The notes beneath the pieces are model-generated. The model was given only the letters and a program-made list of their open reading frames with translations. It was not told where the DNA came from and did no database searches. A DNA stretch of 64,000 nucleotides, from contig NZ_JACSJI010000003.1 of the NCBI RefSeq assembly GCF_014349105.1, positions 1 to 64,000 on the forward strand. Reading direction: 5' to 3'. This DNA comes from Caulobacter sp. 17J80-11. GTDB lineage: Bacteria; Pseudomonadota; Alphaproteobacteria; Caulobacterales; Caulobacteraceae. The translations under genes and the position numbers were made by a program. Positions 1-64,000 of this stretch are shown here, piece by piece. How positions within the stretch are numbered: the first letter of the stretch is position 1; each line of letters starts with the position of its first letter.

Positions 1-554
1 GCGCTCAGCCCGCCGGAAACCGCGCCGTCGGCGGCGCCCGACGCCGCGCCCTGCAGCGCGCGACCGCTTGATCCGCTCCCGGCGGGCTGGCCCGCCTGGT
101 CACGGACGGTCGTCAGGCCGCCGGCGACCGAACCGGTCCCGCCCAGCGCGCCGTTCGCCTGACCGTTCAGCAGGCCGACGCCGCCCGAAGCCGTCCCCGA
201 GCCTTCGCCCGCGACCTGGCCGCCGACGTCGCGGGTCCGGGCGGCGGCGTCGCGCGCCTTGCGCTGGGCCCGCTCGGCCTTTTCCCGAGCGCGTTCGGCG
301 GCCGCTTCGGCCCGGGCCTTGGCGCGGTCGGCGACGCTGGTCACCCCGCCCAGGTCGGCGGACCCGCCCAGCTGGCCGGCGGCCGAGCCGGCGCCGCCGA
401 GGCCGCCGGTGACCCCGCCCAGGCCGCCCGCACCACCCAGCCCGCCGCCGAGCCCGCCGCCGGCCCCGCCGCCCAGCAGCTGGGCGTGGGCGGCCGGCGC
501 GAAGGCCAGGGTCGCGGCGACGGCGGCGGCGGTCAGAAGAGACGTCTTGCGCAT
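1..554 (-). CDS. Glycine-rich exported protein (C-terminus beyond window)
   Basis: Reading leftwards from an ATG at 554 the frame stays open to the window edge, giving 184 residues of a protein whose end lies outside. It begins with a clear Sec signal peptide (MRKTSLLTAAAVAATLAFA, cleavage after AHA near residue 24). A Gly/Ala/Leu-rich low-complexity stretch follows (roughly residues 26-66, GLGG and LGG units), then a charged Ala/Arg/Glu/Lys helix (about 70-105, AEAAAERAREKAERAQ) and a second Gly/Ser/Ala-rich part. It is probably periplasmic or cell-surface. I recognise no domain and assign no function. The signal peptide and unbroken frame make a real gene likely. Confidence 0.7.
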   Translation of the reverse strand, partial: MRKTSLLTAAAVAATLAFAPAAHAQLLGGGAGGGLGGGLGGAGGLGGVTGGLGGAGSAAGQLGGSADLGGVTSVADRAKARAEAAAERAREKAERAQRKARDAAARTRDVGGQVAGEGSGTASGGVGLLNGQANGALGGTGSVAGGLTTVRDQAGQPAGSGSSGRALQGAASGAADGAVSGGLS

Positions 555-567
555 GTTTTCGCTCCTG

Positions 568-607
568 CGTTGGACGGCGCTCGCAAGCGCCTTCGCAAGG
601 TCCAACG
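568..607. repeat. Nested inverted repeat upstream of the glycine-rich gene
   Basis: CGTTGGAC at 568-575 pairs with GTCCAACG at 600-607. Inside it GGCGCT (576-581) and AGCGCC (586-591) form a second stem with a four-base loop. It lies 14 bases upstream of the ATG at 554, so on the minus strand it would sit in the promoter or 5' leader of that gene. Function unknown. Confidence 0.5.
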
Positions 608-683
608 ACAGGCCCGTCGCGATTCATCCGCGCCGGCGAAATTTTTCTGCAGAGCTGTAAATCCGTGCCGCCTGCGCGGGCGG

Positions 684-712
684 AATGTCCGCTTTGGGTG
701 GTGAGCGGACAT
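684..712. repeat. Palindromic intergenic repeat, TGTCCGC family, copy 1
   Basis: ATGTCCGCT and GCGGACAT form an imperfect palindrome around a GGGT-containing centre. A second copy lies at 1481-1508 in the same orientation. TGTCCGCTTT...GCGGACA palindromes are a common dispersed intergenic repeat in alphaproteobacterial genomes (from memory). The two copies bracket the lipoprotein gene between them. Confidence 0.6.
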
Positions 713-764
713 CGTTCAGGCCTACCCTGGCCGAGGCCGCAAGGCTTTGACTCCGGGGGGCGTC

Positions 765-1448
765 ATGAGAAGCGCGTTGATTTCCGTCGCCGTGGCGGCG
801 ACCGCCATGGGCGCATGCGACCGGACGCCGGCGAAGGTGCTGCCCGTATCCGCCGAGCCCGCGCCCACGCCTTTCACGGTTCCCGACAGCTATTACGGCG
901 AATGGGTCGTCGCTGACGTGAAGCTGCTCGAGGGCGAGGGAGTGATCTCGAACGATCCGAATTTCGCCCCGACCTGGCGGACGCCGCCGGACGCCCCGGC
1001 GTGGATCGGATCGAGGCTGAGCGTCACGAAGGACATGATCCGGCTGCAGCCGGCGCCGCGGGGACTCGAGCGGCGTGAGGCTGCCGACACCTGCACCCGG
1101 CCGGTCTTCAGCATCGACGATTCGGTGTTGCAGCCCAGGCCGCAAACCGACGTCGACCGCCAGTTCGGCTTGCCTCCTGACGCGCCGCCCGCGACGCAAG
1201 CCGAAGTCTACCGCCAGTTCGGCCTGCCCCCCGCGCCGGAGCGGCACGCCTACGTGATCGACTGCCACGCGGAACCGGAAGGCGACGCCGAGCTGAGCTG
1301 GGAGGAGACGGCGGGGCCCTGGCTGCTCCATCCCTACTCCGCGGACATGATGGTCATGGAGTGGGCTATCGGCACCAAGGTGCTGCTGAAGCGGACGCCC
1401 CCGGGCTCCCAGGCGCGGAACGTCGAGCCCTCAAGCCCGTCGCGCTGA
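765..1448 (+). CDS. Putative lipoprotein with an internal 18-residue duplication
   Basis: A 227-residue protein of no family I recognise. The N-terminus MRSALISVAVAATAMGAC looks like a lipoprotein signal with the lipidated cysteine at residue 18, so it would be membrane-anchored on the periplasmic side. I chose the ATG at 765 because it places this signal at the start; a TTG at 747 would add six residues. RQFGLPP occurs twice (residues 132-138 and 150-156), the trace of an 18-residue tandem duplication. Three further cysteines (near residues 18, 110 and 167) could allow a disulfide. The gene stands alone between two palindromic repeats. Confidence 0.65.
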   Translation: MRSALISVAVAATAMGACDRTPAKVLPVSAEPAPTPFTVPDSYYGEWVVADVKLLEGEGVISNDPNFAPTWRTPPDAPAWIGSRLSVTKDMIRLQPAPRGLERREAADTCTRPVFSIDDSVLQPRPQTDVDRQFGLPPDAPPATQAEVYRQFGLPPAPERHAYVIDCHAEPEGDAELSWEETAGPWLLHPYSADMMVMEWAIGTKVLLKRTPPGSQARNVEPSSPSR

Positions 1449-1480
1449 GGGTTCCCGGCCCCGAGGCTGGCGTGTGTAGG

Positions 1481-1508
1481 ATGTCCGCTTTGGGTCGAAA
1501 GCGGACAT
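1481..1508. repeat. Palindromic intergenic repeat, TGTCCGC family, copy 2
   Basis: A near-perfect palindrome: ATGTCCGCTTT pairs with AAAGCGGACAT around GGGTCG. It is the same element as 684-712 and lies 32 bases after the stop of the lipoprotein gene. It could also act as a hairpin at the 3' end of that transcript, but there is no T-run. Confidence 0.65.
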
Positions 1509-1592
1509 TGACCTCCTGCATCCGCCGGGATGCCGGAGCGGCTTAGATCCCTGGCGGAATCGGGGCGCTCACAGCCAGGCTGCGTCCGGTCC

Positions 1593-2906
1593 TCAGCGGG
1601 CGCCCGCGACCTTCGGCGGCGCGGCGCGCAGGTCTTCGGCGACCAGGCCGCGGCCGTAAAGCTTGTCTGCGCCCCGCGCCCCGAGGTCGACCGCGCTGGC
1701 GGCCAGATCGGCCACCGCCGCCTCGGCCGCCCTGCGGTCGGGCCGGGGCAGGCGTTGGGCGAGTCGGCCCGCGACCAGCGGGGCGGCGTAGGAGGTGCCG
1801 CGCACGTTCGCCAGCCCGCCGGGCCCGGCCGCGGCCATGTCCGCGCCGGGCGCTGCGAAGTCGAGGTGCTCGGCGCGGCCGGCCTCGATCAGCACCTTGC
1901 GCCGCCGGTCGACGCCGGTGACGGCGATCACGCCGGGATAGGAGGCGGGATAGGCGGCCGGGGCCGCCGGGCCGTCGTTGCCGACCGCCGCCACGATCAG
2001 GTGGCCGCGCGCCAGCAGGGCCGCGACCGCCGCCTTCACGGCCGCGTTCGGCGGGCCGACCAGGCTGACGTTGATCACCGGCGTGCGGGTCTCGGCCATC
2101 CAGGCCAGGGCGCGCGCGACGCTCTCGGCCGAGCCGCCGCGCGGGGTGTTTCCATAGACGTCGGCGGCCATCACCGTCGCCCCGGGGGCGGCGCCGCGAA
2201 AGCCGTCGGCCCGGCCGGCCAGCAGGGAGGCCACCGCCGTGCCGTGCGGCTTGGGCGTCAGCCCGCCCGCCGCGAAGGCCTTCTGTTCGATCCGCGCGCC
2301 GGCCAGGGCCGGGTGGCGGGCGTCCACGCCGGTGTCGATCAGGCCCACGCGCACGTCCGACGCGCCGGCGCCCGCCGTCGCGGCCGCCGCGGCGACCGGG
2401 GTCGTCCCGGCCTCGCCGTAGACATGATTGTAATCGTAGCTCCCCTGCGGGTCGGCTTCGCGCAGGCGTTTCACCGCGCGCCGGGCGCTCCAGCCGTCGG
2501 GCGCGCCCAGCACCACCAGCGGCAGGTCCAGCGGCGCCAGCCGCTCCTCGCGCAGCACCGTGAACCCGGCGGCCTTGGCCTGTTCCAGGGCGGCGGGCGA
2601 GGGCGACAGGGCCAGGATTTCGCCGCGCACGACCGGCGCGTTCCGTTCGTCCAGCTCGAGGTCCTGCGGATAGCGCCGCGCCAGGGCGCCCAGCCGGTCG
2701 AGCCGGCGGTCGGCCAGGGCGCGCGCGTCGGTCAGCACGCGGCCGGGATCGGGCAGGCGCTCCAGCACGTCGGGCACGACCGGCAGCCGCCCGACGGGGT
2801 CGGGCAGGCGCACCTGGCCGTCGGCGGGGCCGCTCAGCAGCAGGGCGGCCGTGGCCCCGGCGAGCACGCGCGCCAGCAGGTTTCGTCCGCCCGGTCCGTC
2901 CGCCAT
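1593..2906 (-). CDS. Subtilisin-like (S8) serine protease, exported
   Basis: A 437-residue S8 peptidase. The catalytic triad is visible as Asp191 (VGLIDTGVD), His221 (HGTAVASLL) and Ser372 (GTSYAAPLVAG), with the oxyanion Asn310 in AAVGNDGP. The N-terminus (LLARVLAGATAALLLSG) is a signal peptide, and a roughly 130-residue propeptide-like region precedes the catalytic domain, so it probably acts outside the cytoplasm. The ATG at 2906 was chosen because GAGGGAGG sits just upstream; a GTG at 2927 is the alternative. The gene is divergent from an ECF sigma/anti-sigma operon across a palindromic spacer. By inference it is either part of that sigma regulon or a protease acting on the anti-sigma factor. 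Confidence 0.9.
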   Translation of the reverse strand: MADGPGGRNLLARVLAGATAALLLSGPADGQVRLPDPVGRLPVVPDVLERLPDPGRVLTDARALADRRLDRLGALARRYPQDLELDERNAPVVRGEILALSPSPAALEQAKAAGFTVLREERLAPLDLPLVVLGAPDGWSARRAVKRLREADPQGSYDYNHVYGEAGTTPVAAAAATAGAGASDVRVGLIDTGVDARHPALAGARIEQKAFAAGGLTPKPHGTAVASLLAGRADGFRGAAPGATVMAADVYGNTPRGGSAESVARALAWMAETRTPVINVSLVGPPNAAVKAAVAALLARGHLIVAAVGNDGPAAPAAYPASYPGVIAVTGVDRRRKVLIEAGRAEHLDFAAPGADMAAAGPGGLANVRGTSYAAPLVAGRLAQRLPRPDRRAAEAAVADLAASAVDLGARGADKLYGRGLVAEDLRAAPPKVAGAR

Positions 2907-2947
2907 GCCGCCTCCCTCGCGCTTCACCGAATCTTCTGCTCCGTTAT

Positions 2948-2979
2948 GGATGAAACGTCAGCCCCCTACCGTTTCATCC
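2948..2979. promoter_or_regulatory. Perfect 10-bp inverted repeat, putative divergent ECF promoter
   Basis: GGATGAAACG (2948-2957) is repeated in inverse orientation as CGTTTCATCC (2970-2979) with 12 bases between. Each strand therefore carries a GAAAC -35-like element followed by CGTTT, which resembles the -10 of many ECF sigma factors. The 13-base spacing is shorter than the usual 16-17. It sits in the 86-bp spacer between the S8 protease and the sigma gene. Autoregulation in both directions is an inference; a dimeric-repressor operator is the other reading. Confidence 0.5.
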
Positions 2980-2992
2980 ACAGAGGTGCGGA

Positions 2993-3487
2993 TTGGACGC
3001 CTTTCAACGGGAGATGGTCGAGCTCCTGCCCCGCTTGCGCCGGTTCGCCCGCGTGCTGGCCCGCGACAGCGCCGACGCCGACGACCTGGTGCAGGTCTGC
3101 GTCGAGCGGGCGCTGGACAAGCGCGGCCTGTGGCGGCCCGGCACCCGCCTGGACAGCTGGATGTACCGGATCATGAAGAACGCCTGGATCGACGAGACCC
3201 GCAGCCGTGCGCGCCGCGGCCGCGTGCTCGCCCCGGCCGAGGCCGGCGAGAACGTCGCCGACGCCACCGTCGCCTCGCTGGAGACCCGGCTGCAGGCCGC
3301 GTCGGTGGAGGAGGCGATCGCCCGGCTGCCGGAGGACCAGCGCCTGGCCGTCGCCCTGGTGCTCATCGAGGGGCTGTCCTACCGCGAGGCGGCCGAGGCG
3401 CTGGAGGTGCCCGAGGGCACCCTGACCAGCCGGCTGGTGCGCGGGCGCGCGGCGGTGATGGCGCACATGAAGGGAGGCGCGGCGTGA
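2993..3487 (+). CDS. RNA polymerase ECF sigma factor
   Basis: A 164-residue group IV sigma factor. Sigma region 2 spans about residues 10-75 (DADDLVQVCVERAL, then DSWMYRIMKNAWIDE). Sigma region 4 spans about 108-155 (LPEDQRLAVALVLIEGLSYREAAE, with a helix-turn-helix ending in LTSRLVRGRA). The start is a TTG with GAGGTG five bases upstream; an ATG at 3014 has no usable spacing. The stop overlaps the start of the downstream anti-sigma gene (GTGA), so the two are translationally coupled. It presumably directs transcription of its own operon and perhaps of the divergent protease. Confidence 0.92.
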   Translation: MDAFQREMVELLPRLRRFARVLARDSADADDLVQVCVERALDKRGLWRPGTRLDSWMYRIMKNAWIDETRSRARRGRVLAPAEAGENVADATVASLETRLQAASVEEAIARLPEDQRLAVALVLIEGLSYREAAEALEVPEGTLTSRLVRGRAAVMAHMKGGAA

Positions 3488-4197
3488 ATTTCTCCGACGA
3501 GACGGTCATGGCCTACGCCGACGGCGAGCTGACCGGGCCCGAGCGCGACGCCTTCGAGGCGGCGCTGGCCGAAGACGCCGGCCTGCGCGCCCGGGTCGAG
3601 GAGCACCGGGCCTTCGCCGCCCTGATCGGGGGCGCCCACGCCGGCGTGCTGGCCGAGCCCGTGCCGGAACGCCTGGTCGCGGCCGCGACGCGCGAGCCCG
3701 AGGTGGTGTCGCTGGCCGAGCGCCGGGCGTCGCGGCCGCGCTTCGACTGGCGCGCGGTGGCGGCCATGGCGGCCTGCCTGGTGGTGGGCGTGACCGCGGG
3801 CGCGCTCTGGCGGGGCCAGGGCGGCGCGCTGGTCCGCGCCAGCGACGGCGGGCTGAGCGCGTCCGGCGCGCTGGACCGTGCCTTGAACCGCCGGCTGGCC
3901 TCGGAGCCCGGCGGGGTCGTGAAGGTGGGCCTGAGCTTCCGCACGGCTGAGGGCGGCTACTGCCGCACCTTCCGCGTCGACAAAGGCGAGGGCCTGGCCG
4001 GCCTGGCCTGCCGCGAGGACGGCCGCTGGCGGGTGCGCCTCGCCACCGCCGTCGAGCCGCAGGCGGCGCAGGGCGGCTACCGCACCGCCGGCACGGACAC
4101 CCCGCCCGAGGTGCTGTCCGCCGTCGAGGCGATCATCGCCGGCGCGCCGCTGGACGCGGCCGGGGAGAAGGCGGCGCGGGACGGCGGCTGGCGCTGA
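3484..4197 (+). CDS. Membrane-anchored anti-sigma factor
   Basis: A 237-residue protein starting at a GTG that overlaps the sigma stop codon. The N-terminal about 75 residues (DETVMAYADGELTGPERDAF onward) have the typical anti-sigma helical fold but lack the His/Cys zinc motif. One membrane segment follows at about residues 88-107 (AVAAMAACLVVGVTAGALW), and the last about 125 residues would be periplasmic. Topology and tight coupling to the sigma gene support the role: it binds the sigma factor at the membrane and releases it after an envelope signal. The signal is unknown. The periplasmic part contains two cysteines (YCRTF and LACRED) that could be redox-sensitive, which is inference. Confidence 0.85.
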   Translation: MNFSDETVMAYADGELTGPERDAFEAALAEDAGLRARVEEHRAFAALIGGAHAGVLAEPVPERLVAAATREPEVVSLAERRASRPRFDWRAVAAMAACLVVGVTAGALWRGQGGALVRASDGGLSASGALDRALNRRLASEPGGVVKVGLSFRTAEGGYCRTFRVDKGEGLAGLACREDGRWRVRLATAVEPQAAQGGYRTAGTDTPPEVLSAVEAIIAGAPLDAAGEKAARDGGWR

Positions 4198-4272
4198 GCC
4201 CTACGGCTTGACGCTGGCGTACTCCCGTTCCACCACTCCGCTTAGGTTTCGATTGAAAACGGGAGACGGGTC

Positions 4273-5328
4273 ATGTTTGGGTTCGGCCGCAAATCGTCGA
4301 AGGAACCGCCCATGACCGTCGCCCAGAACCGCCAGGTGAAGCTCGCCGCCCGTCCCGTGGGCCTGCCGCAGCGCTCGGACTTCGCCTTCGAGAGCGCGCC
4401 GGCGCCGAGCGCCGGCGAGGGCGAGGTGGTGGTGAAGGTGCTCTACCTGTCGCTGGACCCGGCCATGCGCGGCTGGATGCGCGAGGGCCGCTCCTACGTG
4501 CCGCCGGTGCAGCTGGGCGAGGTGATGCGGGCGCTGGGCGTCGGCCAGGTGGTCGAGAGCGGCGACCCGGCCTTCCAGCCGGGCGACTACGTCGTCGGCC
4601 TGACCGGCGTCCAGGAGTACGCCAAGCTGCCGGCCAAGGACTGGACGAAGGTCGACCCGCGCTTCGCGCCGCTGCCGACCTATCTGGGCGTGCTGGGCAT
4701 GACCGGCATGACCGCCTACTTCGGCCTGCTGGACGTGGGCGCCCTGAAGGACGGCGACACGGTGGTGGTCTCCGGCGCCGCCGGCGCGGTCGGCCAGGTC
4801 GTCGGCCAGATCGCCAGGATCAAGGGCTGCAAGGTGATCGGCATCGCCGGCGGGGCCGACAAGTGCCGCTACGTGGTCGACGAGCTCGGGTTCGACGCGG
4901 CCATCGACTACAAGCACGAGAACGTCGCCGCCCGTCTGCGCGAGCTCGCCCCCAAGGGCATCGACGTCTATTTCGACAACGTCGGCGGCGACATCCTGGA
5001 CGCCGCCCTGGCCAACCTGGCCCGCAAGGCCCGCGTGGTGATCTGCGGGGCCATCTCCCAGTACAACGCCACCGAAAGCGTCGCCGGGCCGAAGAACTAC
5101 ATGTCGCTGCTGGTCAACCGCGCGCGCATGGAAGGCTTCGTGGTGTTCGACTTCGCGTCCCGCTACGCCGAGGCGGCGCAGGCCATGGGCGGCTGGATGC
5201 ACGAGGGCAAGCTGAAGGGCCGCGAGGACGTGGTCTCCGGCGGCGTCGAGGCCTTCCCCGAGACCCTGAACAAGCTGTTCGCTGGCGAGAACATCGGCAA
5301 GCTGGTGCTCAAGGTGGCCGAGGGCTGA
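4273..5328 (+). CDS. NADP-dependent oxidoreductase, zinc-independent MDR family
   Basis: A 351-residue medium-chain reductase related to leukotriene-B4 12-hydroxydehydrogenase, curcumin reductase and prostaglandin reductase. The N-terminus shows NRQVKLAARPVG and LSLDPAMRGWM, typical of this zinc-free branch. The Rossmann motif is VVSGAAGAVGQVVGQIA (about residues 166-182). FDNVGGDILDAAL and the ICGAISQYN segment are family hallmarks. It reduces activated double bonds with NADPH; the natural substrate cannot be told. Two ATGs are possible, 4273 (GGAG at -8) and 4312 (AAGGA at -8, starting MTVAQNRQ). The second gives the more usual family length. Confidence 0.9.
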   Translation: MFGFGRKSSKEPPMTVAQNRQVKLAARPVGLPQRSDFAFESAPAPSAGEGEVVVKVLYLSLDPAMRGWMREGRSYVPPVQLGEVMRALGVGQVVESGDPAFQPGDYVVGLTGVQEYAKLPAKDWTKVDPRFAPLPTYLGVLGMTGMTAYFGLLDVGALKDGDTVVVSGAAGAVGQVVGQIARIKGCKVIGIAGGADKCRYVVDELGFDAAIDYKHENVAARLRELAPKGIDVYFDNVGGDILDAALANLARKARVVICGAISQYNATESVAGPKNYMSLLVNRARMEGFVVFDFASRYAEAAQAMGGWMHEGKLKGREDVVSGGVEAFPETLNKLFAGENIGKLVLKVAEG

Positions 5329-5391
5329 GGCAAGTTGCGTCCCCCCTTCGCGTCCGTCTAGCTAGAGCCCGACGCGAGGGGGGAAGCGCGC

Positions 5392-7785
5392 ATGAAGTCC
5401 TGGACTCTGATCGGCGTGCTGGTCGCGGGCGCGGCCCTGGCCTGGGCCAGCCTGCTGACGCCGCCGCCGCAATCCGCCGCCGCGCCGCCCACCGCCTTCT
5501 CGGCTGAACGCGCTATGCGCGACGTCGAGGCCATGGCGCGCGCGCCTCACCCGACCGGTTCCGCCGAGAACGCGCGCGTGCGCGACTACCTGGCGGGGCG
5601 CCTGCGCGAATTGGGCCTGCAGGTCCAGATCCAGAAGACCGACGCGTTCGAAGCCGCCGGCTGGGGCGGCCGCGCTTCCGGCGCGAGCGTCGAGAACGTG
5701 ATCGGCGTCCTGCCCGGCCGCGACCCCTCGCTGCCCGCCGTGGCGGTGATGAGCCACTACGACAGCGTGCCCTCCTCGCCTGGCGCCGCCGACGACGCGG
5801 TCGGGGTGGCCGCCGCCCTGGAGACCGCCCGCGCGCTGGTCGCCAAGGGCCCGCGCGAGCGGGACGTGATCGTCGCGATCACCGACGGCGAGGAGATCGG
5901 GCTGCTCGGCGCTCGCGCCTTCTTCGCGGGGCACCCGCTGGCGAAGCGCATCGGCGCGGTCGTGAACATGGACGTGCGCGGCAGTTCGGGCCCCGCGGTG
6001 ATGTACGAGACCGGCCGCGGAAACGGCGGCTGGATCCGGCTGTTCGGCGACGCCACCCGGCGACCGCTCGCCAACTCGCTGACCGCCTGGATCTACGAGC
6101 GGATGCCGAACGGCACCGATTTCACCATCCCGAAGCAACGCGGGATCGGCGGCCTGAACTTCGCCTTCCTGTTCTCGCCGACCGACTATCACGCCGCCTC
6201 GGCCACCCCGGCGCATCTGGATCGCGGCAGCCTCCAGCACCTGGGCGACCAGGTGTTGGCCGCCACCGCCGATCTGGCCGCCGGCCGGGATCTGCCCAAG
6301 GCGGCGCCGGACGCGGTCTATTCCGACGTGATGGGCGTGGCGCTGGTGCGCTATCCCGCCTGGGCCGGCTGGGTCGTGCTGGGCGCGGCCGGCCTGTTCG
6401 CCGGCGTCGCCCTGGCGGGCGCGGTGCGCAAGGGCTTCGTGGTGTGGAAGGACGCCGCCCGCGGGGCGGGCCTGACGGTGTTCGTGGGCGCCAGCGTCGC
6501 CCTGGTTCTGCGCGTCCTGCACGGCGGCCCGGACAGCGTCAGCGCCTGGGCCATGGAGGCGCAGCAGCCGCTCGTGCTGGCCGGATGCGCGCTGGCCGGC
6601 GTCGGCGTCGTCCTGGCCGCCCTGGCGGGCGTCCGACGCGACGCGAAGCGCTGGATCCCGGCGGTCCTGGCCGTCCTGGTCGGCGCGGCGGGCGCGGTCC
6701 GCTTCGGCGGCGTCGATCCGCTGTCGCTGGGCCTGGCGGGCGTTGCGGCGATCACGGGCCTGCTGGTGTTCGGCCGCTCGGCCGGGGCCTGGTGCCTGTG
6801 GACCGGCCTGCTGGGCATGGGTTTCGTGCTGGCGATCGCGGCCCAGATCCTGGCCCCGACCGCCGCCTTCCTGTTCGCCTGGCCGCTGCTGACCGCGTCG
6901 CTGGCGGCGGCCGGGATCATGGGCCTGGCCGGCGGCGATTTCACCAAGCCGACCGCGCTGGCGATCTCCGGCATGGCGGGGCTCGTCGCCTTCGCCTGGC
7001 TGGCCCGCTTCGCCGGCCCGCTGTTCGTGGCCATGGGCTTCGGCATGGCTGAACTGCTGGCCCTGTTCGCGGTGCTGAGCCTGCCGGCGCTCTGGCCGCT
7101 GGCGGCGGTCTGGACCCGCGGTCAGCGTCCCCTGACCCTGGCTGCGATCTACGCCGCGCTCGGCGTCGGCCTCGTAGTCTTCGCCCTGGTCCGCGACCCC
7201 GCCTCGGCGCGCACGCCGCGACCGACCCAGGCCTTCTACGTCGCCGACCTGTCCACCGGCCGGTTCGCGCGGGCCAGCGGCATGGCCGAGCTCGACGCCT
7301 GGACGACGTCGGCGCTGAACGGCGACGGCGGGACGCCGAAGCGTGCGCCGCTCGAGCCCCTGCAGGTGAAGGACGCCTGGCTGGCCGACGCGCGCCCGGT
7401 CGCGATCGCGACCCGCCCGGAGCTGGCGCTGGGCGGCGAGGGGACGCGCCGCGTGCTGAACGTGAAGCCGGCTGGCGGCCGGGAGCTGCGGCTGTCGCTG
7501 AAGTCGAGCGCGGCGGTGAAGGACGTGACCATCAACGGCGAGCCGGCCGACGGCGTGCTGAGCAAGCCCGGCGAGTGGTCGCGCCTGCGCTGGGCCGGCC
7601 CCGGCGAGGGCCTGCAGATCGCCTTCACGGCGGCGACGCCGGGAGCGCTGGAGGTGCGCTACGCCGAGGTTCAGGACGGCTGGCCTACCGACGCCAAGCC
7701 GCTGCCGAAGCGGCCGGCCGACGTGGCGGCGGTGGGGCTATCGGACGCGACCGTGCTGACGGACCAGCGCCGGTTCACGTGGTGA
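5392..7785 (+). CDS. M28 family membrane metallopeptidase
   Basis: A 797-residue protein with an N-terminal signal anchor, an M28 zinc aminopeptidase domain (about residues 35-290) and a multi-spanning membrane region (eight or nine segments, about 330-605), then a soluble C-terminus. Metal ligands and catalytic residues visible are His122 and Asp124 (SHYDS), Asp134 (GAADDA), Glu167/168 (DGEEIG), Asp194 (NMDVRG) and His267 (DYHAAS). The architecture resembles eukaryotic ER metallopeptidase 1/Fxna and vacuolar Pff1. It probably trims peptides at the periplasmic face; the substrate is unknown. It stands alone, 63 bases after the oxidoreductase. Confidence 0.9.
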   Translation: MKSWTLIGVLVAGAALAWASLLTPPPQSAAAPPTAFSAERAMRDVEAMARAPHPTGSAENARVRDYLAGRLRELGLQVQIQKTDAFEAAGWGGRASGASVENVIGVLPGRDPSLPAVAVMSHYDSVPSSPGAADDAVGVAAALETARALVAKGPRERDVIVAITDGEEIGLLGARAFFAGHPLAKRIGAVVNMDVRGSSGPAVMYETGRGNGGWIRLFGDATRRPLANSLTAWIYERMPNGTDFTIPKQRGIGGLNFAFLFSPTDYHAASATPAHLDRGSLQHLGDQVLAATADLAAGRDLPKAAPDAVYSDVMGVALVRYPAWAGWVVLGAAGLFAGVALAGAVRKGFVVWKDAARGAGLTVFVGASVALVLRVLHGGPDSVSAWAMEAQQPLVLAGCALAGVGVVLAALAGVRRDAKRWIPAVLAVLVGAAGAVRFGGVDPLSLGLAGVAAITGLLVFGRSAGAWCLWTGLLGMGFVLAIAAQILAPTAAFLFAWPLLTASLAAAGIMGLAGGDFTKPTALAISGMAGLVAFAWLARFAGPLFVAMGFGMAELLALFAVLSLPALWPLAAVWTRGQRPLTLAAIYAALGVGLVVFALVRDPASARTPRPTQAFYVADLSTGRFARASGMAELDAWTTSALNGDGGTPKRAPLEPLQVKDAWLADARPVAIATRPELALGGEGTRRVLNVKPAGGRELRLSLKSSAAVKDVTINGEPADGVLSKPGEWSRLRWAGPGEGLQIAFTAATPGALEVRYAEVQDGWPTDAKPLPKRPADVAAVGLSDATVLTDQRRFTW

Positions 7786-7800
7786 GAGTGGGGCCGAAAT

Positions 7801-7884
7801 CCTCGTCCTTCGACAAGCTCAGGATGAGGATTTCTACTCTGCGCGCTCAGTCGCCCTCGTCCTGAGCTTGCCGAAGGACGAGGG
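7801..7884. repeat. Pair of inverted palindromic repeats (CTCAGGATGAGG family)
   Basis: Copy A (7801-7829) and copy B (7854-7884) are inverted relative to one another. Both contain CCTCGTCCT plus the TCGACAAGCTCAGGA-type core, so the pair folds into one long hairpin. A third copy is at 30885-30915. The consensus is a very widespread proteobacterial intergenic repeat (from memory). Here it lies between convergent genes and may terminate both. Confidence 0.7.
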
Positions 7885-7899
7885 CGTGCCGCGGCGTTC

Positions 7900-8085
7900 T
7901 CAGCCCTTCGGCGCCGGCGCGGGCGTCGGGGTCGGCTGATCGGCCGGGGCCTTCTGATCGGCCTTCATCTCGTCGCAGCAGTCCGGCTTCGCGCAGTCCT
8001 TGCAGCAGTCCATGGTCGCGGCGGCGGCGACGCCGGCGCTGGCGAGGAACAGGGCGGCGACGGCGGCCAGGGCGGTCTTGGACAT
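7900..8085 (-). CDS. Small exported cysteine-rich protein
   Basis: A 61-residue protein: signal peptide (MSKTALAAVAALFLASAGVAAA), then a short cysteine cluster CCKDCAKPDCCDEM with five cysteines in 11 residues, then a Pro/Ala-rich tail. The ATG at 8085 is preceded by GGAGGATCC, a good ribosome binding site. The cluster suggests metal or metalloid binding or disulfide-linked structure in the periplasm. It lies back to back with the arsenate reductase gene, 114 bp apart, which makes a metal-related role attractive but unproven. No named family is recognised. Confidence 0.7.
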   Translation of the reverse strand: MSKTALAAVAALFLASAGVAAAATMDCCKDCAKPDCCDEMKADQKAPADQPTPTPAPAPKG

Positions 8086-8199
8086 GGGATCCTCCGAAGG
8101 TCCGGGCAGGTTAGGCCAGGCGTCGGCGTCGGGCAACGCGGGGGCTTTACAGGGCGCGCCGCGGCTGGTTCACCGGCCCCCGTTTCCAGGAGGCCCGCC

Positions 8200-8607
8200 G
8201 TGAGCGATTTCCCCGTCACCGTCTTCCACAACCCGAAGTGCGGCACGTCCCGCAACGCGCTCGCCATCGTGCGGGCGGCCGGCTACGAGCCGGAGGTGGT
8301 CGAGTACGTGAAGGCCGGCTGGACGGCCGAGCAGCTTAAGGCCCTGCTGGAGCGCATGGGCGCCGGCCCGCGCGCCGTGCTGCGCACCAAGGGCGCGCCC
8401 GAGGAGGCGCTGGCCAAGGTCGTCGAGGGCGTGTCCGACGACGCCCTGATCGCCGCCATGGTCGAGCACCCGATCCTGGTCGAGCGGCCGATCGTGGCCA
8501 GCCCAAAGGGCGTGGTGCTGGCCCGCCCGTCCGAACAGGTGGTGAGCGTGCTGGAGCGCAAGCCGGAGAGCTTCACCAAGGAGGACGGGACGGTGGTCCC
8601 GCTCTAA
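8200..8607 (+). CDS. arsC: Arsenate reductase, glutaredoxin-dependent ArsC/Spx family
   Basis: A 135-residue thioredoxin-fold protein starting at a GTG. The active-site motif NPKCGTSRN places the catalytic cysteine at residue 14. The later segment VERPIV supplies the arginine that, in plasmid R773 ArsC, helps bind arsenate. Length and motifs match ArsC rather than transcription factor Spx. It reduces arsenate to arsenite in the cytoplasm using glutathione and glutaredoxin. No ars repressor or efflux pump is next to it, so it is a solitary ArsC, as often found on alphaproteobacterial chromosomes. Confidence 0.9.
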   Translation: MSDFPVTVFHNPKCGTSRNALAIVRAAGYEPEVVEYVKAGWTAEQLKALLERMGAGPRAVLRTKGAPEEALAKVVEGVSDDALIAAMVEHPILVERPIVASPKGVVLARPSEQVVSVLERKPESFTKEDGTVVPL

Positions 8608-8611
8608 GCGG

Positions 8612-9445
8612 TCAGGCCGCCTTGCGGGCGGCCGACAGCTTGACGAAGACGCCGCGCGCGCCGGGCAGGGCGGCGAACGCCTGGCCCAGCTCGCGCGGGC
8701 TTTCCCCCGCGCCCAGCACCAGCACGCCGTCCTCGGCCAGCCGGCTGGCCAGGCGGCGCAGCACGGTGGCGCGGGTCTCGGCGTCGAAGCCGTCCAGCAC
8801 GTTGCGGCACAGGATCAGGTCGAAGCGCTGCGGGCCGGTGAAGTCCTCGACCAGGTTCACCCGGCGGAAGCGCACGTCGCCGCGCAGGCGCGAAGACACC
8901 CGCCACATCTCGTCGATCTTGTTGAACCAGCGGACCAAGAGGCGGGCCGGCAGGCCGCGCTGCACTTCGAACTGGGTGTAGAGCCCGGCCTCCGCCTTCT
9001 CCAGACAGGCGCGCGACAGGTCGGTGCCGGTCACTTCCAGCGACAGCTTGGCGCCGTTCGACGCGGCCTCTTCGCCGGCGATGGCCAGCGACCAGGCCTC
9101 CTGGCCGGTGGCGCAGCCCGCGCTCCAGGCCCGAACCCGCCCGCCCGGACGGGCCTGGGCCAGGGCCGGCAGGACGTGGTCGCGCAGGCGCTCGAACACC
9201 GCCAGGTCGCGGAAGAAGAAGGTCTCGGTCGAGGCCATGGCGCCCACGGCCGCGTCCTTCAGCCGGGCGTCCGCGCCCTTGCGCAGCGCCGCCAGCAGGG
9301 CTTCGACCGTGCCGTAACCCTCGCGCCGGGCCAGCGGGGCCAGCCGGCCCTCCACCAGGTGCACCGTCTCGCGGGTCAGCACGAAGCCGGAGCCGGCCTT
9401 CAGCAGAGCCGCGAAGTGCTTCAGGTCCTCGGGATCGGCCGCCAT
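8612..9445 (-). CDS. cheR: CheR-type protein-glutamate O-methyltransferase
   Basis: A 277-residue CheR. An N-terminal all-helical domain (about residues 5-75) is followed by the SAM-binding methyltransferase domain with AWSAGCATGQEAWSLAI as the nucleotide loop (about 105-121), VTGTDLSRA and the FDLILCRNVLDGF strand. The usual YF before the last motif reads VLDGF here. Its start codon overlaps the stop of the preceding cheY gene (TGATG), so the two are co-translated. It would methylate chemoreceptor glutamates, but no receptor or cheA is nearby. The arrangement chpT-cheY-cheR is, from memory, conserved in Caulobacter, where it lies apart from the main che operon. Confidence 0.88.
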   Translation of the reverse strand: MAADPEDLKHFAALLKAGSGFVLTRETVHLVEGRLAPLARREGYGTVEALLAALRKGADARLKDAAVGAMASTETFFFRDLAVFERLRDHVLPALAQARPGGRVRAWSAGCATGQEAWSLAIAGEEAASNGAKLSLEVTGTDLSRACLEKAEAGLYTQFEVQRGLPARLLVRWFNKIDEMWRVSSRLRGDVRFRRVNLVEDFTGPQRFDLILCRNVLDGFDAETRATVLRRLASRLAEDGVLVLGAGESPRELGQAFAALPGARGVFVKLSAARKAA

Positions 9446-9810
9446 CAGACCACGCCCGCCACGGTCAACTTGGAACTGAGGATGTCGCCGTCGAACGGCT
9501 TCATCACGTATTCGTCGGCGCCGGCGTCCAGCGCCTCGCTGATCCGCTCGGGTTCGTTCTCGGAGGTGCAGAAGACCACCTTCGGGCGCTCGCCGCCGGG
9601 CTCGGCGCGCAGGCTCTTCAGGAAGGCCAGGCCGTCCATCACCGGCATGCGCCAGTCCAGCAGCACCACGTCGGGCATGTGCGCGCGGCAGCGCGCCAGG
9701 GCCTCGGCGCCGTCGCCGGCCTCGGCCACCTCGAAGGCGAAGTCCTCAAGGATGCGGCGGGCGATCTTGCGGATGATGCGGCTGTCGTCGACGACGAGAC
9801 AGGTTTTCAT
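9445..9810 (-). CDS. Single-domain CheY-like response regulator
   Basis: A 121-residue receiver domain with nothing attached. The acidic pocket is Asp8/Asp9 (VVDDS), the phosphorylation site is Asp52 (LLDWRMP), the switch residue follows in FCTSEN, and the conserved lysine is in VMKPF. The ATG at 9810 was preferred over an upstream alternative at 9834 because it starts directly at beta-strand 1 and has GGGAGG upstream. It lies 92 bp downstream of chpT and is coupled to cheR. It could accept phosphate from a Che kinase or from ChpT; the sequence does not decide this. Confidence 0.88.
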   Translation of the reverse strand: MKTCLVVDDSRIIRKIARRILEDFAFEVAEAGDGAEALARCRAHMPDVVLLDWRMPVMDGLAFLKSLRAEPGGERPKVVFCTSENEPERISEALDAGADEYVMKPFDGDILSSKLTVAGVV

Positions 9811-9879
9811 CCGCGCCTCCCTGGCGACGAACACCGCACGCGCGCGGCCCCTAGTGCCGCGAGAATGGTTCTGGGCCGG

Positions 9880-9894
9880 TTAAGGTTTGGGTAA
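9880..9894 (-). promoter_or_regulatory. Near-consensus CtrA box between chpT and cheY
   Basis: The plus strand reads TTAA-N7-GTAA, so the minus strand (the direction of cheY) reads TTAC-N7-TTAACC, one mismatch from the Caulobacter CtrA consensus TTAA-N7-TTAA. It lies about 70 bases upstream of the cheY start. Binding is an inference. Confidence 0.45.
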
Positions 9895-9902
9895 CGCCGT
9901 GA

Positions 9903-10577
9903 TCAGACCGGCATGCGGGCGCGGATGGTCACCGCGCCCTCTTCGGCGACCTCGAAGCTGAGCGTGCCGCCGGCGTCGCGGACCACCTCCGACAGCCAGA
10001 ACGGCTGGATCCACTGGCCGGCCAGGCCGTCGGTCAGCTGCTCGCCGCGCAGGCCGGTGGCCACTTCAGGCTTCATGCGCACGCGCGCGCCCTTGGCCTC
10101 GACCGCCATGACGATGTGATCGCCTTCCGTGACCGCCGTGACGCGCGCCACGCCGCCGGTCGGCAGGGCGCCGCCGCCGATCTGCGCGAGGTTGAGCAGG
10201 GCGCGGGCGGCAGGCTTCTCGAAGGTCTGTTGCTCGACCGCCCAGTCCAGCTCTGCGCGCACGTGCTCGAAGGCGCTCTTCAGCAGGTTCTCCAGCTCGC
10301 GCGCGTCGAATCGCTCGGCCGAGGTCGCCGCGCCGAACGCCACCCGGGCGAAGTTGACGATGGTCACCAGTTTGTGCGCGCTGGCCTCGATCAGGCTCAT
10401 GGCGTCGTCGCGCATGTCCTGCGCCGACGGGTCCTTCAGCAAGTCCAGGCCCGAGACGATCGCGCCGGTCGGGCTGATGAAATCGTGGCAAAGTTTGGCC
10501 GCGATGTGGGACGCCAGCAGGGTCGCGCCGAGCGCGGAAGCCTCTTCAGGCACAGGGGCGAGCAGGGGGTCGTTCAT
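9903..10577 (-). CDS. chpT: Histidine phosphotransferase ChpT
   Basis: A 224-residue protein matching ChpT in length, motif and context. The DHp-like helical hairpin carries LCHDFISPTGAIVSGLDLL with the phospho-accepting His31, and the second half is a degenerate GHKL-like domain (about residues 95-224) lacking the ATP-binding N and G boxes. ChpT is a cytoplasmic dimer that takes phosphate from the hybrid kinase CckA and passes it to CtrA and CpdR, so it controls replication initiation, division and proteolysis. The start at 10577 was chosen over one at 10628 because it follows GAGGCG and gives the known size. It is divergent from cysQ across an 80-bp spacer. Confidence 0.92.
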   Translation of the reverse strand: MNDPLLAPVPEEASALGATLLASHIAAKLCHDFISPTGAIVSGLDLLKDPSAQDMRDDAMSLIEASAHKLVTIVNFARVAFGAATSAERFDARELENLLKSAFEHVRAELDWAVEQQTFEKPAARALLNLAQIGGGALPTGGVARVTAVTEGDHIVMAVEAKGARVRMKPEVATGLRGEQLTDGLAGQWIQPFWLSEVVRDAGGTLSFEVAEEGAVTIRARMPV

Positions 10578-10657
10578 GGGGCGCCTCGATTTCGGCGGAT
10601 AAGTGCCGTGATTTGCGGGCTTCTTCAAACTGGCGCGGCGCCCTATACGCTCGCGCC

Positions 10658-11464
10658 GTGACCTACGCCACTTCGAACATCGCGGCCGACGCCGCCTCCA
10701 CCGCTCCCGCCGACCTGGGCCCCGTGCTGGCCGAGATCGCCGAGGAGGCCGCCAAGATCATCATGCCGTTCTGGCGCGCCGACGTGACGGTCGAGCGCAA
10801 GGCCGACGAGAGCCCGGTGACCGAGGCCGATCGCCAGGCCGAGGCCCACATCCTGGGGCGCCTGGCCGAGCTGTTCCCCGACATCTGCGTGGTGTCGGAG
10901 GAAGCCGCCTGCGAGGCCGGCGTGCCGGCAGCCGCGAACGCCCGATTCTTCCTGGTCGACCCGCTGGACGGCACGCGCGGCTTCGTCCGCGGCGGCGAGT
11001 CCTTCACCGTCAACATCGCCCTGATCGAGGACGGCGCGCCGGTGGCCGGCGCCGTGGCCGCCCCGGCTTCGGGCCAGGTCTGGTACACCACCTCGGCGGG
11101 CGCCGTGCGCCGCCGCGTCGGCGAGACCGCCGCCCAGCCGGTGCGCGTGCGCCAGAAGCCGGAAGCGGGCCTGGCCCTGGTCAGCCACACCCTGTCCGAC
11201 GACGAGGCCACCCGCCTGGCCGCCCGCCACGGCTGCGCCAACTGGCAGGGCCTGGATTCCTCGGTGAAGTTCTGCCTGATCGCCGAAGGCCGGGCCGACG
11301 TCTATCCGCGGCCGGGCCCGACCATGGAGTGGGACACCGCCGCCGCCGACGCCGTGCTGCGCGCCGCCGGCGGGCGGGTGCTGACCGAGGACGGCAAGCC
11401 GCTCACCTACGGGAAGGCCGACCGCGGATTCGAAAACCCCGGTTTCCTGGCCATCGGCGGCTGA
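10658..11464 (+). CDS. cysQ: 3'(2'),5'-bisphosphate nucleotidase CysQ
   Basis: A 268-residue inositol-monophosphatase-fold phosphatase starting at GTG 10658. Metal-binding motifs are visible: SEEAA for the first acidic site, VDPLDGTRGF for the second and EWDTAAADAVLRAAGG for the third. It hydrolyses PAP (and PAPS) to AMP, removing the by-product of sulfate activation. It is followed 54 bases later by cysK in the same direction, which supports a sulfur-assimilation role. The remaining ambiguity is with other IMPase-family phosphatases. Confidence 0.88.
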   Translation: MTYATSNIAADAASTAPADLGPVLAEIAEEAAKIIMPFWRADVTVERKADESPVTEADRQAEAHILGRLAELFPDICVVSEEAACEAGVPAAANARFFLVDPLDGTRGFVRGGESFTVNIALIEDGAPVAGAVAAPASGQVWYTTSAGAVRRRVGETAAQPVRVRQKPEAGLALVSHTLSDDEATRLAARHGCANWQGLDSSVKFCLIAEGRADVYPRPGPTMEWDTAAADAVLRAAGGRVLTEDGKPLTYGKADRGFENPGFLAIGG

Positions 11465-11518
11465 CCGCGGGCTAAGAACTCGGGTATATCGGGCCCTCTT
11501 CCTGGAGAGGGTCCCCCC

Positions 11519-12508
11519 ATGGCCGACACCGCTGCTCCCGCTTACGACGCCAGCCGCAACAAGCGCGCCGGGCGGGGCAAGATCTTCGATTCGATCATCG
11601 ACACCATCGGCGATACGCCGCTGGTTCGACTGCCGCGTCTGTCGGCTGAGTTGAAGCCGAAGGCCGAGGTGGTCGCCAAGCTCGAGTTCTTCAATCCGCT
11701 GGCCAGCGTGAAGGACCGCATCGGCGTGGCCATGATCGAAGCGCTGGAGCAGGCCGGCGAGATCAAGCCGGGCTCGGTGCTGATCGAGCCGACCAGCGGC
11801 AACACCGGCATCGCGCTGGCCTTCGTCGCCGCGGCCAAGGGCTACCGCCTGATCCTGGTCATGCCGGACTCCATGTCGCTGGAGCGGCGCAAGATGCTGG
11901 CCCTGCTGGGGGCCGAGCTGGAGCTGACCCCGGCCGAGAAGGGCATGAAGGGCGCCATCGCCCGCGCCCACGAGCTGATGGCCGGTATCCCGGGTTCGGT
12001 GATGCCCTCGCAGTTCGACAACCCGGCCAATCCGGCGATCCACCGGGTCTCCACCGCCGAGGAGATCTGGAACGACACCGACGGCAAGGTCGACATCGTC
12101 GTCTCCGGCGTCGGCACCGGCGGCACCCTGACCGGCGTCGGCCAGGTGCTGAAGAGCCGCAAGCCGTCGGTGAAGATGATCGCGGTCGAGCCCGAAGCCT
12201 CGCCGGTCCTGTCCGGCGGCCAGCCCGGCCCGCACAAGATCCAGGGCATCGGCGCGGGCTTCGTGCCGGCGATTCTCGACACCCACCTGATCGACGGGGT
12301 GGAGACGGTGTCGAACGACGACTCCTTCGCCATGGCCCGCAAGGTCGCGCGCGTGGAAGGCGTGCCGGTCGGCATTTCGTCCGGCGCGGCCCTGACCGCC
12401 GCCTTCCGGCTGGCGGCGCGCGATGAGAACGCCGGCAAGCTGATCGTGGCCGTCGTGCCCAGCTTCGCCGAACGCTACCTGACCACGGCCCTGTTCGAAG
12501 GATTATGA
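11519..12508 (+). CDS. cysK: Cysteine synthase A (O-acetylserine sulfhydrylase)
   Basis: A 329-residue fold-type II PLP enzyme. The PLP lysine is Lys65 in ASVKDRIG, the substrate loop is PTSGNTGIA, the phosphate-binding glycine loop is [10 protein letters not shown], and the pyridine-contacting serine is in ISSGAA. An N-terminal extension of about 20 residues ([20 protein letters not shown]) is longer than in E. coli CysK. It makes cysteine from O-acetylserine and sulfide. Upstream lies GGAGAGGG close to the ATG. It probably shares a transcript with cysQ. Confidence 0.93.
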
Positions 12509-12556
12509 ACGGCGCTCATCCACGGTTAACCGCGGACGGGGTCTAATCCGCCCGAT

Positions 12557-13771
12557 ATGACCGAGCCGGCGCCCGCACCGGAATCCGCCCCAGCCGCGCC
12601 GCCGTCGCGCGCGCGCAAGACGCTGCTCAAGCGTCTTGCCGACGTCGTGTGCCTGCCGGCCAGCCGGGTCAACGCCTTCGAGCGGGCGATGACCGCCGAC
12701 CTGCTGGTCGAGATGCTGCGCGAGGCGGAAGCGGGCGAGCGCGCCAAGGTGGCGGGGCGCCTGGCCCCGCTGACCGAGGTGCCCAACAGCCTGACCCGGC
12801 TGCTGCTCCGCGACGAGCCGGACATTGCGCGCATACTGATCGACGACTGCGGCTCGCTCACCGACGCCGACCTGGTCGCCTGCGCGCGCGAGGCCTCCAC
12901 CGAACACCGACGGATGATCGCCGCCCGCCGCGGCATCTCCGAAGTGGTCAGCGAGGTCCTGGTCGAGCCGCTCGAGCCCGAGGTGCTGGAGGCGCTGCTC
13001 AAGAACACCCAGGCGCGGCTGTCGCAGCCGGCCATGGAGGCCCTGGTCGGGGCCAGCCGCCACGCGGCCGACCTGATCCCGCACCTGCTGCGCCGGCCCG
13101 AGCTGCGGCCGTCGGGCGCCTATGTCATGTTCTGGTGGTGCGACGCCGACGGGCGCCGGACCATCCTCTCGCGCTTCGCCGTCTCGCGCGAAGTCCTGCA
13201 GGAGGCGGTGGACGACGTTTTCGCCCTCGGCGCGGAAGAGAACTGGTCCGACCCGCTGGCCCGCAAGGCGCTACAGTTCATCGAGCGGCGCCAGCGCAAC
13301 CGCGCGGCCATCGAGAAGAGCCCCTACGACAGCCTGGAGGCGGCCGTCGCCGCCGCCGAGGAGGGGATCACCCGCGAGATCGCCCAGGAGATCGGCTACC
13401 TGTCGGGCCTGAAGCCGGCCACCTGCGCCAAGCTGCTGGCCGACCGCGGCGGCGAGCCCCTGGCGGTGCTGTGCAAGGCCACCGGCCTGCCCAAGAGCGC
13501 GTTGAAGAGCTTGTGGCGGTCGATGAAGCGCCCGGAGACCGAGGCCGACGGCAGCGTCACCCCCGCCCTTGAGCGCGTCCTGATCACCTACGAGATGATC
13601 GCGACCGACCGGGCCCAGACCGTGCTGCGCTACTGGAACTGGGCGTTGAGTTCGGCGCTGACCCCGGCCCTGGTGAAGGCGATCCGAGAGGGGGACGAGG
13701 ACGCGGTCGACGAATACTCGGTGCCGCAACGCGCCGCCATGCTGGCGCTGGCAGAAGACTTCGGCCGCTGA
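12557..13771 (+). CDS. DUF2336 domain protein (helical repeat)
   Basis: A 404-residue alpha-helical protein. The DUF2336 pattern is visible in LTDADLVACA, MIAARRGISEVVSEVLVE, then ALLKNTQARLSQPAMEALV (about residues 108-175), closely paralleling the protein at 26202-27293. These repeats resemble HEAT-like stacks used for protein contacts. The N-terminal 20 residues are Pro/Ala-rich. DUF2336 proteins are largely alphaproteobacterial and their role is unknown. The gene stands alone between cysK and mucR. Confidence 0.8.
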   Translation: MTEPAPAPESAPAAPPSRARKTLLKRLADVVCLPASRVNAFERAMTADLLVEMLREAEAGERAKVAGRLAPLTEVPNSLTRLLLRDEPDIARILIDDCGSLTDADLVACAREASTEHRRMIAARRGISEVVSEVLVEPLEPEVLEALLKNTQARLSQPAMEALVGASRHAADLIPHLLRRPELRPSGAYVMFWWCDADGRRTILSRFAVSREVLQEAVDDVFALGAEENWSDPLARKALQFIERRQRNRAAIEKSPYDSLEAAVAAAEEGITREIAQEIGYLSGLKPATCAKLLADRGGEPLAVLCKATGLPKSALKSLWRSMKRPETEADGSVTPALERVLITYEMIATDRAQTVLRYWNWALSSALTPALVKAIREGDEDAVDEYSVPQRAAMLALAEDFGR

Positions 13772-13784
13772 TCTGGTCTGACAA

Positions 13785-13811
13785 CGGAACCTCTTAGCTC
13801 AGCAGGTTCCG
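13785..13811. terminator. Hairpin after the DUF2336 gene
   Basis: CGGAACC (13785-13791) pairs with GGTTCCG (13805-13811) across a 13-base loop, 13 bases after the stop codon. There is no T-run, so it is at best a weak or Rho-assisted terminator. Confidence 0.35.
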
Positions 13812-13970
13812 CAAAGACTTCGCCTCTGCCGTTCCTGCGGCGGCGCACCTCTGAATTTCCATTTCCTATTTTTCTGTGTTGTGCACCGGTCCGAACCCCG
13901 GTAACACGCACGCACTAGAACAAGTTTCGAGCCCGCCGCGTCGGGTCTAAAGCTAACGGAACAAGCAGTC

Positions 13971-14390
13971 ATGGACGACAAGGGCGAAATCATCGAGATG
14001 ACGGCGGATATCGTTTCCGCCTACGTCGGCAACAACTCGGTTTCCGCTGCGGACCTGCCCGGCCTGATCCAGAGCGTGCACAAGGCGCTCTCGACCGTGA
14101 TGGGCGGCGCTGAAGCCGCCGCCCCGGAACCCAAGGAACCGGCGGTTCCGCTCAAGAAGTCCATCACCCCGGACTACCTCGTCTGCCTCGAGGACGGCCG
14201 CAAGTTCAAGTCGCTGAAGCGTCACCTGCGGACCAAGTACAACATGAGCCCCGAGGAATACCGCGCGAAGTGGGGCCTCCCGAAGGACTATCCGATGGTC
14301 GCCCCGAACTACGCCAAGGCGCGTTCGGACCTGGCCAAGCAGATGGGCCTGGGCCAGGGCGGTCGTAAGACGGCGCGCAAGGGCCGCTGA
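13971..14390 (+). CDS. mucR: MucR/Ros family transcriptional regulator
   Basis: A 139-residue member of the Ros/MucR family of single-finger DNA-binding proteins. The N-terminal half (about residues 1-45) is the oligomerisation region. The finger lies at about 68-105: YLVCLEDGRKFKSLKRHL, with Cys72 and His85, followed by the conserved YNMSPEEYRAKWGLP. In the classical Ros finger two further zinc ligands are expected; the positions here are Asp75 and Lys89. In Caulobacter MucR represses many genes and works with SciP/CtrA in the cell cycle (from memory). The 199-bp leader upstream and a clear terminator downstream make it a single-gene unit. Confidence 0.9.
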   Translation: MDDKGEIIEMTADIVSAYVGNNSVSAADLPGLIQSVHKALSTVMGGAEAAAPEPKEPAVPLKKSITPDYLVCLEDGRKFKSLKRHLRTKYNMSPEEYRAKWGLPKDYPMVAPNYAKARSDLAKQMGLGQGGRKTARKGR

Positions 14391-14413
14391 TCTCCCGTTC
14401 AGATCGTTGACGA

Positions 14414-14449
14414 CGCCCGTCGCGGATTCCCGCGGCGGGCGTTTTCTGT
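14414..14449 (+). terminator. Intrinsic terminator of mucR
   Basis: CGCCCGTCGCGG (14414-14425) pairs with CCGCGGCGGGCG (14430-14441) with one mismatch and a four-base loop, followed by TTTTCTGTT. It starts 24 bases after the mucR stop and is the clearest intrinsic terminator in the window. Confidence 0.85.
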
Positions 14450-14512
14450 TGCGCCTCGCTCCTGCGGCCCGGGGTCCCGTTAATCCTTTTCCGCTTGCCC
14501 CCGATTCGCCGG

Positions 14513-14527
14513 TTAAGGGATAGTGAA
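14513..14527. promoter_or_regulatory. Near-consensus CtrA box upstream of the PAS_5 gene
   Basis: TTAA-N7-TGAA, one mismatch from TTAA-N7-TTAA, lies 36 bases upstream of the ATG at 14564. A further isolated TTAA is at 14480-14483. This is only a candidate. Confidence 0.3.
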
Positions 14528-14563
14528 CGGGTAGTGATTCGAAGGCGTTGGGGTGGGGCCGAG

Positions 14564-15052
14564 ATGATCGCGCAGTTGGCGGCGCCTGCCTCGGCATTAC
14601 GGGCGCACGAAGAGATATTCGCCTACTGGGCGTCTCGCCGCCGCGGCGGCCGCCTGCCCAGCCGGGCCGACATCCACCCCGATCACATCAAGCGCTACCT
14701 GCCCACCGTCAGCCTGATCGACGTCTCGCGCGAGCCGCTCGACTTCCGCCAGCGGCTGGCCGGCACCGGCCTCTACGGCGTCTACGGGCGCGAGGTCACC
14801 GGCATGAAGCTGGAAGAGGTCTACGCCCAGGAGGCGGCCGATTACTGGCGGCGCGAACTGACCTCCATCGTCGAGATGCGCCGGCCGGGCGTGGGCTCGC
14901 ACACCATGGCCTGGCGCGGCGCCGGCCATCTGTCGATGCTGTGGCTGCGCCTGCCGCTGGCCTCGGACGGCTACGAGGTCGACATGATCCTGGGCTACGA
15001 CGCGGTGCTGGGCCTGCAGAACCTGCCGCCGTCGGGCATCCGCGCCGCCTGA
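14564..15052 (+). CDS. PAS_5 family PAS-domain protein
   Basis: A 162-residue protein that is essentially one PAS_5 (PF07310-type) domain. The characteristic order is visible: YWASRRRGGRLPSRADIHP, YLPTVSLIDV, DFRQRLAGTGLYGVYGREVTG and then the C-terminal strands MLWLRLPLASDG. There is no kinase, cyclase or DNA-binding output domain, so it would sense a ligand or act through a partner. I start it at ATG 14564; an upstream start at 14495 would add 23 Arg-rich residues unlike the family. Family function is unknown; such proteins are common in Rhizobiales and Caulobacterales. Confidence 0.8.
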   Translation: MIAQLAAPASALRAHEEIFAYWASRRRGGRLPSRADIHPDHIKRYLPTVSLIDVSREPLDFRQRLAGTGLYGVYGREVTGMKLEEVYAQEAADYWRRELTSIVEMRRPGVGSHTMAWRGAGHLSMLWLRLPLASDGYEVDMILGYDAVLGLQNLPPSGIRAA

Positions 15053-15113
15053 AGACTGCTTTAGCGGGCCGCTCCCCTCGCCGAAACCGGCGTCCACTTC
15101 GGCTGGAAGCGGT

Positions 15114-15986
15114 CTAGAGCGCGCCCATCGCCAGGAAGGCGCGGCCGGCTGCGAAGTCGCCGACTTCGAAGCGGGCGGTGCGCACGCTGTCGTCCGGCAT
15201 GACGAACTCCACCGCGAACTGCTCGCGCGGGTCCAGGCCGGCCAGCGCCTGGGCGGTGTCGGCCGGGAAGCGGAAGGCCAGGGCGTCGCGGGCGCCGGCC
15301 GCCAGGGTGGTGGAGGCCGCGCCCTTGGCCTGGGCCAGTTCCACGCGGGCGATCTGGCGCGGCGGCGTCTCGCCGGCGCGCGCGTCGGGCAGCCAGGGGC
15401 GGCTGGTCCGGGCCGCGTCGCGCAGCACCAGCCGCGCGGCGTAGGGGCGGGCCCCGTCGCTGAAGCGCACGACCGCCAGCAGGGCGCGCCCGTCGCCCTG
15501 GCCGGCCAGGCCGAAGGTGGCGTCGTCGGCGCCCATGCGGGTGCTCTGCGACAGCTTCCAGGCGGTCGAGCGATAGGCGGTGCGGTCGGCGCGCCAGTCT
15601 GCCTGGGCGCCGGGGAAGCTCATGCGCGCGGTGCGCGACCAGCCGTCGAAGGCGTCGCGCACGCGGGCGGCGGCGCGGGTCAGGTCGGGCGAGGCGCACG
15701 GCGTTGCCGCCGCCTTGGCCTTCGCGCGGCTCTCGACCGAGCTCAGGGCCGCGGCGGTGGCGCCGGAGCGCAGGGCGGCGCCGCGGGCCTGAGAGGCGGC
15801 CGCGTCGAGGGCGGTCGAGATCTGCGGCGCGAACAGGTTGCAGCGGTCGTCGGCGGCGCGCATCAGAGTGCGCTCGTAATAGAGGTCGGCTGAGCCCATG
15901 GCCTGGGCGGCGGCGAGCGGGGCGAGCGCCGCCGCAAGGGCGATCGCCACCCCGATCCGGGTTTTCGCGCGTTTCGCGCTGGTCAT
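15114..15986 (-). CDS. Conserved exported protein of unknown function
   Basis: A 290-residue protein with a signal peptide (MTSAKRAKTRIGVAIALAAA, cleavage after AQA near 28). The mature part has an Ala-rich helical first half (YYERTLMRAADDRCNLFAPQ, two cysteines at about 49 and 94 likely forming a disulfide) and a second half of predicted beta-strands (about residues 170-290). I recognise no family. The ATG at 15984-15986 puts the signal peptide at the N-terminus. It is convergent with the PAS_5 gene and divergent from the DUF1491 gene. Confidence 0.75.
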   Translation of the reverse strand: MTSAKRAKTRIGVAIALAAALAPLAAAQAMGSADLYYERTLMRAADDRCNLFAPQISTALDAAASQARGAALRSGATAAALSSVESRAKAKAAATPCASPDLTRAAARVRDAFDGWSRTARMSFPGAQADWRADRTAYRSTAWKLSQSTRMGADDATFGLAGQGDGRALLAVVRFSDGARPYAARLVLRDAARTSRPWLPDARAGETPPRQIARVELAQAKGAASTTLAAGARDALAFRFPADTAQALAGLDPREQFAVEFVMPDDSVRTARFEVGDFAAGRAFLAMGAL

Positions 15987-16067
15987 GCCGCCGCTTTCTT
16001 CTAAAGGGTCGTGCGGGCACACTAGCGCGACGGCTTTTCCGTCCGGTTTCCTTTTAGGGTAAAGGCT

Positions 16068-16400
16068 TTGTTGCTTTCGACAGACATCTGGGTGGGCGCG
16101 CTGATCCGCCGGGCCCAGGCCGAAGGCGCCTTCGCCACGGTCGCGCGCAAGGGCGACGAACGTGCCGGGACGGTGCTGGTCAAGGCGGTGAACCTGCGCG
16201 AGCGCACCGCGCGCCTGTACGTCGAAGCCCTACGCGGCGACGGCGAACGGGTGTGGATCCAGCCGGTCGCCTCGGAAGAGGAGCCGGCGCTGGACGCCTA
16301 TGTCGAGCGTCAGGCCCGCATCGACCCCGACTTCTGGCTGGTCGAGATCGAAGACTTACTGGGTCGTCACTTCCTCACCGAACCGGTCGAGAATCGTTAA
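16068..16400 (+). CDS. DUF1491 family protein
   Basis: A 110-residue cytoplasmic protein matching DUF1491: TDIWVGALIRRAQAEGAF near the start, GDERAGTVLVKAV in the middle, and RQARIDPDFWLVEIED near the C-terminus. It starts at one of two consecutive TTG codons (16068 or 16071) after AAAGG; there is no ATG in a sensible place. Function is unknown; the family is confined mostly to Alphaproteobacteria. It is followed by another unknown gene in the same direction. Confidence 0.85.
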   Translation: MLLSTDIWVGALIRRAQAEGAFATVARKGDERAGTVLVKAVNLRERTARLYVEALRGDGERVWIQPVASEEEPALDAYVERQARIDPDFWLVEIEDLLGRHFLTEPVENR

Positions 16401-16475
16401 CTGCGTTCCTCAACGGGAGCGCAACGCCGTTCGATCTATGGTCGCCTTGTTCTCGGCGTACAGAAGGTTCGCTCG

Positions 16476-16856
16476 GTGCTTTACTTGCTCAACGACGCGG
16501 TGTTCGACATCGACCCGAAAGGTCTGGTCACCCCGCACGACGCGCGCCGCTTCGAGGCGCTCAGCCTGGCCTATGTGATCGGCCTGGGCCGCGAACTGTT
16601 CGCCGAAGACCCGCTGCTGCACCGGAACGATCCGGAGCGCGCGCGGCGCCTGGCCTGGCTGCTGGCGACCAAGCAGCCCGACGCCAACGCCGCCCTGTTC
16701 ATGGCGCCTGCCGCCGGCTGCCCGCCCGAACGCGTCGGGGCCCGCTTCGCCAGCCTCTCCGAAGAGATGATCCGCGCGCTGGACGCGAAGAACCGCGAGG
16801 GCGAGCTGGACGTGAAGAGCGCCGACAAGAAGGTCTGGAAGCGCTTGGCGGCCTGA
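16476..16856 (+). CDS. Conserved hypothetical protein, 126 residues
   Basis: Starts at a GTG at 16476 and encodes a soluble, helix-rich protein (LLNDAVFDIDPKGLVTPHDA at the start, RRLAWLLATKQPDANAALFM in the middle) without signal peptide or membrane segment. I recognise no family. Codon usage is strongly GC3-rich like its neighbours and the frame is intact. It lies 75 bases after the DUF1491 gene and may share its transcript. A hairpin about 58 bases after the stop could end that transcript. Confidence 0.7.
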   Translation: MLYLLNDAVFDIDPKGLVTPHDARRFEALSLAYVIGLGRELFAEDPLLHRNDPERARRLAWLLATKQPDANAALFMAPAAGCPPERVGARFASLSEEMIRALDAKNREGELDVKSADKKVWKRLAA

Positions 16857-16914
16857 CCGCCGCCCGCGGCGTCCGCGCCGCCCGTCCCAAATTCCGGATC
16901 GTCGACCGACGTAT

Positions 16915-16936
16915 GGCGGAGCCGCGCGGCTCCGCC
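16915..16936. terminator. Perfect 9-bp hairpin between 16476-16856 and the peptidase gene
   Basis: GGCGGAGCC (16915-16923) pairs perfectly with GGCTCCGCC (16928-16936) around GCGC, followed by TATTGTCG. It probably ends the upstream transcript, though the T-run is poor. Confidence 0.5.
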
Positions 16937-16975
16937 TATTGTCGCGCCCGGTCTCGGTACAGCTTGGGGGCGAGC

Positions 16976-18475
16976 GTGGGGCGGAATCTCAGGGGCTTCA
17001 TCGGGGCGTGCGCCCTGGCGTTCGCGGTCCTGGCGGGATGCGGCCCGGCCCAGGCGGCCGGCTGGCTGAAGGCGGAGAGCAAGCACTTCGTCGTCTACGG
17101 CCAGCTCGACGAGCGCATGCTGCGCGACTACGCCCAGAACCTGGAAGAATTCGACGCCGTGCTGCGCCTGTTCCACGGCGTGGCCGACACCGAGGCGTCG
17201 CCGCGGAAGTTCGAGATCTACCTCGTCAACAACGCGAACTTTCGTCGGGTGTATCCGCACGCCCCGGACGGCGTGGTCGGCTTCTACATCCCCGCGCCGC
17301 GGGATCTGTACGCGGTGGCGATGCGGACGGGGAGCGACAAGGACACCAACGACTACGCGTTCCACGAGTACGTCCATCACTTCATGATGCAGAACTTCCC
17401 CTACGCCTATCCGGCGTGGATGGTGGAAGGCTGGGCCGAGTACTTCATGACGGTCGACGTCCGCCCGGACCGGATCGACATCGGCCGGTACAGCGACATG
17501 CGCGCCGGAACCCTGTTCGCCAGCTGGATGCCCCTGAAGGACCTGCTCGGAAAGTCGGTCTGGCAGATCGACGGGGAGCAGCGTGGGGCCTTCTACGCCC
17601 AGGCGTGGCTGCTGGTGCACTACATGCAGGCGACGCCGGAGCGGCACGCCCAGCTGACGGCCTATCTGCGGGCGGTCGGCCAGGGCGGCGAGGACCCGGT
17701 GGCGGCGATGACGCGCGTGACCGGCCAGACCCTTCCGGCCCTCGAACAGGCGATGCGCGACTACATCGACGGCAAGTTCTTCTACCGAACCCTCAGTCCC
17801 AAGCCGCCGATCGATGCCGAGGTCAAGATCACGGCCCTGCCGGCCTCGGCCGGCGATCTCCTGATGGAGGTGCAGCGCATGAAGCGCGGGGTCGAGAAGG
17901 AGGACCGCGCCAGGTTCGTCGCCGACGTGCGCAAGCGGGCGGCCAAGTACGAGGGCGACCGCTTCGCCCAGCTCGCCCTGGCCAATGTGGAGATCGATTA
18001 CGGAGCCCGCGCGATCGGCGAGGACATCCTCCAGCGCATGCTCAAGGCGAACCCCGACGACGTGGAGGCGCTGCGGCTGATGGCTGAAAGCTGCCTGCAG
18101 GCGGGCGACGCCGATCCCGACCGGCGCGCCGAGTACTTCGCCAAGGCGCGGCCCTACCTGGCCCGCGCCAACAAGCTGGTCCCCGACCACTACCAGACCC
18201 TGTACGCCTACGCCCGATCGCGTTCGACCGATCCGGACTATCCGTCCGAGAACACGTTGAACGTCCTGCTGCTCAGCCATCAGCTCGCGCCGCAGGTCAC
18301 CGAGATCAGCCTGAAGACGGCCGACGCCCTGATCCGGCGGGACCGCAAGGACGAGGCGCGCACGCTGCTCAAGATCCTCGCCAATGCGCCCCACCGCGGC
18401 GCCGACGCGGAAGCGGCCAAGGCGATGCTCGCCCGCCTCGACGCGCCGGCGAAGACCGCAGAGGCCGGCGGCTGA
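16976..18475 (+). CDS. Gluzincin-like metallopeptidase lipoprotein with TPR tail
   Basis: A 499-residue protein starting at GTG 16976. The N-terminus ends in LAFAVLAGCG, a lipobox with Cys22. A zinc-peptidase domain follows: His130-Glu131-x-x-His134 (HEYVHH), with Glu155 (EGWAEYF) as the likely third ligand, the arrangement of peptidase-MA/DUF1570-like gluzincins. The C-terminal half (about 270-490) is helical with TPR-like repeats (for example NPDDVEALRLMAESCLQAGD). It is probably an outer- or inner-membrane lipoprotein acting on periplasmic proteins. Substrate unknown; protease activity is inferred from the motif. Confidence 0.8.
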   Translation: MGRNLRGFIGACALAFAVLAGCGPAQAAGWLKAESKHFVVYGQLDERMLRDYAQNLEEFDAVLRLFHGVADTEASPRKFEIYLVNNANFRRVYPHAPDGVVGFYIPAPRDLYAVAMRTGSDKDTNDYAFHEYVHHFMMQNFPYAYPAWMVEGWAEYFMTVDVRPDRIDIGRYSDMRAGTLFASWMPLKDLLGKSVWQIDGEQRGAFYAQAWLLVHYMQATPERHAQLTAYLRAVGQGGEDPVAAMTRVTGQTLPALEQAMRDYIDGKFFYRTLSPKPPIDAEVKITALPASAGDLLMEVQRMKRGVEKEDRARFVADVRKRAAKYEGDRFAQLALANVEIDYGARAIGEDILQRMLKANPDDVEALRLMAESCLQAGDADPDRRAEYFAKARPYLARANKLVPDHYQTLYAYARSRSTDPDYPSENTLNVLLLSHQLAPQVTEISLKTADALIRRDRKDEARTLLKILANAPHRGADAEAAKAMLARLDAPAKTAEAGG

Positions 18476-18548
18476 GGCGCGTGCGGATGCGGCCCGCGCG
18501 CAGGGCCGCGTTGCCACGCCGCCTCGCGTCGGCTAACCCGGCGGCCGC

Positions 18549-20159
18549 ATGTCCAAGACCTCTCCCGCCGCCGAAGCCGCCCGCCGGCGCACCTTCGCCA
18601 TCATCTCGCACCCCGACGCCGGCAAGACGACGCTGACCGAGCACCTGCTGCTGGCCGGCGACGCCATCCGGGCGGCCGGCGCGGTGCGCGCGCGCGGCGA
18701 GAACCGCCGCACCCGCTCCGACTGGATGAAGATCGAGCGCGAGCGCGGCATCTCCGTCTCGGCCTCGGTGATGACCTTCGAGCACGAGGGGTTGATGTTC
18801 AACCTGCTCGACACCCCGGGCCACGAGGACTTCTCGGAAGACACCTACCGGACCCTGACGGCGGCCGACGCCGCGGTCATGGTGCTGGACGCCGCCAAGG
18901 GCATCGAGCCGCAGACCCTGAAGCTGTTCGAGGTCTGCCGCCTGCGCGACATCCCGATCCTGACCTTCATCAACAAGATGGACCGTGAGGCCCAGGATCC
19001 GTTCGCCCTGCTGGACGAGATCAGCTCCAAGCTGGCCCTGGATCCCGCGCCGCTCTACTGGCCGGCCGGCTCGGGCGGCCGCTTCAAGGGCGTGCTGAAC
19101 CTGCAGGACCGCAGCTTCCTGCCCTTCGCCAAGAAAACCGGCGGCGCGGCCGCCGAGGACGAGGGCCATCCCGGCGCGGTCGACTTCGACAGCGCCGACA
19201 TCGAGCGCTTCCTCGACAAGGCCGAGCGTGAGGAGGTCGAGGAAGGCGGCATGCTGGTGACCGACGCCTCCAAGCCGTTCGACCCGCAAGCCTTCCTGGA
19301 AGGCCACATGACCCCGGTGTTCTTCGGCTCGGCCCTGCGCCACTTCGGCGTCGACCAGCTGCTGCACGGCCTGGGGACCTACGCCCCGCCGCCGAAGATC
19401 GTGAAGGCCGAGAAGGCCGGGGCCGAAAGCCACGTCGCCCCCGGGAGCGACGAGGTCACCGGCTTCGTGTTCAAGGTCCAGGCGAACATGGACCCCAACC
19501 ACCGCGACCGCATCGCCATGGTGCGCCTGTGCTCGGGCGCCTTCCGCCGCGGCATGAAGATGAAGGTGCAGAACACCGGCCGGCAGCTGTCGGTCAACGC
19601 GCCGATCATGTTCTTCGCCTCGGACCGCGAGCTGGCCGAGGAGGCCTATGCCGGCGACGTCATCGGCATCCCCAACCACGGCGTGCTGCGCGTCGGCGAC
19701 AGCCTGTCGGAGACCGGGACCCTGCGCTTCGCCGGCCTGCCCAACTTCGCTCCGGAAATCCTGCAGCGCGTGCGCGTGAAGGATCCGCTGAAGGCCAAGC
19801 ACCTCAAAAAGGCGCTGGAAGGCCTGGCCGAGGAGGGCGTGACCCAGCTGTTCCGCCCGCGCATCGGGGCCGACTTCATCGTCGGCGCCGTCGGCCAGCT
19901 GCAGTTCGAGGTCATGGCCGACCGCCTGGGCAACGAATACGCGCTCGACGTGATCTTCGAGCCGAGCCCCTATGCCGAAGCCCGCTGGCTGGCCGGCGAC
20001 AAGGCCGACGTCGAGGACTTCATCAACAAGCACCAGTCGGCCATCGGCTCGGACATCGACGAACAGCCGGTGTTCCTGGGCAAGTCGTCCTGGGAGATCG
20101 GCTACGTCGCCGACCGCTATCCGAAGGTCCGCTTCCAGAAGACCAAGGAACGCGGGTAA
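18549..20159 (+). CDS. prfC: Peptide chain release factor 3
   Basis: A 536-residue translational GTPase. The G motifs are visible: SHPDAGKTTLTEHLL (P-loop), RGISVSAS (switch I), DTPGHEDFSE (G3) and INKMDRE (G4). Domain II (about 300-390) and the RF3-type C-terminal domain (GADFIVGAVGQLQFEVMADRL) follow. RF3 uses GTP to recycle RF1 and RF2 from the ribosome after peptide release. Length and domain order are normal. The downstream TonB-like gene begins 25 bases after the stop. Confidence 0.95.
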   Translation: MSKTSPAAEAARRRTFAIISHPDAGKTTLTEHLLLAGDAIRAAGAVRARGENRRTRSDWMKIERERGISVSASVMTFEHEGLMFNLLDTPGHEDFSEDTYRTLTAADAAVMVLDAAKGIEPQTLKLFEVCRLRDIPILTFINKMDREAQDPFALLDEISSKLALDPAPLYWPAGSGGRFKGVLNLQDRSFLPFAKKTGGAAAEDEGHPGAVDFDSADIERFLDKAEREEVEEGGMLVTDASKPFDPQAFLEGHMTPVFFGSALRHFGVDQLLHGLGTYAPPPKIVKAEKAGAESHVAPGSDEVTGFVFKVQANMDPNHRDRIAMVRLCSGAFRRGMKMKVQNTGRQLSVNAPIMFFASDRELAEEAYAGDVIGIPNHGVLRVGDSLSETGTLRFAGLPNFAPEILQRVRVKDPLKAKHLKKALEGLAEEGVTQLFRPRIGADFIVGAVGQLQFEVMADRLGNEYALDVIFEPSPYAEARWLAGDKADVEDFINKHQSAIGSDIDEQPVFLGKSSWEIGYVADRYPKVRFQKTKERG

Positions 20160-20163
20160 AGCT

Positions 20164-20184
20164 GGCTCCCTCAGGGGGGGAGCC
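20164..20184 (+). promoter_or_regulatory. Hairpin enclosing the Shine-Dalgarno sequence of 20185-20829
   Basis: GGCTCCC (20164-20170) pairs with GGGAGCC (20178-20184) around TCAGGGG, directly abutting the ATG at 20185. The G-run and GGGAG that would serve as ribosome binding site lie inside the hairpin, so translation may depend on its opening or on ribosomes arriving from prfC. Confidence 0.45.
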
Positions 20185-20829
20185 ATGACACTTTCGACAG
20201 CACTTGTGGTTCTGGCGCTGCTCGGCGCCGATCCTGCGGTGGATCCGTCCATCCCGCCGCCGGTCGTGACGCCGCCGCGGGCCGAAGCGCCGCGGATGAT
20301 CACCGCCCCGCAATGGGCCAGCCTACCCGGGTATGCCGACCTGGAGCGCTTCTTCCCGCGCGACGCGCAGGTATTCGACGTCGCCGGTAAAGCTACGATC
20401 GAGTGCGTCGTCAGGGCCGACGGCGCGCTCGTGAACTGCGCGGTGCTCGACGAGAACCCGGTCGGCTGGGGCTTCGGGGCCGCGACCGTCGCCGCCGCGG
20501 ACGCATTCCGGATGCGTCCGACCGTGGGAGGGCGGTCCGTGGAAGGCGCCCGGGTTCGCGTGCCGGTTCGCTGGACGCTGGACGGAAGCCTCGACAACAG
20601 CGCGGTCTGCGCCGTGTTTGAGGCGGCCCGTCCTGGTCCGGACCGCAAGGCGCGCGTGGCGGCCTTCCAAGCGGCGATCGAGGCGCAGGGGGAAGAGCCG
20701 AAGGTGGCGAAGGCGCGCGCCAAGTATGAGGCCGACAAAGCAACGAACTTGGGCAAGGCGTACCCGGAGCGTATGTCCGGCTTGCTCGCCCACTGCCAGT
20801 CGGCGGCCGCTGCTACGCGAGTTCCGTAA
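20185..20829 (+). CDS. TonB-C-terminal-domain-like exported protein
   Basis: A 214-residue protein. A short hydrophobic start (MTLSTALVVLALLGA) is followed by a proline-rich stretch (PSIPPPVVTPPRAEAP) and then a TonB-CTD-like fold (about residues 60-130: GKATIECVVRADGALVNCAVLDENP, FGAATVAAADAFRMRP, GARVRVPVRWTL), with a helical C-terminus after it. There is no obvious membrane-spanning TonB anchor beyond the signal, so it is more likely a periplasmic protein of the TonB-like fold than an energy transducer. It is separated by a hairpin from prfC and convergent with ogt. Confidence 0.75.
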   Translation: MTLSTALVVLALLGADPAVDPSIPPPVVTPPRAEAPRMITAPQWASLPGYADLERFFPRDAQVFDVAGKATIECVVRADGALVNCAVLDENPVGWGFGAATVAAADAFRMRPTVGGRSVEGARVRVPVRWTLDGSLDNSAVCAVFEAARPGPDRKARVAAFQAAIEAQGEEPKVAKARAKYEADKATNLGKAYPERMSGLLAHCQSAAAATRVP

Positions 20830-20838
20830 CGCGCCGGT

Positions 20839-21411
20839 CTACCGCCCCCGCTTCGGTGCGATCGAGATCTCGGCGTCGAACAGGGTGGGTTGGTCGCTGG
20901 TCCTGGCGCTCTCGATGGTCAGCATGCGCGCCTTGGTCGACACGCCGCCGGGCGCTGAGAAGCCGCCGGCCTTGCCGTCGGCGCCCAGCACCCGGTGGCA
21001 GGGCACGATGATCGGGATCGGATTGGCGCCCAGCGCCCGGCCCACCGCCTGGGCCGCGCCCGGCTCGCCCAGGTCCTTCGCGATCGCGCCGTAGGTGCGC
21101 GTCTCGCCCGGCGGGATGCGTAAGGCCAGGTCGTAGACGCGCCGCTCGAACGGCGAGGCGCCTTCGAGGTCCAGTGGAACGTCGGAGAAGTCGATCGACT
21201 GGCCTTCCAGGAGGCCGACCACCTGCTCGACCGCGCGGGCGATCTGCGGCGGCGGGGCCTGCTCCTGCGCGCCCGGACAGCGCTTCAGCAGCCGCGCGCG
21301 CGTGGCCGCGTCGTCGCCCTCGGGCAGGGACACGGCCGCGACGCCGGCCTCGCTCCAGGCCAGTCCGCAGCGGCCGACCGCGGTGTCGAACAGGGTGTAG
21401 CCGTGGGTCAT
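20839..21411 (-). CDS. ogt: Methylated-DNA--[protein]-cysteine S-methyltransferase
   Basis: A 190-residue Ogt/MGMT protein. The methyl-acceptor is Cys138 in IIVPCHRVLGADG. The helix-turn-helix with the arginine finger precedes it (RTYGAIAKDLGEPGAAQAVGRAL). The N-terminal 85 residues form the usual RNase-H-like domain. It repairs O6-alkylguanine by irreversible transfer to the cysteine. There is no AraC or AlkA fusion, so it is an Ogt-type rather than Ada-type enzyme. It starts 28 bases downstream of the DUF938 gene, possibly in one transcript. Confidence 0.92.
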   Translation of the reverse strand: MTHGYTLFDTAVGRCGLAWSEAGVAAVSLPEGDDAATRARLLKRCPGAQEQAPPPQIARAVEQVVGLLEGQSIDFSDVPLDLEGASPFERRVYDLALRIPPGETRTYGAIAKDLGEPGAAQAVGRALGANPIPIIVPCHRVLGADGKAGGFSAPGGVSTKARMLTIESARTSDQPTLFDAEISIAPKRGR

Positions 21412-21438
21412 CGCCCCGATCCTAGCACCCGCCCCGGC

Positions 21439-22056
21439 TCACCGCTTGCGGAACAGGACGCTGAGGTTGTTGGCCGGCATCTCCACCCGCCGGGTGAAGG
21501 CCAGGCCGTGGCTGGCGGCCAGCGCCTTCACCTCGGCCAGGTCGCGCAGGCCCCAGGCCGGGTCACGCGACTTCAGACTCTGGTCGAAGGCCAGGTTGCT
21601 GGGCGCGGTCTCCACCTCGGCCTCCAGGTACGGGCCGTAGAGGTAGAGCAGGCCGCCCGCAGGCAGCACCCGCCCCGCGCCGGCCATCAGCCCCTCCGTC
21701 GCCGCCCAGGGCGAGATGTGGACCATGTTGATGCAGACCACCGCGTCGGCCCGGCTCACCGGCCAGGTCTGCGGCGCCACCGCGTCGAGCGGCAGGGGCG
21801 CAAGCAGGTTGGGAAGGCCGCTCGCCTCACGCCAGGCCTCGATCGAGGCGCGGGCGGTCGGGTCCGGGTCGGTCGGCTGGAAGGTCAGGTCGGGCAGGCC
21901 GGCGGCGAACCAGGCCGCGTGCTCGCCGGTCCCCTCGGCCACGTGCAGCACCAAACCCGAAGCGGGCAGGGCCGCGCGCAGCACCTCGAGGATGGGCTCG
22001 CGGTTGCGCAGGGCGGCGGGGGAGGAGAGGGCGGCGGGCGGTGACTGATTGAGCAT
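21439..22056 (-). CDS. DUF938 family SAM-dependent methyltransferase
   Basis: A 205-residue protein of the DUF938 (PF06080) family: SPAALRNREPILEVLRAALP at the N-terminus, motif I VLHVAEGTGEHAAWFA, FQPTDPDPTA after strand 2, and INMVHISPWAATEGLM at motif IV. The family is a class I Rossmann methyltransferase without an assigned substrate. Some relatives sit near DNA-repair genes, and here it precedes ogt, but this does not identify a substrate. Confidence 0.85.
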   Translation of the reverse strand: MLNQSPPAALSSPAALRNREPILEVLRAALPASGLVLHVAEGTGEHAAWFAAGLPDLTFQPTDPDPTARASIEAWREASGLPNLLAPLPLDAVAPQTWPVSRADAVVCINMVHISPWAATEGLMAGAGRVLPAGGLLYLYGPYLEAEVETAPSNLAFDQSLKSRDPAWGLRDLAEVKALAASHGLAFTRRVEMPANNLSVLFRKR

Positions 22057-22065
22057 CAGGGGCCT

Positions 22066-22275
22066 TCAGAAGGCTGCACCAACTAGCGCTGCGATCACAA
22101 CGGATAGCAGGGTGATGATACCCGCACCGAACAACACGAGCGGCACCAGCTTCGGGACTTGGTCGATGCCGCGTCCGCTACCTGCAACCTCAAACAGCCG
22201 AAACACAGACACTTTGAGGGTGTCGGTATCGTGATCGTTTTTTGACGGGGGTGAAATCAAGACGGAGTGCTCCAT
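22066..22275 (-). CDS. Possible small tail-anchored membrane protein
   Basis: A 69-residue reading frame with a polar N-terminus (MEHSVLISPPSKNDHDTDTL) and one C-terminal hydrophobic segment (about residues 43-68, LVPLVLFGAGIITLLSVVIA). The region is visibly less GC-rich than its surroundings, the codon bias is weaker and I see no good ribosome binding site before the ATG. It may be a recently acquired or spurious frame. If it is not a gene, 22057-22496 is a 440-bp non-coding stretch. Confidence 0.35.
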   Translation of the reverse strand: MEHSVLISPPSKNDHDTDTLKVSVFRLFEVAGSGRGIDQVPKLVPLVLFGAGIITLLSVVIAALVGAAF

Positions 22276-22496
22276 TAGCGAATCACTGCGTCCTGTCAGG
22301 GGGTATGGGGGGCCGACTCATCGTGCCGCGCAAGAGGCCCCCGCGTGCCATGGCGGGGATTTATGTTCACGAGACGTTCTGACGGCGCGTCGGAACCGCG
22401 GTGAATAGCGCTTCCCATGTACACTTCGGCCCACTCGTTCACGGGCGTTCAGCTCTGTCCTGCTCGATGCAGAAACTCTCCACCCTGAAAACGAAT
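22276..22496. other. Non-coding stretch without recognisable content
   Basis: No frame with normal codon bias, tRNA, repeat family or riboswitch was found here. It separates the small doubtful frame from the terminator of the SH3 gene. GC content is lower than in the neighbouring genes. Confidence 0.5.
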
Positions 22497-22527
22497 GACG
22501 CCGCCCCGGGGGGAGCGGGGCGGCGTC
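22497..22527 (-). terminator. Terminator of the glycine-zipper/SH3 gene
   Basis: GACGCCGCCCC (22497-22507) pairs perfectly with GGGGCGGCGTC (22517-22527). On the minus strand it lies 26 bases after the stop of the gene ending at 22554 and is followed by ATTCGTTTTC. Stem length is convincing, the T-tract is moderate. Confidence 0.7.
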
Positions 22528-22553
22528 GTCGTAGCGGCGGCTAGGGGGGGGGC

Positions 22554-23165
22554 TTAGTAGCCGCCGCCGTAACGTCCGCTCGAGGGGCGGGCGTAGCTGG
22601 AGTGGACGTAACCGACGCCCACGTTGTTGTGGCCGACCAGCACCCAGTCGCCGGCGTAGGCGAGGGCCTGGAAGTTCTGGCCGGTGTACAGGCCGCCCAG
22701 CTTGCCGGCCTTGGTCGACGGCGCCGAGCGCAGGTTCACGTTGGCGGTGGCCACGTAGTCGCCGCCGCCCTTGCTGAAGCGGGCGGGCGAGACCTGCGGG
22801 GCCAGACGGTAGCCGCCGCTGGAGTAGGTGCCCTTGGGCTCGTCCTTGTACTCGCGCTTGCCGGCGGCGGCCTCGTCGCGCTGCATCTTGCAGCCGGTCC
22901 AGGAGCCCGCGGCCGCGCCGGCCGCGGCGCCGGCCACGGCGCCGGCGGTGCGCTCGTTCTTGGCCACGTTGGAGCCGATCGCCGCGCCGGCCAGCGCGCC
23001 CAGCACCGCGCCGACTTCCTGCTTGCCGCCCTTGGCGTCGCAGTTGGTGATCGAGCCGACGCCGCCGCCGGTGCGCTCTTGCGCCGAAGCGGCCGGGACG
23101 ACGCCGACGAGGGCGATCAGGGCGGCGCCGACGACGGCGGTGCGGAAGGTTGTGGACGTCGACAT
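22554..23165 (-). CDS. Exported glycine-zipper and SH3 domain protein
   Basis: A 203-residue exported protein. Signal peptide MSTSTTFRTAVVGAALIALVGVVPAASA. Residues about 50-92 are an Ala/Gly-rich glycine-zipper pair (GAVLGALAGAAIGSNVA, GAVAGAAAGAAAG) as in outer-membrane or envelope-spanning 17-kDa-antigen-like proteins, with two cysteines flanking (TNCDA, WTGCKM). Residues about 138-195 are a bacterial SH3 domain (YVATANVNLRSAPSTKAGKL, WVLVGHNNVGVGYVHS). It is probably anchored in the envelope and binds peptidoglycan peptides. The gene stands alone with its own terminator. Confidence 0.82.
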   Translation of the reverse strand: MSTSTTFRTAVVGAALIALVGVVPAASAQERTGGGVGSITNCDAKGGKQEVGAVLGALAGAAIGSNVAKNERTAGAVAGAAAGAAAGSWTGCKMQRDEAAAGKREYKDEPKGTYSSGGYRLAPQVSPARFSKGGGDYVATANVNLRSAPSTKAGKLGGLYTGQNFQALAYAGDWVLVGHNNVGVGYVHSSYARPSSGRYGGGY

Positions 23166-23329
23166 GTTCTTCTCCTCGGGGGCTGTCGTGTTCCGATATG
23201 GACAAGCTAGCCCGGCGAAGCTGAACGGCGCGCCGTGGCGAATTGTCAGGTTCTGTTTAGGTTCGTCACCATCGGAACCCCGGTCGCCGGACGCTGCTTT
23301 CCGTACGCTTCCACAGCGAGGAGAGGATC

Positions 23330-23755
23330 ATGGACCGCAAGGCGCGCGCCGTTTGGCGCGGGACCGGCAAGGACGGGACCGGCGAGCTGACCAGCGCCTC
23401 GGGCGTGCTGTCGAACTCGCCCTACAGCTTCAGGACCCGCTTCGAGAACGAGCCGGGCACAAACCCTGAGGAGCTGATCGCGGCGGCGCACGCCGGCTGT
23501 TTCTCCATGGCCTTGGCGTTCCAGCTGCAGGGGGCCGGCTTCACGCCCGACGAACTCCAGACCGAGGCGGTGGTGACCCTTGAATCGGACGGCCAGGGCG
23601 GCTTTCGCATCAGCCGCTCGGCCCTGACCCTGCAGGCCAAGGTCCCCGGCATCGACAAGGCGAAGTTCGACGAGCTGGCCGGCCTGGCGGAAAAGAACTG
23701 CCCGGTGTCGCGTGTGCTGAACGCCGAGATCACCGTGAACGCGACGCTCGGGTGA
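23330..23755 (+). CDS. osmC: OsmC family peroxiredoxin
   Basis: A 141-residue OsmC-type thiol peroxidase. The two catalytic cysteines are in AAAHAGCFSMALA (about residue 58) and KNCPVSRVL (about residue 124). Other family marks are the N-terminal ARAVWRGTGKDG and NPEELIAAAHA. It detoxifies organic hydroperoxides in the cytoplasm, reduced by lipoylated partners or thiols. AGCGAGGAGAGG is a strong ribosome binding site. It ends at a long inverted repeat shared with the convergent SWFGD gene. Confidence 0.92.
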   Translation: MDRKARAVWRGTGKDGTGELTSASGVLSNSPYSFRTRFENEPGTNPEELIAAAHAGCFSMALAFQLQGAGFTPDELQTEAVVTLESDGQGGFRISRSALTLQAKVPGIDKAKFDELAGLAEKNCPVSRVLNAEITVNATLG

Positions 23756-23759
23756 CCAT

Positions 23760-23873
23760 CTCCCTCCCCTTTACGGGGAGGGTGCCCCGAAGGGCCGGGT
23801 GGGGCAGCGGGGGGCGGTCGCTTCCCCACCCTGGCCGCTGACGCGGCCGTCCCTCCCCGTGAAGGGGAGGGAG
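23760..23873. repeat. Long inverted repeat between convergent genes
   Basis: The outer arms CTCCCTCCCC (23760-23769) and GGGGAGGGAG (23864-23873) are inverted. Each end also carries its own small hairpin (CCCTCCCC with GGGGAGGG). Inner arms GGCCGGGTGGGG (23794-23805) and CCCCACCCTGGCC (23824-23836) pair as well. The whole 114 bp folds into one cruciform-like structure between osmC and the SWFGD gene and could terminate both. Confidence 0.7.
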
Positions 23874-23885
23874 AAAGCCTTCAAG

Positions 23886-24677
23886 TCACCAGGGGCGATC
23901 GGGGCCGCGGAAGTGGCCCCCGCGTTCCCAGTGGCCGCGTTCCCAGTGTTCGCGGTCCTCGCGCCGGTCGCGCATCTCGTCCATGCGGCGGCGCCGTTCG
24001 GCGTCGTCGTCGCCGAACCAGCTCTTCACCTCGTCGCCGGCTCTGTTCGCGAAGTTACGGTCTTCCGGGCCGCGCCCCTGACCGCGCCAGCCTTCGCCAC
24101 GGTCGTAGCCGCCGTAGTCGCGGCCGTGCCAGCCCTGGTGGCGCTCGTAGGCCCCCTGGCCCCAGCGCGCCTGCTCCTGGCCGTAAGCGCCATAGCCTTG
24201 GGCGCCGTAATAGCCCTGCGGGGTCGCGCCCGAGCCGTAGTAGCCGCCGTAGCCCGGCGCGCGCTCGTGGCCGTAGCCGGACCCCTGCCCGCCGTACTGC
24301 CCGTACGGGCCCTGTCCGTATTGCCCCTGGGCGTATGGGTGTGGAGCGTTCTGGCCCTGCGCGTGCGGGCCCTGTCCGTAGCCGCCTTGGCCGTATTGTC
24401 CGCGACCGTAGTCCCCGCGTCCGTAGTCGGCGCCGTAGGTCTGGCCGTGGCGGCCGTGCTCGGCGCCGTACCAGCCGCCGCCCTGGCCGTAGCTGCGCCC
24501 GTAATCCCGATCCTGCGCCCTGTAATCCGCGTTCCGGAAGTCTTGTCCCCGGTAATCCTGTCCTCTGTAATCTTGACCCCGGTAGTCCTGGCCCCGGTAG
24601 TCTTGCGCGCGCGTTTCATGGCGCTCGCGTTCCGCCCAGGTCCGATGGCGCTCGTCGTCTCTCCACCTGTCGGCCAT
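23886..24677 (-). CDS. SWFGD domain protein with Tyr/Gly-rich low-complexity region
   Basis: A 263-residue, very hydrophilic protein. Residues 1-24 are charged; 25-57 are tandem QDYRG-type pentapeptides; about 58-195 are a Tyr/Gly/Gln-rich tract (repeated YGQG and YGRG units); and the C-terminus has KSWFGDDDAERRRRMDEMR, the SWFGD motif, followed by an Arg/Glu/His-rich tail. There is no signal peptide. The composition is that of a disordered, prion-like sequence. SWFGD segments occur in stress-related small proteins and BON-domain proteins. The ATG at 24677 is preceded by GGAAGGA. A candidate EcfG promoter lies upstream. Function unknown. Confidence 0.8.
   Translation of the reverse strand: MADRWRDDERHRTWAERERHETRAQDYRGQDYRGQDYRGQDYRGQDFRNADYRAQDRDYGRSYGQGGGWYGAEHGRHGQTYGADYGRGDYGRGQYGQGGYGQGPHAQGQNAPHPYAQGQYGQGPYGQYGGQGSGYGHERAPGYGGYYGSGATPQGYYGAQGYGAYGQEQARWGQGAYERHQGWHGRDYGGYDRGEGWRGQGRGPEDRNFANRAGDEVKSWFGDDDAERRRRMDEMRDRREDREHWERGHWERGGHFRGPDRPW
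24507..24608 (-). repeat. 15-bp tandem repeat encoding QDYRG pentapeptides
   Basis: Inside the SWFGD gene, residues 24-57 are six to seven consecutive five-residue units (QDYRG, then QDFRN, ADYRA, QDRDY). The DNA units are similar but not identical. Such in-frame arrays can vary in number between strains. Confidence 0.8.
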
Positions 24678-24731
24678 TCAACTCGTCCTTCCCGCGCTGA
24701 TCTTGGCTGGCCCCCGCCGCTTACCCGGGAA

Positions 24732-24757
24732 AACCGGAGGGGAAAGGGTCAGGTTCC
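24732..24757 (-). promoter_or_regulatory. Candidate EcfG/SigT general-stress promoter
   Basis: On the minus strand GGAAC (24757-24753, extended GGAACC) is followed after 17 bases by GGTT (24735-24732). The alphaproteobacterial EcfG consensus is GGAAC-N16/17-CGTT, so one -10 base differs. The predicted start point lies about 50 bases before the SWFGD ATG. Confidence 0.5.
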
Positions 24758-24868
24758 GGCCTGATACGGCCTGTCCCGCTGAAACCCGGGGCGGGGCGTC
24801 GCGTTTGCTCATACCCGTCCCGAGAGGGCGCGGGCGTCCCGGGATGGGACGCTCACTGAGGACCGTCG

Positions 24869-26197
24869 ATGTTCGATTTCGAACGCGAGCTGAAAAGAAT
24901 ATTGGGCGTGGCAGCGGCTTCCGACGCGGCCGACCCCAGTCTGCTGGAGCTTCTGGACGCGCGCATGCTGGCCGGTCAGGGCCGCGCCGCGGACATCGCC
25001 GCGGGCCGGGTGTCGACGCGTGATCCCTTGCCGCACCGCTTGGAGGGCGCGGCCATCTGGCGCGAGTACGCGCGCCGGACCGGCGATCCGGCCGCCCTGC
25101 GCAAGTCCGCCGCCGCCGCGGAAGCCGCCGGCAAGGCCTCGCGCAAGCTGAGCGACCAGGCCCGCGCGGCGCTGGAGCAGGGCCTCACCTGCCTGGCCGG
25201 CGCCGACCTTTTCGGCGACCAGGGCCTGGCCGACACCGCCCGCACGCTTCTGGAAGCGGCCGCGGGGCAGGGGCTCGACGCGGTGGCGGAAGCCCGGCTG
25301 GAGACCGCCTACGCCCGGCTGGCCGCGCGCGACGCGATCGGCTCGGGCGACTACGCCCGGGCGCTCGAGGCCGCCGCGCTATATGACTCCGCCGTGCACA
25401 AGCTGGAGCGTCTGGCCGCCGACCGCGGCTCGCCGGCGGTGCGGCTGGAGGCGGCCGCCGCGCGGGTGGCGCGGGCGGAGCTGCTGGCCATCTTCGGCGT
25501 GCATCGCAAGGACGCGCGCCTGCTGGAGGGCGCCGCGCGAGACGTGGCGCAGCTGGTCGAACACCTGGATCCCGACTACGAGCCGCTGACCTGGGCCCGC
25601 GCCGCCGAGCTGTGCGGCGCGTGCCTGACGGCCCTGGGCGCGCTCTGCGTGCGGGTCGACCTGATCGCCGAGGGCGTCTCGGCCCTGGTCGAGATCGGCG
25701 AGCGCTACACCCGCGACCACAGCCCTCTCGACTGGGCCCGCTTCCAGCACGCGCTGGGTCAGGCCCTGCAGGCGCTGGGCGAGGCGTCCGACAGCGACGC
25801 CGCCTTCGAACAGGCCGAGGTCTCCTACGACGAGGCGCTGGACGCCGCCATCGGCACGGCCCTGGTCATGCGGGCCACGATTGCGAGCGACCGCGCGGCG
25901 TGCGTGGCGCGGCGGGCCGAACGGCGCGGCGACCTCACCGCCCTGGCGCGGGCCGAGGCCGCCTTCCGCTCGGAGCTGGCCGGGGCCAAACCGGAGGCCG
26001 ATCCCAGCGGCTGGGCGGTGATCCAGGCGAACCTGGGCCGGCTCTACGAAGCCCGCGCCGAGCTGCTGGGCGAGTTCCGCGAACGCGACGCCGCCGTCTA
26101 CGCCTACGAGGCGGCGCTGGACGTGTTCTGCGAACAGGGCCTGCGGACCCTGGCCGTGATCGCCGCCGAAGGGCTGGAGCGCGTGCGCGCGGCCTGA
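24869..26197 (+). CDS. Helical-repeat (TPR-like) protein of unknown function
   Basis: A 442-residue, almost wholly alpha-helical, Ala-rich cytoplasmic protein. The last two-thirds show TPR-like helix pairs (DWARFQHALGQALQALGEAS; GWAVIQANLGRLYEARAELL; AVYAYEAALDVFCEQGL). No signal peptide, membrane segment or catalytic motif is seen. The start at ATG 24869 gives MFDFERELKRILGV. It is convergent with the DUF2336 gene only 4 bp away. Repeats of this kind bind partner proteins; the partner is unknown. Confidence 0.75.
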   Translation: MFDFERELKRILGVAAASDAADPSLLELLDARMLAGQGRAADIAAGRVSTRDPLPHRLEGAAIWREYARRTGDPAALRKSAAAAEAAGKASRKLSDQARAALEQGLTCLAGADLFGDQGLADTARTLLEAAAGQGLDAVAEARLETAYARLAARDAIGSGDYARALEAAALYDSAVHKLERLAADRGSPAVRLEAAAARVARAELLAIFGVHRKDARLLEGAARDVAQLVEHLDPDYEPLTWARAAELCGACLTALGALCVRVDLIAEGVSALVEIGERYTRDHSPLDWARFQHALGQALQALGEASDSDAAFEQAEVSYDEALDAAIGTALVMRATIASDRAACVARRAERRGDLTALARAEAAFRSELAGAKPEADPSGWAVIQANLGRLYEARAELLGEFRERDAAVYAYEAALDVFCEQGLRTLAVIAAEGLERVRAA

Positions 26198-26201
26198 AGG
26201 C

Positions 26202-27293
26202 TCAGGCCGCCAGGTCCGTCGACTGCCGGCGCACCCGCCAGAAGCGGATGGTGCGCAGGGCCGTCTCCTTGGGCAGGTCGCCGTACAGCTTGCCGTACTC
26301 CTGGGCCCGGCCCATGGCGTCGGATTCCTTGCTGAGCAGCACCACCGCGTAGGTCAGGAACAGCGCCCGGTCGAGGTCGGCCGCTTTGCAGACGATGGCC
26401 AGCGCGTCGAGCTCGCGCCGCTCGACGATGTGGCGGGCGGTGTGGAAATCGATGTCGGCGAGCTGGGCCAGAGCGACCAGGAATTGGGTCATGCCGCCCG
26501 AGCGCAGGAAGCGCGCCAGCACGCGCGGGGTCAGCTCGCCGGCGTCGCGCAGCTCGCGGATATAGGCCTCGGCCGCGTCGTAGTCGGCCGGCAGGGCGCC
26601 GTCCTTGGCCGCGACCGTGCGCCGGCCGTTGGCCAGGGCCTTTTCCAGGGCGGCCGGGTCCAGCTTGGCGTTCTCGTCCAGGATGCGCTGGCGCAGGCGC
26701 GCCTCGGCCACGAAGTAGAGCTCGTTCAGCAGGTCGGGCGCCAGGGTGCCGCGGTTGATGGCGGCCTCCTGCAGGTCGGGGTTCGCGGCGGCGCGGTCGA
26801 CCACGGTCTCCGAGGCCTGGCGCGACAGCTCCGCGCCGTCGTTGCGCAGCAGCACGCCCAGCGTCTGGTCGTCGCCACGCTCGACGATCACGTCGGACAC
26901 CCGCTCGGACACGTGCTCGCGGCGCGAGACCGCCTGCAGGTGACCCTGACCATGCTTGCGCACGACCTCCAGCAGGTCCTCTTCGGTCAGGGCGGTCGAG
27001 CGGGTCAGGATCGGCTCGGCGACCGCCAGGGTGTCGTTGGCGAGGCGCCGGATCAGGCCGCGCGGCGCGCGTTCGGCGTCGGCGAAGCGCAGGCCCAGGT
27101 CGGCGCGCACCTGCTCCTCCATCTCCGAGGAGAGTTGGGTCAGCACGCTGTCGAACAGCTGCATCTCCGGCTCGGTGGCCGGCTGCTGATGAGTGAAGAA
27201 CAGGTCCGTGACCTCGCGCAGCAACTCGCGCCGGCGGGGGCTGGAGTCCTCCTTGGCGAGGGCGATGAGGTCGACGAGTTTGGAGCCGCTCAT
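26202..27293 (-). CDS. DUF2336 domain protein
   Basis: A 363-residue helical protein with the DUF2336 hallmarks: LTEEDLLEVVRKHGQGHLQA, REHVSERVSDVIVERGDDQTL, LLRNDGAELSRQASETVVDRA (about residues 100-165) and a C-terminal helical half (HIVERRELDALAIVCKAADL). It is a paralogue in type of the 12557-13771 protein, sharing the order of motifs but little exact sequence. Members in Caulobacterales have no established function. It lies 11 bases downstream of the 27305-27733 gene, so the two are probably co-transcribed. Confidence 0.85.
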   Translation of the reverse strand: MSGSKLVDLIALAKEDSSPRRRELLREVTDLFFTHQQPATEPEMQLFDSVLTQLSSEMEEQVRADLGLRFADAERAPRGLIRRLANDTLAVAEPILTRSTALTEEDLLEVVRKHGQGHLQAVSRREHVSERVSDVIVERGDDQTLGVLLRNDGAELSRQASETVVDRAAANPDLQEAAINRGTLAPDLLNELYFVAEARLRQRILDENAKLDPAALEKALANGRRTVAAKDGALPADYDAAEAYIRELRDAGELTPRVLARFLRSGGMTQFLVALAQLADIDFHTARHIVERRELDALAIVCKAADLDRALFLTYAVVLLSKESDAMGRAQEYGKLYGDLPKETALRTIRFWRVRRQSTDLAA

Positions 27294-27304
27294 GCTTCGG
27301 ATGC

Positions 27305-27733
27305 TCAGTTACTCAGGGTGTCCGGGGAGGCCGCCTCGGCGCGCAGGCGGCGCTCGTCGCGCTCGCTCAGCGGTTGGGGCGGGGGATCGGCGAGATCGAC
27401 GGGCGGGCCGTCGAGGAAGAATTCGCCCGGCAACTGCGGCCGGTCGGGCGTTTCGCCGAAGGCGCGGTGCACCGAGTAGCGGCGCGGCCCGTCGGGGCGC
27501 GCCGGCGCGTCGGCGACGGTCACGGGCGTGGCGGCGCTCGGCGTCGGCTGCGGGGCCAATTGGGGCGCGGCGATCACCGGCTGGGTTGCGGGCGACGGGG
27601 GAGCGGCGGGCGCGGGCGCCTTGCCCGGCCAGTTCAGGCGCGCGGCCGGCGGTTGGCCCGGCGCTTCGGCGGCGGCGGCCGAAGCGACCATGGGGGCGAC
27701 CATGGCGGCGGCGATGGCGAGCGCTTCACGCAC
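27305..27733 (-). CDS. Proline/alanine-rich exported protein
   Basis: A 142-residue protein starting at GTG 27733. The hydrophobic N-terminus (REALAIAAAMVAPMVASAAA) is a signal peptide. Residues about 24-75 are a Pro/Ala-rich linker (APAPAAPPSPATQP). A short charged C-terminal module follows (PRRYSVHRAFGETPDRPQLP, then SERDERRLRAEA). It has no known domain. It is followed by a DUF2336 gene. A near-CtrA box and a GAATC site (GANTC, the CcrM methylation motif) at 27765-27769 lie upstream, hinting at cell-cycle control. Confidence 0.65.
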   Translation of the reverse strand: MREALAIAAAMVAPMVASAAAAEAPGQPPAARLNWPGKAPAPAAPPSPATQPVIAAPQLAPQPTPSAATPVTVADAPARPDGPRRYSVHRAFGETPDRPQLPGEFFLDGPPVDLADPPPQPLSERDERRLRAEAASPDTLSN

Positions 27734-27783
27734 TCCGACTGCTCCCCGAATTCTTCGTGGAGGCGAATCTAGAAGCGTTGCGC

Positions 27784-27798
27784 TTAACCGCCGACTAA
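27784..27798 (-). promoter_or_regulatory. Near-consensus CtrA box upstream of 27305-27733
   Basis: TTAA-N7-CTAA on the plus strand (TTAG-N7-TTAA on the minus strand), one mismatch from the CtrA consensus, centred about 58 bases before the GTG at 27733. It overlaps the stop codon of the ABC permease gene. A CcrM-type GAATC is at 27765-27769. Confidence 0.4.
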
Positions 27799-28562
27799 CG
27801 CCCGCGCCAACGCCGTAAGGCTTCGCGCTCCAGGCCGCCGACCGCGGCGTTGAGCAGGAAGCCGAGCGTGGCCAGGAGCGCCAGAGCGGCGAACATGTCG
27901 GCGGTGCGCAGCCGATTGCCGGCCTCCAGGATCTTCCAGGCCAGCCCCTGGGTGGTCCCCGATCCGGCCACCCATTCGGCCACGACCGCGCCGATCACCG
28001 ACAGGCCGGCGGCGACCTTCACCCCCTCCAGCACGAAGGGCACGGCGGCGGGGAGGCGCAGGCGCGTCAGCCGCTGGAAAGGCGTGGCCTCGTAGAGGTC
28101 GAACAGGCGCTCCAGGTCCGGGTCGGCCGACTTCAGGCCGGTCAGCACGCCCGAGAAGATCGGGAAGAAGGCCACCACCGCCGCCAGCGCGGCCACCGCC
28201 AGGCCCGGCCGCTCCAGCCCGGCCCAGATCACCACCAGCGGGGCCAGCGCCACCACCGGCGTCACCTGCAGGCCGACCGCGATCGGACGCACGGCGCGTT
28301 CCACCATCGGGCTGAGCGCGGCGGGCAGGGCCAGGGCCGCCGCGGCGAGCGCGGCGACGCCGAGGCCCTGCAGGGCCATGACCAGAGTGTTGGCGGCGGC
28401 GTGCAGCAGTTCGGGCCAGCGCGCCGCGATGGCCGCGCCGATGGCCGAAGGCGCGGGCAGGAAGTAGCCGGGCACGGCCAGCAGGCGGCAGGCCGCCTCC
28501 CAGCCGCCGAGCAAGAGCGCGATCAGGATGAGCGGCGCGAGGACGTCGACGACGCGCTTCAT
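27795..28562 (-). CDS. ABC transporter permease, SsuC/TauC/ThiX type
   Basis: A 255-residue inner-membrane protein with about six membrane segments and the BPD_transp_1 EAA loop (VLTGLKSADPDLERLFDLYEATPFQRL, LRLPAAVPFVLEGVKVAAGL). The LIALLLGGWEAACRL N-terminus and PAPSAIGAAI are typical of the sulfonate/taurine/nitrate/HMP permeases. The ATG at 28562 overlaps the stop of the ATPase gene (ATGA). With the ATPase upstream and the NMT1-type binding protein beyond the DUF559 gene it forms one importer. The substrate cannot be assigned from the permease. Confidence 0.9.
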   Translation of the reverse strand: MKRVVDVLAPLILIALLLGGWEAACRLLAVPGYFLPAPSAIGAAIAARWPELLHAAANTLVMALQGLGVAALAAAALALPAALSPMVERAVRPIAVGLQVTPVVALAPLVVIWAGLERPGLAVAALAAVVAFFPIFSGVLTGLKSADPDLERLFDLYEATPFQRLTRLRLPAAVPFVLEGVKVAAGLSVIGAVVAEWVAGSGTTQGLAWKILEAGNRLRTADMFAALALLATLGFLLNAAVGGLEREALRRWRGR

Positions 28563-29293
28563 GCAGCCGTCTCCGCCAGGGCCAGGGCGGCCTCGACCGC
28601 GGCCACCGCCTCCCGGAAGCCCAGAGAGGTGCGGAAGCCCTCGGGACGGGGCAGGGGCGCGTCGACCGCGATCTCGGCGGCCGTGCGGCCGGGGCCGGGC
28701 GTCATCACCACCACGCGGCCGGCCAGGTAGACCGCTTCCTCGACGTCGTGGGTGACGAAGACCACGGCCGGGCGGGTCTGGTCCCACACGCGGTGCAGGT
28801 CCTCCACCAGCCGGCGGCGGGTCAGGGCGTCGAGCGCTGCGAACGGCTCGTCGAGCAGCAGCAGCTTGGGATCGGTGACCAGGGCGCGGGCCAGCGACAC
28901 GCGCATGGCCATGCCGCCGGACAGCTGCGCCGGGCTGGCGTCGCCATGACCGGACAGTCCGACCCGCTCCAGCGCCGCGTCGGCCCGCGCGCGGGCGTCG
29001 GCGACGCCGGCCAGTTCCAGCGGCAAGGCGACGTTGGCCCCCGCGCTCGCCCAGGGCGCGAGCGTCGGGGCCTGGAAGACCACGGCGGTCTCGCCGCGGC
29101 CGACCGTGCGCCGGACCTCGCCGCGCGTGGGCTGTTCCAGTCCGCCCAGCAGGCGCAGCGCCGTCGACTTGCCGCAGCCGGACGGTCCCACCACGGCGAC
29201 GATCTCGCCGGGCGCCGCGCCCAGCGAGAACGGCCCCAGCGCGCGCCCGCGCCGGCCGTAGTCGACCTCGACGGACCTGAGTTCAGCGATCAT
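28559..29293 (-). CDS. ABC transporter ATP-binding protein, SsuB/TauB type
   Basis: A 244-residue ATPase. Walker A is VGPSGCGKSTALRLLGG, the signature LSGGMAMRVSLARAL, Walker B KLLLLDEPFAALD and the H-loop VFVTHDVEEAVYLA. It is typical of nitrate/sulfonate/thiamine-precursor importers. Its Shine-Dalgarno sequence GGAGGAG is the end of a palindromic repeat that abuts the start codon. The stop overlaps the permease start. It energises uptake with the permease and the lipoprotein at 29806-30810. Confidence 0.93.
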   Translation of the reverse strand: MIAELRSVEVDYGRRGRALGPFSLGAAPGEIVAVVGPSGCGKSTALRLLGGLEQPTRGEVRRTVGRGETAVVFQAPTLAPWASAGANVALPLELAGVADARARADAALERVGLSGHGDASPAQLSGGMAMRVSLARALVTDPKLLLLDEPFAALDALTRRRLVEDLHRVWDQTRPAVVFVTHDVEEAVYLAGRVVVMTPGPGRTAAEIAVDAPLPRPEGFRTSLGFREAVAAVEAALALAETAA

Positions 29294-29330
29294 CTCTCCT
29301 CCCCTGCGAAGCGGGGGAGGGGGACCACGC
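29294..29330. repeat. Palindromic repeat, CTCCTCCCC...GGGGGAGG family, copy 1
   Basis: The element carries CTCCTCCCC at its left and GCGGGGGAGGGGGACCAC at its right, so it folds into a CCTCCCC/GGGGAGG hairpin. It is inverted relative to the copy at 29767-29802, with the DUF559 gene between. Its left end is directly joined to the ATG of the ABC ATPase gene and supplies its GGAGGAG. Confidence 0.8.
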
Positions 29331-29372
29331 GAAGCGTGGTGGAGGGGGCGAACGGCTGCGCTACCGGTTGCA

Positions 29373-29747
29373 TCACGCCCACACGCCTCGCGTGCGCGAC
29401 AGAACGAGGTTCCAGATCGCGTCGGCCGCGGCGTCCGGATCCTTCAGCACCTCGACCGCTTCGAGCCGCACGACTTCGACGCCCTTCGTCCTGAGCCAAG
29501 CGTCGCGCTGGATATCGTGCCTTGGCTGGTCGCCCATGGTGTGCCCCTGGCCGTCCACCTCGATCGCGAGCTTCAGTTGCGGGCAGTAGAAGTCGAGGAT
29601 GTACGGCCCGAAGGGATGCTGCCGCCGAAAGGCGGGGTGATCCTCGCCCCGATTACGCAGGCGAACCCAAAGGCGCGCTTCCGGCGTCGACAGGGTGCGC
29701 CGCAGCGATCTCGCCCGCTTCAGTGTGATCGCCTTGGGTGAGCGCAT
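29373..29747 (-). CDS. DUF559 family nuclease-like protein
   Basis: A 124-residue protein of the DUF559 (PF04480) family, which has the PD-(D/E)xK/Vsr-like endonuclease fold. Visible marks are RSLRRTLSTPEARLWVRLRN at the N-terminus, then FRRQHPFGPYILDFYCPQLK and LAIEVDGQGH, giving the Asp and Glu-x-Asp expected at the metal site, and a C-terminal EVVRLEAVEVLKD strand-helix. Activity is not established for the family. It sits between the binding protein and the ATPase of an ABC operon, framed on both sides by inverted copies of a palindromic repeat, which looks like an inserted cassette. Confidence 0.88.
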   Translation of the reverse strand: MRSPKAITLKRARSLRRTLSTPEARLWVRLRNRGEDHPAFRRQHPFGPYILDFYCPQLKLAIEVDGQGHTMGDQPRHDIQRDAWLRTKGVEVVRLEAVEVLKDPDAAADAIWNLVLSRTRGVWA

Positions 29748-29766
29748 GCCTTCCTCGGTCGCGCGG

Positions 29767-29802
29767 GGTGGTCCCCCTCCCCCGCTTCGAAGGGGAGGAG
29801 AG
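29767..29802. repeat. Palindromic repeat, CTCCTCCCC...GGGGGAGG family, copy 2
   Basis: Reverse-complement counterpart of 29294-29330: the two share CTCTCCTCCCC, a short TTCGAAGC-like centre and GGGGGAGGGGGACCAC with only a few differences. It lies between the DUF559 start and the stop codon of the binding-protein gene. Confidence 0.8.
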
Positions 29803-29805
29803 GGG

Positions 29806-30810
29806 TCACTTCGCCGGCTTGCCCACGAACTCCAGGGTGTAGGCGCGCTTGTAGTCGAGGTCCTTGGGATAGACGCCCTGCTCGGAGGCGACCTTGAAGA
29901 ACTCGGCCCAGCGCGCGTCGGTCATGGCCCCGACGCCCAGGGTCTTCGCGTCGCCGCCGTCGACCAGGGCGTAGGACTTCAGCTTGGCCCGGGCCTGGTC
30001 CAGCAGGTCCTGGGTCATCTCCGGATTGTCCTTGCGGATCAGCGCGTCGGCCTTGGACGCGTCGCCGTTCAGATAGTCGGTCCAGCCCTTGGCCGAGGCC
30101 TCGATGAAGGCGCGCACGGCCTGCGGGTGTTCTTTGATCAGCTTTTCGTTGGCCATCACCATGGTGGCGTAGGAGGGATAGCCCTCGTCGGCCAGCAGGA
30201 AGACCCTGGGCTTCAGCCCGGCCTCCTTCTCGATGGTGTAGGGCTCGCTGGTCAGATAGCCCTGCTGCACCGCGCGCTTGTCGGCCAGGAACGGCGCGGA
30301 GTTGAAGTTGTACTTGCGCACCTGGCTGTCGTTGAAGCCGTAGCGGGCCTTCAGCCACACCCAGAACGCCGTCACCGAGGCGTCGGCCAGCAGCATCGGC
30401 CGGCCCTTCAGGTCGGCGATCGACTTCAGCTTCGGGTCCGGGTGGGCGATCAGGACCTGCGGGTCCTTCTGGAAGAAGGCGGCGACCGCCTTCACCGGGG
30501 TCTTTTCCGCCGCCTGGTTCAGCACGATGAAGCTGTTCGAGCCCATGCCGAGCTCGACCGCGTTCGAGGCGAGCAGCTGGGGGACGTTCACGCCCGGGCC
30601 GCCCTGGACGATCTCGACGTCCAGTCCGCGGCGCGCGTACTCGCCCGAGGCCAGGGCCTGGTAGAAGCCGCCGTGCTCGGCCTGGGCCCGCCAGTCGGTG
30701 GCGAAGCGGATCTTCACCCGCCCCGGCGCGTCGGCCGGCTCCTGCGGCTTCGGTCCGCACGCGGTGACGGCGAGTGCGGCGGCGAGCGCCAGCAACGCGC
30801 GACGATTCAT
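29806..30810 (-). CDS. ABC transporter substrate-binding lipoprotein, NMT1/THI5 family
   Basis: A 334-residue periplasmic binding protein. The N-terminus ends in AALAVTACG, a lipobox. The fold begins KIRFATDWRAQAEHGGFYQA, the pattern of ThiY/RibY-like proteins that bind pyrimidine or related vitamin precursors, then GVNVPQLLASNAVELGMGS and QQGYLTSEPYTIEKEAG. Relatives bind formyl-aminopyrimidine/HMP, riboflavin, taurine or nitrate. I saw no TPP or FMN riboswitch upstream, so the ligand stays open. It is encoded first in the importer operon, before the DUF559 insertion. Confidence 0.88.
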   Translation of the reverse strand: MNRRALLALAAALAVTACGPKPQEPADAPGRVKIRFATDWRAQAEHGGFYQALASGEYARRGLDVEIVQGGPGVNVPQLLASNAVELGMGSNSFIVLNQAAEKTPVKAVAAFFQKDPQVLIAHPDPKLKSIADLKGRPMLLADASVTAFWVWLKARYGFNDSQVRKYNFNSAPFLADKRAVQQGYLTSEPYTIEKEAGLKPRVFLLADEGYPSYATMVMANEKLIKEHPQAVRAFIEASAKGWTDYLNGDASKADALIRKDNPEMTQDLLDQARAKLKSYALVDGGDAKTLGVGAMTDARWAEFFKVASEQGVYPKDLDYKRAYTLEFVGKPAK

Positions 30811-30855
30811 GGTTTCGGCCCCCCGAACGATGTTGCGGCGAAGGTAGGTCGGGGG

Positions 30856-30874
30856 GAGGGTTCTGTGAACCCTC
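30856..30874. other. Hairpin between uup and the binding-protein gene
   Basis: GAGGGTT (30856-30862) pairs with AACCCTC (30868-30874) around CTGTG. It follows uup on the minus strand by about 75 bases. There is no T-run. It may end the uup transcript or shape the leader of the binding-protein gene. Confidence 0.4.
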
Positions 30875-30884
30875 TCGCGGGCCG

Positions 30885-30915
30885 CCCTCGTCCTTCGACA
30901 GGCTCAGGATGAGGG
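30885..30915. repeat. Palindromic repeat (CTCAGGATGAGG family), third copy
   Basis: Contains CCCTCGTCCTTCGACA followed by GGCTCAGGATGAGGG, matching the copies at 7801-7829 and 7854-7884 with a single-base change in the core. It lies between uup and the ABC binding-protein gene. Confidence 0.7.
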
Positions 30916-30948
30916 CTACAGAGCCGGCAGCAGAAATCCGGTCCCGGC

Positions 30949-32742
<1,794 letters not shown>

Positions 32743-32746
32743 TGAG

Positions 32747-32786
32747 CCTCCTCCCCTGCGGAGCGCAGCGGAGCGGGGGAGGGGGG
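32747..32786. repeat. Palindromic repeat, CTCCTCCCC...GGGGGAGG family, copy 3
   Basis: CCTCCTCCCCTGCGGAGC at the left and GAGCGGGGGAGGGGGG at the right, with an extra GCAGCG in the centre. It abuts the uup start region and contributes GGGGAGGAGG as its ribosome binding site. Confidence 0.75.
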
Positions 32787-32890
32787 CCGCGAAGCGGTGG
32801 AGGGGAGCGACAGCGCAGACATCGGGCGACGATTTAGAGGCATGACGGGGACATGTAGGGGGCGCGGCTCGCCCCCTCCACCACCCTGCG

Positions 32891-32932
32891 GGTGGTCCCC
32901 CTCCCCCGCTCCCGTTGGTCGCAGGGGAGGAG
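32891..32932. repeat. Palindromic repeat, CTCCTCCCC...GGGGGAGG family, copy 4
   Basis: Reverse-oriented partner of copy 3: GGTGGTCCCCCTCCCCCGC at the left and GCAGGGGAGGAG at the right. No gene lies between copies 3 and 4, so this is an inverted pair without a cargo gene. Confidence 0.75.
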
Positions 32933-32942
32933 GGCGGACCTC

Positions 32943-34898
32943 CTAGCGCGTTTCGGCCGCGCGCGCGAACTCGGCGGCGAGGCCGGCGTAGAAGTCGCCG
33001 CGGCCGCCGCCGGCGGCGCGCACAGCATCGAACTCCAGCATCGGCTCGTCGCGGCTGGCCGCCTCCATGAACCGCCGCCAGATCTCGGCCGGCAGGTCGC
33101 CGCCGACCACGCCGTTCATCGGCCGGCCGTCGTCGTTGCCGACCCAGACGCCGGCCACCTGGTCGGGGGTGAAGCCGACGAACCAGGCGTCCCGATTGTT
33201 CTGGCTGGTGCCGGTCTTGCCCGCCGCCGGGCGGCCGAAGGCGGCCCGCTTGCCCGTGCCGTGGGTGACCACGCCGGTCATCATCCGCACCATCGACCCG
33301 GCCCGGGCGGCGTCGAACACCACCAGCGGCGCGGGCGCCCCGTGCCGCCACAGCACCACGCCGTCCGACCGGTCCACCTCCTCCACCAGGTAGGGCGGGG
33401 TGCGCCGGCCGCCCTGCGGGAAGGCCTGGTAGGCCCCGGTCAGGTCCCAGAGCGTGGTCTCGTAGGCGCCCAGAGCGATCGGCAGCTTGGGCCGATCCGG
33501 CAGGCCGACGATGCCGAAGCGGCGGGCCACGTCGGCCACGCGCTCCGGGCCGACCTCGGCCGTCAGCCGCGCGGCGACCGTGTTGCTGGAGACCGCCAGC
33601 GCGTCCTCCAGGCTGATCTCCGGCCCGACCGAGGCGCTTTCGGTCGGGGTCCACAGGCCGAAGGCCACCGGCGCGGTCGAGCGGATGTCGGTCGGCTGGG
33701 CGCCGGCCTCCAGCGCCGCGGCCCAGACGAACGGCTTGAAGGCCGAGCCCGGCTGGCGGCGGGCCTGGACCGCGCGGTTGAACGCGCTCGTGTCGTGGTC
33801 GCGGCCGCCGACCAGGGCGCGCACCGCGCCGCCGGGGCCGAGCGCCACCAGGGCGGCCTGGCTGACGCCGGCGTCCGGCCCTCTCGCCTGAAGCGCTTCG
33901 CGCACGGTCTGGGCGGCGACGCCCTGCAGCCGCGGATCGACGGTCAGGCGCACGACCAGGTCGCCGGCGCGGCCCTGGGCGCGCTTGCGGGCCTCGGCCG
34001 CCGCCACGTCGATCACCCAGGCCAGGTCGCCCTCGCCCTTGTGCGGCACGACGATGATCTGCTGCAGGGTGGCGACGCGGGCCTGGCCGCGGTTGATCCA
34101 GCCCTCGTCCTGCATGCGCTCCAGCACCAGCCGGCCGCGCTTGAGCGCGCCCTTCGGATTGCGGGTCGGGTTGAGCACGGAGGGCGCCTGGGGCAGGCCG
34201 GCCAGCACGGCGGCCTCGGCCAGGCTCAGCTGCTGGGCGGACTTGCCGAAATAGGTGTGGGCGGCCGCGTCGATGCCGAAGGCGTTCTCGCCCAGGAACA
34301 CGCGGTTCAGATAGAGTTCGAGCAGTTCGTCCTTGCTCAGGCGCCGCTCCAGCACGAAGGCCAGGATCACCTCCTGCAGCTTGCGCTTGAAGCTGCGCTC
34401 GCTGGTCAGGAACAGGTCGCGCACCAGCTGCTGGGTCAGGGTCGAGGCGCCCTCGCGGGTCTCGCCGGCCTTGGCGTTGACCAGGGCGGCGCGCGCCACG
34501 CCCTTGAGGTCGACGCCGCTGTGGCTGCGGAAGCGGCGGTCTTCGGCCGCCAGGAAGGCCAGCGGCACGTAGGGCGGCAGCTCGGACAGCTTCACCTGGC
34601 GGCCGTACTTCGGCCCCCGCGTGGCCACCACCTGGCCGTTGCGGTCGAGGAAGGTCATGCCCGGCGCGCGGCCGTAGGCGGCGAGCTCGGCGTTCGGCGG
34701 CACCCGCGGCAGATCGCCCAGATAATGGCGCCAGGCCTGGGCCACGCCGACCAGCGCCAGCAGGGCCACGCCGGCCGCCGCGGCGATCAGGCCGCGGGCG
34801 AGCCGGTTGAGCCGCCGGTCGCGCTGATGCAGAAGGTCGGCGCGGAAGGTCGCCGACCCCATATCTTCCTCAGCGCCGTATCCAGGCCGCTCGTCCAT
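32943..34898 (-). CDS. Class A penicillin-binding protein (PBP1-type)
   Basis: A 651-residue bifunctional peptidoglycan synthase. A short cytoplasmic N-terminus and one membrane segment (about residues 35-55) precede the GT51 transglycosylase domain (FLAAEDRRFRSHSGVDLKG with the catalytic Glu, GASTLTQQLVRDLF, KRKLQEVILAFVLERRL). The transpeptidase domain has SxxK in PGSAFKPF, SxN in AVSSNTVAAR and KTGTS. It polymerises and cross-links glycan strands at the periplasmic face. It lacks the ODD/UB2H insertions of E. coli PBP1a/1b, resembling the smaller PBP1C or alphaproteobacterial Pbp enzymes. It is divergent from the YcgN-like gene with only 30 bp between the starts. Confidence 0.92.
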   Translation of the reverse strand: MDERPGYGAEEDMGSATFRADLLHQRDRRLNRLARGLIAAAAGVALLALVGVAQAWRHYLGDLPRVPPNAELAAYGRAPGMTFLDRNGQVVATRGPKYGRQVKLSELPPYVPLAFLAAEDRRFRSHSGVDLKGVARAALVNAKAGETREGASTLTQQLVRDLFLTSERSFKRKLQEVILAFVLERRLSKDELLELYLNRVFLGENAFGIDAAAHTYFGKSAQQLSLAEAAVLAGLPQAPSVLNPTRNPKGALKRGRLVLERMQDEGWINRGQARVATLQQIIVVPHKGEGDLAWVIDVAAAEARKRAQGRAGDLVVRLTVDPRLQGVAAQTVREALQARGPDAGVSQAALVALGPGGAVRALVGGRDHDTSAFNRAVQARRQPGSAFKPFVWAAALEAGAQPTDIRSTAPVAFGLWTPTESASVGPEISLEDALAVSSNTVAARLTAEVGPERVADVARRFGIVGLPDRPKLPIALGAYETTLWDLTGAYQAFPQGGRRTPPYLVEEVDRSDGVVLWRHGAPAPLVVFDAARAGSMVRMMTGVVTHGTGKRAAFGRPAAGKTGTSQNNRDAWFVGFTPDQVAGVWVGNDDGRPMNGVVGGDLPAEIWRRFMEAASRDEPMLEFDAVRAAGGGRGDFYAGLAAEFARAAETR

Positions 34899-34928
34899 GT
34901 CGCCTCAGTTCCAGGACCGCCTTACCTG

Positions 34929-35393
34929 ATGACGCAAAAGCCCTTCTGGGAAACTAAGCGATTGGAACAAATGACCGCCGCGGAGTGGGAAAGCCTCTGC
35001 GACGGCTGCGGCCTGTGCTGCCTGGTGCGCTTCGAGGACGAGGAGACCGGCGAGGTCATCCCCACCCGGGTGTCCTGCAAGCTGTTCGACGCGAACCTGT
35101 GCCGCTGCAAGGACTACGAGAACCGCAAGAAGCACGTTCCGGACTGCATCAAGCTGACGCCCTGGAACGTCGAGGACCTGGAGTGGATGCCCAAGAGCTG
35201 CGCCTACCGGCGTCTGCACGAGGGCAAGACCCTGCCGCGCTGGCATCCGCTGATCACCGGCGATCCGGAGAGCGTGCACAAGGCCGGGGTCAGCATCCGC
35301 GGCCAGGTGGTCTCGGAAGAGGCGCTGGACGATCCCGAGGACGCCCTCGACTTCACCGCCTGGGACCTGTCGAAGGACCGCGGCGACGACTGA
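34929..35393 (+). CDS. YcgN/UPF0260 family cysteine-cluster protein
   Basis: A 154-residue cytoplasmic protein of the YkgJ/YcgN cysteine-cluster type. The N-terminal signature is WETKRLEQMTAAEWESLCDG, then CGLCCLVRFED. Further cysteines lie in VSCKLFDANLCRCKDY, PDCIKL and KSCAYR, giving at least eight conserved cysteines that probably bind zinc or an iron-sulfur cluster. The family is conserved and has no assigned reaction. The ATG at 34929 starts MTQKPFWETK as in relatives. Confidence 0.88.
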   Translation: MTQKPFWETKRLEQMTAAEWESLCDGCGLCCLVRFEDEETGEVIPTRVSCKLFDANLCRCKDYENRKKHVPDCIKLTPWNVEDLEWMPKSCAYRRLHEGKTLPRWHPLITGDPESVHKAGVSIRGQVVSEEALDDPEDALDFTAWDLSKDRGDD

Positions 35394-35430
35394 CGCGGGC
35401 CGGGCGGACCCGACCCGCGTCGCAGGCGAC

Positions 35431-35910
35431 TTAGATTTCGGCCGGGGCCGGCTCGGCCGCCGGGGTTCCCGGAGGCGGGCCGTAGCGGTTGTCGCCCGCC
35501 TGGCCGCCGCTGAGGCCGACCCACAGCAGGAAGATGAAGCTCACCAGGCACGCGCCGCCCAGGAACAGGGCCGCGCCGCCCAAGCCGGCGATCATGGTCG
35601 TGGGGTCCACGTTGTCGCCCTGGGCGGCCGCGGCGATGATCGCCATGCCGCCGGTGACGCCGGCCCCGATGATGGCGGCCGCGCCGACGCCGAAGGGAAT
35701 CAGCTGCAGCCAGCCGCTCTTGCCCATGTCGTGCAGACGCTTGGTGTAGAGCACGATCCAGCACCAGATCGTCACGAAGCCCGCGATCGTCCCGATCACC
35801 GGGATGAAGTTAATCACCACGCCCACGCCGAGCAGGATCAGAAAGCCGATCCAGAATTCCTGGCGGTTGATCCGGCCGGCGCCGGAGAAAAAGAGGCTCT
35901 TCCAGTCCAT
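35431..35910 (-). CDS. DUF805 family inner-membrane protein
   Basis: A 159-residue membrane protein. The DUF805 pattern is clear: LFFSGAGRINRQEFWIGFLI, then WCWIVLYTKRLHDMGKSGWL with the RLHD-x-G-x-SGW hallmark, and about four membrane segments. The C-terminal tail is Gly/Pro-rich (GDNRYGPPPGTPAAEPAP). Function of the family is unknown. A 218-bp spacer, with a perfect palindrome GCATTAATGC at 36050-36059, separates it from the divergent dnaJ-like gene. Confidence 0.9.
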   Translation of the reverse strand: MDWKSLFFSGAGRINRQEFWIGFLILLGVGVVINFIPVIGTIAGFVTIWCWIVLYTKRLHDMGKSGWLQLIPFGVGAAAIIGAGVTGGMAIIAAAAQGDNVDPTTMIAGLGGAALFLGGACLVSFIFLLWVGLSGGQAGDNRYGPPPGTPAAEPAPAEI

Positions 35911-36128
35911 TTGTTCCCCTTCGGACCCCGTGGGTCCCGTCTGTCCGTGAGATCACTCGCGCGACAATACGGAGAACATCGTTAGCTGAATCGCGGGGAC
36001 GGTCGAGCCTGAGCTGCGGTGACGCTTCCGGGCGAAGACGGTTACTGTTGCATTAATGCCACGATTTCACTTGCGCGGCGTACGGGATCGCTTCATTCGT
36101 TTGGGTCGTTCGACGAGCGCCCCGGACC

Positions 36129-37058
36129 ATGTTTGAACAGCGCGTGGCTACTGACCCCTACAAAGAACTCGGCGTCGCGCGCGGCGCCAGCCAGGACGAG
36201 TTGCGCAAGGCGTTCCGCAAGCTCGCCAAGGAATTCCACCCCGACCGCAACCCCGGCGACAAGAAGGCCGAGGAGCGGTTCAAGCGGGTGAGCGCGGCCT
36301 TCGACCTGCTGGGCGATCCGGACAAGCGCGCCCGCTTCGACCGCGGCGAGATCGACGCCGACGGGCGCGACACCTTTCGCGGCTTCCAGCCCGGCGGCGG
36401 CGGCGGAGCCGGGGGCTCGCCGTTCGGGGCGGGCGGCCGGTTCGAGGGCGTGGACCTCGAAGACATCTTCGACATGTTCGGCGGGGTCGGCGGCGTGCCG
36501 CGCGGCGGCCCGCGCTCCAGCGGCCCGGCCAAGGGCCACGACGTGCGCGCCCGGCTGGAGATCGACCTGGAGGACTCCATCATCGGGGCCACCAAGCGCA
36601 TCGCCTTCTCCGACGGCCGCACCCTGGACGTGACCATTCCGCAGGGGGCCTCCGACGGCCAGGTCCTGCGCCTCAAAGGGCAGGGCGCGCCCGCGCGCGC
36701 CGGGGGCGCGCCCGGCGACGCCCTGATCGAGCTGGGCGTGAAGCCGCACCCGATCTTCCGCCGCGAGGGCGGCGACCTGCACATGGACCTGCCGGTCTCG
36801 GTCCCGGACGCGGTGCTGGGCGGCAAGGTCCAGGCCCCGACCCCGGACGGGACGGTGTCGCTGAACGTGCCCAAGGGCGCCAACTCCGGCTCCATGCTGC
36901 GCCTGAAAGGGCGTGGCGCGATCGATCCGCGCACCCGCCAGCGCGGCGATCTGTTCGCCCGGCTGATCGTGACCCTGCCGGACGCGCCGGACCCGGCCCT
37001 GGACGCCTTTGCCGAGAAGTGGCGCAAGGAGCGCCCCTACGCGCCCAAGCGGCGTTAG
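36129..37058 (+). CDS. DnaJ/CbpA-type co-chaperone
   Basis: A 309-residue type II (B) J-protein. The J domain is at about residues 9-72 (DPYKELGVARGASQDELRKA, HPD in KEFHPDRN), followed by a Gly/Phe-rich linker (PGGGGGAGGSPFGAGGRFEG) and two beta-barrel peptide-binding domains (about 140-300, RLKGQGAPARAGGAPGDALI, VDLPVSVPDAVLGG-like segment). There is no CxxCxGxG zinc region, so it is CbpA-like rather than DnaJ itself. It delivers clients to DnaK and stimulates its ATPase. Single-gene unit. Confidence 0.9.
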   Translation: MFEQRVATDPYKELGVARGASQDELRKAFRKLAKEFHPDRNPGDKKAEERFKRVSAAFDLLGDPDKRARFDRGEIDADGRDTFRGFQPGGGGGAGGSPFGAGGRFEGVDLEDIFDMFGGVGGVPRGGPRSSGPAKGHDVRARLEIDLEDSIIGATKRIAFSDGRTLDVTIPQGASDGQVLRLKGQGAPARAGGAPGDALIELGVKPHPIFRREGGDLHMDLPVSVPDAVLGGKVQAPTPDGTVSLNVPKGANSGSMLRLKGRGAIDPRTRQRGDLFARLIVTLPDAPDPALDAFAEKWRKERPYAPKRR

Positions 37059-37182
37059 GCCGGGTTCCGCGCGAGCGGATTCGGTTTTGCGATCGGAACG
37101 CCCTCAAGCTTTTGATCGCGCCGAACGTCCCCATTTGGAAATCCGACGTTCCGCAAGCGGTGTATGATCGGCTAAGCACGCC

Positions 37183-37199
37183 GTTCAGTCGCCGTTCAG
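37183..37199 (+). promoter_or_regulatory. Direct repeat GTTCAG-N5-GTTCAG, likely response-regulator box
   Basis: Two exact GTTCAG hexamers (37183-37188 and 37194-37199) are spaced 11 bases centre to centre, the geometry of PhoP/OmpR-type operators. They lie 24 bases before the start of the PepSY gene that heads an operon encoding such a regulator. A TATGAT -10-like element is at 37163-37168. Confidence 0.5.
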
Positions 37200-37223
37200 G
37201 GCCGATCAGTCAGAGAGGGGGCC

Positions 37224-37589
37224 ATGAAGAAGTCCGTCGTCATGCTCGCGCTCGCGCTGCTCGCCCTCGGGGCGGAAGGCGCCTCCGCGCAGGTCTGGGA
37301 CGTCCAGAACCGCGGCCACGGCCGCGGCGGCGGACGGCCGGAGGATTTCCGCAACGACCTGCGCGGCCAGGACGCGGCCCGCGAAGGCGTGCGCGAAGGC
37401 CGGCGCGTGCCGCTGGGCCGGGTGCTGGCCGACATCGACCGGCGCACGCCGGGGCGCATCCTCAACAGCTGGGAAGAACAAGGCCGCGACGGGCGCCCGA
37501 TCTATCGGGTGCGCTGGCAGGCCGAGGACGGGCGTCGGATCGACTACATCGTCGACGCCGAAAGCGGGCGGATTCTGGGGGCGGACTGA
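37224..37589 (+). CDS. Exported PepSY-domain protein
   Basis: A 121-residue protein: signal peptide MKKSVVMLALALLALGAEGASA, an Arg/Gly-rich charged stretch, then one PepSY-like domain (VPLGRVLADIDRRTPGRILN, YRVRWQAEDGRRIDYIVDAE, SGRIL). PepSY domains bind or inhibit in the periplasm. Small PepSY proteins are often encoded just before an OmpR-type regulator and kinase and probably modulate the kinase. GAGAGGGGG is the ribosome binding site. The response-regulator start is only 8 bases after the stop. Confidence 0.85.
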   Translation: MKKSVVMLALALLALGAEGASAQVWDVQNRGHGRGGGRPEDFRNDLRGQDAAREGVREGRRVPLGRVLADIDRRTPGRILNSWEEQGRDGRPIYRVRWQAEDGRRIDYIVDAESGRILGAD

Positions 37590-37597
37590 AGGAACTC

Positions 37598-38275
37598 ATG
37601 CGCGTATTGCTGGTCGAAGACGATCCCGACATCTCCCGCCAACTGAAGCAGGCCCTCGGCGACGCGGGCTACGCCGTCGACCACGCCGCCGACGGCGAGG
37701 AGGCTCACTACCTCGGCGAAAACGAGCCCTATGACGTCGTGGTGCTGGACCTCGGCCTGCCGAAGATCGACGGCGTGTCGGTGCTCGAGCGCTGGCGGCG
37801 CGAGGGCAAGACCACGCCGGTGCTGATCCTGACCGCGCGCGCGGCCTGGTCGGACAAGGTCGCCGGCTTCGACGCCGGGGCCGACGACTACCTGACCAAG
37901 CCGTTCCACACCGAAGAGCTGCTGGCCCGCCTGCGCGCCCTGCTGCGCCGGGCCGCCGGCCACGCCGCCCCGTCGCTGTCCTGCGGCGGCCTGCGCCTCG
38001 ACCCGCGCGCCGCCCGCGCGTCGGTCAACGGCGAGCCGCTGCGCCTGACCTCGCTGGAATACCGGCTGCTGCACTATCTGATGATGCACCAGGGCCGGGT
38101 GATCAGCCGCACCGAGCTGGTCGAACACCTGTACGACCAGGACTTCGACCGCGACTCCAACACCGTCGAGGTGTTCGTCGGCCGGGTGCGCAAGAAGATC
38201 GGGTCCGACCGCATCGAGACCGTGCGCGGTCTCGGCTACCGCCTGGTGCCGCTCGAGGGCGAGGCCGCGGCTTGA
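37598..38275 (+). CDS. OmpR/PhoP-family response regulator
   Basis: A 225-residue regulator. The receiver domain has the acidic pair in LLVEDDPD, phospho-Asp51 in VVVLDLGLPK, Thr in ILTARA and Lys in YLTKPFHTE. The C-terminal winged helix has ALRLTSLEYRLLHYLM-type segment and TVEVFVGRVRKKIG. It resembles PhoP/QseB/FeuP regulators. Its stop overlaps the TTG start of the kinase gene. It likely binds the GTTCAG direct repeat upstream of the operon, by inference. Confidence 0.92.
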   Translation: MRVLLVEDDPDISRQLKQALGDAGYAVDHAADGEEAHYLGENEPYDVVVLDLGLPKIDGVSVLERWRREGKTTPVLILTARAAWSDKVAGFDAGADDYLTKPFHTEELLARLRALLRRAAGHAAPSLSCGGLRLDPRAARASVNGEPLRLTSLEYRLLHYLMMHQGRVISRTELVEHLYDQDFDRDSNTVEVFVGRVRKKIGSDRIETVRGLGYRLVPLEGEAAA

Positions 38276-39687
38276 GCGGCGAGGCGCAGGCCCCCGCCGA
38301 AAACGGGCGGGGGCGGCCGCGCGAAGGCTCGCTGGTCCGCCGCCTGATCGCGCTGGCGGCCGGCTGGATCCTGGTCGCCCTGATCCTGACCGGCGCGGTC
38401 CTGACCACCTTCTTCAAGCAGGCGGCGCTCAGCCGCTTCCAGGACGGGGTGGCCGAGATCGCCGAGGGCCTGCTGGCCGGCACGACCGTGTCGGCCGACG
38501 GGAAGGTCGCCGCGCCGGACCTGATCGACGCCCGGTCGCTGCGCACCTATTCGGGCACTTACTGGCAGATCGCCGAGCCGACCCCGGCCGGCATCCATCC
38601 GCTGTCGCGCTCGCGCTCGCTGTGGGACGCCGACCTGGACGGCCCGCCCAAGGGCCTGGAGCAGGCGATCGCCAGGCTGGGCAAGCCGGTGTTCTACGAC
38701 GCCGTCGGCCCCGACGGTCGGCCGCTGCGGGCGGTCGCCATCGTGGCCCTGCTGCCGGAACGGACCGAGCCGCTGATCTTCATGGCCGCCCAGGACCGCA
38801 CGCCGGTGGACCAGGACGCGCGCCGCTTCGCCACCCTGACCTGGATCGCTCTGCTGCTGTTGGGCGGCGGCCTGGTCGCCGCCGTGCTGCTGCAGGTGCG
38901 CGTCGGCCTGTCGCCGCTGTTCGACCTGGGCCGGGCCATCGCCCAGGTGCGCCAGGGCAAGGCCCAGCGCCTGACCGGCGTGTGGCCGCGCGAGATCTCG
39001 CCCCTGGCCGGCGAGCTGAACGCCCTGCTGGACCACAACCAGGAGGTCGTGGAGCGCCAGCGCACCCACGTCGGCAACCTCGCCCACGCCCTGAAGACCC
39101 CGATCTCGGTCATGCTGGCCGAGACCGAACGCCACCCGGGCGAGCTCGCCGAGGTGGTCTCGCGCCAGGCCGCCGCCATGCGCGGCCACGTCGATCACCA
39201 CCTGCGCCGCGCCCGCGCCGCCGCCCGCGCCCAGACCGCCGGCGAGCGCACCCTGATCGAGCCGGTGATGGACGAGCTGGCCGTCACCCTGGAGCGGGTG
39301 TTCCAGGACAAGGGCGTGGTCATCGACTGGCGGGCGCCGGAAGACCTCTGGTTCCGCGGCGAGCGGCAGGACTTTTTGGAGATCGCCGGCAACATCATGG
39401 AGAACGCCGGGAAATGGTGCCGCGGCCGGGTCCGCGCCGACGCCACACCGTCCGGGCCGGGACGCCTGACCCTCACCGTCGAGGACGACGGGCCGGGCCT
39501 GCCGGCCGACCGCCGCGACCAGGCGCTGAAGCGCGGCGCCCGGCTGGACGAGAGCGCGCCGGGCTCGGGCCTGGGCCTGTCCATCGTCGACGAACTGGTC
39601 CGCGCCTATGGCGGCCGCCTGACCCTGGGTGACGCGTCCATGGGCGGCCTGAAGGTCGTGGTCGAGCTGCCCGCCGCGGAGACCTGA
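38272..39687 (+). CDS. Sensor histidine kinase, PhoQ/FeuQ-like
   Basis: A 471-residue kinase starting at a TTG that overlaps the regulator stop. Two membrane segments (about residues 23-46 and 186-208) bracket a periplasmic sensor of about 140 residues; a HAMP-like linker follows, then the DHp helix with the phospho-His in GNLAHALKTPISVM, and the ATPase domain with N box NIMENAGKWC, G1 DDGPGLP and G2 GSGLGLSIV. It is the partner of the upstream response regulator. The PepSY protein probably feeds into its sensing domain. The signal is unknown. Confidence 0.92.
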   Translation: MSGEAQAPAENGRGRPREGSLVRRLIALAAGWILVALILTGAVLTTFFKQAALSRFQDGVAEIAEGLLAGTTVSADGKVAAPDLIDARSLRTYSGTYWQIAEPTPAGIHPLSRSRSLWDADLDGPPKGLEQAIARLGKPVFYDAVGPDGRPLRAVAIVALLPERTEPLIFMAAQDRTPVDQDARRFATLTWIALLLLGGGLVAAVLLQVRVGLSPLFDLGRAIAQVRQGKAQRLTGVWPREISPLAGELNALLDHNQEVVERQRTHVGNLAHALKTPISVMLAETERHPGELAEVVSRQAAAMRGHVDHHLRRARAAARAQTAGERTLIEPVMDELAVTLERVFQDKGVVIDWRAPEDLWFRGERQDFLEIAGNIMENAGKWCRGRVRADATPSGPGRLTLTVEDDGPGLPADRRDQALKRGARLDESAPGSGLGLSIVDELVRAYGGRLTLGDASMGGLKVVVELPAAET

Positions 39688-39764
39688 ATAAGGTCAGCCG
39701 AATTTTAACCTTACGGGGTTATCGCGGATGGGAGGCGCCGTGCGGCGCCGCTCGGAGCGCGTTC

Positions 39765-41123
39765 ATGCCCGGTCCCACGACGGCTCAGTTCGAGGCGATC
39801 CGCAGCCTGCTGCAGGCCGCGCCCGACCACGCGCTCGCCCATCTCGCCTCCGCCCTGGCCAGCGCGCACGCCGAACCGGTGCGCCGCGTGCGCGACATGC
39901 TCTCCGCCGAGCAGGCCGACCGGATCACCCGCAAGGCGGTGTTCGCGCCGCTGACGCCCATGTTCGAGCCGCGCCCTGACGCGCTCGCGGGGCCGGCCTT
40001 CCCCAGGCGCGTCCTGAATTCCCTGTGGCGGACCATGAAGACCTCGGACGCGGGCCTGATCGCCGCGGCCGAAGAGGCGCGCCTGGACTGGCGCAACGGC
40101 GACCCGACCCCGCCGGAGTTCGACCGCCTGTGCGCGCGCGCCGCCGCCCTGCTCGCCCAGCGGCCGCAGGACTTCTTCCCGGAGGGCGACGCCGCCCGCG
40201 TGCGCGAACTGGTGCTTTATCTGGGCCTCACGCCGATCGCGCGGCAGGCGCTGCTGCACCTGGCCGGCTGGGTCACCCGCCTCAGCGAAGAGCGGGCCGC
40301 CGTGCTGAAGCTGACCCTGAAGGACGCCGACGCGGTCTCTTCCGACGGCGTGCCGCGTCTGCTCGAGATCCTGTTCGGGCACCTCCCGGAACCCGCCTTG
40401 GTGCTGCGCCTGATCTCGGCCGCCACCGACCGGGCTAGCGACCGCTATCTGGCGGAATCGGAACTCGCCGCCTTCGGCGATCGCCTGCTGACCGAGGCCG
40501 AGGCCCGCCTGGACCGGCTGAAGACCTTCAACCCGGACACCGGCCCGGCCGGCGCGCGCCGCGCGGCCGACGACGTCGCCTTCGTCTGCGCCACCCTGGC
40601 CGAGTTCGAACAATCGGTGGACCTGTCGCGCGAGGGACCGTGGGGCAAGCGCGTGGCGGCCGCGCGGGCGACCGCGGCCTCGACCATGGAGAGCCGTCTG
40701 CGCGACGTGGAAGAGGCGGTGGCCGCCGCCCTCCCGACCCAGAGCGTGCGCGTGGCCGGCCGCATGAGCCGCGCCGCCCCGAGCGTCGCCAGCGGCCCCG
40801 ATCCCCGCGCGGTCGAGCGGGCGCACGCCATGGTCGCCCTGCTGGACGCCGCGCGCACGTCGGCCGGCGTCGGCGGCTATGGCTCGCTGCGCAACAGCAT
40901 CGCCGAGAAGCTCGGCGAACGGCTGGAGGGCTACGCCGACGAGGTCGTCCACCTGCTGAACCACGGCGAAGCCCCCGATGAGACCCGCGCGCGGGCCTAT
41001 CTGGAGGTCGCGGCCCAGTTCATCGCCCTGGTCCGCGACGCGAAGGCCGCCCAGGTGGTGCGCCGACGCGCCGCCGCGGCCGGTGGCGGCGCCCCCCTCG
41101 CAACCGAGCGCCTTAGGGCGTAA
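39765..41123 (+). CDS. Conserved helical protein of unknown function
   Basis: A 452-residue protein, predicted wholly helical and soluble, with no signal peptide. Recognisable segments are an N-terminal helical part (FEAIRSLLQAAPDHALAHLA), a VLNSLWRTMKTSD motif and repeated Leu/Ala-rich helices. I know no family name for it. The general style is like the helical-repeat proteins at 12557 and 24869, but I see no DUF2336 hallmark. It is preceded by a lone TTTTAACC and ends 25 bases before ccmI, separated by a hairpin. Confidence 0.7.
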   Translation: MPGPTTAQFEAIRSLLQAAPDHALAHLASALASAHAEPVRRVRDMLSAEQADRITRKAVFAPLTPMFEPRPDALAGPAFPRRVLNSLWRTMKTSDAGLIAAAEEARLDWRNGDPTPPEFDRLCARAAALLAQRPQDFFPEGDAARVRELVLYLGLTPIARQALLHLAGWVTRLSEERAAVLKLTLKDADAVSSDGVPRLLEILFGHLPEPALVLRLISAATDRASDRYLAESELAAFGDRLLTEAEARLDRLKTFNPDTGPAGARRAADDVAFVCATLAEFEQSVDLSREGPWGKRVAAARATAASTMESRLRDVEEAVAAALPTQSVRVAGRMSRAAPSVASGPDPRAVERAHAMVALLDAARTSAGVGGYGSLRNSIAEKLGERLEGYADEVVHLLNHGEAPDETRARAYLEVAAQFIALVRDAKAAQVVRRRAAAAGGGAPLATERLRA

Positions 41124-41124
41124 G

Positions 41125-41148
41125 GAGCGCTCCGTAACCGGAGCGCTC
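41125..41148 (+). promoter_or_regulatory. Perfect hairpin abutting the ccmI start codon
   Basis: GAGCGCTCCG (41125-41134) and CGGAGCGCTC (41139-41148) form a perfect 10-bp stem with loop TAAC, ending exactly one base before the ATG at 41149. The AAGGAG at 41122-41127 is half inside the left arm and a second GGAG is in the right arm. It could terminate the upstream gene or control ccmI translation. Confidence 0.55.
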
Positions 41149-42240
41149 ATGTCCGTGGTCTTCTGGCTCGCCGCCGCCCTGCTGTCCGCCGCCGCCTTCG
41201 CGGCCGTGATCTGGCGCGCGTCGCGGGCCGTCGCGGCCCCGTCCGAAAGCCCGGAACTGACCGTCTATCGCCGCCACCTGAGCGAGCTCGAGGACCTGCG
41301 CGCGCGCGGCCTGCTGGACGAGGACGGCTACGGCTCGGCCCGCGCCGAGGCCGGCCGGCGCCTGCTGGCGGCCGAGGATCGCGCGGGGGAGCCGGAGCGC
41401 GCGGGCGACCCGCGCCGCGACCGCCTGATCGCGACCGGCGCGGCGCTGGCCGCCGTCGCCGGCGCGCTGGGCCTGTATCTCGCGGTCGGCTCGCCCGGCA
41501 TCCCCGACCAGCCCTTCGCGGCGCGGCTGAAGGCCTGGCGCGCGTCCGACCCGGCCACCCTCGGCGCGCCGCAGATGGCGGCGGTGCTGACCGACCTGGT
41601 GAAGGAGCGACCGACCGATCCGCAGCTGTGGATCTTCCTCGGCCGCGCCCAGGCCGCCGCCGGCGACCCGCTGGACGCCGCGCGCGCGCTGGAGCAGGCC
41701 GTGCGCCTGCAGCCCGAGAAGGCCGACACCTGGGCGGCCCTGGGCGAAGCCTTCGTCCAGCTGAACGAGGGCGAGGTCGGCGCCGACGCCCGGCGCGCCT
41801 TCGACCAGGCGCTGAAGATCGATCCGGCCTCGCCGACCGCGCGCTACTTCCTGGGCCGCGCCGAGATCGACGCCGGTCGTCGCGACCAGGGCCTGGCCAT
41901 GTGGCGGACGCTCGCCGCCGCCTTGCCGGCCGACGATCCGCGCCGCGCCGCCCTGACGTCGGAAATCGCGCGCGTCGAAGCCGGCCCGAGCGCCGCGGCC
42001 CAGGCTGTCGCCGCCGCCGCGCCGGAGGATCAGGCCCAGATGATCCGCGGCATGGTCGACGGCCTGGCCGCCCGGTTGGCGGCCCAGCCGGACGATCCCG
42101 ACGGCTGGGCGCGCCTGATCCGCGCATACGGCGTGCTGGGCGACGCCGACGCCCAGACCAAGGCCCTGGCCGGCGCCCGCAAGCAGTTCGCCGACCGCCC
42201 GGCGGTGCTGGCCGAGATCGAGGCGGCGGCGCGGAAATGA
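41149..42240 (+). CDS. ccmI: Cytochrome c maturation protein CcmI
   Basis: A 363-residue inner-membrane protein: first membrane segment at about residues 3-22 (VFWLAAALLSAAAFAAVIW), the typical short loop (YRRHLSELEDLRARGLLDED), a second segment at about 97-115, then a periplasmic TPR domain (LGRAQAAAGDPLDAARALEQ; WAALGEAFVQLNEGEVG; RYFLGRAEIDAGRRDQGLAM). CcmI holds apocytochrome c for the CcmFH haem lyase. It is first in ccmI-ccmE-ccmF-ccmH. Confidence 0.92.
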   Translation: MSVVFWLAAALLSAAAFAAVIWRASRAVAAPSESPELTVYRRHLSELEDLRARGLLDEDGYGSARAEAGRRLLAAEDRAGEPERAGDPRRDRLIATGAALAAVAGALGLYLAVGSPGIPDQPFAARLKAWRASDPATLGAPQMAAVLTDLVKERPTDPQLWIFLGRAQAAAGDPLDAARALEQAVRLQPEKADTWAALGEAFVQLNEGEVGADARRAFDQALKIDPASPTARYFLGRAEIDAGRRDQGLAMWRTLAAALPADDPRRAALTSEIARVEAGPSAAAQAVAAAAPEDQAQMIRGMVDGLAARLAAQPDDPDGWARLIRAYGVLGDADAQTKALAGARKQFADRPAVLAEIEAAARK

Positions 42241-42315
42241 CGCGCCGTCGTTCTTTCGCCTCCGCGGGCCCGCAGACTATGTTTCCGCCGCAATACGAAT
42301 AGCCCGTCGCACAGC

Positions 42316-42798
42316 ATGGCCCTCCTGCCCAAGTCCCCCAAGGCGCGCCGACGCCTCTACGTGGTCGCCGCGATCGCCCCGGTGCTGGCCGTGGCGGTGG
42401 GCCTGTCGCTCTACGCCATGCGCGACGCGGTGGTGTTCTTCTACGGCCCCTCCCAGGCCCAGACCCAGCATGTCCCGCCCGGCCGGGTGGTGCGCCTGGG
42501 CGGCCTTGTCGAACAGGGCAGCGTGGTCCGCCACGGCGACGTCGTCACCTTCGCCGTGACCGACAAGGTCGCGACGACCAAGGTGACCTATCGCGGCGAC
42601 CTGCCCGACCTGTTCCGCGAAGGGCAGGGCGTGGTGGCCCAGGGCGCCTTCGACGCGTCGGGCGCCTTCACCGCCACCCAGGTGCTGGCCAAGCACGACG
42701 AGACCTACATGCCCCGCGAAGTGGCCGACGCCCTGAAGGCCAACGGCGAGTGGCGCGGCGCGGGCGCGCCGAAGACCGCCTACGCAGGCGTCCGATGA
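42316..42798 (+). CDS. ccmE: Haem chaperone CcmE
   Basis: A 160-residue protein with one N-terminal membrane anchor (about residues 14-34) and a periplasmic OB-fold. The haem-binding His127 is in LAKHDETYMP, with Tyr131 close by as axial ligand. PPGRVVRLGGLVEQGSV is the conserved early strand pair. CcmE receives haem from CcmABCD and delivers it to CcmF. The stop overlaps the ccmF start (ATGA). Confidence 0.95.
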   Translation: MALLPKSPKARRRLYVVAAIAPVLAVAVGLSLYAMRDAVVFFYGPSQAQTQHVPPGRVVRLGGLVEQGSVVRHGDVVTFAVTDKVATTKVTYRGDLPDLFREGQGVVAQGAFDASGAFTATQVLAKHDETYMPREVADALKANGEWRGAGAPKTAYAGVR

Positions 42799-44789
42799 TC
42801 GCTGAACTCGGCGCCTTCGCGCTTCTCCTCGCCCTATGCCTGTCCGCGGCCCAAGCCGGCCTGTCGGCCGCCGGGCGGGGGCTGAACAGCCCGTTGCTGC
42901 GCGGCGCCGGCGAGGGCGCGGCCGCCGCCGCATTCGGCGCCGTGGCGATCGCCTTCGCGGCCCTGACCGTGGCCTTCGTCACCTCGGACTTCTCGGTCGC
43001 CAACGTCGCGGCCAACTCCCACACCGACAAGCCGCTGCTCTACAAGGTGGCCGGCGTCTGGGGCAGCCACGAGGGCTCGCTGCTGCTGTGGTGCCTGTGC
43101 CTGACCGGCTTCGGGGCGGCGGTGGCCCTGCTGGGCCGCGGCCTGCCGGCCGGCCTCAAGTCCCTGACCGTGGCCAGCCAGGGCGCGCTGGGCGTGCTGT
43201 TCCTGGCCTTCGCCGTCTTCGCCTCCAACCCGTTCCTGCGCCTGGACCCGGCCCCGCTGCAGGGCCGCTCGCTGAACCCGCTGCTGCAGGACCCGGCGCT
43301 CGCCTTCCACCCGCCCTTCCTCTACGGCGGCTATGTCGGCTTCTCGATCGTCTTCTCCTTCGCCATCGCCGCCCTGATCGAGGGCCGGGTCGACGCGGCC
43401 TGGGCGCGCTGGGTGCGGCCCTGGACGCTGGCCGCCTGGAGCCTGCTGACCGTGGGCATCGCGCTCGGCGCCTTCTGGGCCTACTACGAGCTGGGCTGGG
43501 GCGGCTGGTGGTTCTGGGATCCGGTCGAGAACGCCAGCTTCATGCCCTGGCTGGTCGGCGCGGCCCTGCTGCACTCGGCCATCGTCACCGAGAAGCGCGG
43601 AGCGCTGCCGGGCTGGACGGTGTTCCTCGCCCTGGCCGCCTTCACTTTCTCCATGCTGGGCGCCTTCCTGGTGCGTTCGGGCGTGCTGACCTCGGTGCAC
43701 GCCTTCGCCGTCGACCCGGCCCGCGGCGTGCTGCTGCTGGGCATTCTGGGCGTCGCCGCCGGCGCCGGCTTCGCGCTGTTCGCCTGGCGCGCGCCCAGCT
43801 TCGCCCCGGGCGGGGTGTTCGCCCCGGTCAGCCGCGAATCCACCCTGGTGCTGAACAACGTCTTCCTGTCGGCCGCCACGGCGACCGTGCTGCTCGGCAC
43901 CCTCTATCCGCTGATCGTCGAGGCGGTGCGCGGCGACGCCGTCTCGGTCGGCGCGCCCTACTTCAACCTGACCTTCGTGCCGCTGATCGCCGCCGCCCTG
44001 GTGATCCTGCCCGCCGGCCCGCTGCTGGCCTGGAAGCGCGGCGACCTGAAGGGCGTGCTGCAGCGCCTGTGGGCCGCCGCCGGCCTGGCCCTCCTGGCGT
44101 CGGTCGCCGCCTACGCCCTCTACGATCCCAAGAAGGCCTTCGCCGCGCTGGGCGTGGGGCTGGGCGTCTGGCTGATCGCCGGCGCCCTGGTCGAGGTGGC
44201 CGAGCGCGCGAAGCTGGGCCGGGTGTCCGGCGCGGAGGCCTGGCGGCGCCTGAAAGGCCTGCCGCGCGGCGCCTGGGGCATGACCCTGGCTCACGTGGGC
44301 CTGGGCGTCTTCGTGCTGGGCGCCTGCACCGAGACCGCCTGGAAGGTCGAGGCGGCCGAAACCCTGGCCCTGGGCCAGACCATGCGCGCGGGCGCCTACG
44401 AGCTGAAGCTGGAGCAGGCCAGCTCCGTCGACGGCCCGAACTATCTGGCCGAGCGCGGCGTGCTGGTGGCCACCAAGGGCGGGCGCGAAGTCTGCCGGCC
44501 CGAGCCCGAGCGGCGGTTCTATCCGGCCGGGCGGCAGACCACCTCGGAGGTGGCGCTGTGCTTCCGCGGCCTGAGCGACCTCTACGTCGTGCTGGGCGAG
44601 CGTCGGGCGACCGAGGCGGGCGAGCCGGCCTGGCTGGTGCGCGCCTACTGGAATCCGTGGGCGCGGCTGATCTTCCTCGGGCCGCTGCTGATGGCGATCG
44701 GCGGCGCGATCTCGCTGAGCGACCGGCGCCTGCGCCTGGCCGCCGTCCGCAAGGCCGCGCCCGCCGCCAAGGTCGAGGCCGCCGCATGA
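42795..44789 (+). CDS. ccmF: Haem lyase subunit CcmF
   Basis: A 664-residue polytopic membrane protein with about 15 segments. The tryptophan-rich haem-handling motif is WGGWWFWDPVENASFMPW (about residues 238-255), with histidines in HPPFLYGG and LLHSAIVTEK and LTSVHAFA as candidate haem ligands. It catalyses attachment of haem to apocytochrome c CxxCH motifs together with CcmH and CcmI. Start and stop both overlap neighbouring ccm genes, so the operon is translationally coupled. Normal length. Confidence 0.95.
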   Translation: MIAELGAFALLLALCLSAAQAGLSAAGRGLNSPLLRGAGEGAAAAAFGAVAIAFAALTVAFVTSDFSVANVAANSHTDKPLLYKVAGVWGSHEGSLLLWCLCLTGFGAAVALLGRGLPAGLKSLTVASQGALGVLFLAFAVFASNPFLRLDPAPLQGRSLNPLLQDPALAFHPPFLYGGYVGFSIVFSFAIAALIEGRVDAAWARWVRPWTLAAWSLLTVGIALGAFWAYYELGWGGWWFWDPVENASFMPWLVGAALLHSAIVTEKRGALPGWTVFLALAAFTFSMLGAFLVRSGVLTSVHAFAVDPARGVLLLGILGVAAGAGFALFAWRAPSFAPGGVFAPVSRESTLVLNNVFLSAATATVLLGTLYPLIVEAVRGDAVSVGAPYFNLTFVPLIAAALVILPAGPLLAWKRGDLKGVLQRLWAAAGLALLASVAAYALYDPKKAFAALGVGLGVWLIAGALVEVAERAKLGRVSGAEAWRRLKGLPRGAWGMTLAHVGLGVFVLGACTETAWKVEAAETLALGQTMRAGAYELKLEQASSVDGPNYLAERGVLVATKGGREVCRPEPERRFYPAGRQTTSEVALCFRGLSDLYVVLGERRATEAGEPAWLVRAYWNPWARLIFLGPLLMAIGGAISLSDRRLRLAAVRKAAPAAKVEAAA

Positions 44790-45292
44790 AGCCCCGCATC
44801 GCCGTCCTGACCCGCGCCCTGGCTACGGCCGCGGCCCTGCTGTGCCTGGCCGCCGCCTCGGACCCGTCCGAGCGCCTGCCTGATCCCGCCCAGGAGTCGC
44901 GCGCCCGCGCCCTGTTCCAGGAGATCCGCTGCGTCGTCTGCCAGAACGAGTCGATCGACGACTCTGACGCCGACCTGGCCGGCGACCTTCGCCGCATGGT
45001 CCGCGAGGAGGTCGCCGCCGGGCGAACCGACGCGCAGATCCGCACCGGCCTGGTCGACCGCTACGGCGAGTTCGTGCTGCTGAAGCCGCGCTTCTCCTGG
45101 ACCAACGCCGCGCTGTGGACGGCGCCTTTTCTGGTGGTGATCCTCGGGGGCGTAGCCCTCCTGGTGGCTACCCGCCGTTCGCGCCAGGTCCAGCCGGCCG
45201 CGCTGACCCCCGAAGAAGAGGCGCGTCTGGCGCGACTTACCGACAACACCGTTCCCCCCGTCGACGAAATTACGTCGAAAGGACGCCCGTAG
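44786..45292 (+). CDS. ccmH: Cytochrome c maturation protein CcmH
   Basis: A 168-residue protein: signal sequence, periplasmic three-helix domain with the redox motif Cys49-x-x-Cys52 in IRCVVCQNESI, and a C-terminal membrane segment (LWTAPFLVVILGGVALLVA). It reduces the apocytochrome disulfide and works with CcmF. In many alphaproteobacteria ccmG (dsbE) lies between ccmF and ccmH; here ccmH directly overlaps ccmF. Confidence 0.94.
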   Translation: MKPRIAVLTRALATAAALLCLAAASDPSERLPDPAQESRARALFQEIRCVVCQNESIDDSDADLAGDLRRMVREEVAAGRTDAQIRTGLVDRYGEFVLLKPRFSWTNAALWTAPFLVVILGGVALLVATRRSRQVQPAALTPEEEARLARLTDNTVPPVDEITSKGRP

Positions 45293-45413
45293 ACTGACAG
45301 AAGGGTAACTTGAGGTTGGCGCGCAGCCGGGCCATGCCACTATATCTGTGACGAAGCGTTCACACCGGCGGGAGCCGGGGGCTTATCAGTCCGCAAAGCG
45401 AAACGGCGCGAGC

Positions 45414-46985
45414 ATGATGCTGAAAGACAAACGGTTCATCGTAGGCGCGGTGATGGGGGTGGGGCTGGCCGGCGCCGTGGGCGTGGGCGTGGGCCTGAGC
45501 ATGCCGCGCGCCGAAGCCCAGCCCTCGAAGGCCGAACTGGTTCGCACCGCCGCGGCTGGACCGGTCGTCTTCGCGCCTCCGCCGGGCGCGCCGCTGTCTT
45601 TCGCCGACATCATCGAACGCGTGTCGCCGGCCGTCGTGTCGATCGACGTGAAGACCCACGTCAGCGCCGAGTCGCTGCGCCGCATTCCGGGCTTCGAAAA
45701 CTTCCCGTTCGAGGGGCCGCAGGCTCCGGGCCAGGGCGGCCAGGGCGGCCAGGGCGGCGGTCAGGGCGGTGAAGCGCCGGAACTGCCTGAGCAGTACGGC
45801 TCCGGCTCCGGGTTCCTGATCTCGCCGGACGGCTACATCGTCACCAACAACCACGTGGTCGAGAACGCCGAGGAGATCACGGTCAAGCTCCAGGACGACC
45901 GTGAGCTGAAGGCCACCGTCGTCGGCCGCGACGAAGGCACCGACCTCGCCGTCATCAAGATCGAGGGCAAGAACTACCCGTACGTCCAGTTCGAGCTGCA
46001 GGCCAAGCCGCGGGTCGGCGACTGGGTGATCGCGGTGGGCAACCCCCTCCAGCTGGGCCACACGGCCACCGCCGGCATCGTCTCGGCCTACGGCCGCGAC
46101 ATCGGCGAGCAGTACGTCGACTACATCCAGATCGACGCGCCCATCAACCGGGGCAACTCGGGCGGCCCGACCTTCGACATCTACGGCCGCGTCATCGGCG
46201 TGAACACGGCGATCTACTCGCCGACCGGCTATTCGGTCGGCATCGGCTTCGCCATTCCGGCCGACGTCGCCGACGCGGTCACCAAGCAGCTGATCGCCAA
46301 CGGCAAGATCGAGCGCGGCTACATCGGCGTCACGATCGGCGACCTTACGAAGGACATCGCCGAGAGCCTGAACATGGCCGGCACCAAGGGCGCCTACATC
46401 ACCGAGACCGTCCCGGGCGGCCCGTCCGACCGCGCGGGCCTGAAGCCGGGCGACATCGTCCTGCGTATGAACGGCCAGGCGATCACCAGCTCCACCGACC
46501 TGACCCGTCAGGTCGGCCGGGTGAAGGCCGGCGAGGTGATCCACCTCGACGTGCTGCGCGGCGGCAAGGCCCAGACCATCAACATCCGCTCGGGCACGCG
46601 TCCGTCGGAAGCCGAACTTGCGCGGCTGAACAGCAACCAGGACGAGGGCGGCCAGGCCGCGCCGGGCGCCCAGGGCGTCGTGGGAACGGCCGTGCTGGGC
46701 ATGAACGTGGCGCCGCTCGACGCCGCCAACCGCAAGCGCTTCAGCATCGACAACTCGGTCAACGGCGTGGTCGTGACGGCCAACCCGGCGCCGCGTTCGG
46801 ACGCGGCCAAGAAGGGCCTGAAGGCCGGCGACGTGATCGTGCTGGCCGACAACCGGCCGGTGACCAGCGTGCAGGAACTGCAGTCGATCGTCACCGCGCT
46901 GAAGAACGCCAAGCGTCCGAGCGTGCTGCTGCTGGTCAACCGCGACCGGCGCAACGTGCCGGTGCCGATTGATCTGAAAGACTGA
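45414..46985 (+). CDS. degP: Do-family periplasmic serine protease DegP/HtrA
   Basis: A 523-residue trypsin-like protease. Counting from the ATG at 45414, the triad is His147 (NNHVVEN), Asp177 (GTDLAVI) and Ser249 (NRGNSGGP). An N-terminal signal anchor (MVGVGL-type segment, about residues 8-28) is followed by a Gly/Gln-rich LA-loop-like insert (about 105-120), the protease domain and two PDZ domains (about 310-400 and 430-520). It degrades or refolds misfolded envelope proteins. It is directly upstream of a two-component pair, which probably regulates it. An upstream GTG at 45348 would add 22 residues. Confidence 0.94.
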   Translation: MMLKDKRFIVGAVMGVGLAGAVGVGVGLSMPRAEAQPSKAELVRTAAAGPVVFAPPPGAPLSFADIIERVSPAVVSIDVKTHVSAESLRRIPGFENFPFEGPQAPGQGGQGGQGGGQGGEAPELPEQYGSGSGFLISPDGYIVTNNHVVENAEEITVKLQDDRELKATVVGRDEGTDLAVIKIEGKNYPYVQFELQAKPRVGDWVIAVGNPLQLGHTATAGIVSAYGRDIGEQYVDYIQIDAPINRGNSGGPTFDIYGRVIGVNTAIYSPTGYSVGIGFAIPADVADAVTKQLIANGKIERGYIGVTIGDLTKDIAESLNMAGTKGAYITETVPGGPSDRAGLKPGDIVLRMNGQAITSSTDLTRQVGRVKAGEVIHLDVLRGGKAQTINIRSGTRPSEAELARLNSNQDEGGQAAPGAQGVVGTAVLGMNVAPLDAANRKRFSIDNSVNGVVVTANPAPRSDAAKKGLKAGDVIVLADNRPVTSVQELQSIVTALKNAKRPSVLLLVNRDRRNVPVPIDLKD

Positions 46986-46992
46986 TAGTGGG

Positions 46993-47015
46993 GCGGGCCC
47001 CGTGTCGGGGCCCGC
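46993..47015. other. GC-rich hairpin between degP and the response regulator
   Basis: GCGGGCCCC (46993-47001) pairs perfectly with GGGGCCCGC (47007-47015) around GTGTC, 7 bases after the degP stop and 20 before the next ATG. No T-run follows. It may partly terminate or stabilise the degP mRNA 3' end. Confidence 0.55.
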
Positions 47016-47034
47016 TCGTCGTTTCGGGGGCGAA

Positions 47035-47706
47035 ATGCGCGTACTGATCGTCGAGGACGACACCGAGGCTGCGGGCGCGATGGTCCGCGGCCTGACCGAG
47101 GCCGGGCTGCAGTGCGCCCACGCCGCCGACGGGGCCGAGGGTTTGCTGGCCGCCCGGGCGGGCGATTACGACGTCTATGTCGTCGATCGCATGATGCCGC
47201 GGCTGGACGGCCTGGCCATGGTCGAGACCCTGCGCAAGGACGGCGACCAGACGCCGGTGCTGTTCCTCTCGGCGCTGGGCGAGATCGAAGACCGGGTGAC
47301 CGGCCTGAAGGCCGGCGGCGACGACTATCTGGTCAAGCCGTACGCCTTCGCGGAGCTGGTGGCCCGGGTCGAGGCGCTGGCGCGCCGCCGCGAGACCGGC
47401 TCGGTGCAGACCGTGCTGAAGGTCGGCGACCTGGAGATGGACCTGATCGGGCGGCGGGTGACCCGCGCCGGCCAGGAGATCGACCTGCAGCCGCGCGAGT
47501 TCCAGCTGCTGGAGTTCCTGATGCGCCACGCCGGCCAGTCGGTGACCCGCACCATGCTGCTGGAGAAGGTCTGGGAGTACCACTTCGACCCCCAGACCAA
47601 CGTCATCGACGTGCACATCTCGCGGCTGCGCTCGAAGATCGACAAGGGCTTCGACCGCGCCATGCTGCAGACCGTTCGCGGCGCGGGGTATCGCCTGGAG
47701 GCGTGA
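47035..47706 (+). CDS. OmpR-family response regulator
   Basis: A 223-residue regulator with receiver (LIVEDDTEA, phospho-Asp51 in VVDRMMPRLDG, Ser in LFLSALGE, Lys in YLVKPYAF) and winged-helix domain (LQPREFQLLEFLMRH, NVIDVHISRLRSKI). The unusual Asp-Arg-Met-Met after the phosphorylation site is typical of the QseB/CusR-like branch. It lies between degP and its kinase, which starts 11 bases after its stop, so an envelope-stress role is plausible. Confidence 0.92.
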   Translation: MRVLIVEDDTEAAGAMVRGLTEAGLQCAHAADGAEGLLAARAGDYDVYVVDRMMPRLDGLAMVETLRKDGDQTPVLFLSALGEIEDRVTGLKAGGDDYLVKPYAFAELVARVEALARRRETGSVQTVLKVGDLEMDLIGRRVTRAGQEIDLQPREFQLLEFLMRHAGQSVTRTMLLEKVWEYHFDPQTNVIDVHISRLRSKIDKGFDRAMLQTVRGAGYRLEA

Positions 47707-47716
47707 GGACCGGCTC

Positions 47717-49126
47717 GTGCGTCTGCCTTCGATCTTCCGGCGCACGCCCTTCCGGCTGACGCTCCTGTTCCTGGCGTTGTTCGCGACGACGTCCAGCGCG
47801 CTGCTGGCCTACATCTACATCGCCACGGCGGCTGAGGCCCGGCGGCGCGCGGAGCAGGACGTGCGCCGCGAGCTGGCGGTGCTGGAGTCGGTCTACAACC
47901 AGCGCGGCAAGGACGCGCTGAACGCCGCGCTGGTCGAACGAACCCTGCGCGGCGGCCCCTACCTGTTCCTGATGATGGACGGCCAGCGCCGCGCCATCAC
48001 CGGCAACATCTCCGAGAGCCCGATCGAGGACGCCGAGGGGCCTGAGACCTGGGCCAGCTTCCGCATCAGTGACGCGGACGCGCGCGGGCGCGTGGTGCGC
48101 CGCTCGGCGCGCGGGGTCGAGGTGGCGCTCGCCGGCGGCGAGCGCCTGTTCGTCGGCGAGGACATCGGCGACACCGAAGCCCACCTGGCCCGCGTGACTC
48201 AGGCCCTGTGGGGCGCGGGGGCGCTGGTCGTGCTGCTGGGCCTGGGCGGCGGCCTGCTGATCAGCCGCAACGTCGAGCGCCACATGGCCGGTCTGAACCG
48301 GGTCGTTTCCGCGGTCGAGGAGGGCGACATGCATGCGCGCGCCACCCTCCGAGGCAGCAAGGACGAGTTCGACGAACTGGCCGGCGGCATCAACCACATG
48401 CTCGACCGGCTGGAGCAGTCGATGGCCGGTCTGCGCCACGCCGGCGACGCCGTGGCCCACGACCTGCGCTCGCCCCTGACCCGCATGCGCGCCAAGCTGG
48501 AGGTGGCCCTGATCGAGGTGGAGGCCGGCAAGGGCGACCCGCGCGCGGCGCTGGAGACCGCGCTGGACGAGGCGGACGGCCTCCTGAAGACCTTCAACAC
48601 CGTGCTGGCCATCGCCCGCCTGCAGGCCGCCGGCCAGGCCCCCGATCCGGTGGTGTTCGACGCCGCCGAACTGGCCGCCGACATGGCCGAGCTCTACGAA
48701 CCGGCCTCCGAGGACAAGGGCCTGGAATTCCAGGCGGAGGTCCACGCCAACCTGCCGGTGAGGGGCAACCGCGCCTTCGTGGCCCAGGCCCTGGCCAACG
48801 TCATCGACAACGCCATCAAGTACACGCCCGAGGGCGGCGCGGTGATGCTGCGCGCCCGGCGCCGCTCGTCGGGCGACGTGGAGTTCTCGGTCACCGACAC
48901 GGGCCCCGGCGTGCCTGAGGAAGACCGCCTGCGGGTGGTGCAGCGCTTCGTGCGCTTGGAGAACAGCCGCTCCGAACCCGGCTCCGGCCTGGGTCTGTCG
49001 CTGGTCGCCGCCGTCGCCGAGGCGCACGGCGGGCGCCTGGAGCTCGACGAGGGGCCGGGCAAGGTCGGCGAGATGGGCCCCGGCCTGCGCGTCGCCCTGG
49101 TCTTCCCGCCGGCCCCGGCCGCCTGA
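47717..49126 (+). CDS. Sensor histidine kinase
   Basis: A 469-residue kinase starting at a GTG. Membrane segments at about residues 12-34 and 166-186 enclose a periplasmic sensor of about 130 residues. HAMP follows (NVERHMAGLNRVVSAVEEGD). The DHp helix has AGDAVAHDLRSPLTRMRAKL with the phospho-His. The ATPase domain has N box NVIDNAIKYTPEGG, G1 DTGPGVPEED and G2 GSGLGLSLVAA. It pairs with the upstream regulator; with degP next door it may sense misfolded envelope proteins. Confidence 0.92.
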   Translation: MRLPSIFRRTPFRLTLLFLALFATTSSALLAYIYIATAAEARRRAEQDVRRELAVLESVYNQRGKDALNAALVERTLRGGPYLFLMMDGQRRAITGNISESPIEDAEGPETWASFRISDADARGRVVRRSARGVEVALAGGERLFVGEDIGDTEAHLARVTQALWGAGALVVLLGLGGGLLISRNVERHMAGLNRVVSAVEEGDMHARATLRGSKDEFDELAGGINHMLDRLEQSMAGLRHAGDAVAHDLRSPLTRMRAKLEVALIEVEAGKGDPRAALETALDEADGLLKTFNTVLAIARLQAAGQAPDPVVFDAAELAADMAELYEPASEDKGLEFQAEVHANLPVRGNRAFVAQALANVIDNAIKYTPEGGAVMLRARRRSSGDVEFSVTDTGPGVPEEDRLRVVQRFVRLENSRSEPGSGLGLSLVAAVAEAHGGRLELDEGPGKVGEMGPGLRVALVFPPAPAA

Positions 49127-49199
49127 TTTCACGTCGCCGCGCAACCCGGCGCGCCCCTTCCCGGTTTATGGCGCAGCTTGAAGCGGGCCGGGGAGCGCG

Positions 49200-50429
49200 A
49201 TGGCCGAATTGCGTTTTGAGGATGCGAACACTGCGCCTGTGATCCCGGCGGGCGGCCCGCGAGTCCTCTTCTTCGTCCACAACGTCGCCGAAAGCACGGT
49301 GCGCAAGCGCGTGCTGGCCTTCCGCCAGCACGGCGCGGAGGTGGCGACCGCGGGCTTCCGGCGTCTGACCACTGATCCCGACTTCCAGCCCGACTGGCCG
49401 CACACCGAATTCGGGGTGACCCGCGACCGGGCCTTCGTGCGCCGGGCCGCCCAGCTGGCGGGGGCGGTCGCCAGCCTGTTCTTCAAACGCGGCGAAATCG
49501 CCGAGGCCGAGGCGATCTACGCCCGCAATCTCGACATGGCCCTGCTGGCGGTCGTGGCGTCAGGCCTCTCGGGGCGGCGCGCGCCCTTCGTCTATGAGGT
49601 GCTGGACGTCCACCGCATGCTCGCCTCGGACAAACCGCTGTCCTTCATCGGCCGCGCGGTGGAGCGGCTGGTGCTGAAGCGCGCCGACCTGCTGGTGGTT
49701 AGCTCGCCGGCCTTCGTGGACCGCTACTTCACCGCCCGGCAGAAGTGGCAGGGGCGCACCGTCCTGCTCGAGAACAAGGTGCGCGACACCCCGCTGCGTC
49801 CGCCCCGACCCATCCGACGTCCGCCGCCGCCCGGCGCCCGGCCGAAGTGGACCATCGGCTGGTTCGGCGCGCTGCGCGACCAGACCAGCCTGGACCTGCT
49901 GACCCGGCTGGCCGACCGGCTGGGCGACCAGGTCGAGATCTACATCCGCGGCTATCTCGCCGGCGTCTCGCCCGAGGCGTTCGAAGCGGCCCAACGGCGG
50001 CCGAACGTCGTGTTCGGCGGGCCGTACCGCAATCCCGAGGACCTGGCGGAGATCTACGGCCGGGTCCATTTCGCCTGGGCCGTCGACCTGTTCGACGGCG
50101 GTCTGAACTCCGACTGGCTCTTGTCCAACCGCCTCTACGAGGGCGGCCTGTACGGCGTTCCGGCGCTGGCCGCGGCGGGCACGGAGGTGTCGCGCAAGGT
50201 GGCGGACCTGGGCCTGGGCTGGAGCTTCCCCGCGCCCTACGACGAGGCGGTGGCGGCCTTTCTGGCGACCCTGCACGCCGACGTCTGGGCGGCCAAGGCG
50301 CGCCACATCCTCAGCCTGCCGGAAAGCGCCTTCGTCGACCTCGGCGACACCCGCGCCCTGGTGCAGACCGTGCGGGAACTGGCCCGGCCGCGCGAAATCC
50401 GTTTCGGCGCGGCGGAGGTCCTGTCGTAG
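49200..50429 (+). CDS. Family-4-like glycosyltransferase
   Basis: A 409-residue GT-B-fold protein. The N-terminal Rossmann half starts RVLFFVHNVAESTVRKRVLA, with YEVLDVHRMLASDKPLSF, and the C-terminal half has WTIGWFGALRDQTSLDLL, FGGPYRNPEDLAEIYGRV and the donor-binding NRLYEGGLYGVPALAA in place of the usual E-x7-E. It probably transfers a sugar in envelope or capsule polysaccharide synthesis. No other polysaccharide gene is nearby, so its pathway is unclear. It ends 11 bases before glnE. Confidence 0.82.
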   Translation: MAELRFEDANTAPVIPAGGPRVLFFVHNVAESTVRKRVLAFRQHGAEVATAGFRRLTTDPDFQPDWPHTEFGVTRDRAFVRRAAQLAGAVASLFFKRGEIAEAEAIYARNLDMALLAVVASGLSGRRAPFVYEVLDVHRMLASDKPLSFIGRAVERLVLKRADLLVVSSPAFVDRYFTARQKWQGRTVLLENKVRDTPLRPPRPIRRPPPPGARPKWTIGWFGALRDQTSLDLLTRLADRLGDQVEIYIRGYLAGVSPEAFEAAQRRPNVVFGGPYRNPEDLAEIYGRVHFAWAVDLFDGGLNSDWLLSNRLYEGGLYGVPALAAAGTEVSRKVADLGLGWSFPAPYDEAVAAFLATLHADVWAAKARHILSLPESAFVDLGDTRALVQTVRELARPREIRFGAAEVLS

Positions 50430-50439
50430 TCATGGGCGC

Positions 50440-53382
50440 ATGCAGACCAGCCCGCTCGTCGACCGCCTTCGTCCCTGCGGCCCCGTAACCGACTCGGCCG
50501 CCGCCGAGCGCGTGCGCGAGGTCTTGGCCGACTCGGCCGACGCGGCCGGCTGGAGCGACCTGCTGGCGGACGCCTGGCCGGCCCTGGCCCCGGTGTTCGG
50601 CGCCTCGCCCTACCTGGCCAGCCTGGCCCGCCGTTCGCCCGACCGCCTGCGCACCATCCTGGAGGCCGACCCCGACGCGCGCCTGGAGGAGCTGCTGGCG
50701 GCCACCGACGCAGCGGCCGGCAGCGTCGCCACGCCGGACGAACTGAAGCACCGCCTGCGCGTGCTGAAGGGCGACGCCCACCTGCTGACAGCGCTGTCGG
50801 ACCTGGGCGGGGTCTGGGACCTGGACCAGGTCACCGGCGCCATCACCCGTTTCGCCGACGCCACCGTGCGCTCCGCCCTGGACGGCATCGCCCGCGAGGC
50901 GCGCCAGCGCGGGCGCTTGCTGGGCGAGCCGTCGGCCGAGCACGGCCCGATCCCCGGCCTGTTCGGCCTCGCCATGGGCAAGCACGGCGCCTTCGAGCTG
51001 AACTACTCCAGCGACATCGACGTCTCGCTGTTCTACGACCCGGAGGTGCTGCCGGTCAGCGAAGCGGTCGAGCCGCAGGCCTTCGTCAACCGCGTGGCCC
51101 AGGCCCTGACCAACCTGCTGTCGGAGCGCACGGCCGAGGGCTACGTGTTCCGCGTCGACCTGCGCCTGCGCCCCGATCCGTCGACCACCCCGCCGGTGGT
51201 CCGCGTGCCCGCGGCCCTGGTCTACTACGAGACCGTCGGCCAGAACTGGGAGCGGGCTGCCTTCATCAAGGCCCGTCCCTGCGTCGGCGACCTGCCGGCC
51301 GCCCAGGCCTTCCTCGACGAGCTGCGCCCCTACGTCTGGCGGCGCAGCCTGGACTTCGCCGCAGTGGCCGACATCCATTCGATCAAGCGCCAGATCCACG
51401 TCTGGCGCGCCGACGAGCGGCTGGAGGCGGCCGGCGCCAACCTGAAGCTCGGGGCCGGCGGCATCCGCGAGATCGAGTTCTTCGTCCAGACCCAGCAGTT
51501 GATCCTGGGCGGGCGTGATCCTTCCCTGCGCTCCTCGCGCACGCTCGACGCGCTGGAGGCCCTGCGCCGGGCCGGCCACGTGACCACCGGGGCGACGCGC
51601 GACCTGACCCGGGCCTACGAGCGCCTGCGCGCTCTGGAGCACCGGGTGCAGATGCTCGAGGACGAGCAGACCCACACCCTGCCGGAAGACGCCGAGGCCC
51701 GCGCGCGGGTCGCGGCCCTGGCCGGGGAGGGAGACCTGGGCGCTTTCGACGCGTCGGTCGCGACCACGCTCAAGACCGTCAACCGCCGCTACGGCGAGCT
51801 GTTCGCCGAAGAGGAGCAGCTGTCCTCGCGCTTCGGCAGTCTGGTGTTCACCGGCGTGGAGGACGACCCGTCGACGCTGGAGACCCTGGCGCGGATGGGC
51901 TTCTCCAACCCCGCCCAGGTGTCCTCGACCATCCGCGCCTGGCACCACGGCACCATCCCCGCGACCCGCACCGCGCGCGGGCGCGAGCTGTTCACGCGCC
52001 TGGCCCCGCGGCTGCTGGAGGCGGCCCACGCCAGCGACGCGCCGGACGACGCCTTCAACCGGTTCGCCGCCTTCTTCTCGGGCCTCAGCGCGGGGGTGCA
52101 GACCCAGTCGCTGTTGCTGGCCCAGCCGGCCCTGTTCGGCCTGATCGTCGAGGTCATGGCCTCGGCCCCCAGGCTGGCCTCGACGCTCGCCCGCCGGCCG
52201 GCGGCGCTGGACGCCATCCTCGACCAGGCCTTCTTCGCGCCGCTGGACGAGGACAGCGGCGTCTGCCAGGCGATCGTGCGGGAGGGCTCCGAGGCGGCGA
52301 GCTTCGAGGCGGCGATGGACGCCGTCCGCCGCACCCACCGCGAGCAGGCCTTCCGCATCGGCCTGCAGGTGCTCTCCGGCACCGCCGGGGCGGAGGAGGC
52401 GGGCCGCGGCTTCGCCGACCTGGCCGACGCCTGTGTGCAGGGGCTGGCGCGCGCCGCCCTGACCGAGACCACGCGGGTCGGCGGCGCCCTGCCCGGCGGC
52501 GAGGTCGCGGTCGTGGCGCTGGGCAAGTTCGGCTCGCGCGAGATGACCGCCCAGTCGGACCTGGACCTGATGACGGTCTACGCGGCGGCGGATCCGGCGG
52601 CGGCCTCGGAGGGCAAGGGCTGGTCGGCCGACACCTTCTACGGACGCTTCACGCAGCGGCTGATCGCGGCGCTGTCGGCGCCCACCGCCGAGGGCGGGCT
52701 GTACGCCATCGACATGCAGCTGCGACCCTCCGGCGCGGCCGGGCCGGTGGCGGTCAGCCTGCCGGCGATGGAGGACTACTACGCCCGCGAGGCCGACACC
52801 TGGGAGCACCTGGCGCTGACCCGCGCCCGCGTGGCGTGGGCCAGTTCGCCGGCGTTCGGCGCGCGGGTGGCTGCGGCGATCGAGGCGGCGCTCCGGCGTC
52901 CGCGCGACCGGGCCGGCGCGGCGCGCGACGTCGCCGACATGCGCGCCCTGATGGAGCGGGAACGGCCGGCCCGCGGCTTCTGGGACCTGAAGCTGTCGCC
53001 GGGCGGCACGGTCGACGCCGAATTCCTCGCCCAGTTCCTGGAGATCGCCGGCGCGGGCGAGGGCGGCCCCCTGCGGGCCGGCACGCTGGACGCCCTGGAG
53101 GCGTTGAAGGCGGCCGGCGCGGCCGACGCCATCACGCTCGACCGCGTGGCCTCGGGCTGGCGGCTGCACCAGAACATCGACCAGCTGCTCAAGGCGGCGC
53201 TGGACGAACGCGGCGATCCGGACGTCGAGCCCGCGCCGTTCAAGCGCCGGCTGGCCCGCGCCGGGGGCGCGCGCGACTTCGACACCCTCAAACGCAAGCT
53301 GGCGATCGTGCGCCAGGAGACCCGCGGCGCTTTCGAGCGGATCCTCTCGACGGAAATGCGCGCGACCCCCGTTGAAGATTGA
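50440..53382 (+). CDS. glnE: Glutamine synthetase adenylyltransferase/adenylyl-removing enzyme
   Basis: A 980-residue bifunctional enzyme with two nucleotidyltransferase domains. The N-terminal deadenylylase domain has LFGLAMGKHGAFELNYSSDI-DV, the C-terminal adenylylase domain VVALGKFGSREMTAQSDLDL, each with the GxG...SD-x-D metal-binding pattern. The linker contains GIREIEFFVQTQQLILGG, conserved in the family. It switches glutamine synthetase activity according to PII uridylylation. Length is normal. It is the last gene before the EF-hand locus, which begins 40 bases later. Confidence 0.95.
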   Translation: MQTSPLVDRLRPCGPVTDSAAAERVREVLADSADAAGWSDLLADAWPALAPVFGASPYLASLARRSPDRLRTILEADPDARLEELLAATDAAAGSVATPDELKHRLRVLKGDAHLLTALSDLGGVWDLDQVTGAITRFADATVRSALDGIAREARQRGRLLGEPSAEHGPIPGLFGLAMGKHGAFELNYSSDIDVSLFYDPEVLPVSEAVEPQAFVNRVAQALTNLLSERTAEGYVFRVDLRLRPDPSTTPPVVRVPAALVYYETVGQNWERAAFIKARPCVGDLPAAQAFLDELRPYVWRRSLDFAAVADIHSIKRQIHVWRADERLEAAGANLKLGAGGIREIEFFVQTQQLILGGRDPSLRSSRTLDALEALRRAGHVTTGATRDLTRAYERLRALEHRVQMLEDEQTHTLPEDAEARARVAALAGEGDLGAFDASVATTLKTVNRRYGELFAEEEQLSSRFGSLVFTGVEDDPSTLETLARMGFSNPAQVSSTIRAWHHGTIPATRTARGRELFTRLAPRLLEAAHASDAPDDAFNRFAAFFSGLSAGVQTQSLLLAQPALFGLIVEVMASAPRLASTLARRPAALDAILDQAFFAPLDEDSGVCQAIVREGSEAASFEAAMDAVRRTHREQAFRIGLQVLSGTAGAEEAGRGFADLADACVQGLARAALTETTRVGGALPGGEVAVVALGKFGSREMTAQSDLDLMTVYAAADPAAASEGKGWSADTFYGRFTQRLIAALSAPTAEGGLYAIDMQLRPSGAAGPVAVSLPAMEDYYAREADTWEHLALTRARVAWASSPAFGARVAAAIEAALRRPRDRAGAARDVADMRALMERERPARGFWDLKLSPGGTVDAEFLAQFLEIAGAGEGGPLRAGTLDALEALKAAGAADAITLDRVASGWRLHQNIDQLLKAALDERGDPDVEPAPFKRRLARAGGARDFDTLKRKLAIVRQETRGAFERILSTEMRATPVED

Positions 53383-53421
53383 AACCGGCACGTAATCAGC
53401 CGGCTTCACGGGAGAGCCTCG

Positions 53422-53967
53422 ATGACGAAAGCGATGCTTCTGGGCGCGGGCGCGGCGCTGCTGCTCGTGGGCGCGGCGGTCGCGCAGGACGCGAAGGGAC
53501 CGCGCGGCCGCATGGCCGACACCGACGGCGACGGCAAGATCAGCCAGACCGAAATGGTGCAGGCCGAGCGCGCGCGCTTCGCCCGCCTGGACGCCAACCA
53601 TGACGGCAAGGTCACCAAGGACGAGCTCGAGGCGCTCGAGACCCGCTTCATGGACGAGCGCTTCGCGCGTCTCGACACCGACAAGAACGGTCAGATCAGC
53701 AAGGAAGAGTTCGCGGCCGCGCACGAGCAGCGCGCCGGCCGCTGGGCCGGTCGCCGCGGCGTCGGCATGGGCGGCGACCGCATGGGCGGCATGTTGGGCC
53801 GGCTCGACACCAACGGCGACGGCGTAGTGACCCAGGCCGAGGCCGACGCCAAGGTCCAGGCCCGCTTCGCGGCCATGGACACCAACAAGGACGGCTTCGT
53901 GACGAGCGATGAGCGTCCGGGCAAGATGGGACGGCACGGCCGTGGACCGGGCGGTGGCGAACACTGA
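53422..53967 (+). CDS. Exported EF-hand calcium-binding protein (calsymin-like)
   Basis: A 181-residue protein with signal peptide (MTKAMLLGAGAALLLVGAAVA) and five EF-hand loops: residues 33-44 (DTDGDGKISQTE), 57-68 (DANHDGKVTKDE), 85-96 (DTDKNGQISKEE), 129-140 (DTNGDGVVTQAE) and 153-164 (DTNKDGFVTSDE). All have Asp at loop position 1 and Glu at 12, so all could bind calcium. A Gly/Met/Arg-rich spacer lies between loops 3 and 4. It is likely periplasmic. It precedes an ECF sigma, anti-sigma and metal-sensor-like gene in the same direction. Confidence 0.9.
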   Translation: MTKAMLLGAGAALLLVGAAVAQDAKGPRGRMADTDGDGKISQTEMVQAERARFARLDANHDGKVTKDELEALETRFMDERFARLDTDKNGQISKEEFAAAHEQRAGRWAGRRGVGMGGDRMGGMLGRLDTNGDGVVTQAEADAKVQARFAAMDTNKDGFVTSDERPGKMGRHGRGPGGGEH

Positions 53968-54014
53968 TCCCGGCGCCTGTACGGAGCGGGCGAGCGCTGG
54001 AGGCGAGCGACAGG

Positions 54015-54569
54015 TTGGCGCGCGAGGGCACGGACCCGGACGAGGACGTCGTCAGACGCGTGGCCCGCGGCGATCAGGCCGCGGTCCAGGCTCTGGTCGC
54101 GCGCAAGCTGCCCCGCATGCTGTCGCTCGCCCGGCGCATGCTGGGCGACCCGGCCGAGGCCGAGGACGTGGCCCAGGAGGTGTTCCTGCGCGTGTGGAAG
54201 CACGCGCCCTCCTGGAAGCCCGGCAAGGCCAGGTTCGACACCTGGATGCACCGGGTGGCGCTGAACCTCTGCTACGATCGGCTGCGCTCCAAGCGGGAGC
54301 ATCCGGTGGCCGAGCCGCCGGACCGGCCCGACCCGGCTCCGGGCGCGGAGCGCGGTCTGGAGGCCGCCCAGCTGGGCGCGCGGGTGGAGCGGGCCTTGCA
54401 GGCCCTGCCGGAGCGGCAGCGCGAGGCGATCGTGCTGTGTCACTACCAGGAACTGTCGAACATCGAGGCGGCGGCGCTGCTGGGAATCAGCGTCGAGGCC
54501 TTGGAGAGTCTGCTGTCGCGGGGCCGTCGGGCCCTGCGCGCGGCGCTCGCCGACATGGCGAGGTCTTGA
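54015..54569 (+). CDS. RNA polymerase ECF sigma factor
   Basis: A 184-residue sigma factor starting at TTG 54015. Region 2 has DPAEAEDVAQEVFLRVWKHA and KARFDTWMHRVALNLCYDRL (about residues 42-95). Region 4 has LPERQREAIVLCHYQELSNI-EAA and VEALESLLSRGRRALRAAL (about 128-180). It resembles the ECF group linked to small membrane anti-sigma factors and heavy-metal sensors. The next gene begins one base after its stop. Upstream, 47 bp separate it from the EF-hand gene. Confidence 0.92.
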   Translation: MAREGTDPDEDVVRRVARGDQAAVQALVARKLPRMLSLARRMLGDPAEAEDVAQEVFLRVWKHAPSWKPGKARFDTWMHRVALNLCYDRLRSKREHPVAEPPDRPDPAPGAERGLEAAQLGARVERALQALPERQREAIVLCHYQELSNIEAAALLGISVEALESLLSRGRRALRAALADMARS

Positions 54570-54570
54570 G

Positions 54571-55005
54571 GTGAGGACGCCGAGTGTGATGGACGCGCAG
54601 CGTTTTGAAAGCCTGACGGCCGCCTACGGCGCCGATCCCGCGCGCTGGCCGCAGGCCGAGCGGGAGGCCGCCCTGGCCTTCCAGCGGGAGCACCGGGCCC
54701 AGGCCGAGCGCCTGTTGTTCGAGGCGCGGATGATTGACGCGGCGCTGGCGGAGGTCCCGATCCAGGTCGCGACGGCGGACCTGCGCGAGCGTGTGCTCGC
54801 CTCCGTGCCGCGCGCGAAAACGAAACCCGAGCGGCGCCGCCACTTCATGCCGGCGTGGCTGCCGGGCGCGGGCCTGGCCGCCGCCTGCGCGGTGGGCGTG
54901 CTGGCGGGCTCGATGGCGGTGGAGCGTGTGGCCGCGCCGGTGCAGGCCGACCAACTGGTCGCCGAGGCCGCGCCCACCATGGATGAGTTGGAGGTCGCGG
55001 GATGA
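54571..55005 (+). CDS. Putative anti-sigma factor, single membrane segment
   Basis: A 144-residue protein immediately after the ECF sigma gene. The N-terminal about 85 residues are soluble and acidic (RFESLTAAYGADPARWPQAE, which resembles the YGAD-RWP start common in sigma-linked small proteins of Caulobacterales and Sphingomonads). One membrane segment lies at about residues 93-112 (LPGAGLAAACAVGVLAGSMA), followed by a short periplasmic tail. The start is GTG 54571 or ATG 54589. Its position and topology suggest it holds the sigma factor. Its stop overlaps the next start (ATGA). Confidence 0.75.
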   Translation: MRTPSVMDAQRFESLTAAYGADPARWPQAEREAALAFQREHRAQAERLLFEARMIDAALAEVPIQVATADLRERVLASVPRAKTKPERRRHFMPAWLPGAGLAAACAVGVLAGSMAVERVAAPVQADQLVAEAAPTMDELEVAG

Positions 55006-55520
55006 CGTCCCGAGGTTTGAAGATCGCGTTCGGCGTCTCCCTGGCGCTCAACCTGTTCCTGGTCGGGGTCGGGCTGGGCGGCGGGGCCATCGCCTGGAAG
55101 CACTGGAAGGACCGGCCGGGCGCCGGCCCGCCGCTGTTCGAGGCCGCCCGCGTCCTGCCGGAAGGCGAGCAGAAGGCGCTGCGCCAGTCGATGCGCGCGG
55201 TGGCGATGAAGGCGCGGCCGGACTTCGAGCAGGCGCGCACGGCCCGCCGCGAGGCGGTCCGCATCGCCTCCGCCCCGACCTTCGACCGGACCGCCGTCGC
55301 GGCCCAGCTGGACCGCTCGCGCGAGGCCGAGATCCGCGGCCGGATGGTGATGGAGCAGGGCGTGCTCGACGTCATGGCCGGGCTCAGCCCGAAGGACCGG
55401 GCCGCCATCGCACCGGCCCTGCTGCGCAAGGCCGGTCCGGGCGGCCGCCGCCATGGCCCGCCGCCGAACGCTCCGGCGGCGCCGGCGCCGGTCGCGCCGC
55501 CGGCGCCGGTGGCGCGGTAG
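55002..55520 (+). CDS. Periplasmic heavy-metal-sensor-like protein (CnrX/Spy type)
   Basis: A 172-residue protein with an N-terminal membrane anchor (about residues 6-30, LKIAFGVSLALNLFLVGVGL) and a helical periplasmic domain (about 40-140) of the metal-resistance/periplasmic sensor type (LPEGEQKALRQSMRAVAMKA, FEQARTARREAVRIA, MVMEQGVLDVMAGLSPKDRA), then a Pro/Ala tail. CnrX-type proteins bind nickel or cobalt and control an ECF sigma/anti-sigma pair; Spy-type ones are chaperones. Few His and no Cys are visible, so classical metal binding is doubtful. It overlaps the anti-sigma gene. Confidence 0.8.
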   Translation: MTSRGLKIAFGVSLALNLFLVGVGLGGGAIAWKHWKDRPGAGPPLFEAARVLPEGEQKALRQSMRAVAMKARPDFEQARTARREAVRIASAPTFDRTAVAAQLDRSREAEIRGRMVMEQGVLDVMAGLSPKDRAAIAPALLRKAGPGGRRHGPPPNAPAAPAPVAPPAPVAR

Positions 55521-55530
55521 AGGCCTATCC

Positions 55531-55723
55531 GATCTCCCCCCCGAGCGGAGCGCAGGGGGGAGCAGGCGGCGATAGCCGCCGTGCGGCTCCAGCCAGACTC
55601 GACGCTAGCCGCCGCCCCGTACGACCCACCGGAGACCGGATTCACGCTTTCGCGCACGGAACACGTGCGCTCCGCTGGAGCCCCCCACGCCGCCTTCGGC
55701 GGCGGCTCCCCCCAGAGGAGATC
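55531..55723. repeat. Cluster of hairpins bounded by inverted GATCTCC arms
   Basis: GATCTCC (55531-55537) and GGAGATC (55717-55723) are inverted ends. Between them lie GGCGGC/GCCGCC (55565-55580), GCGCAC/GTGCGC (55652-55670) and CGCCGCC/GGCGGCG (55688-55704) hairpins plus CCCCCC/GGGGGG runs. The spacer separates convergent genes (metal-sensor-like and pleC) and is filled with this structure. Likely a repeat element doubling as a bidirectional terminator. Confidence 0.6.
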
Positions 55724-55724
55724 T

Positions 55725-58220
55725 TTAAGCCGCGTGGACCTCGGCCTGCGGGCGGTTGACCGGCAGGATGACATGGGCGGTGGTGCCGCGGCCGGGCTCG
55801 CTCTCAAGTTCGAGGCGACCCTGGTGCAGCTCGACCAGCGACTTGGTCAGGGCCAGGCCCAGGCCCGAGCCCTGCTGGGTCTTGGCGTGCTGGCTCTCGA
55901 CCTGCTCGAACGGCCGCGCCAGGCGCTGCAGGTCTTCCTTCGAAATCCCGATACCGGTGTCGGTCACGCTGACGCGCACGCCGCCGCCGGCCGACCGGGC
56001 GGCCAGGGTCACCGAGCCGCCGCGCGGGGTGAACTTCACGGCGTTGGACAGCAGGTTCAGCAGCACCTGCTTGAAGGCGCGGTAGTCGGCCTCGACGTCG
56101 GGCAGGGTGGCCGGCAGGTCCAGGCGCAGCTGCAGGCCGGCGGTTTCGGCGCGGTTGCGCACCAGACGCATGGCGTCCTCGGCCACCTCCTCGATCGACA
56201 CCGGCTCGAAGCGCAGGGTCATCTTGCCGGCCTCGATCTTGGCCATGTCGAGAATGTCGTTGATCAGGGCCAGCAGGTGCTGGCCGGAGTTGTGGATGTC
56301 CTGGGCGTACTCGCGGTAGCGGCGGTCGCCCAGCGGCCCGTACATCTCGCCGACCATGATTTCCGAGAAGCCGTTGATGGCGTTCAGCGGCGTGCGCAAC
56401 TCGTGGCTCATATTGGCCAGGAACTCGCTCTTGGCGCGGTTGGCGCCCTCGGCCTTGGTCTTGGCGGCTTCGTACTTGCGGGCCAGCACGGCCAGCTCGG
56501 CCTGGCTCTGCTCCAGCCGTTCGACGATCTGGTGCAGCTCTTCCTCGTTGCGCCGGCGCGCGTCCTCCTGGCGCTTCACGGCGGTGATGTCGGCGGCGGT
56601 GATCACCGCGCCGCCGTCGGCGGTGGTGCGCTCGGAGATCTGCAGCCAGCGGCCGTCGTGCAGCTCGGCCTCGCGCACGCCCGGCCGGCCGTCCGGGGCG
56701 GCGGCCTCCTGGCGCACGGCCAGCTGGGCGATCTGCATGATGGCGTCGCGCGGCGCGCCCGGCTTCAGCACCCGTTGCTCGAAGCCGAACCAGTCGCGGA
56801 AGGTCTGGTTGCTCATCACCAGGCGACCCTGGCGGTTCCACAGCACGAAGGCTTCCGAGGCGCTCTCCACGGCGTCGCGCAGGCGGGCTTCGGCGGCGCG
56901 GGCGCGCGACTGGGCAGAGCGCTCCTCGGTGACGTCCAGGGCGACGCCGACGATGCGCGAATAGCCGTCCTCGTCGCGCTCGCCCACCGCCTGGCCGCGG
57001 GCCTCGATCCAGGTCGAGCGGCCGTCGACGCCCGGCGCGCGGAAGGTGACGTCGAAGGCGCCGTAGGCGGCGGCGCTCTTCAGGGCGTGCAGCACGCGCG
57101 GACGATGGTCCGGCGCGACCTTGTCCAGCAGGGCGTCGCCCTTCACGACGCCGCCGGTCCGCCAGCCGAGGATCACCGCCAGCACTTCGGAGACGTAGAC
57201 CTCGTCGGCGCGCAGGTCCCATTCCCACACGCCGCAGCGGGCGGCCTCGACGGCGGTGCGGTAGCGCCGCTCGGTGTCGGCGAAGGCGCGCCGGTCGGCC
57301 CCGGCGCGGCGGGCCACGGCCCAGACCAGCAGGGTCAGGGCGCCGCCGATGGCCAGCAGGGCCAGAGGCAGCACGCGGGCGAACGGGCCGGCGCCGGCGC
57401 GGGCGGGCTCGGCCGCCACCGCCAGGAAGCCGCCCTCGGCGGTCTGGGCCCCGGCGGCGCGCAGGTCGCCGCCCTGGGGCCGCTTCGCCTCGGCCTCGCC
57501 GCCGTTGAAGGTGGCCCGCGCGTCGGCGATCGACAGGGACAGGGTCTCGTCGAGGCTGCGGCCGGTCAGTTCGGCGTCGGAGCTGGCCAGCACGCGTCCG
57601 TCCGGCGCGGCCAGCACCACCAGGTCGGGCGCGGCGCCGCCGGCCACGGCGGAAGCGGTCGGCGTGGCCGCCAGCAGCCAGGCTTCGCCGCCGGCCCGCA
57701 CGGCGGTCCAGGCCCGCCCGCCGGCGGCCCCGGTCCAGGTCGCGGCCTGCGAGGTGCGCGCCGAGGTGGCGGCGTCGGACCAGCCGGCCGTCTTGCCGGT
57801 GGTGGCCAGGACGTCGCCCTCGATGGAGACGATGGCCACGCCCTCGGCCGAGCCGCTCGCCGCGCGCATGGCCAGTTCGGCGGCGTCCAACGGCGCGCCC
57901 GGGCTTGCGGTCAGGCGTTCGCCGCCGGCGCGCAGGGCGGCGCGGGCGGCGGCGATGTCGGCGCTCAGCCGGGCGGCGGCCAGCTCGGCGCGCGTGTTCA
58001 GCTCGGTGCGGTCGGCCGGGCGGGTGTCGCGCGGCACGCCGTAGAGTTCGCGGGCGTAGAAGACGGTGGCGGCGGTCAGGCCCAGCGCGGCGCACAGCAC
58101 GGTGACGCGAACCCAAAGGGGCACTGCCGCGCCGTGGCGCGTCGCCAGGTCGTCGCCCGACCTGCGGTACTCCTGTGAGCGGCCGCGGCCAACCACCGGC
58201 AGCTCCCCCCCGATTCCCAC
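55725..58220 (-). CDS. pleC: PleC-type sensor histidine kinase
   Basis: An 831-residue kinase. Two membrane segments (about residues 35-57 and 284-303) enclose a large periplasmic domain; two PAS domains follow (about 315-440 and 445-550), then a coiled coil, the DHp helix with His606 in FLANMSHELRTPLNAINGF and the ATPase domain (NLLSNAVKFTPRGG, DTGIGIS, GSGLGLALTK). Size, topology and the FSEIMVGEMYGPLGDRRYRE segment match Caulobacter PleC, the polar kinase/phosphatase for DivK and PleD that controls swarmer fate. DivJ, the alternative, has a different membrane part. GTG 58196 after GGGGGGAG is an alternative start. pepN is 53 bp upstream. Confidence 0.85.
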   Translation of the reverse strand: MGIGGELPVVGRGRSQEYRRSGDDLATRHGAAVPLWVRVTVLCAALGLTAATVFYARELYGVPRDTRPADRTELNTRAELAAARLSADIAAARAALRAGGERLTASPGAPLDAAELAMRAASGSAEGVAIVSIEGDVLATTGKTAGWSDAATSARTSQAATWTGAAGGRAWTAVRAGGEAWLLAATPTASAVAGGAAPDLVVLAAPDGRVLASSDAELTGRSLDETLSLSIADARATFNGGEAEAKRPQGGDLRAAGAQTAEGGFLAVAAEPARAGAGPFARVLPLALLAIGGALTLLVWAVARRAGADRRAFADTERRYRTAVEAARCGVWEWDLRADEVYVSEVLAVILGWRTGGVVKGDALLDKVAPDHRPRVLHALKSAAAYGAFDVTFRAPGVDGRSTWIEARGQAVGERDEDGYSRIVGVALDVTEERSAQSRARAAEARLRDAVESASEAFVLWNRQGRLVMSNQTFRDWFGFEQRVLKPGAPRDAIMQIAQLAVRQEAAAPDGRPGVREAELHDGRWLQISERTTADGGAVITAADITAVKRQEDARRRNEEELHQIVERLEQSQAELAVLARKYEAAKTKAEGANRAKSEFLANMSHELRTPLNAINGFSEIMVGEMYGPLGDRRYREYAQDIHNSGQHLLALINDILDMAKIEAGKMTLRFEPVSIEEVAEDAMRLVRNRAETAGLQLRLDLPATLPDVEADYRAFKQVLLNLLSNAVKFTPRGGSVTLAARSAGGGVRVSVTDTGIGISKEDLQRLARPFEQVESQHAKTQQGSGLGLALTKSLVELHQGRLELESEPGRGTTAHVILPVNRPQAEVHAA

Positions 58221-58273
58221 TCCGAACAGGAGGTTAAACCGGAGGTTTCACACCTGTCGACAGGCGAACCGCC

Positions 58274-60904
58274 TCAGGTCTCCAACGCCTTGGAGGCGAG
58301 TTCCCGAACATTGGGCGAAAGCCCGGGGTGGGCGAGGATGCGGGCCAGCTCGCCGCGCATCAAAGCGCCCAGTTCCGGGCGGTAGCGGCGCCAGCCCCCG
58401 AGCGGCTCGACCAGGCGCGCGGCGGTCATCGGATTGAAGGCGTCGACCGCCAGGATCTGGTCGGCCAGGAAGCGGTAGCCGGCCCCCGACGGATCGTGGA
58501 ATCGGTAGGGATTGCCGCTGGCGAAGGTCTGCACCAGGGCCCGCAAACGATTGGGATTCTTCGCGTCGAAGGCCGGGTGGGAGGCCAGCTTCTGCACCCG
58601 CGCGATGGCGTCCGGCGCCGAGGTGCGGGCCTGGACGGCGAACCATTTGTCGACGACCAGCGGCTCGTCCTTCCAGCGCTCGTAGAAGTCGTTCAGCACC
58701 GTTTCGCAGGCCAGCCCGCCGATCTGCACCAGGGCGTTCATCGCGCCCATGGCGTCGGTCATGTTGGTGGAGGCGTCGTAGTGCGCCCGCGCCCGCTCGA
58801 TGTCCTCGGGCAGGCCGACCGAGGCCAGGAGGTCCAGCAGACCGTTGCGCAGCGAGCGCCGGCCGGCGCCGGCCGCGTCCGGCGAGAACGGCCCGGGATC
58901 GGTCAGACCGTCGTGCAGACGCTCCAGCTCGGCGCGCAGTTGCGTGGCGATGGTCGCCCGAAGGGTCTCGCGCGCGTCGTGCAGGGCGGCCGGATCGGCC
59001 GGCGACATGCATAGCGAAAGATCCTGCTCGATGGGCGGCGACAGCAAGAGCGCCTTGAAGGCTTCGTTCGAGGACTGGTCGGCCAGGGCGCGGCCGACCG
59101 CGGCGGCGTAGCGGGCCTCGCCCTCCAGGTCGGCGCGACCTTCGGCGCGGGCCAGGATCAGGTCGCGGGCCAGGTTCTGGCCGGCCTCCCAGCGCGCGAA
59201 CAGGTCGGGATCGGAGGCGAGACGCACGAAGCGGTGCTCGTCGGGCGCATCGGTCGAGAGCACGATCGGGGCGGAGAAGCCGCGCCCGGGCGACACCACG
59301 GGCGGCCGTTCCACGCCGGTCAGGCGCACGGTCTGGTCGGCCGACTCCAGCACCAGGACGTAATCCTGGACGGGGGCGTCGGCGCCCGGCGGCATGAAGC
59401 TCTGGGGGCGGCCCTCCTCGTCCAGCAGGCCGATCTTGATCGGCACCGGCAGGCAGTCCTTGTCCGGCTGGCCCGGGGTCGGCGGCGTAGTCTGGGTCAG
59501 GCGCAGGTCGACCGCCTTCGCCTCGGGATCGTAGTCGACCTCCAGGTGGACCTCCGGCGTGCCGGCCTGGGCGTACCAGCGGAAGAACTTCGACAGGTCC
59601 CGCCCGGTCGTCTCGGCGAAGGCCCCGACGAAGTCCTCGACCGTCACCGCGTGACCGTCGAACTTCTCGAAGTAATGATCCATGCCGCGTCGGAAGTCCT
59701 CCGGCCCCAGCAGGGTGCGCAGCATGCGGATGATCTCCGAGCCCTTCTCGTAGACCGTCGCGGTGTAGAAGTTGTCGATCTTGAAGTAGGTGGTCGGCCG
59801 CGCCGGATGGGCCAGCGGGCCCTGGTCCTCGGGGAACTGGCGCGCGCGCAGCGCCTTGACGTCCTTGATCCGCTGCACCGCCGCGCCGCGCATGTCGGCC
59901 GAGAAGCCCTGGTCGCGGAAGACGGTCAGGCCCTCCTTCACGCACAGCTGGAACCAGTCGCGGCAGGTGATGCGGTTGCCGGTCCAGTTGTGGAAGTACT
60001 CGTGGGCGACGACGCTCTCGATGCGCTCGTAGTCGACGTCGGTGGCGGTCGACGGGTCGGCCAGCAGCAGCGAGGAGTTGAAGATGTTCAGCCCCTTGTT
60101 CTCCATCGCCCCGAAATTGAAGTCGCGCACGGCGACGATCATGAACAGGTCGAGGTCGTACTCGCGGCCGTAGGTCTCCTCGTCCCACTTCATCGACCGC
60201 TTCAGCGCGTCCATGGCGTAGGTCGCGCGCTCGGCCTGGCCGGGATCGACATAGACCCGCAGGTCGATGTTGCGCCCGCTCATGGTGGTGAAGCTGTCGC
60301 TCAGCACGTCCAGCTGACCGGCGACCAGGGCGAACAGGTAGCAGGGCTTGGGGAAGGGATCGCGCCAGACGGCGTAGTGGCGCCCGCCGTCCATCTCGCC
60401 CCGCTCGACCAAGTTGCCGTTGGAGAGCAGGTGCGGATAGGCGGCCGTCTCGGCCTCGATGCGGACCGTGTAGCGGGTCAGCACGTCCGGCCGGTCCAGG
60501 AACCAGGTGATCTTGCGGAAGCCCTCGGCCTCGCACTGGGTGCAGAAGCGGCCGCCGGAGATGTAGAGCCCCTCCAGCGCCGTGTTGCCCTGCGGGTCGA
60601 TCTCGACCTCGGTCTCCAGGACGAAGTCGTCGGGCACGTCGTGGAGGGTCAGCCCCTCGTCGGTGATGGTGAAGCCGGCGTCGCTCAGCGGCTCGCCGTC
60701 GATCGCGAAGGAGATCGGCTTCAGCCGTTCGCCGTTCAGGAACACGGTCCCGCCCGGCTGGCCTTCCTGGCGGCGCAGATGCAGGCGCGCGAGCACGCGC
60801 GTGGCCGTCGGATGCAGCCGGAACGTCAGCTCGACCTCGTCCGCCGCATAGGCCGTCGGACGATAGTCGGCGAGGCGGACGGGTTGCGGCGTGTCGGTGC
60901 GCAT
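58274..60904 (-). CDS. pepN: Aminopeptidase N (M1 family)
   Basis: An 876-residue zinc aminopeptidase. The exopeptidase motif is GAMENKGLNIFN, the zinc site HEYFHNWTGNR with the second Glu about 19 residues on. The four-domain layout (N-terminal beta barrel, catalytic, beta-sandwich, C-terminal helical array) and length fit the proteobacterial PepN class. It removes N-terminal residues from cytosolic peptides. AGGAG precedes the ATG. It lies directly upstream of pleC on the same strand, so the two may share a transcript. Confidence 0.94.
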   Translation of the reverse strand: MRTDTPQPVRLADYRPTAYAADEVELTFRLHPTATRVLARLHLRRQEGQPGGTVFLNGERLKPISFAIDGEPLSDAGFTITDEGLTLHDVPDDFVLETEVEIDPQGNTALEGLYISGGRFCTQCEAEGFRKITWFLDRPDVLTRYTVRIEAETAAYPHLLSNGNLVERGEMDGGRHYAVWRDPFPKPCYLFALVAGQLDVLSDSFTTMSGRNIDLRVYVDPGQAERATYAMDALKRSMKWDEETYGREYDLDLFMIVAVRDFNFGAMENKGLNIFNSSLLLADPSTATDVDYERIESVVAHEYFHNWTGNRITCRDWFQLCVKEGLTVFRDQGFSADMRGAAVQRIKDVKALRARQFPEDQGPLAHPARPTTYFKIDNFYTATVYEKGSEIIRMLRTLLGPEDFRRGMDHYFEKFDGHAVTVEDFVGAFAETTGRDLSKFFRWYAQAGTPEVHLEVDYDPEAKAVDLRLTQTTPPTPGQPDKDCLPVPIKIGLLDEEGRPQSFMPPGADAPVQDYVLVLESADQTVRLTGVERPPVVSPGRGFSAPIVLSTDAPDEHRFVRLASDPDLFARWEAGQNLARDLILARAEGRADLEGEARYAAAVGRALADQSSNEAFKALLLSPPIEQDLSLCMSPADPAALHDARETLRATIATQLRAELERLHDGLTDPGPFSPDAAGAGRRSLRNGLLDLLASVGLPEDIERARAHYDASTNMTDAMGAMNALVQIGGLACETVLNDFYERWKDEPLVVDKWFAVQARTSAPDAIARVQKLASHPAFDAKNPNRLRALVQTFASGNPYRFHDPSGAGYRFLADQILAVDAFNPMTAARLVEPLGGWRRYRPELGALMRGELARILAHPGLSPNVRELASKALET

Positions 60905-60990
60905 CGAGGGCTCCTGGTGGAACCTCTCTCTATGGCTGGAGACGCCGCTTCGTTCCAGCTTGGCGGAACGACGGTCTCGCCGGGCGGCTC

Positions 60991-62124
60991 CTAGCCGCCC
61001 CAGCAGTCCCGGAAGACCCGCGCGAAGTTGCCGCCCATGATCTTGGCCACCGCCCTCTCCCTGACGCCGCGCTTGAGCAGCTCGGCGGCGACGACCTTCA
61101 TGCGGTCGGGGCGGTTCATGCCCTCGACGTAGGGCGGACGGCCTTCCTCGGGGGCGGCGACGCCGCGCTTCCTGCGGTCCTCGTTCTGCTCATCCCAGCG
61201 CTTCATGCTCTCGGGCGAGGTGTCCCAGCCGGTCAGGACGGCGTCGCTGCCGACCCCGACATGGTCCTCGCCGGCGACCTTCAGCACGTGCATCAGGTGG
61301 GCCATGTAGTCGTCGACGGTCGGCTGGCTGGGGCGCAGCGGGGTGATGAACGAGAGGTCGTAGATCCCGACCACCCCGCCCTTGTCGGCGACCGCCCGGA
61401 TCGCCCGGTCGGACTTGTTGCGCGGGTGCGGGTGGACGGCCGCCGCGCCCGTGTGGGTCAGCAGGGGCGGGCGCTTGTATACGGCGACGGCGTCCAGGGC
61501 CGTGCGCTCGTCGCTGTGGCTGAGGTCGAGGGCCACGTGGTTGGCTTCCATGGACGCGATCGCCTGGCGGCCGAGCTCCGTCAGGCCCGTGGCCTCCGCC
61601 GCCGGCGTCATCACCCCGCCGCCGAAGGGCGAGGCGGTGTTGTAGCTGAGCTGCATCACCTTCACGCCCAGCGCCGCGAACTCGCCGATCCGCTCGGGCT
61701 GACCGTCGAGCATCTCGGTGGTCTCGAACGACCAGATCAGTCCGACCGGCCCCTCGCCGCGCAGGGCCTCGATCTCCGTCACGGTCCGCACGTTGCGATA
61801 CACGGTGGGGTTCATCTCGGCGCACTTCTGGTAGGCGGCCAGGATCGTCTTGGTGTCGTCGTAGCCCGTGCCCGGGCCGACCACGGTGACCTTGGCCGCC
61901 GTCAGGGCCGAGCTCAGCACCTTGTCGGCCAATTCCTTGGGCAGCGGCGCGGAGTCGTCGATCGGCGCGGCCAGGTTGCCGTCGATGATCAGGCCGGTGC
62001 GGAACAGCCGCTCGACGACCGCCGCCGGGTCCTCGCCGGCCAGGGCGCGCCCGCCCAGCGCCGTCGCCGCGCTCAGTCCGAGCGCCGCGCCCAGGAGGCC
62101 GCGCCGATTCATCGTCTCGATCAT
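60991..62124 (-). CDS. M19 membrane-dipeptidase-like protein, metal site altered
   Basis: A 377-residue exported protein. The N-terminus MNRRGLLGAALGLSAATALG (from the second ATG at 62112) has a twin arginine, suggesting Tat export. The fold is that of renal dipeptidase: bridging Glu in IWSFETTEM, His in LDLSHSDE, His in LLTHTGAAAVHPHPRN, Asp in VGVGSDAVL. The usual first-strand ligands (D-G-H-x-D) are replaced by IIDGNLAAP, so the His-x-Asp pair of one metal is missing. It may bind one metal or have a changed reaction. It lies 86 bp from pepN on the same strand. Confidence 0.85.
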   Translation of the reverse strand: MIETMNRRGLLGAALGLSAATALGGRALAGEDPAAVVERLFRTGLIIDGNLAAPIDDSAPLPKELADKVLSSALTAAKVTVVGPGTGYDDTKTILAAYQKCAEMNPTVYRNVRTVTEIEALRGEGPVGLIWSFETTEMLDGQPERIGEFAALGVKVMQLSYNTASPFGGGVMTPAAEATGLTELGRQAIASMEANHVALDLSHSDERTALDAVAVYKRPPLLTHTGAAAVHPHPRNKSDRAIRAVADKGGVVGIYDLSFITPLRPSQPTVDDYMAHLMHVLKVAGEDHVGVGSDAVLTGWDTSPESMKRWDEQNEDRRKRGVAAPEEGRPPYVEGMNRPDRMKVVAAELLKRGVRERAVAKIMGGNFARVFRDCWGG

Positions 62125-62205
62125 GGAAGTCCCCCGCCTTGTCCGGCGATGTCGCGGCGCGGGGGCGGGGGTGTCAAATGAACGATCGGTAGGGCGAGGC
62201 CGACC

Positions 62206-63000
62206 TCAGCCGGTGAAGCGCATAAGCCGGGCGCGCAAGCGGTCGGCGGCTTCGCTTTCCTTCGGCTTGTCCGGCTCGAGCACGGTGGGCTCTGCCTTGG
62301 GCCGGGCCGGCTCGGCGTCGATGATCGGGGCCTGGGCCTTGGCGTCCGGGGCGAGGTTGCGCATCGGCCGGGCCGAGCCGGCCGTCGGAACGGGGCCGGG
62401 CGCCTCTACGGGGGCGGCGGCCGCCGCTGCGGCCGCTGCGGTCGCGGCAGGTCCCTCGCGGCGGGGCGGAGCGTTGTGGTCTTTGACCATGCGCAGGATC
62501 GCGTCGGCCGCGCGGGCCAGGCGCACCATCTCCGGCGGCGCGTCGTGCGGGGCGTCGGCGACCGCCTCGGCCAACTCCTCGGCCAGCCGCATCAGCTTGG
62601 GCGAGGCGCCGATCAGCCGGGCCTGGAACTCGATCTTGTGCGGGTCGCGGTCGTATTCCGCGCCCGGCACGCGCCAGCCGCCCCAGTCGTTCGGGTCGGT
62701 GACCACCACCGGATAGCTGCCCGGATAGGGGTGGTGGCCGCACTCTTCCGGCTGCTGCCACTTGTTCTTGGCGCGCAGCATCCGCCACTCGCCGGCCTTG
62801 GCGGCGGAAGGCGCGTCGTCGCCGCGCTCGGCCTCCAGCTCGTCGGCCAGGAACTCGCGCCCGAAGCCGACGTCGTAGGAGATGCGCACGGGCTCGTCGA
62901 AGCCCTTGGCCCAGACCGGCTGGACCTTCTCGACGACCGCCCAGGCGCCGACGCACTCGACCCAGACTTTCTGACCCTTTTGGAACTGCGCCTTCGCCAT
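62206..63000 (-). CDS. Conserved hypothetical protein with Ala/Pro-rich linker
   Basis: A 264-residue cytoplasmic protein. The N-terminal domain (about residues 1-105) starts MAKAQFQKGQKVWVECVGAW and contains KNKWQQPEECGHHPYPGSYP and PNDWGGWRVPGAEY; it looks like a compact beta-rich domain with a possible Cys/His pair. A helical part (about 115-170) and an Ala-rich linker follow, then a charged tail (ADRLRARLMRF). I recognise no named family. It has a normal codon bias and a plausible start. Confidence 0.75.
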   Translation of the reverse strand: MAKAQFQKGQKVWVECVGAWAVVEKVQPVWAKGFDEPVRISYDVGFGREFLADELEAERGDDAPSAAKAGEWRMLRAKNKWQQPEECGHHPYPGSYPVVVTDPNDWGGWRVPGAEYDRDPHKIEFQARLIGASPKLMRLAEELAEAVADAPHDAPPEMVRLARAADAILRMVKDHNAPPRREGPAATAAAAAAAAAPVEAPGPVPTAGSARPMRNLAPDAKAQAPIIDAEPARPKAEPTVLEPDKPKESEAADRLRARLMRFTG

Positions 63001-63065
63001 TGCCGCGGACCTGAAGAAATTCAGGACCCATCCTGCAGGCCAAGGGTTAGCGGAGGGCTAAGGGT

Positions 63066-63491
63066 TTACGCGTGCCCTGCGGCCGGCTTGGAGATCGCCT
63101 CCAGGGCCTCGCCGGCGTAGCGTTCCTTCACCTTGGCGGCCATGTCGCCGATCGAGACCACGCCGCACAGGTCGCGCGCGTCGTTGACGATCGGCAGGCG
63201 GCGGATCTGTTCGCCGCTCATCTTGTTGAGCACGGTTTCGAGGTCGTCGTTTTCATTCAGGAAGCTGACGTCGCGGGTCATAACCTCGCCGACCGGGGTG
63301 GACGGCGGCAGGGCGCCGGCGACGGCGCGGATGGCCAGGTCGCGGTCGGTGACGGCGCCGATCAGCCGCTTGCCGTCGACCACCGGCATGAAGCCGAAGT
63401 CGCCGCGGGCCATGCGCTGGGCGACGCTCTGGATCGGCTCCTCGGGCCGCGCCACCTCCACGTCGCGGGTCATCAAGTCACGGACTTTCAT
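63066..63491 (-). CDS. CBS-domain protein (two CBS motifs)
   Basis: A 141-residue protein made only of a CBS pair: first motif about residues 7-62 (VRDLMTRDVEVARPEEPIQS, GFMPVVDGKRLIGAVTDRDL), second about 72-130 (VGEVMTRDVSFLNENDDLET, RRLPIVNDARDLCGVVSIGD). Such stand-alone Bateman modules bind adenosyl ligands (AMP, ATP, SAM) and regulate partners. The partner is unknown; the neighbouring YeiH-type transporter is one candidate. CAGGAGA precedes the start codon. Confidence 0.9.
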   Translation of the reverse strand: MKVRDLMTRDVEVARPEEPIQSVAQRMARGDFGFMPVVDGKRLIGAVTDRDLAIRAVAGALPPSTPVGEVMTRDVSFLNENDDLETVLNKMSGEQIRRLPIVNDARDLCGVVSIGDMAAKVKERYAGEALEAISKPAAGHA

Positions 63492-63563
63492 GGGAAATCT
63501 CCTGGGGTGAGCGGGGTGGCCCCGAACAAACCCCTAGAGCGGAGCCGGGTTCCGGCCCTCCCG

Positions 63564-64000
63564 TCAGGCCAGATGCAGCAGCTTGACCAGGACCAAGCCC
63601 GCCAGGGCCAGGCCGATCACCGAGCCGGTGGCCGCCGCCGCTACGCGCGGGCCGGCCTTGGCCACCGTGCGGACGTCGACGCCGAGGCCGAGCGCGGCCA
63701 TGGAGACCACGGTCAGCAGCTTGGCGGTCGAGGCCATGGGCGTGGCCAGGGCGTGCGGGATCGCGCCCAGCGAGTTGAGGACGGCCAGCAGCAGGAAGGC
63801 AACGACGAACCACGGCACCAGCTTGTGCAGGGGCGGGCGGGCCAGGGTCTCGCCGGCCGCGGCCGCGCGGCGGTTCTGCAGCAGCGAGAAGCCGACCACG
63901 ACCGGGCCCAGCATCAGCACGCGGGCGAGCTTGACCAGGGTGCCGACCTGCAGGGCGAGGGGCCCGACCGGGGCGGTGGCGGCCAGCACCTGCGGCACGG
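63564..64000 (-). CDS. YeiH/UPF0324 family putative transporter (N-terminus beyond window)
   Basis: The C-terminal about 145 residues of a polytopic membrane protein; its beginning lies outside the window. It has about four membrane segments and the family-typical KLARVLMLGPVVVGFSLL, PWFVVAFLLLAVLNSLGAIP and KLLTVVSMAALGLGVDVRTV. The YeiH family is proposed to export sulfate or sulfonate-like anions, but this is not well tested. It is encoded upstream of the CBS protein on the same strand, 72 bp apart. Confidence 0.85.
   Translation of the reverse strand, partial: VPQVLAATAPVGPLALQVGTLVKLARVLMLGPVVVGFSLLQNRRAAAAGETLARPPLHKLVPWFVVAFLLLAVLNSLGAIPHALATPMASTAKLLTVVSMAALGLGVDVRTVAKAGPRVAAAATGSVIGLALAGLVLVKLLHLA

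Follow-up and report, generated by a model that had tools for sequence, protein, structure and literature searches.

A DUF559 nuclease gene paired with inverted palindromic repeats in Caulobacter sp. 17J80-11 and an apparently undescribed repeat-nuclease partnership in distant bacteria

A small DUF559 nuclease gene in Caulobacter sp. 17J80-11 lies between inverted copies of a short palindromic repeat, and the same kind of pairing recurs in distant bacteria. The association between repeat and nuclease is, we think, secure. The most likely reading, to which we give a probability of about 0.65, is that the cassette works like a REP/RAYT pair but with a nuclease of the homing-endonuclease type instead of an HUH transposase. 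That DUF559 moves the repeats is inferred, since no movement was observed and no biochemistry for the pair was found.

The cassette and its repeat units

The window analyzed here is the whole stretch of 64,000 nucleotides at positions 1 to 64,000 of contig NZ_JACSJI010000003.1 (assembly GCF_014349105.1). A preliminary description, made from the sequence alone, had pointed to a 125-codon DUF559 gene that splits an ABC operon, flanked by near-identical inverted palindromes also present twice near 32.8 kb. These observations were confirmed, and the following features were delimited.

28559-29293, minus strand: host gene, ABC transporter ATPase, left side of the insertion gap
29294-29350, plus strand: left terminal unit, with outer hairpin 29296-29322, inner hairpin 29324-29340 and purine mirror block 29341-29348 (mirror of 29313-29320)
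29373-29747, minus strand: DUF559 (PF04480) PD-(D/E)xK nuclease gene, 124 aa (125 codons with the stop); D52, E63, D65 and D78 invariant in our protein alignment
29768-29802, minus strand: right terminal unit, truncated, with the outer hairpin kept and the inner hairpin and mirror block lost relative to the sister genome G001
29806-30810, minus strand: host gene, NMT1-type substrate-binding protein, right side of the insertion gap
32745-32815, plus strand: first unit of a gene-free inverted doublet of the same repeat type
32864-32936 (approximate), minus strand: second, inverted unit of the same doublet
23762-23872 (approximate), no strand assigned: inverted doublet of another mirror-hairpin subtype

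The permease of the operon lies further on. The gene matched PF04480 at 9.5e-26, with 90.3 bits against a curated cutoff of 20.6. The arms at 29294-29328 and 29768-29802 are 35 nt long and 97% complementary. The left unit consists of an outer hairpin (C-rich 5' arm, GGGGGAGG-type 3' arm), an inner hairpin, and a purine block, GGAGGGGG, that is the mirror, not the complement, of the outer 3' arm. This unit matched a double-hairpin pattern that we had designed from such units, with 1 match in the window against 0.00 expected in 100 dinucleotide shuffles, and it folded as single-stranded DNA with a z score of -3.7. A first, strict palindrome pattern had given 4 matches in the genome (two palindromes, each on both strands) and 5 in its control, and it was replaced by the mirror pattern. 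The fold of the right unit gave no signal (z = -0.68), which is explained by its truncation; the same cassette in the sister genome (G001, locus L174) has the inner hairpin and the mirror block. In the gene-free doublet, which spans 32745-32940, the first unit folded no better than shuffles (z = -0.34), and the second gave a z score of -3.2.

Generality, the mirror rule and cognate pairing

Next, to determine whether the pairing is general, DUF559 genes were collected. The genome of the window (G000) has 4 DUF559 matches, and the one other genome of its genus in our set has 7. Of 60 Caulobacteraceae genomes, 47 have at least one, with 157 matches in all, up to 11 per genome. We took 119 of these, mostly the best-scoring full-length ones, of which 116 had both flanks of at least 150 nt. 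Local alignment of the left flank with the reverse complement of the right flank reached a score of 36 in 89 of 116 loci, against 0 of 222 windows shifted by 1 kb in the same loci. The direct orientation reached this score in 35 of 116 loci and random cross-genome flank pairs in 53 of 587, since units are palindromic and families are shared. Of the 27 loci that failed, about 21 by eye kept a unit-type stem on one or both sides. Inverted flanks were also found in 18 of 28 loci from other Alphaproteobacteria (0 of 52 windows), the loci newly returned for other families in a search in which 43 of 115 genomes had a match. In distant phyla, the counts were 12 of 31 against 0 of 54; this far set is 31 of 34 loci, without L174 and two partial hits, and the positives include Bacteroidota, Cyanobacteria, a gammaproteobacterium and a member of Rickettsiales. 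In three cyanobacterial loci (L199, L201 and L191), the DUF559 genes are flanked by CCCCCCTT-AAGGGGGG hairpins with a GGGGGGAT tail. A hairpin-plus-mirror unit occurred in the flanks of 101 of 119, 28 of 28 and 23 of 31 loci of the three sets, against 9 of 225, 0 of 52 and 3 of 54 windows, respectively.

We then asked whether such hairpins might simply be terminators or insulators that bracket any small intergenic gene. The units are G+C-rich hairpins, and those inspected lie largely between genes. However, UDG genes of the same 60 genomes, used as a gene-centered control (30 best loci, 29 with flanks), had inverted flanks in 0 of 29 and a unit in 1 of 30, and small GIY-YIG genes had a mirror unit in 0 of 30. 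This explanation is therefore poorly compatible with the data and very unlikely.

Across families, the outer 3' arm changes and the downstream block changes with it: GGAGAAGG with GGATGAGG, GGGGGAGG with GGAGGGGG, GGAGAGGG with GGGTGAGG, GGGGAGGG with GGGTGGGG, and GGGAAGGG with GGGATGGG. G stands opposite G, and A or T opposite A. For 123 asymmetric arms of the family set, the mirror beat the direct repeat in 85 and lost in 5, with 33 tied. The far set gave 19 against 4 of 29, but the test was weak in the class set (11 against 6 of 31). The score gave T for A 0.8 of a match in both orientations, and the arms are not independent. The inner hairpin of one family also keeps its pairing while its sequence changes (47 distinct segments, mean exact stem of 4.6 against 2.9 for swapped halves). 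The mirror rule is what an antiparallel purine-motif triplex of the block on its own hairpin (G.GC, A.AT, T.AT) would need, although this structure is only inferred.

Repeat sequence follows DUF559 phylogeny. Protein tree distance and repeat similarity correlated between genomes (89 loci, 3818 pairs, rho = -0.28, 0 of 999 permutations as extreme) and within genomes (98 pairs, not independent, rho = -0.37, nominal p = 2e-4), which shared host ancestry alone does not explain. Over the 60 genomes, the number of GGGGAG-type units, the only type that the pattern sees, follows the DUF559 count, with a median of 1 in 13 genomes with none, 4.5 in 16 with one and 43 in 31 with two or more (rho = 0.68; genus means, 0.62). 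There are exceptions: three of the 13 genomes without DUF559 (G013, G035 and G054) hold 44, 40 and 20 units, and G050 has 239 (42 in its control) with one DUF559. Samples of 464 kb of G000 (window included) and 380 kb of another genome, G055, hold 25 and 57 units (1 and 1 after shuffling). Inverted doublets numbered 9 in G000, 7 of them with gaps of 59-71 nt, and 18 were called in G055, of which 5 overlap and so are not real doublets and 4 have gaps of 63-69 nt. No inverted pair 200-1500 nt apart was seen in these samples by the unit finder, which also misses the window's own cassette, whose right unit is truncated.

A further question was whether DUF559 is merely a passenger, namely, a horizontally moving defense or repair gene carried between intergenic repeats by homologous recombination. 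One inverted pair of mirror-hairpin units in G001, which had been expected to hold DUF559, encloses instead a UDG-superfamily gene (PF03167, 1.7e-14; L316:545-1366, corresponding to G001:C199:28544-29365), a passenger or another partner, so other genes can sit there. PADLOC gave weak hits to DpdF and mREase_II, and PHROGs also gave only weak hits. On the other hand, CGTC-type repeats, present in 37 of the 60 genomes, flank 0 of 119 DUF559 genes by the strict motif. Together with the covariation within genomes and the recurrence across phyla, this specificity makes the passenger reading unlikely.

Occupancy of insertion sites in relatives

To examine the insertion site, the joined ABC flanks were searched in 199 family genomes. 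All had some match, in several only a weak or partial one. The 28 loci fetched as best contiguous matches have a gap of -10 to 32 nt and are empty sites, by the way they were chosen. Of 20 loci chosen because the match was split or short, by eye 10 hold gene-free doublets of several families, 1 a single unit, 3 (L213, L214 and L215) CGTC-type repeats, 2 DUF559 cassettes, 1 (L208, genome G092) two units around a DUF559 remnant, and 3 none of these. The remnant keeps 42 N-terminal residues (60% identical to the window protein, 1e-10) and lacks the rest. DUF559 occupies this gap in G000, G001 and three other genomes (G009, G046 and G147). These copies lie in one clade of 10 of 120 tips (support, 0.857), so ancestral presence with losses is as possible as repeated insertion.

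A second site, a terminase-portal gap of a phage- or GTA-like cluster, holds DUF559 in 27 of 30 fetched genomes of one genus (of 66 with a match), by eye with different repeat families; it is empty in 1 and unresolved in 2. Cassettes can thus be very stable. By eye, the same intergenic site of two congeneric genomes (L002 and L010) holds DUF559 cassettes of different repeat types. No target duplication was found beyond chance: a direct word of 6 or more near the outer ends was present in 8 of 107 loci, against 5.25% of random pairs. A search for a recent insertion of the cassette at locus L079 found no clean empty site. Of 20 loci looked at (of 30 returned), one is the cassette itself and 15 could not be resolved; of the 4 others, 2 hold doublets of another type, 1 a CGTC-like insert by eye and 1 an unrelated gene.

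These data also bear on the possibility that the repeats are spread by something else and that DUF559 is a selfish homing endonuclease, which cuts gene-free doublets and is copied into them by recombination between the flanking units. The presence of doublets in some species and cassettes in others at the same gap, the lack of a detected target duplication, the different families in the terminase-portal gap, and the structural similarity described below are consistent with it. However, it leaves the repeats without a mover although their number follows the DUF559 number, and none of the 4 resolved relatives at the L079 site has a doublet of the cassette's own repeat type. We consider it unlikely, though less so than the other alternatives.

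In our preferred reading, the gene-free repeats, often inverted doublets, are non-autonomous derivatives of the cassette. The proposed mechanism is inferred: when single-stranded, the unit folds into a hairpin whose mirror block lies back on the stem as a triplex; DUF559 recognizes this end and nicks or cuts there or at a target; and host repair or replication then copies the unit, doublet or cassette into a new intergenic place. Old copies would persist vertically and decay, as the truncated right arm in the window suggests.

The enzyme, a parallel GIY-YIG pair and known systems

In 179 aligned DUF559 domains, four acidic residues (D, E, D, D) are present in all, with H at 0.98 and Q at 0.99. 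The fold predicted with AlphaFold2 (pLDDT, 89; pTM, 0.82) is nearest to NGO0050, the homing endonuclease I-Bth0305I and Vsr: 3hrl gave a Z score of 14.3, the catalytic domain of I-Bth0305I (3r3p) 12.7 and Vsr 9.9. Vsr ties with two mitoribosomal proteins (9.7 and 9.6), and Holliday-junction resolvases (4.5-7.6) and TnsA (6.5) follow. By sequence profile, 3hrl (4e-34), 3r3p (1.3e-4) and PvuRts1I (6e-4) matched.

DUF559 could alternatively be a host repair enzyme, a Vsr-type T:G mismatch nickase, with terminator or incidental hairpins. The Caulobacter DUF559 protein VsrA (CCNA_02930) is needed for the SOS response of cells that lack a cytosine methyltransferase (PMC12907096), which fits an active nuclease. 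In the parts of that study consulted, mismatch repair is given as a hypothesis and flanking repeats are not mentioned. This reading does not explain the inverted cognate flanks, the number of DUF559 matches per genome or the repeat families, and we find it improbable, although it is compatible with ours. The DNA damage response that depends on VsrA might be a side effect of an element's nuclease, and the pairing gives DUF559, a widespread domain of unknown function, a candidate role.

A parallel pair was also noticed. CGTC-type REPs, most of them alphaproteobacterial, are reported to seem to lack a dedicated transposase (PMC3733652). The 30 best GIY-YIG loci of the same 60 genomes have inverted flanks in 19. 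The strict CGTC motif was found in the flanks of 9 of 30 GIY-YIG, 0 of 119 DUF559 and 0 of 30 UDG genes, and more of the GIY-YIG flanks look CGTC-like by eye. GIY-YIG counts correlated with CGTC counts (rho = 0.54) and not with mirror units (0.09), whereas DUF559 counts correlated with mirror units (0.68) and weakly with CGTC (0.37). GIY-YIG counts include the UvrC-sized match, and 13 genomes with two or more GIY-YIG matches show no CGTC match by this pattern. In G000, a dense run of CGTC-type repeats on one contig (C20:1826-23856) surrounds a GIY-YIG gene (21629-21847). Small GIY-YIG nucleases are candidate dedicated enzymes for CGTC REPs. A bolder reading, possible but in our view somewhat less likely than not, is that bacteria hold several unrelated, undescribed classes of repeat-mobilizing elements in which a single hydrolytic nuclease of the homing-endonuclease type, with host repair, replaces the transposase. 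DUF559 would move mirror-hairpin repeats whose ends fold into purine-motif triplexes, small GIY-YIG nucleases would move CGTC-type REPs, and this would account for much of the dispersed palindromic DNA in Alphaproteobacteria, Cyanobacteria and Bacteroidota. No report of either pairing, and no enzyme named for the mirror-hairpin repeats, was seen in the titles and opening parts of abstracts examined, which did not extend to preprints or most subscription papers.

The preliminary description had likened the layout to REP/RAYT pairs with a Vsr-like enzyme, possibly an undescribed class of repeat-associated mobile element. This is supported by the covariation of protein and repeat, the correlated copy number and the predicted fold, with two limits: movement of the palindromes by the protein is inferred, and the palindrome described is one of several cognate families that share an architecture rather than a sequence. 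As in REP/RAYT pairs and REPINs (PMC2817692, PMC3116915, PMC8266576, PMC3733652), a small nuclease gene is flanked by inverted palindromic repeats, the same repeats are dispersed, often as inverted doublets, and several families with persistent copies occur per genome. The enzyme, however, is a PD-(D/E)xK protein and not a tyrosine transposase, so the cassette does not belong to the RAYT family; only DUF559 (above the cutoff) and MTES_1575 (below it) matched the gene, and the closest solved folds are PD-(D/E)xK nucleases. In addition, the unit has a purine mirror block that we did not see described for REPs in the work consulted. CGTC-type REPs are likewise alphaproteobacterial, occur as dimers and were also found by eye in the same ABC gap in three relatives, but they differ in sequence. 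I-Bth0305I shares the catalytic-domain fold and profile similarity and may offer a precedent for copying by host repair. Vsr shares the predicted fold and VsrA the DUF559 domain; Vsr is tied to cytosine methylation and mismatch repair. As in a classical insertion sequence, terminal inverted repeats surround one enzyme gene and empty sites exist in relatives, but no target-site duplication was detected. The MITEs and CIR elements of Caulobacter (PMC2229807) are also small dispersed intergenic elements with hairpins, CIRs being ~110-bp repeats with a GANTC motif.
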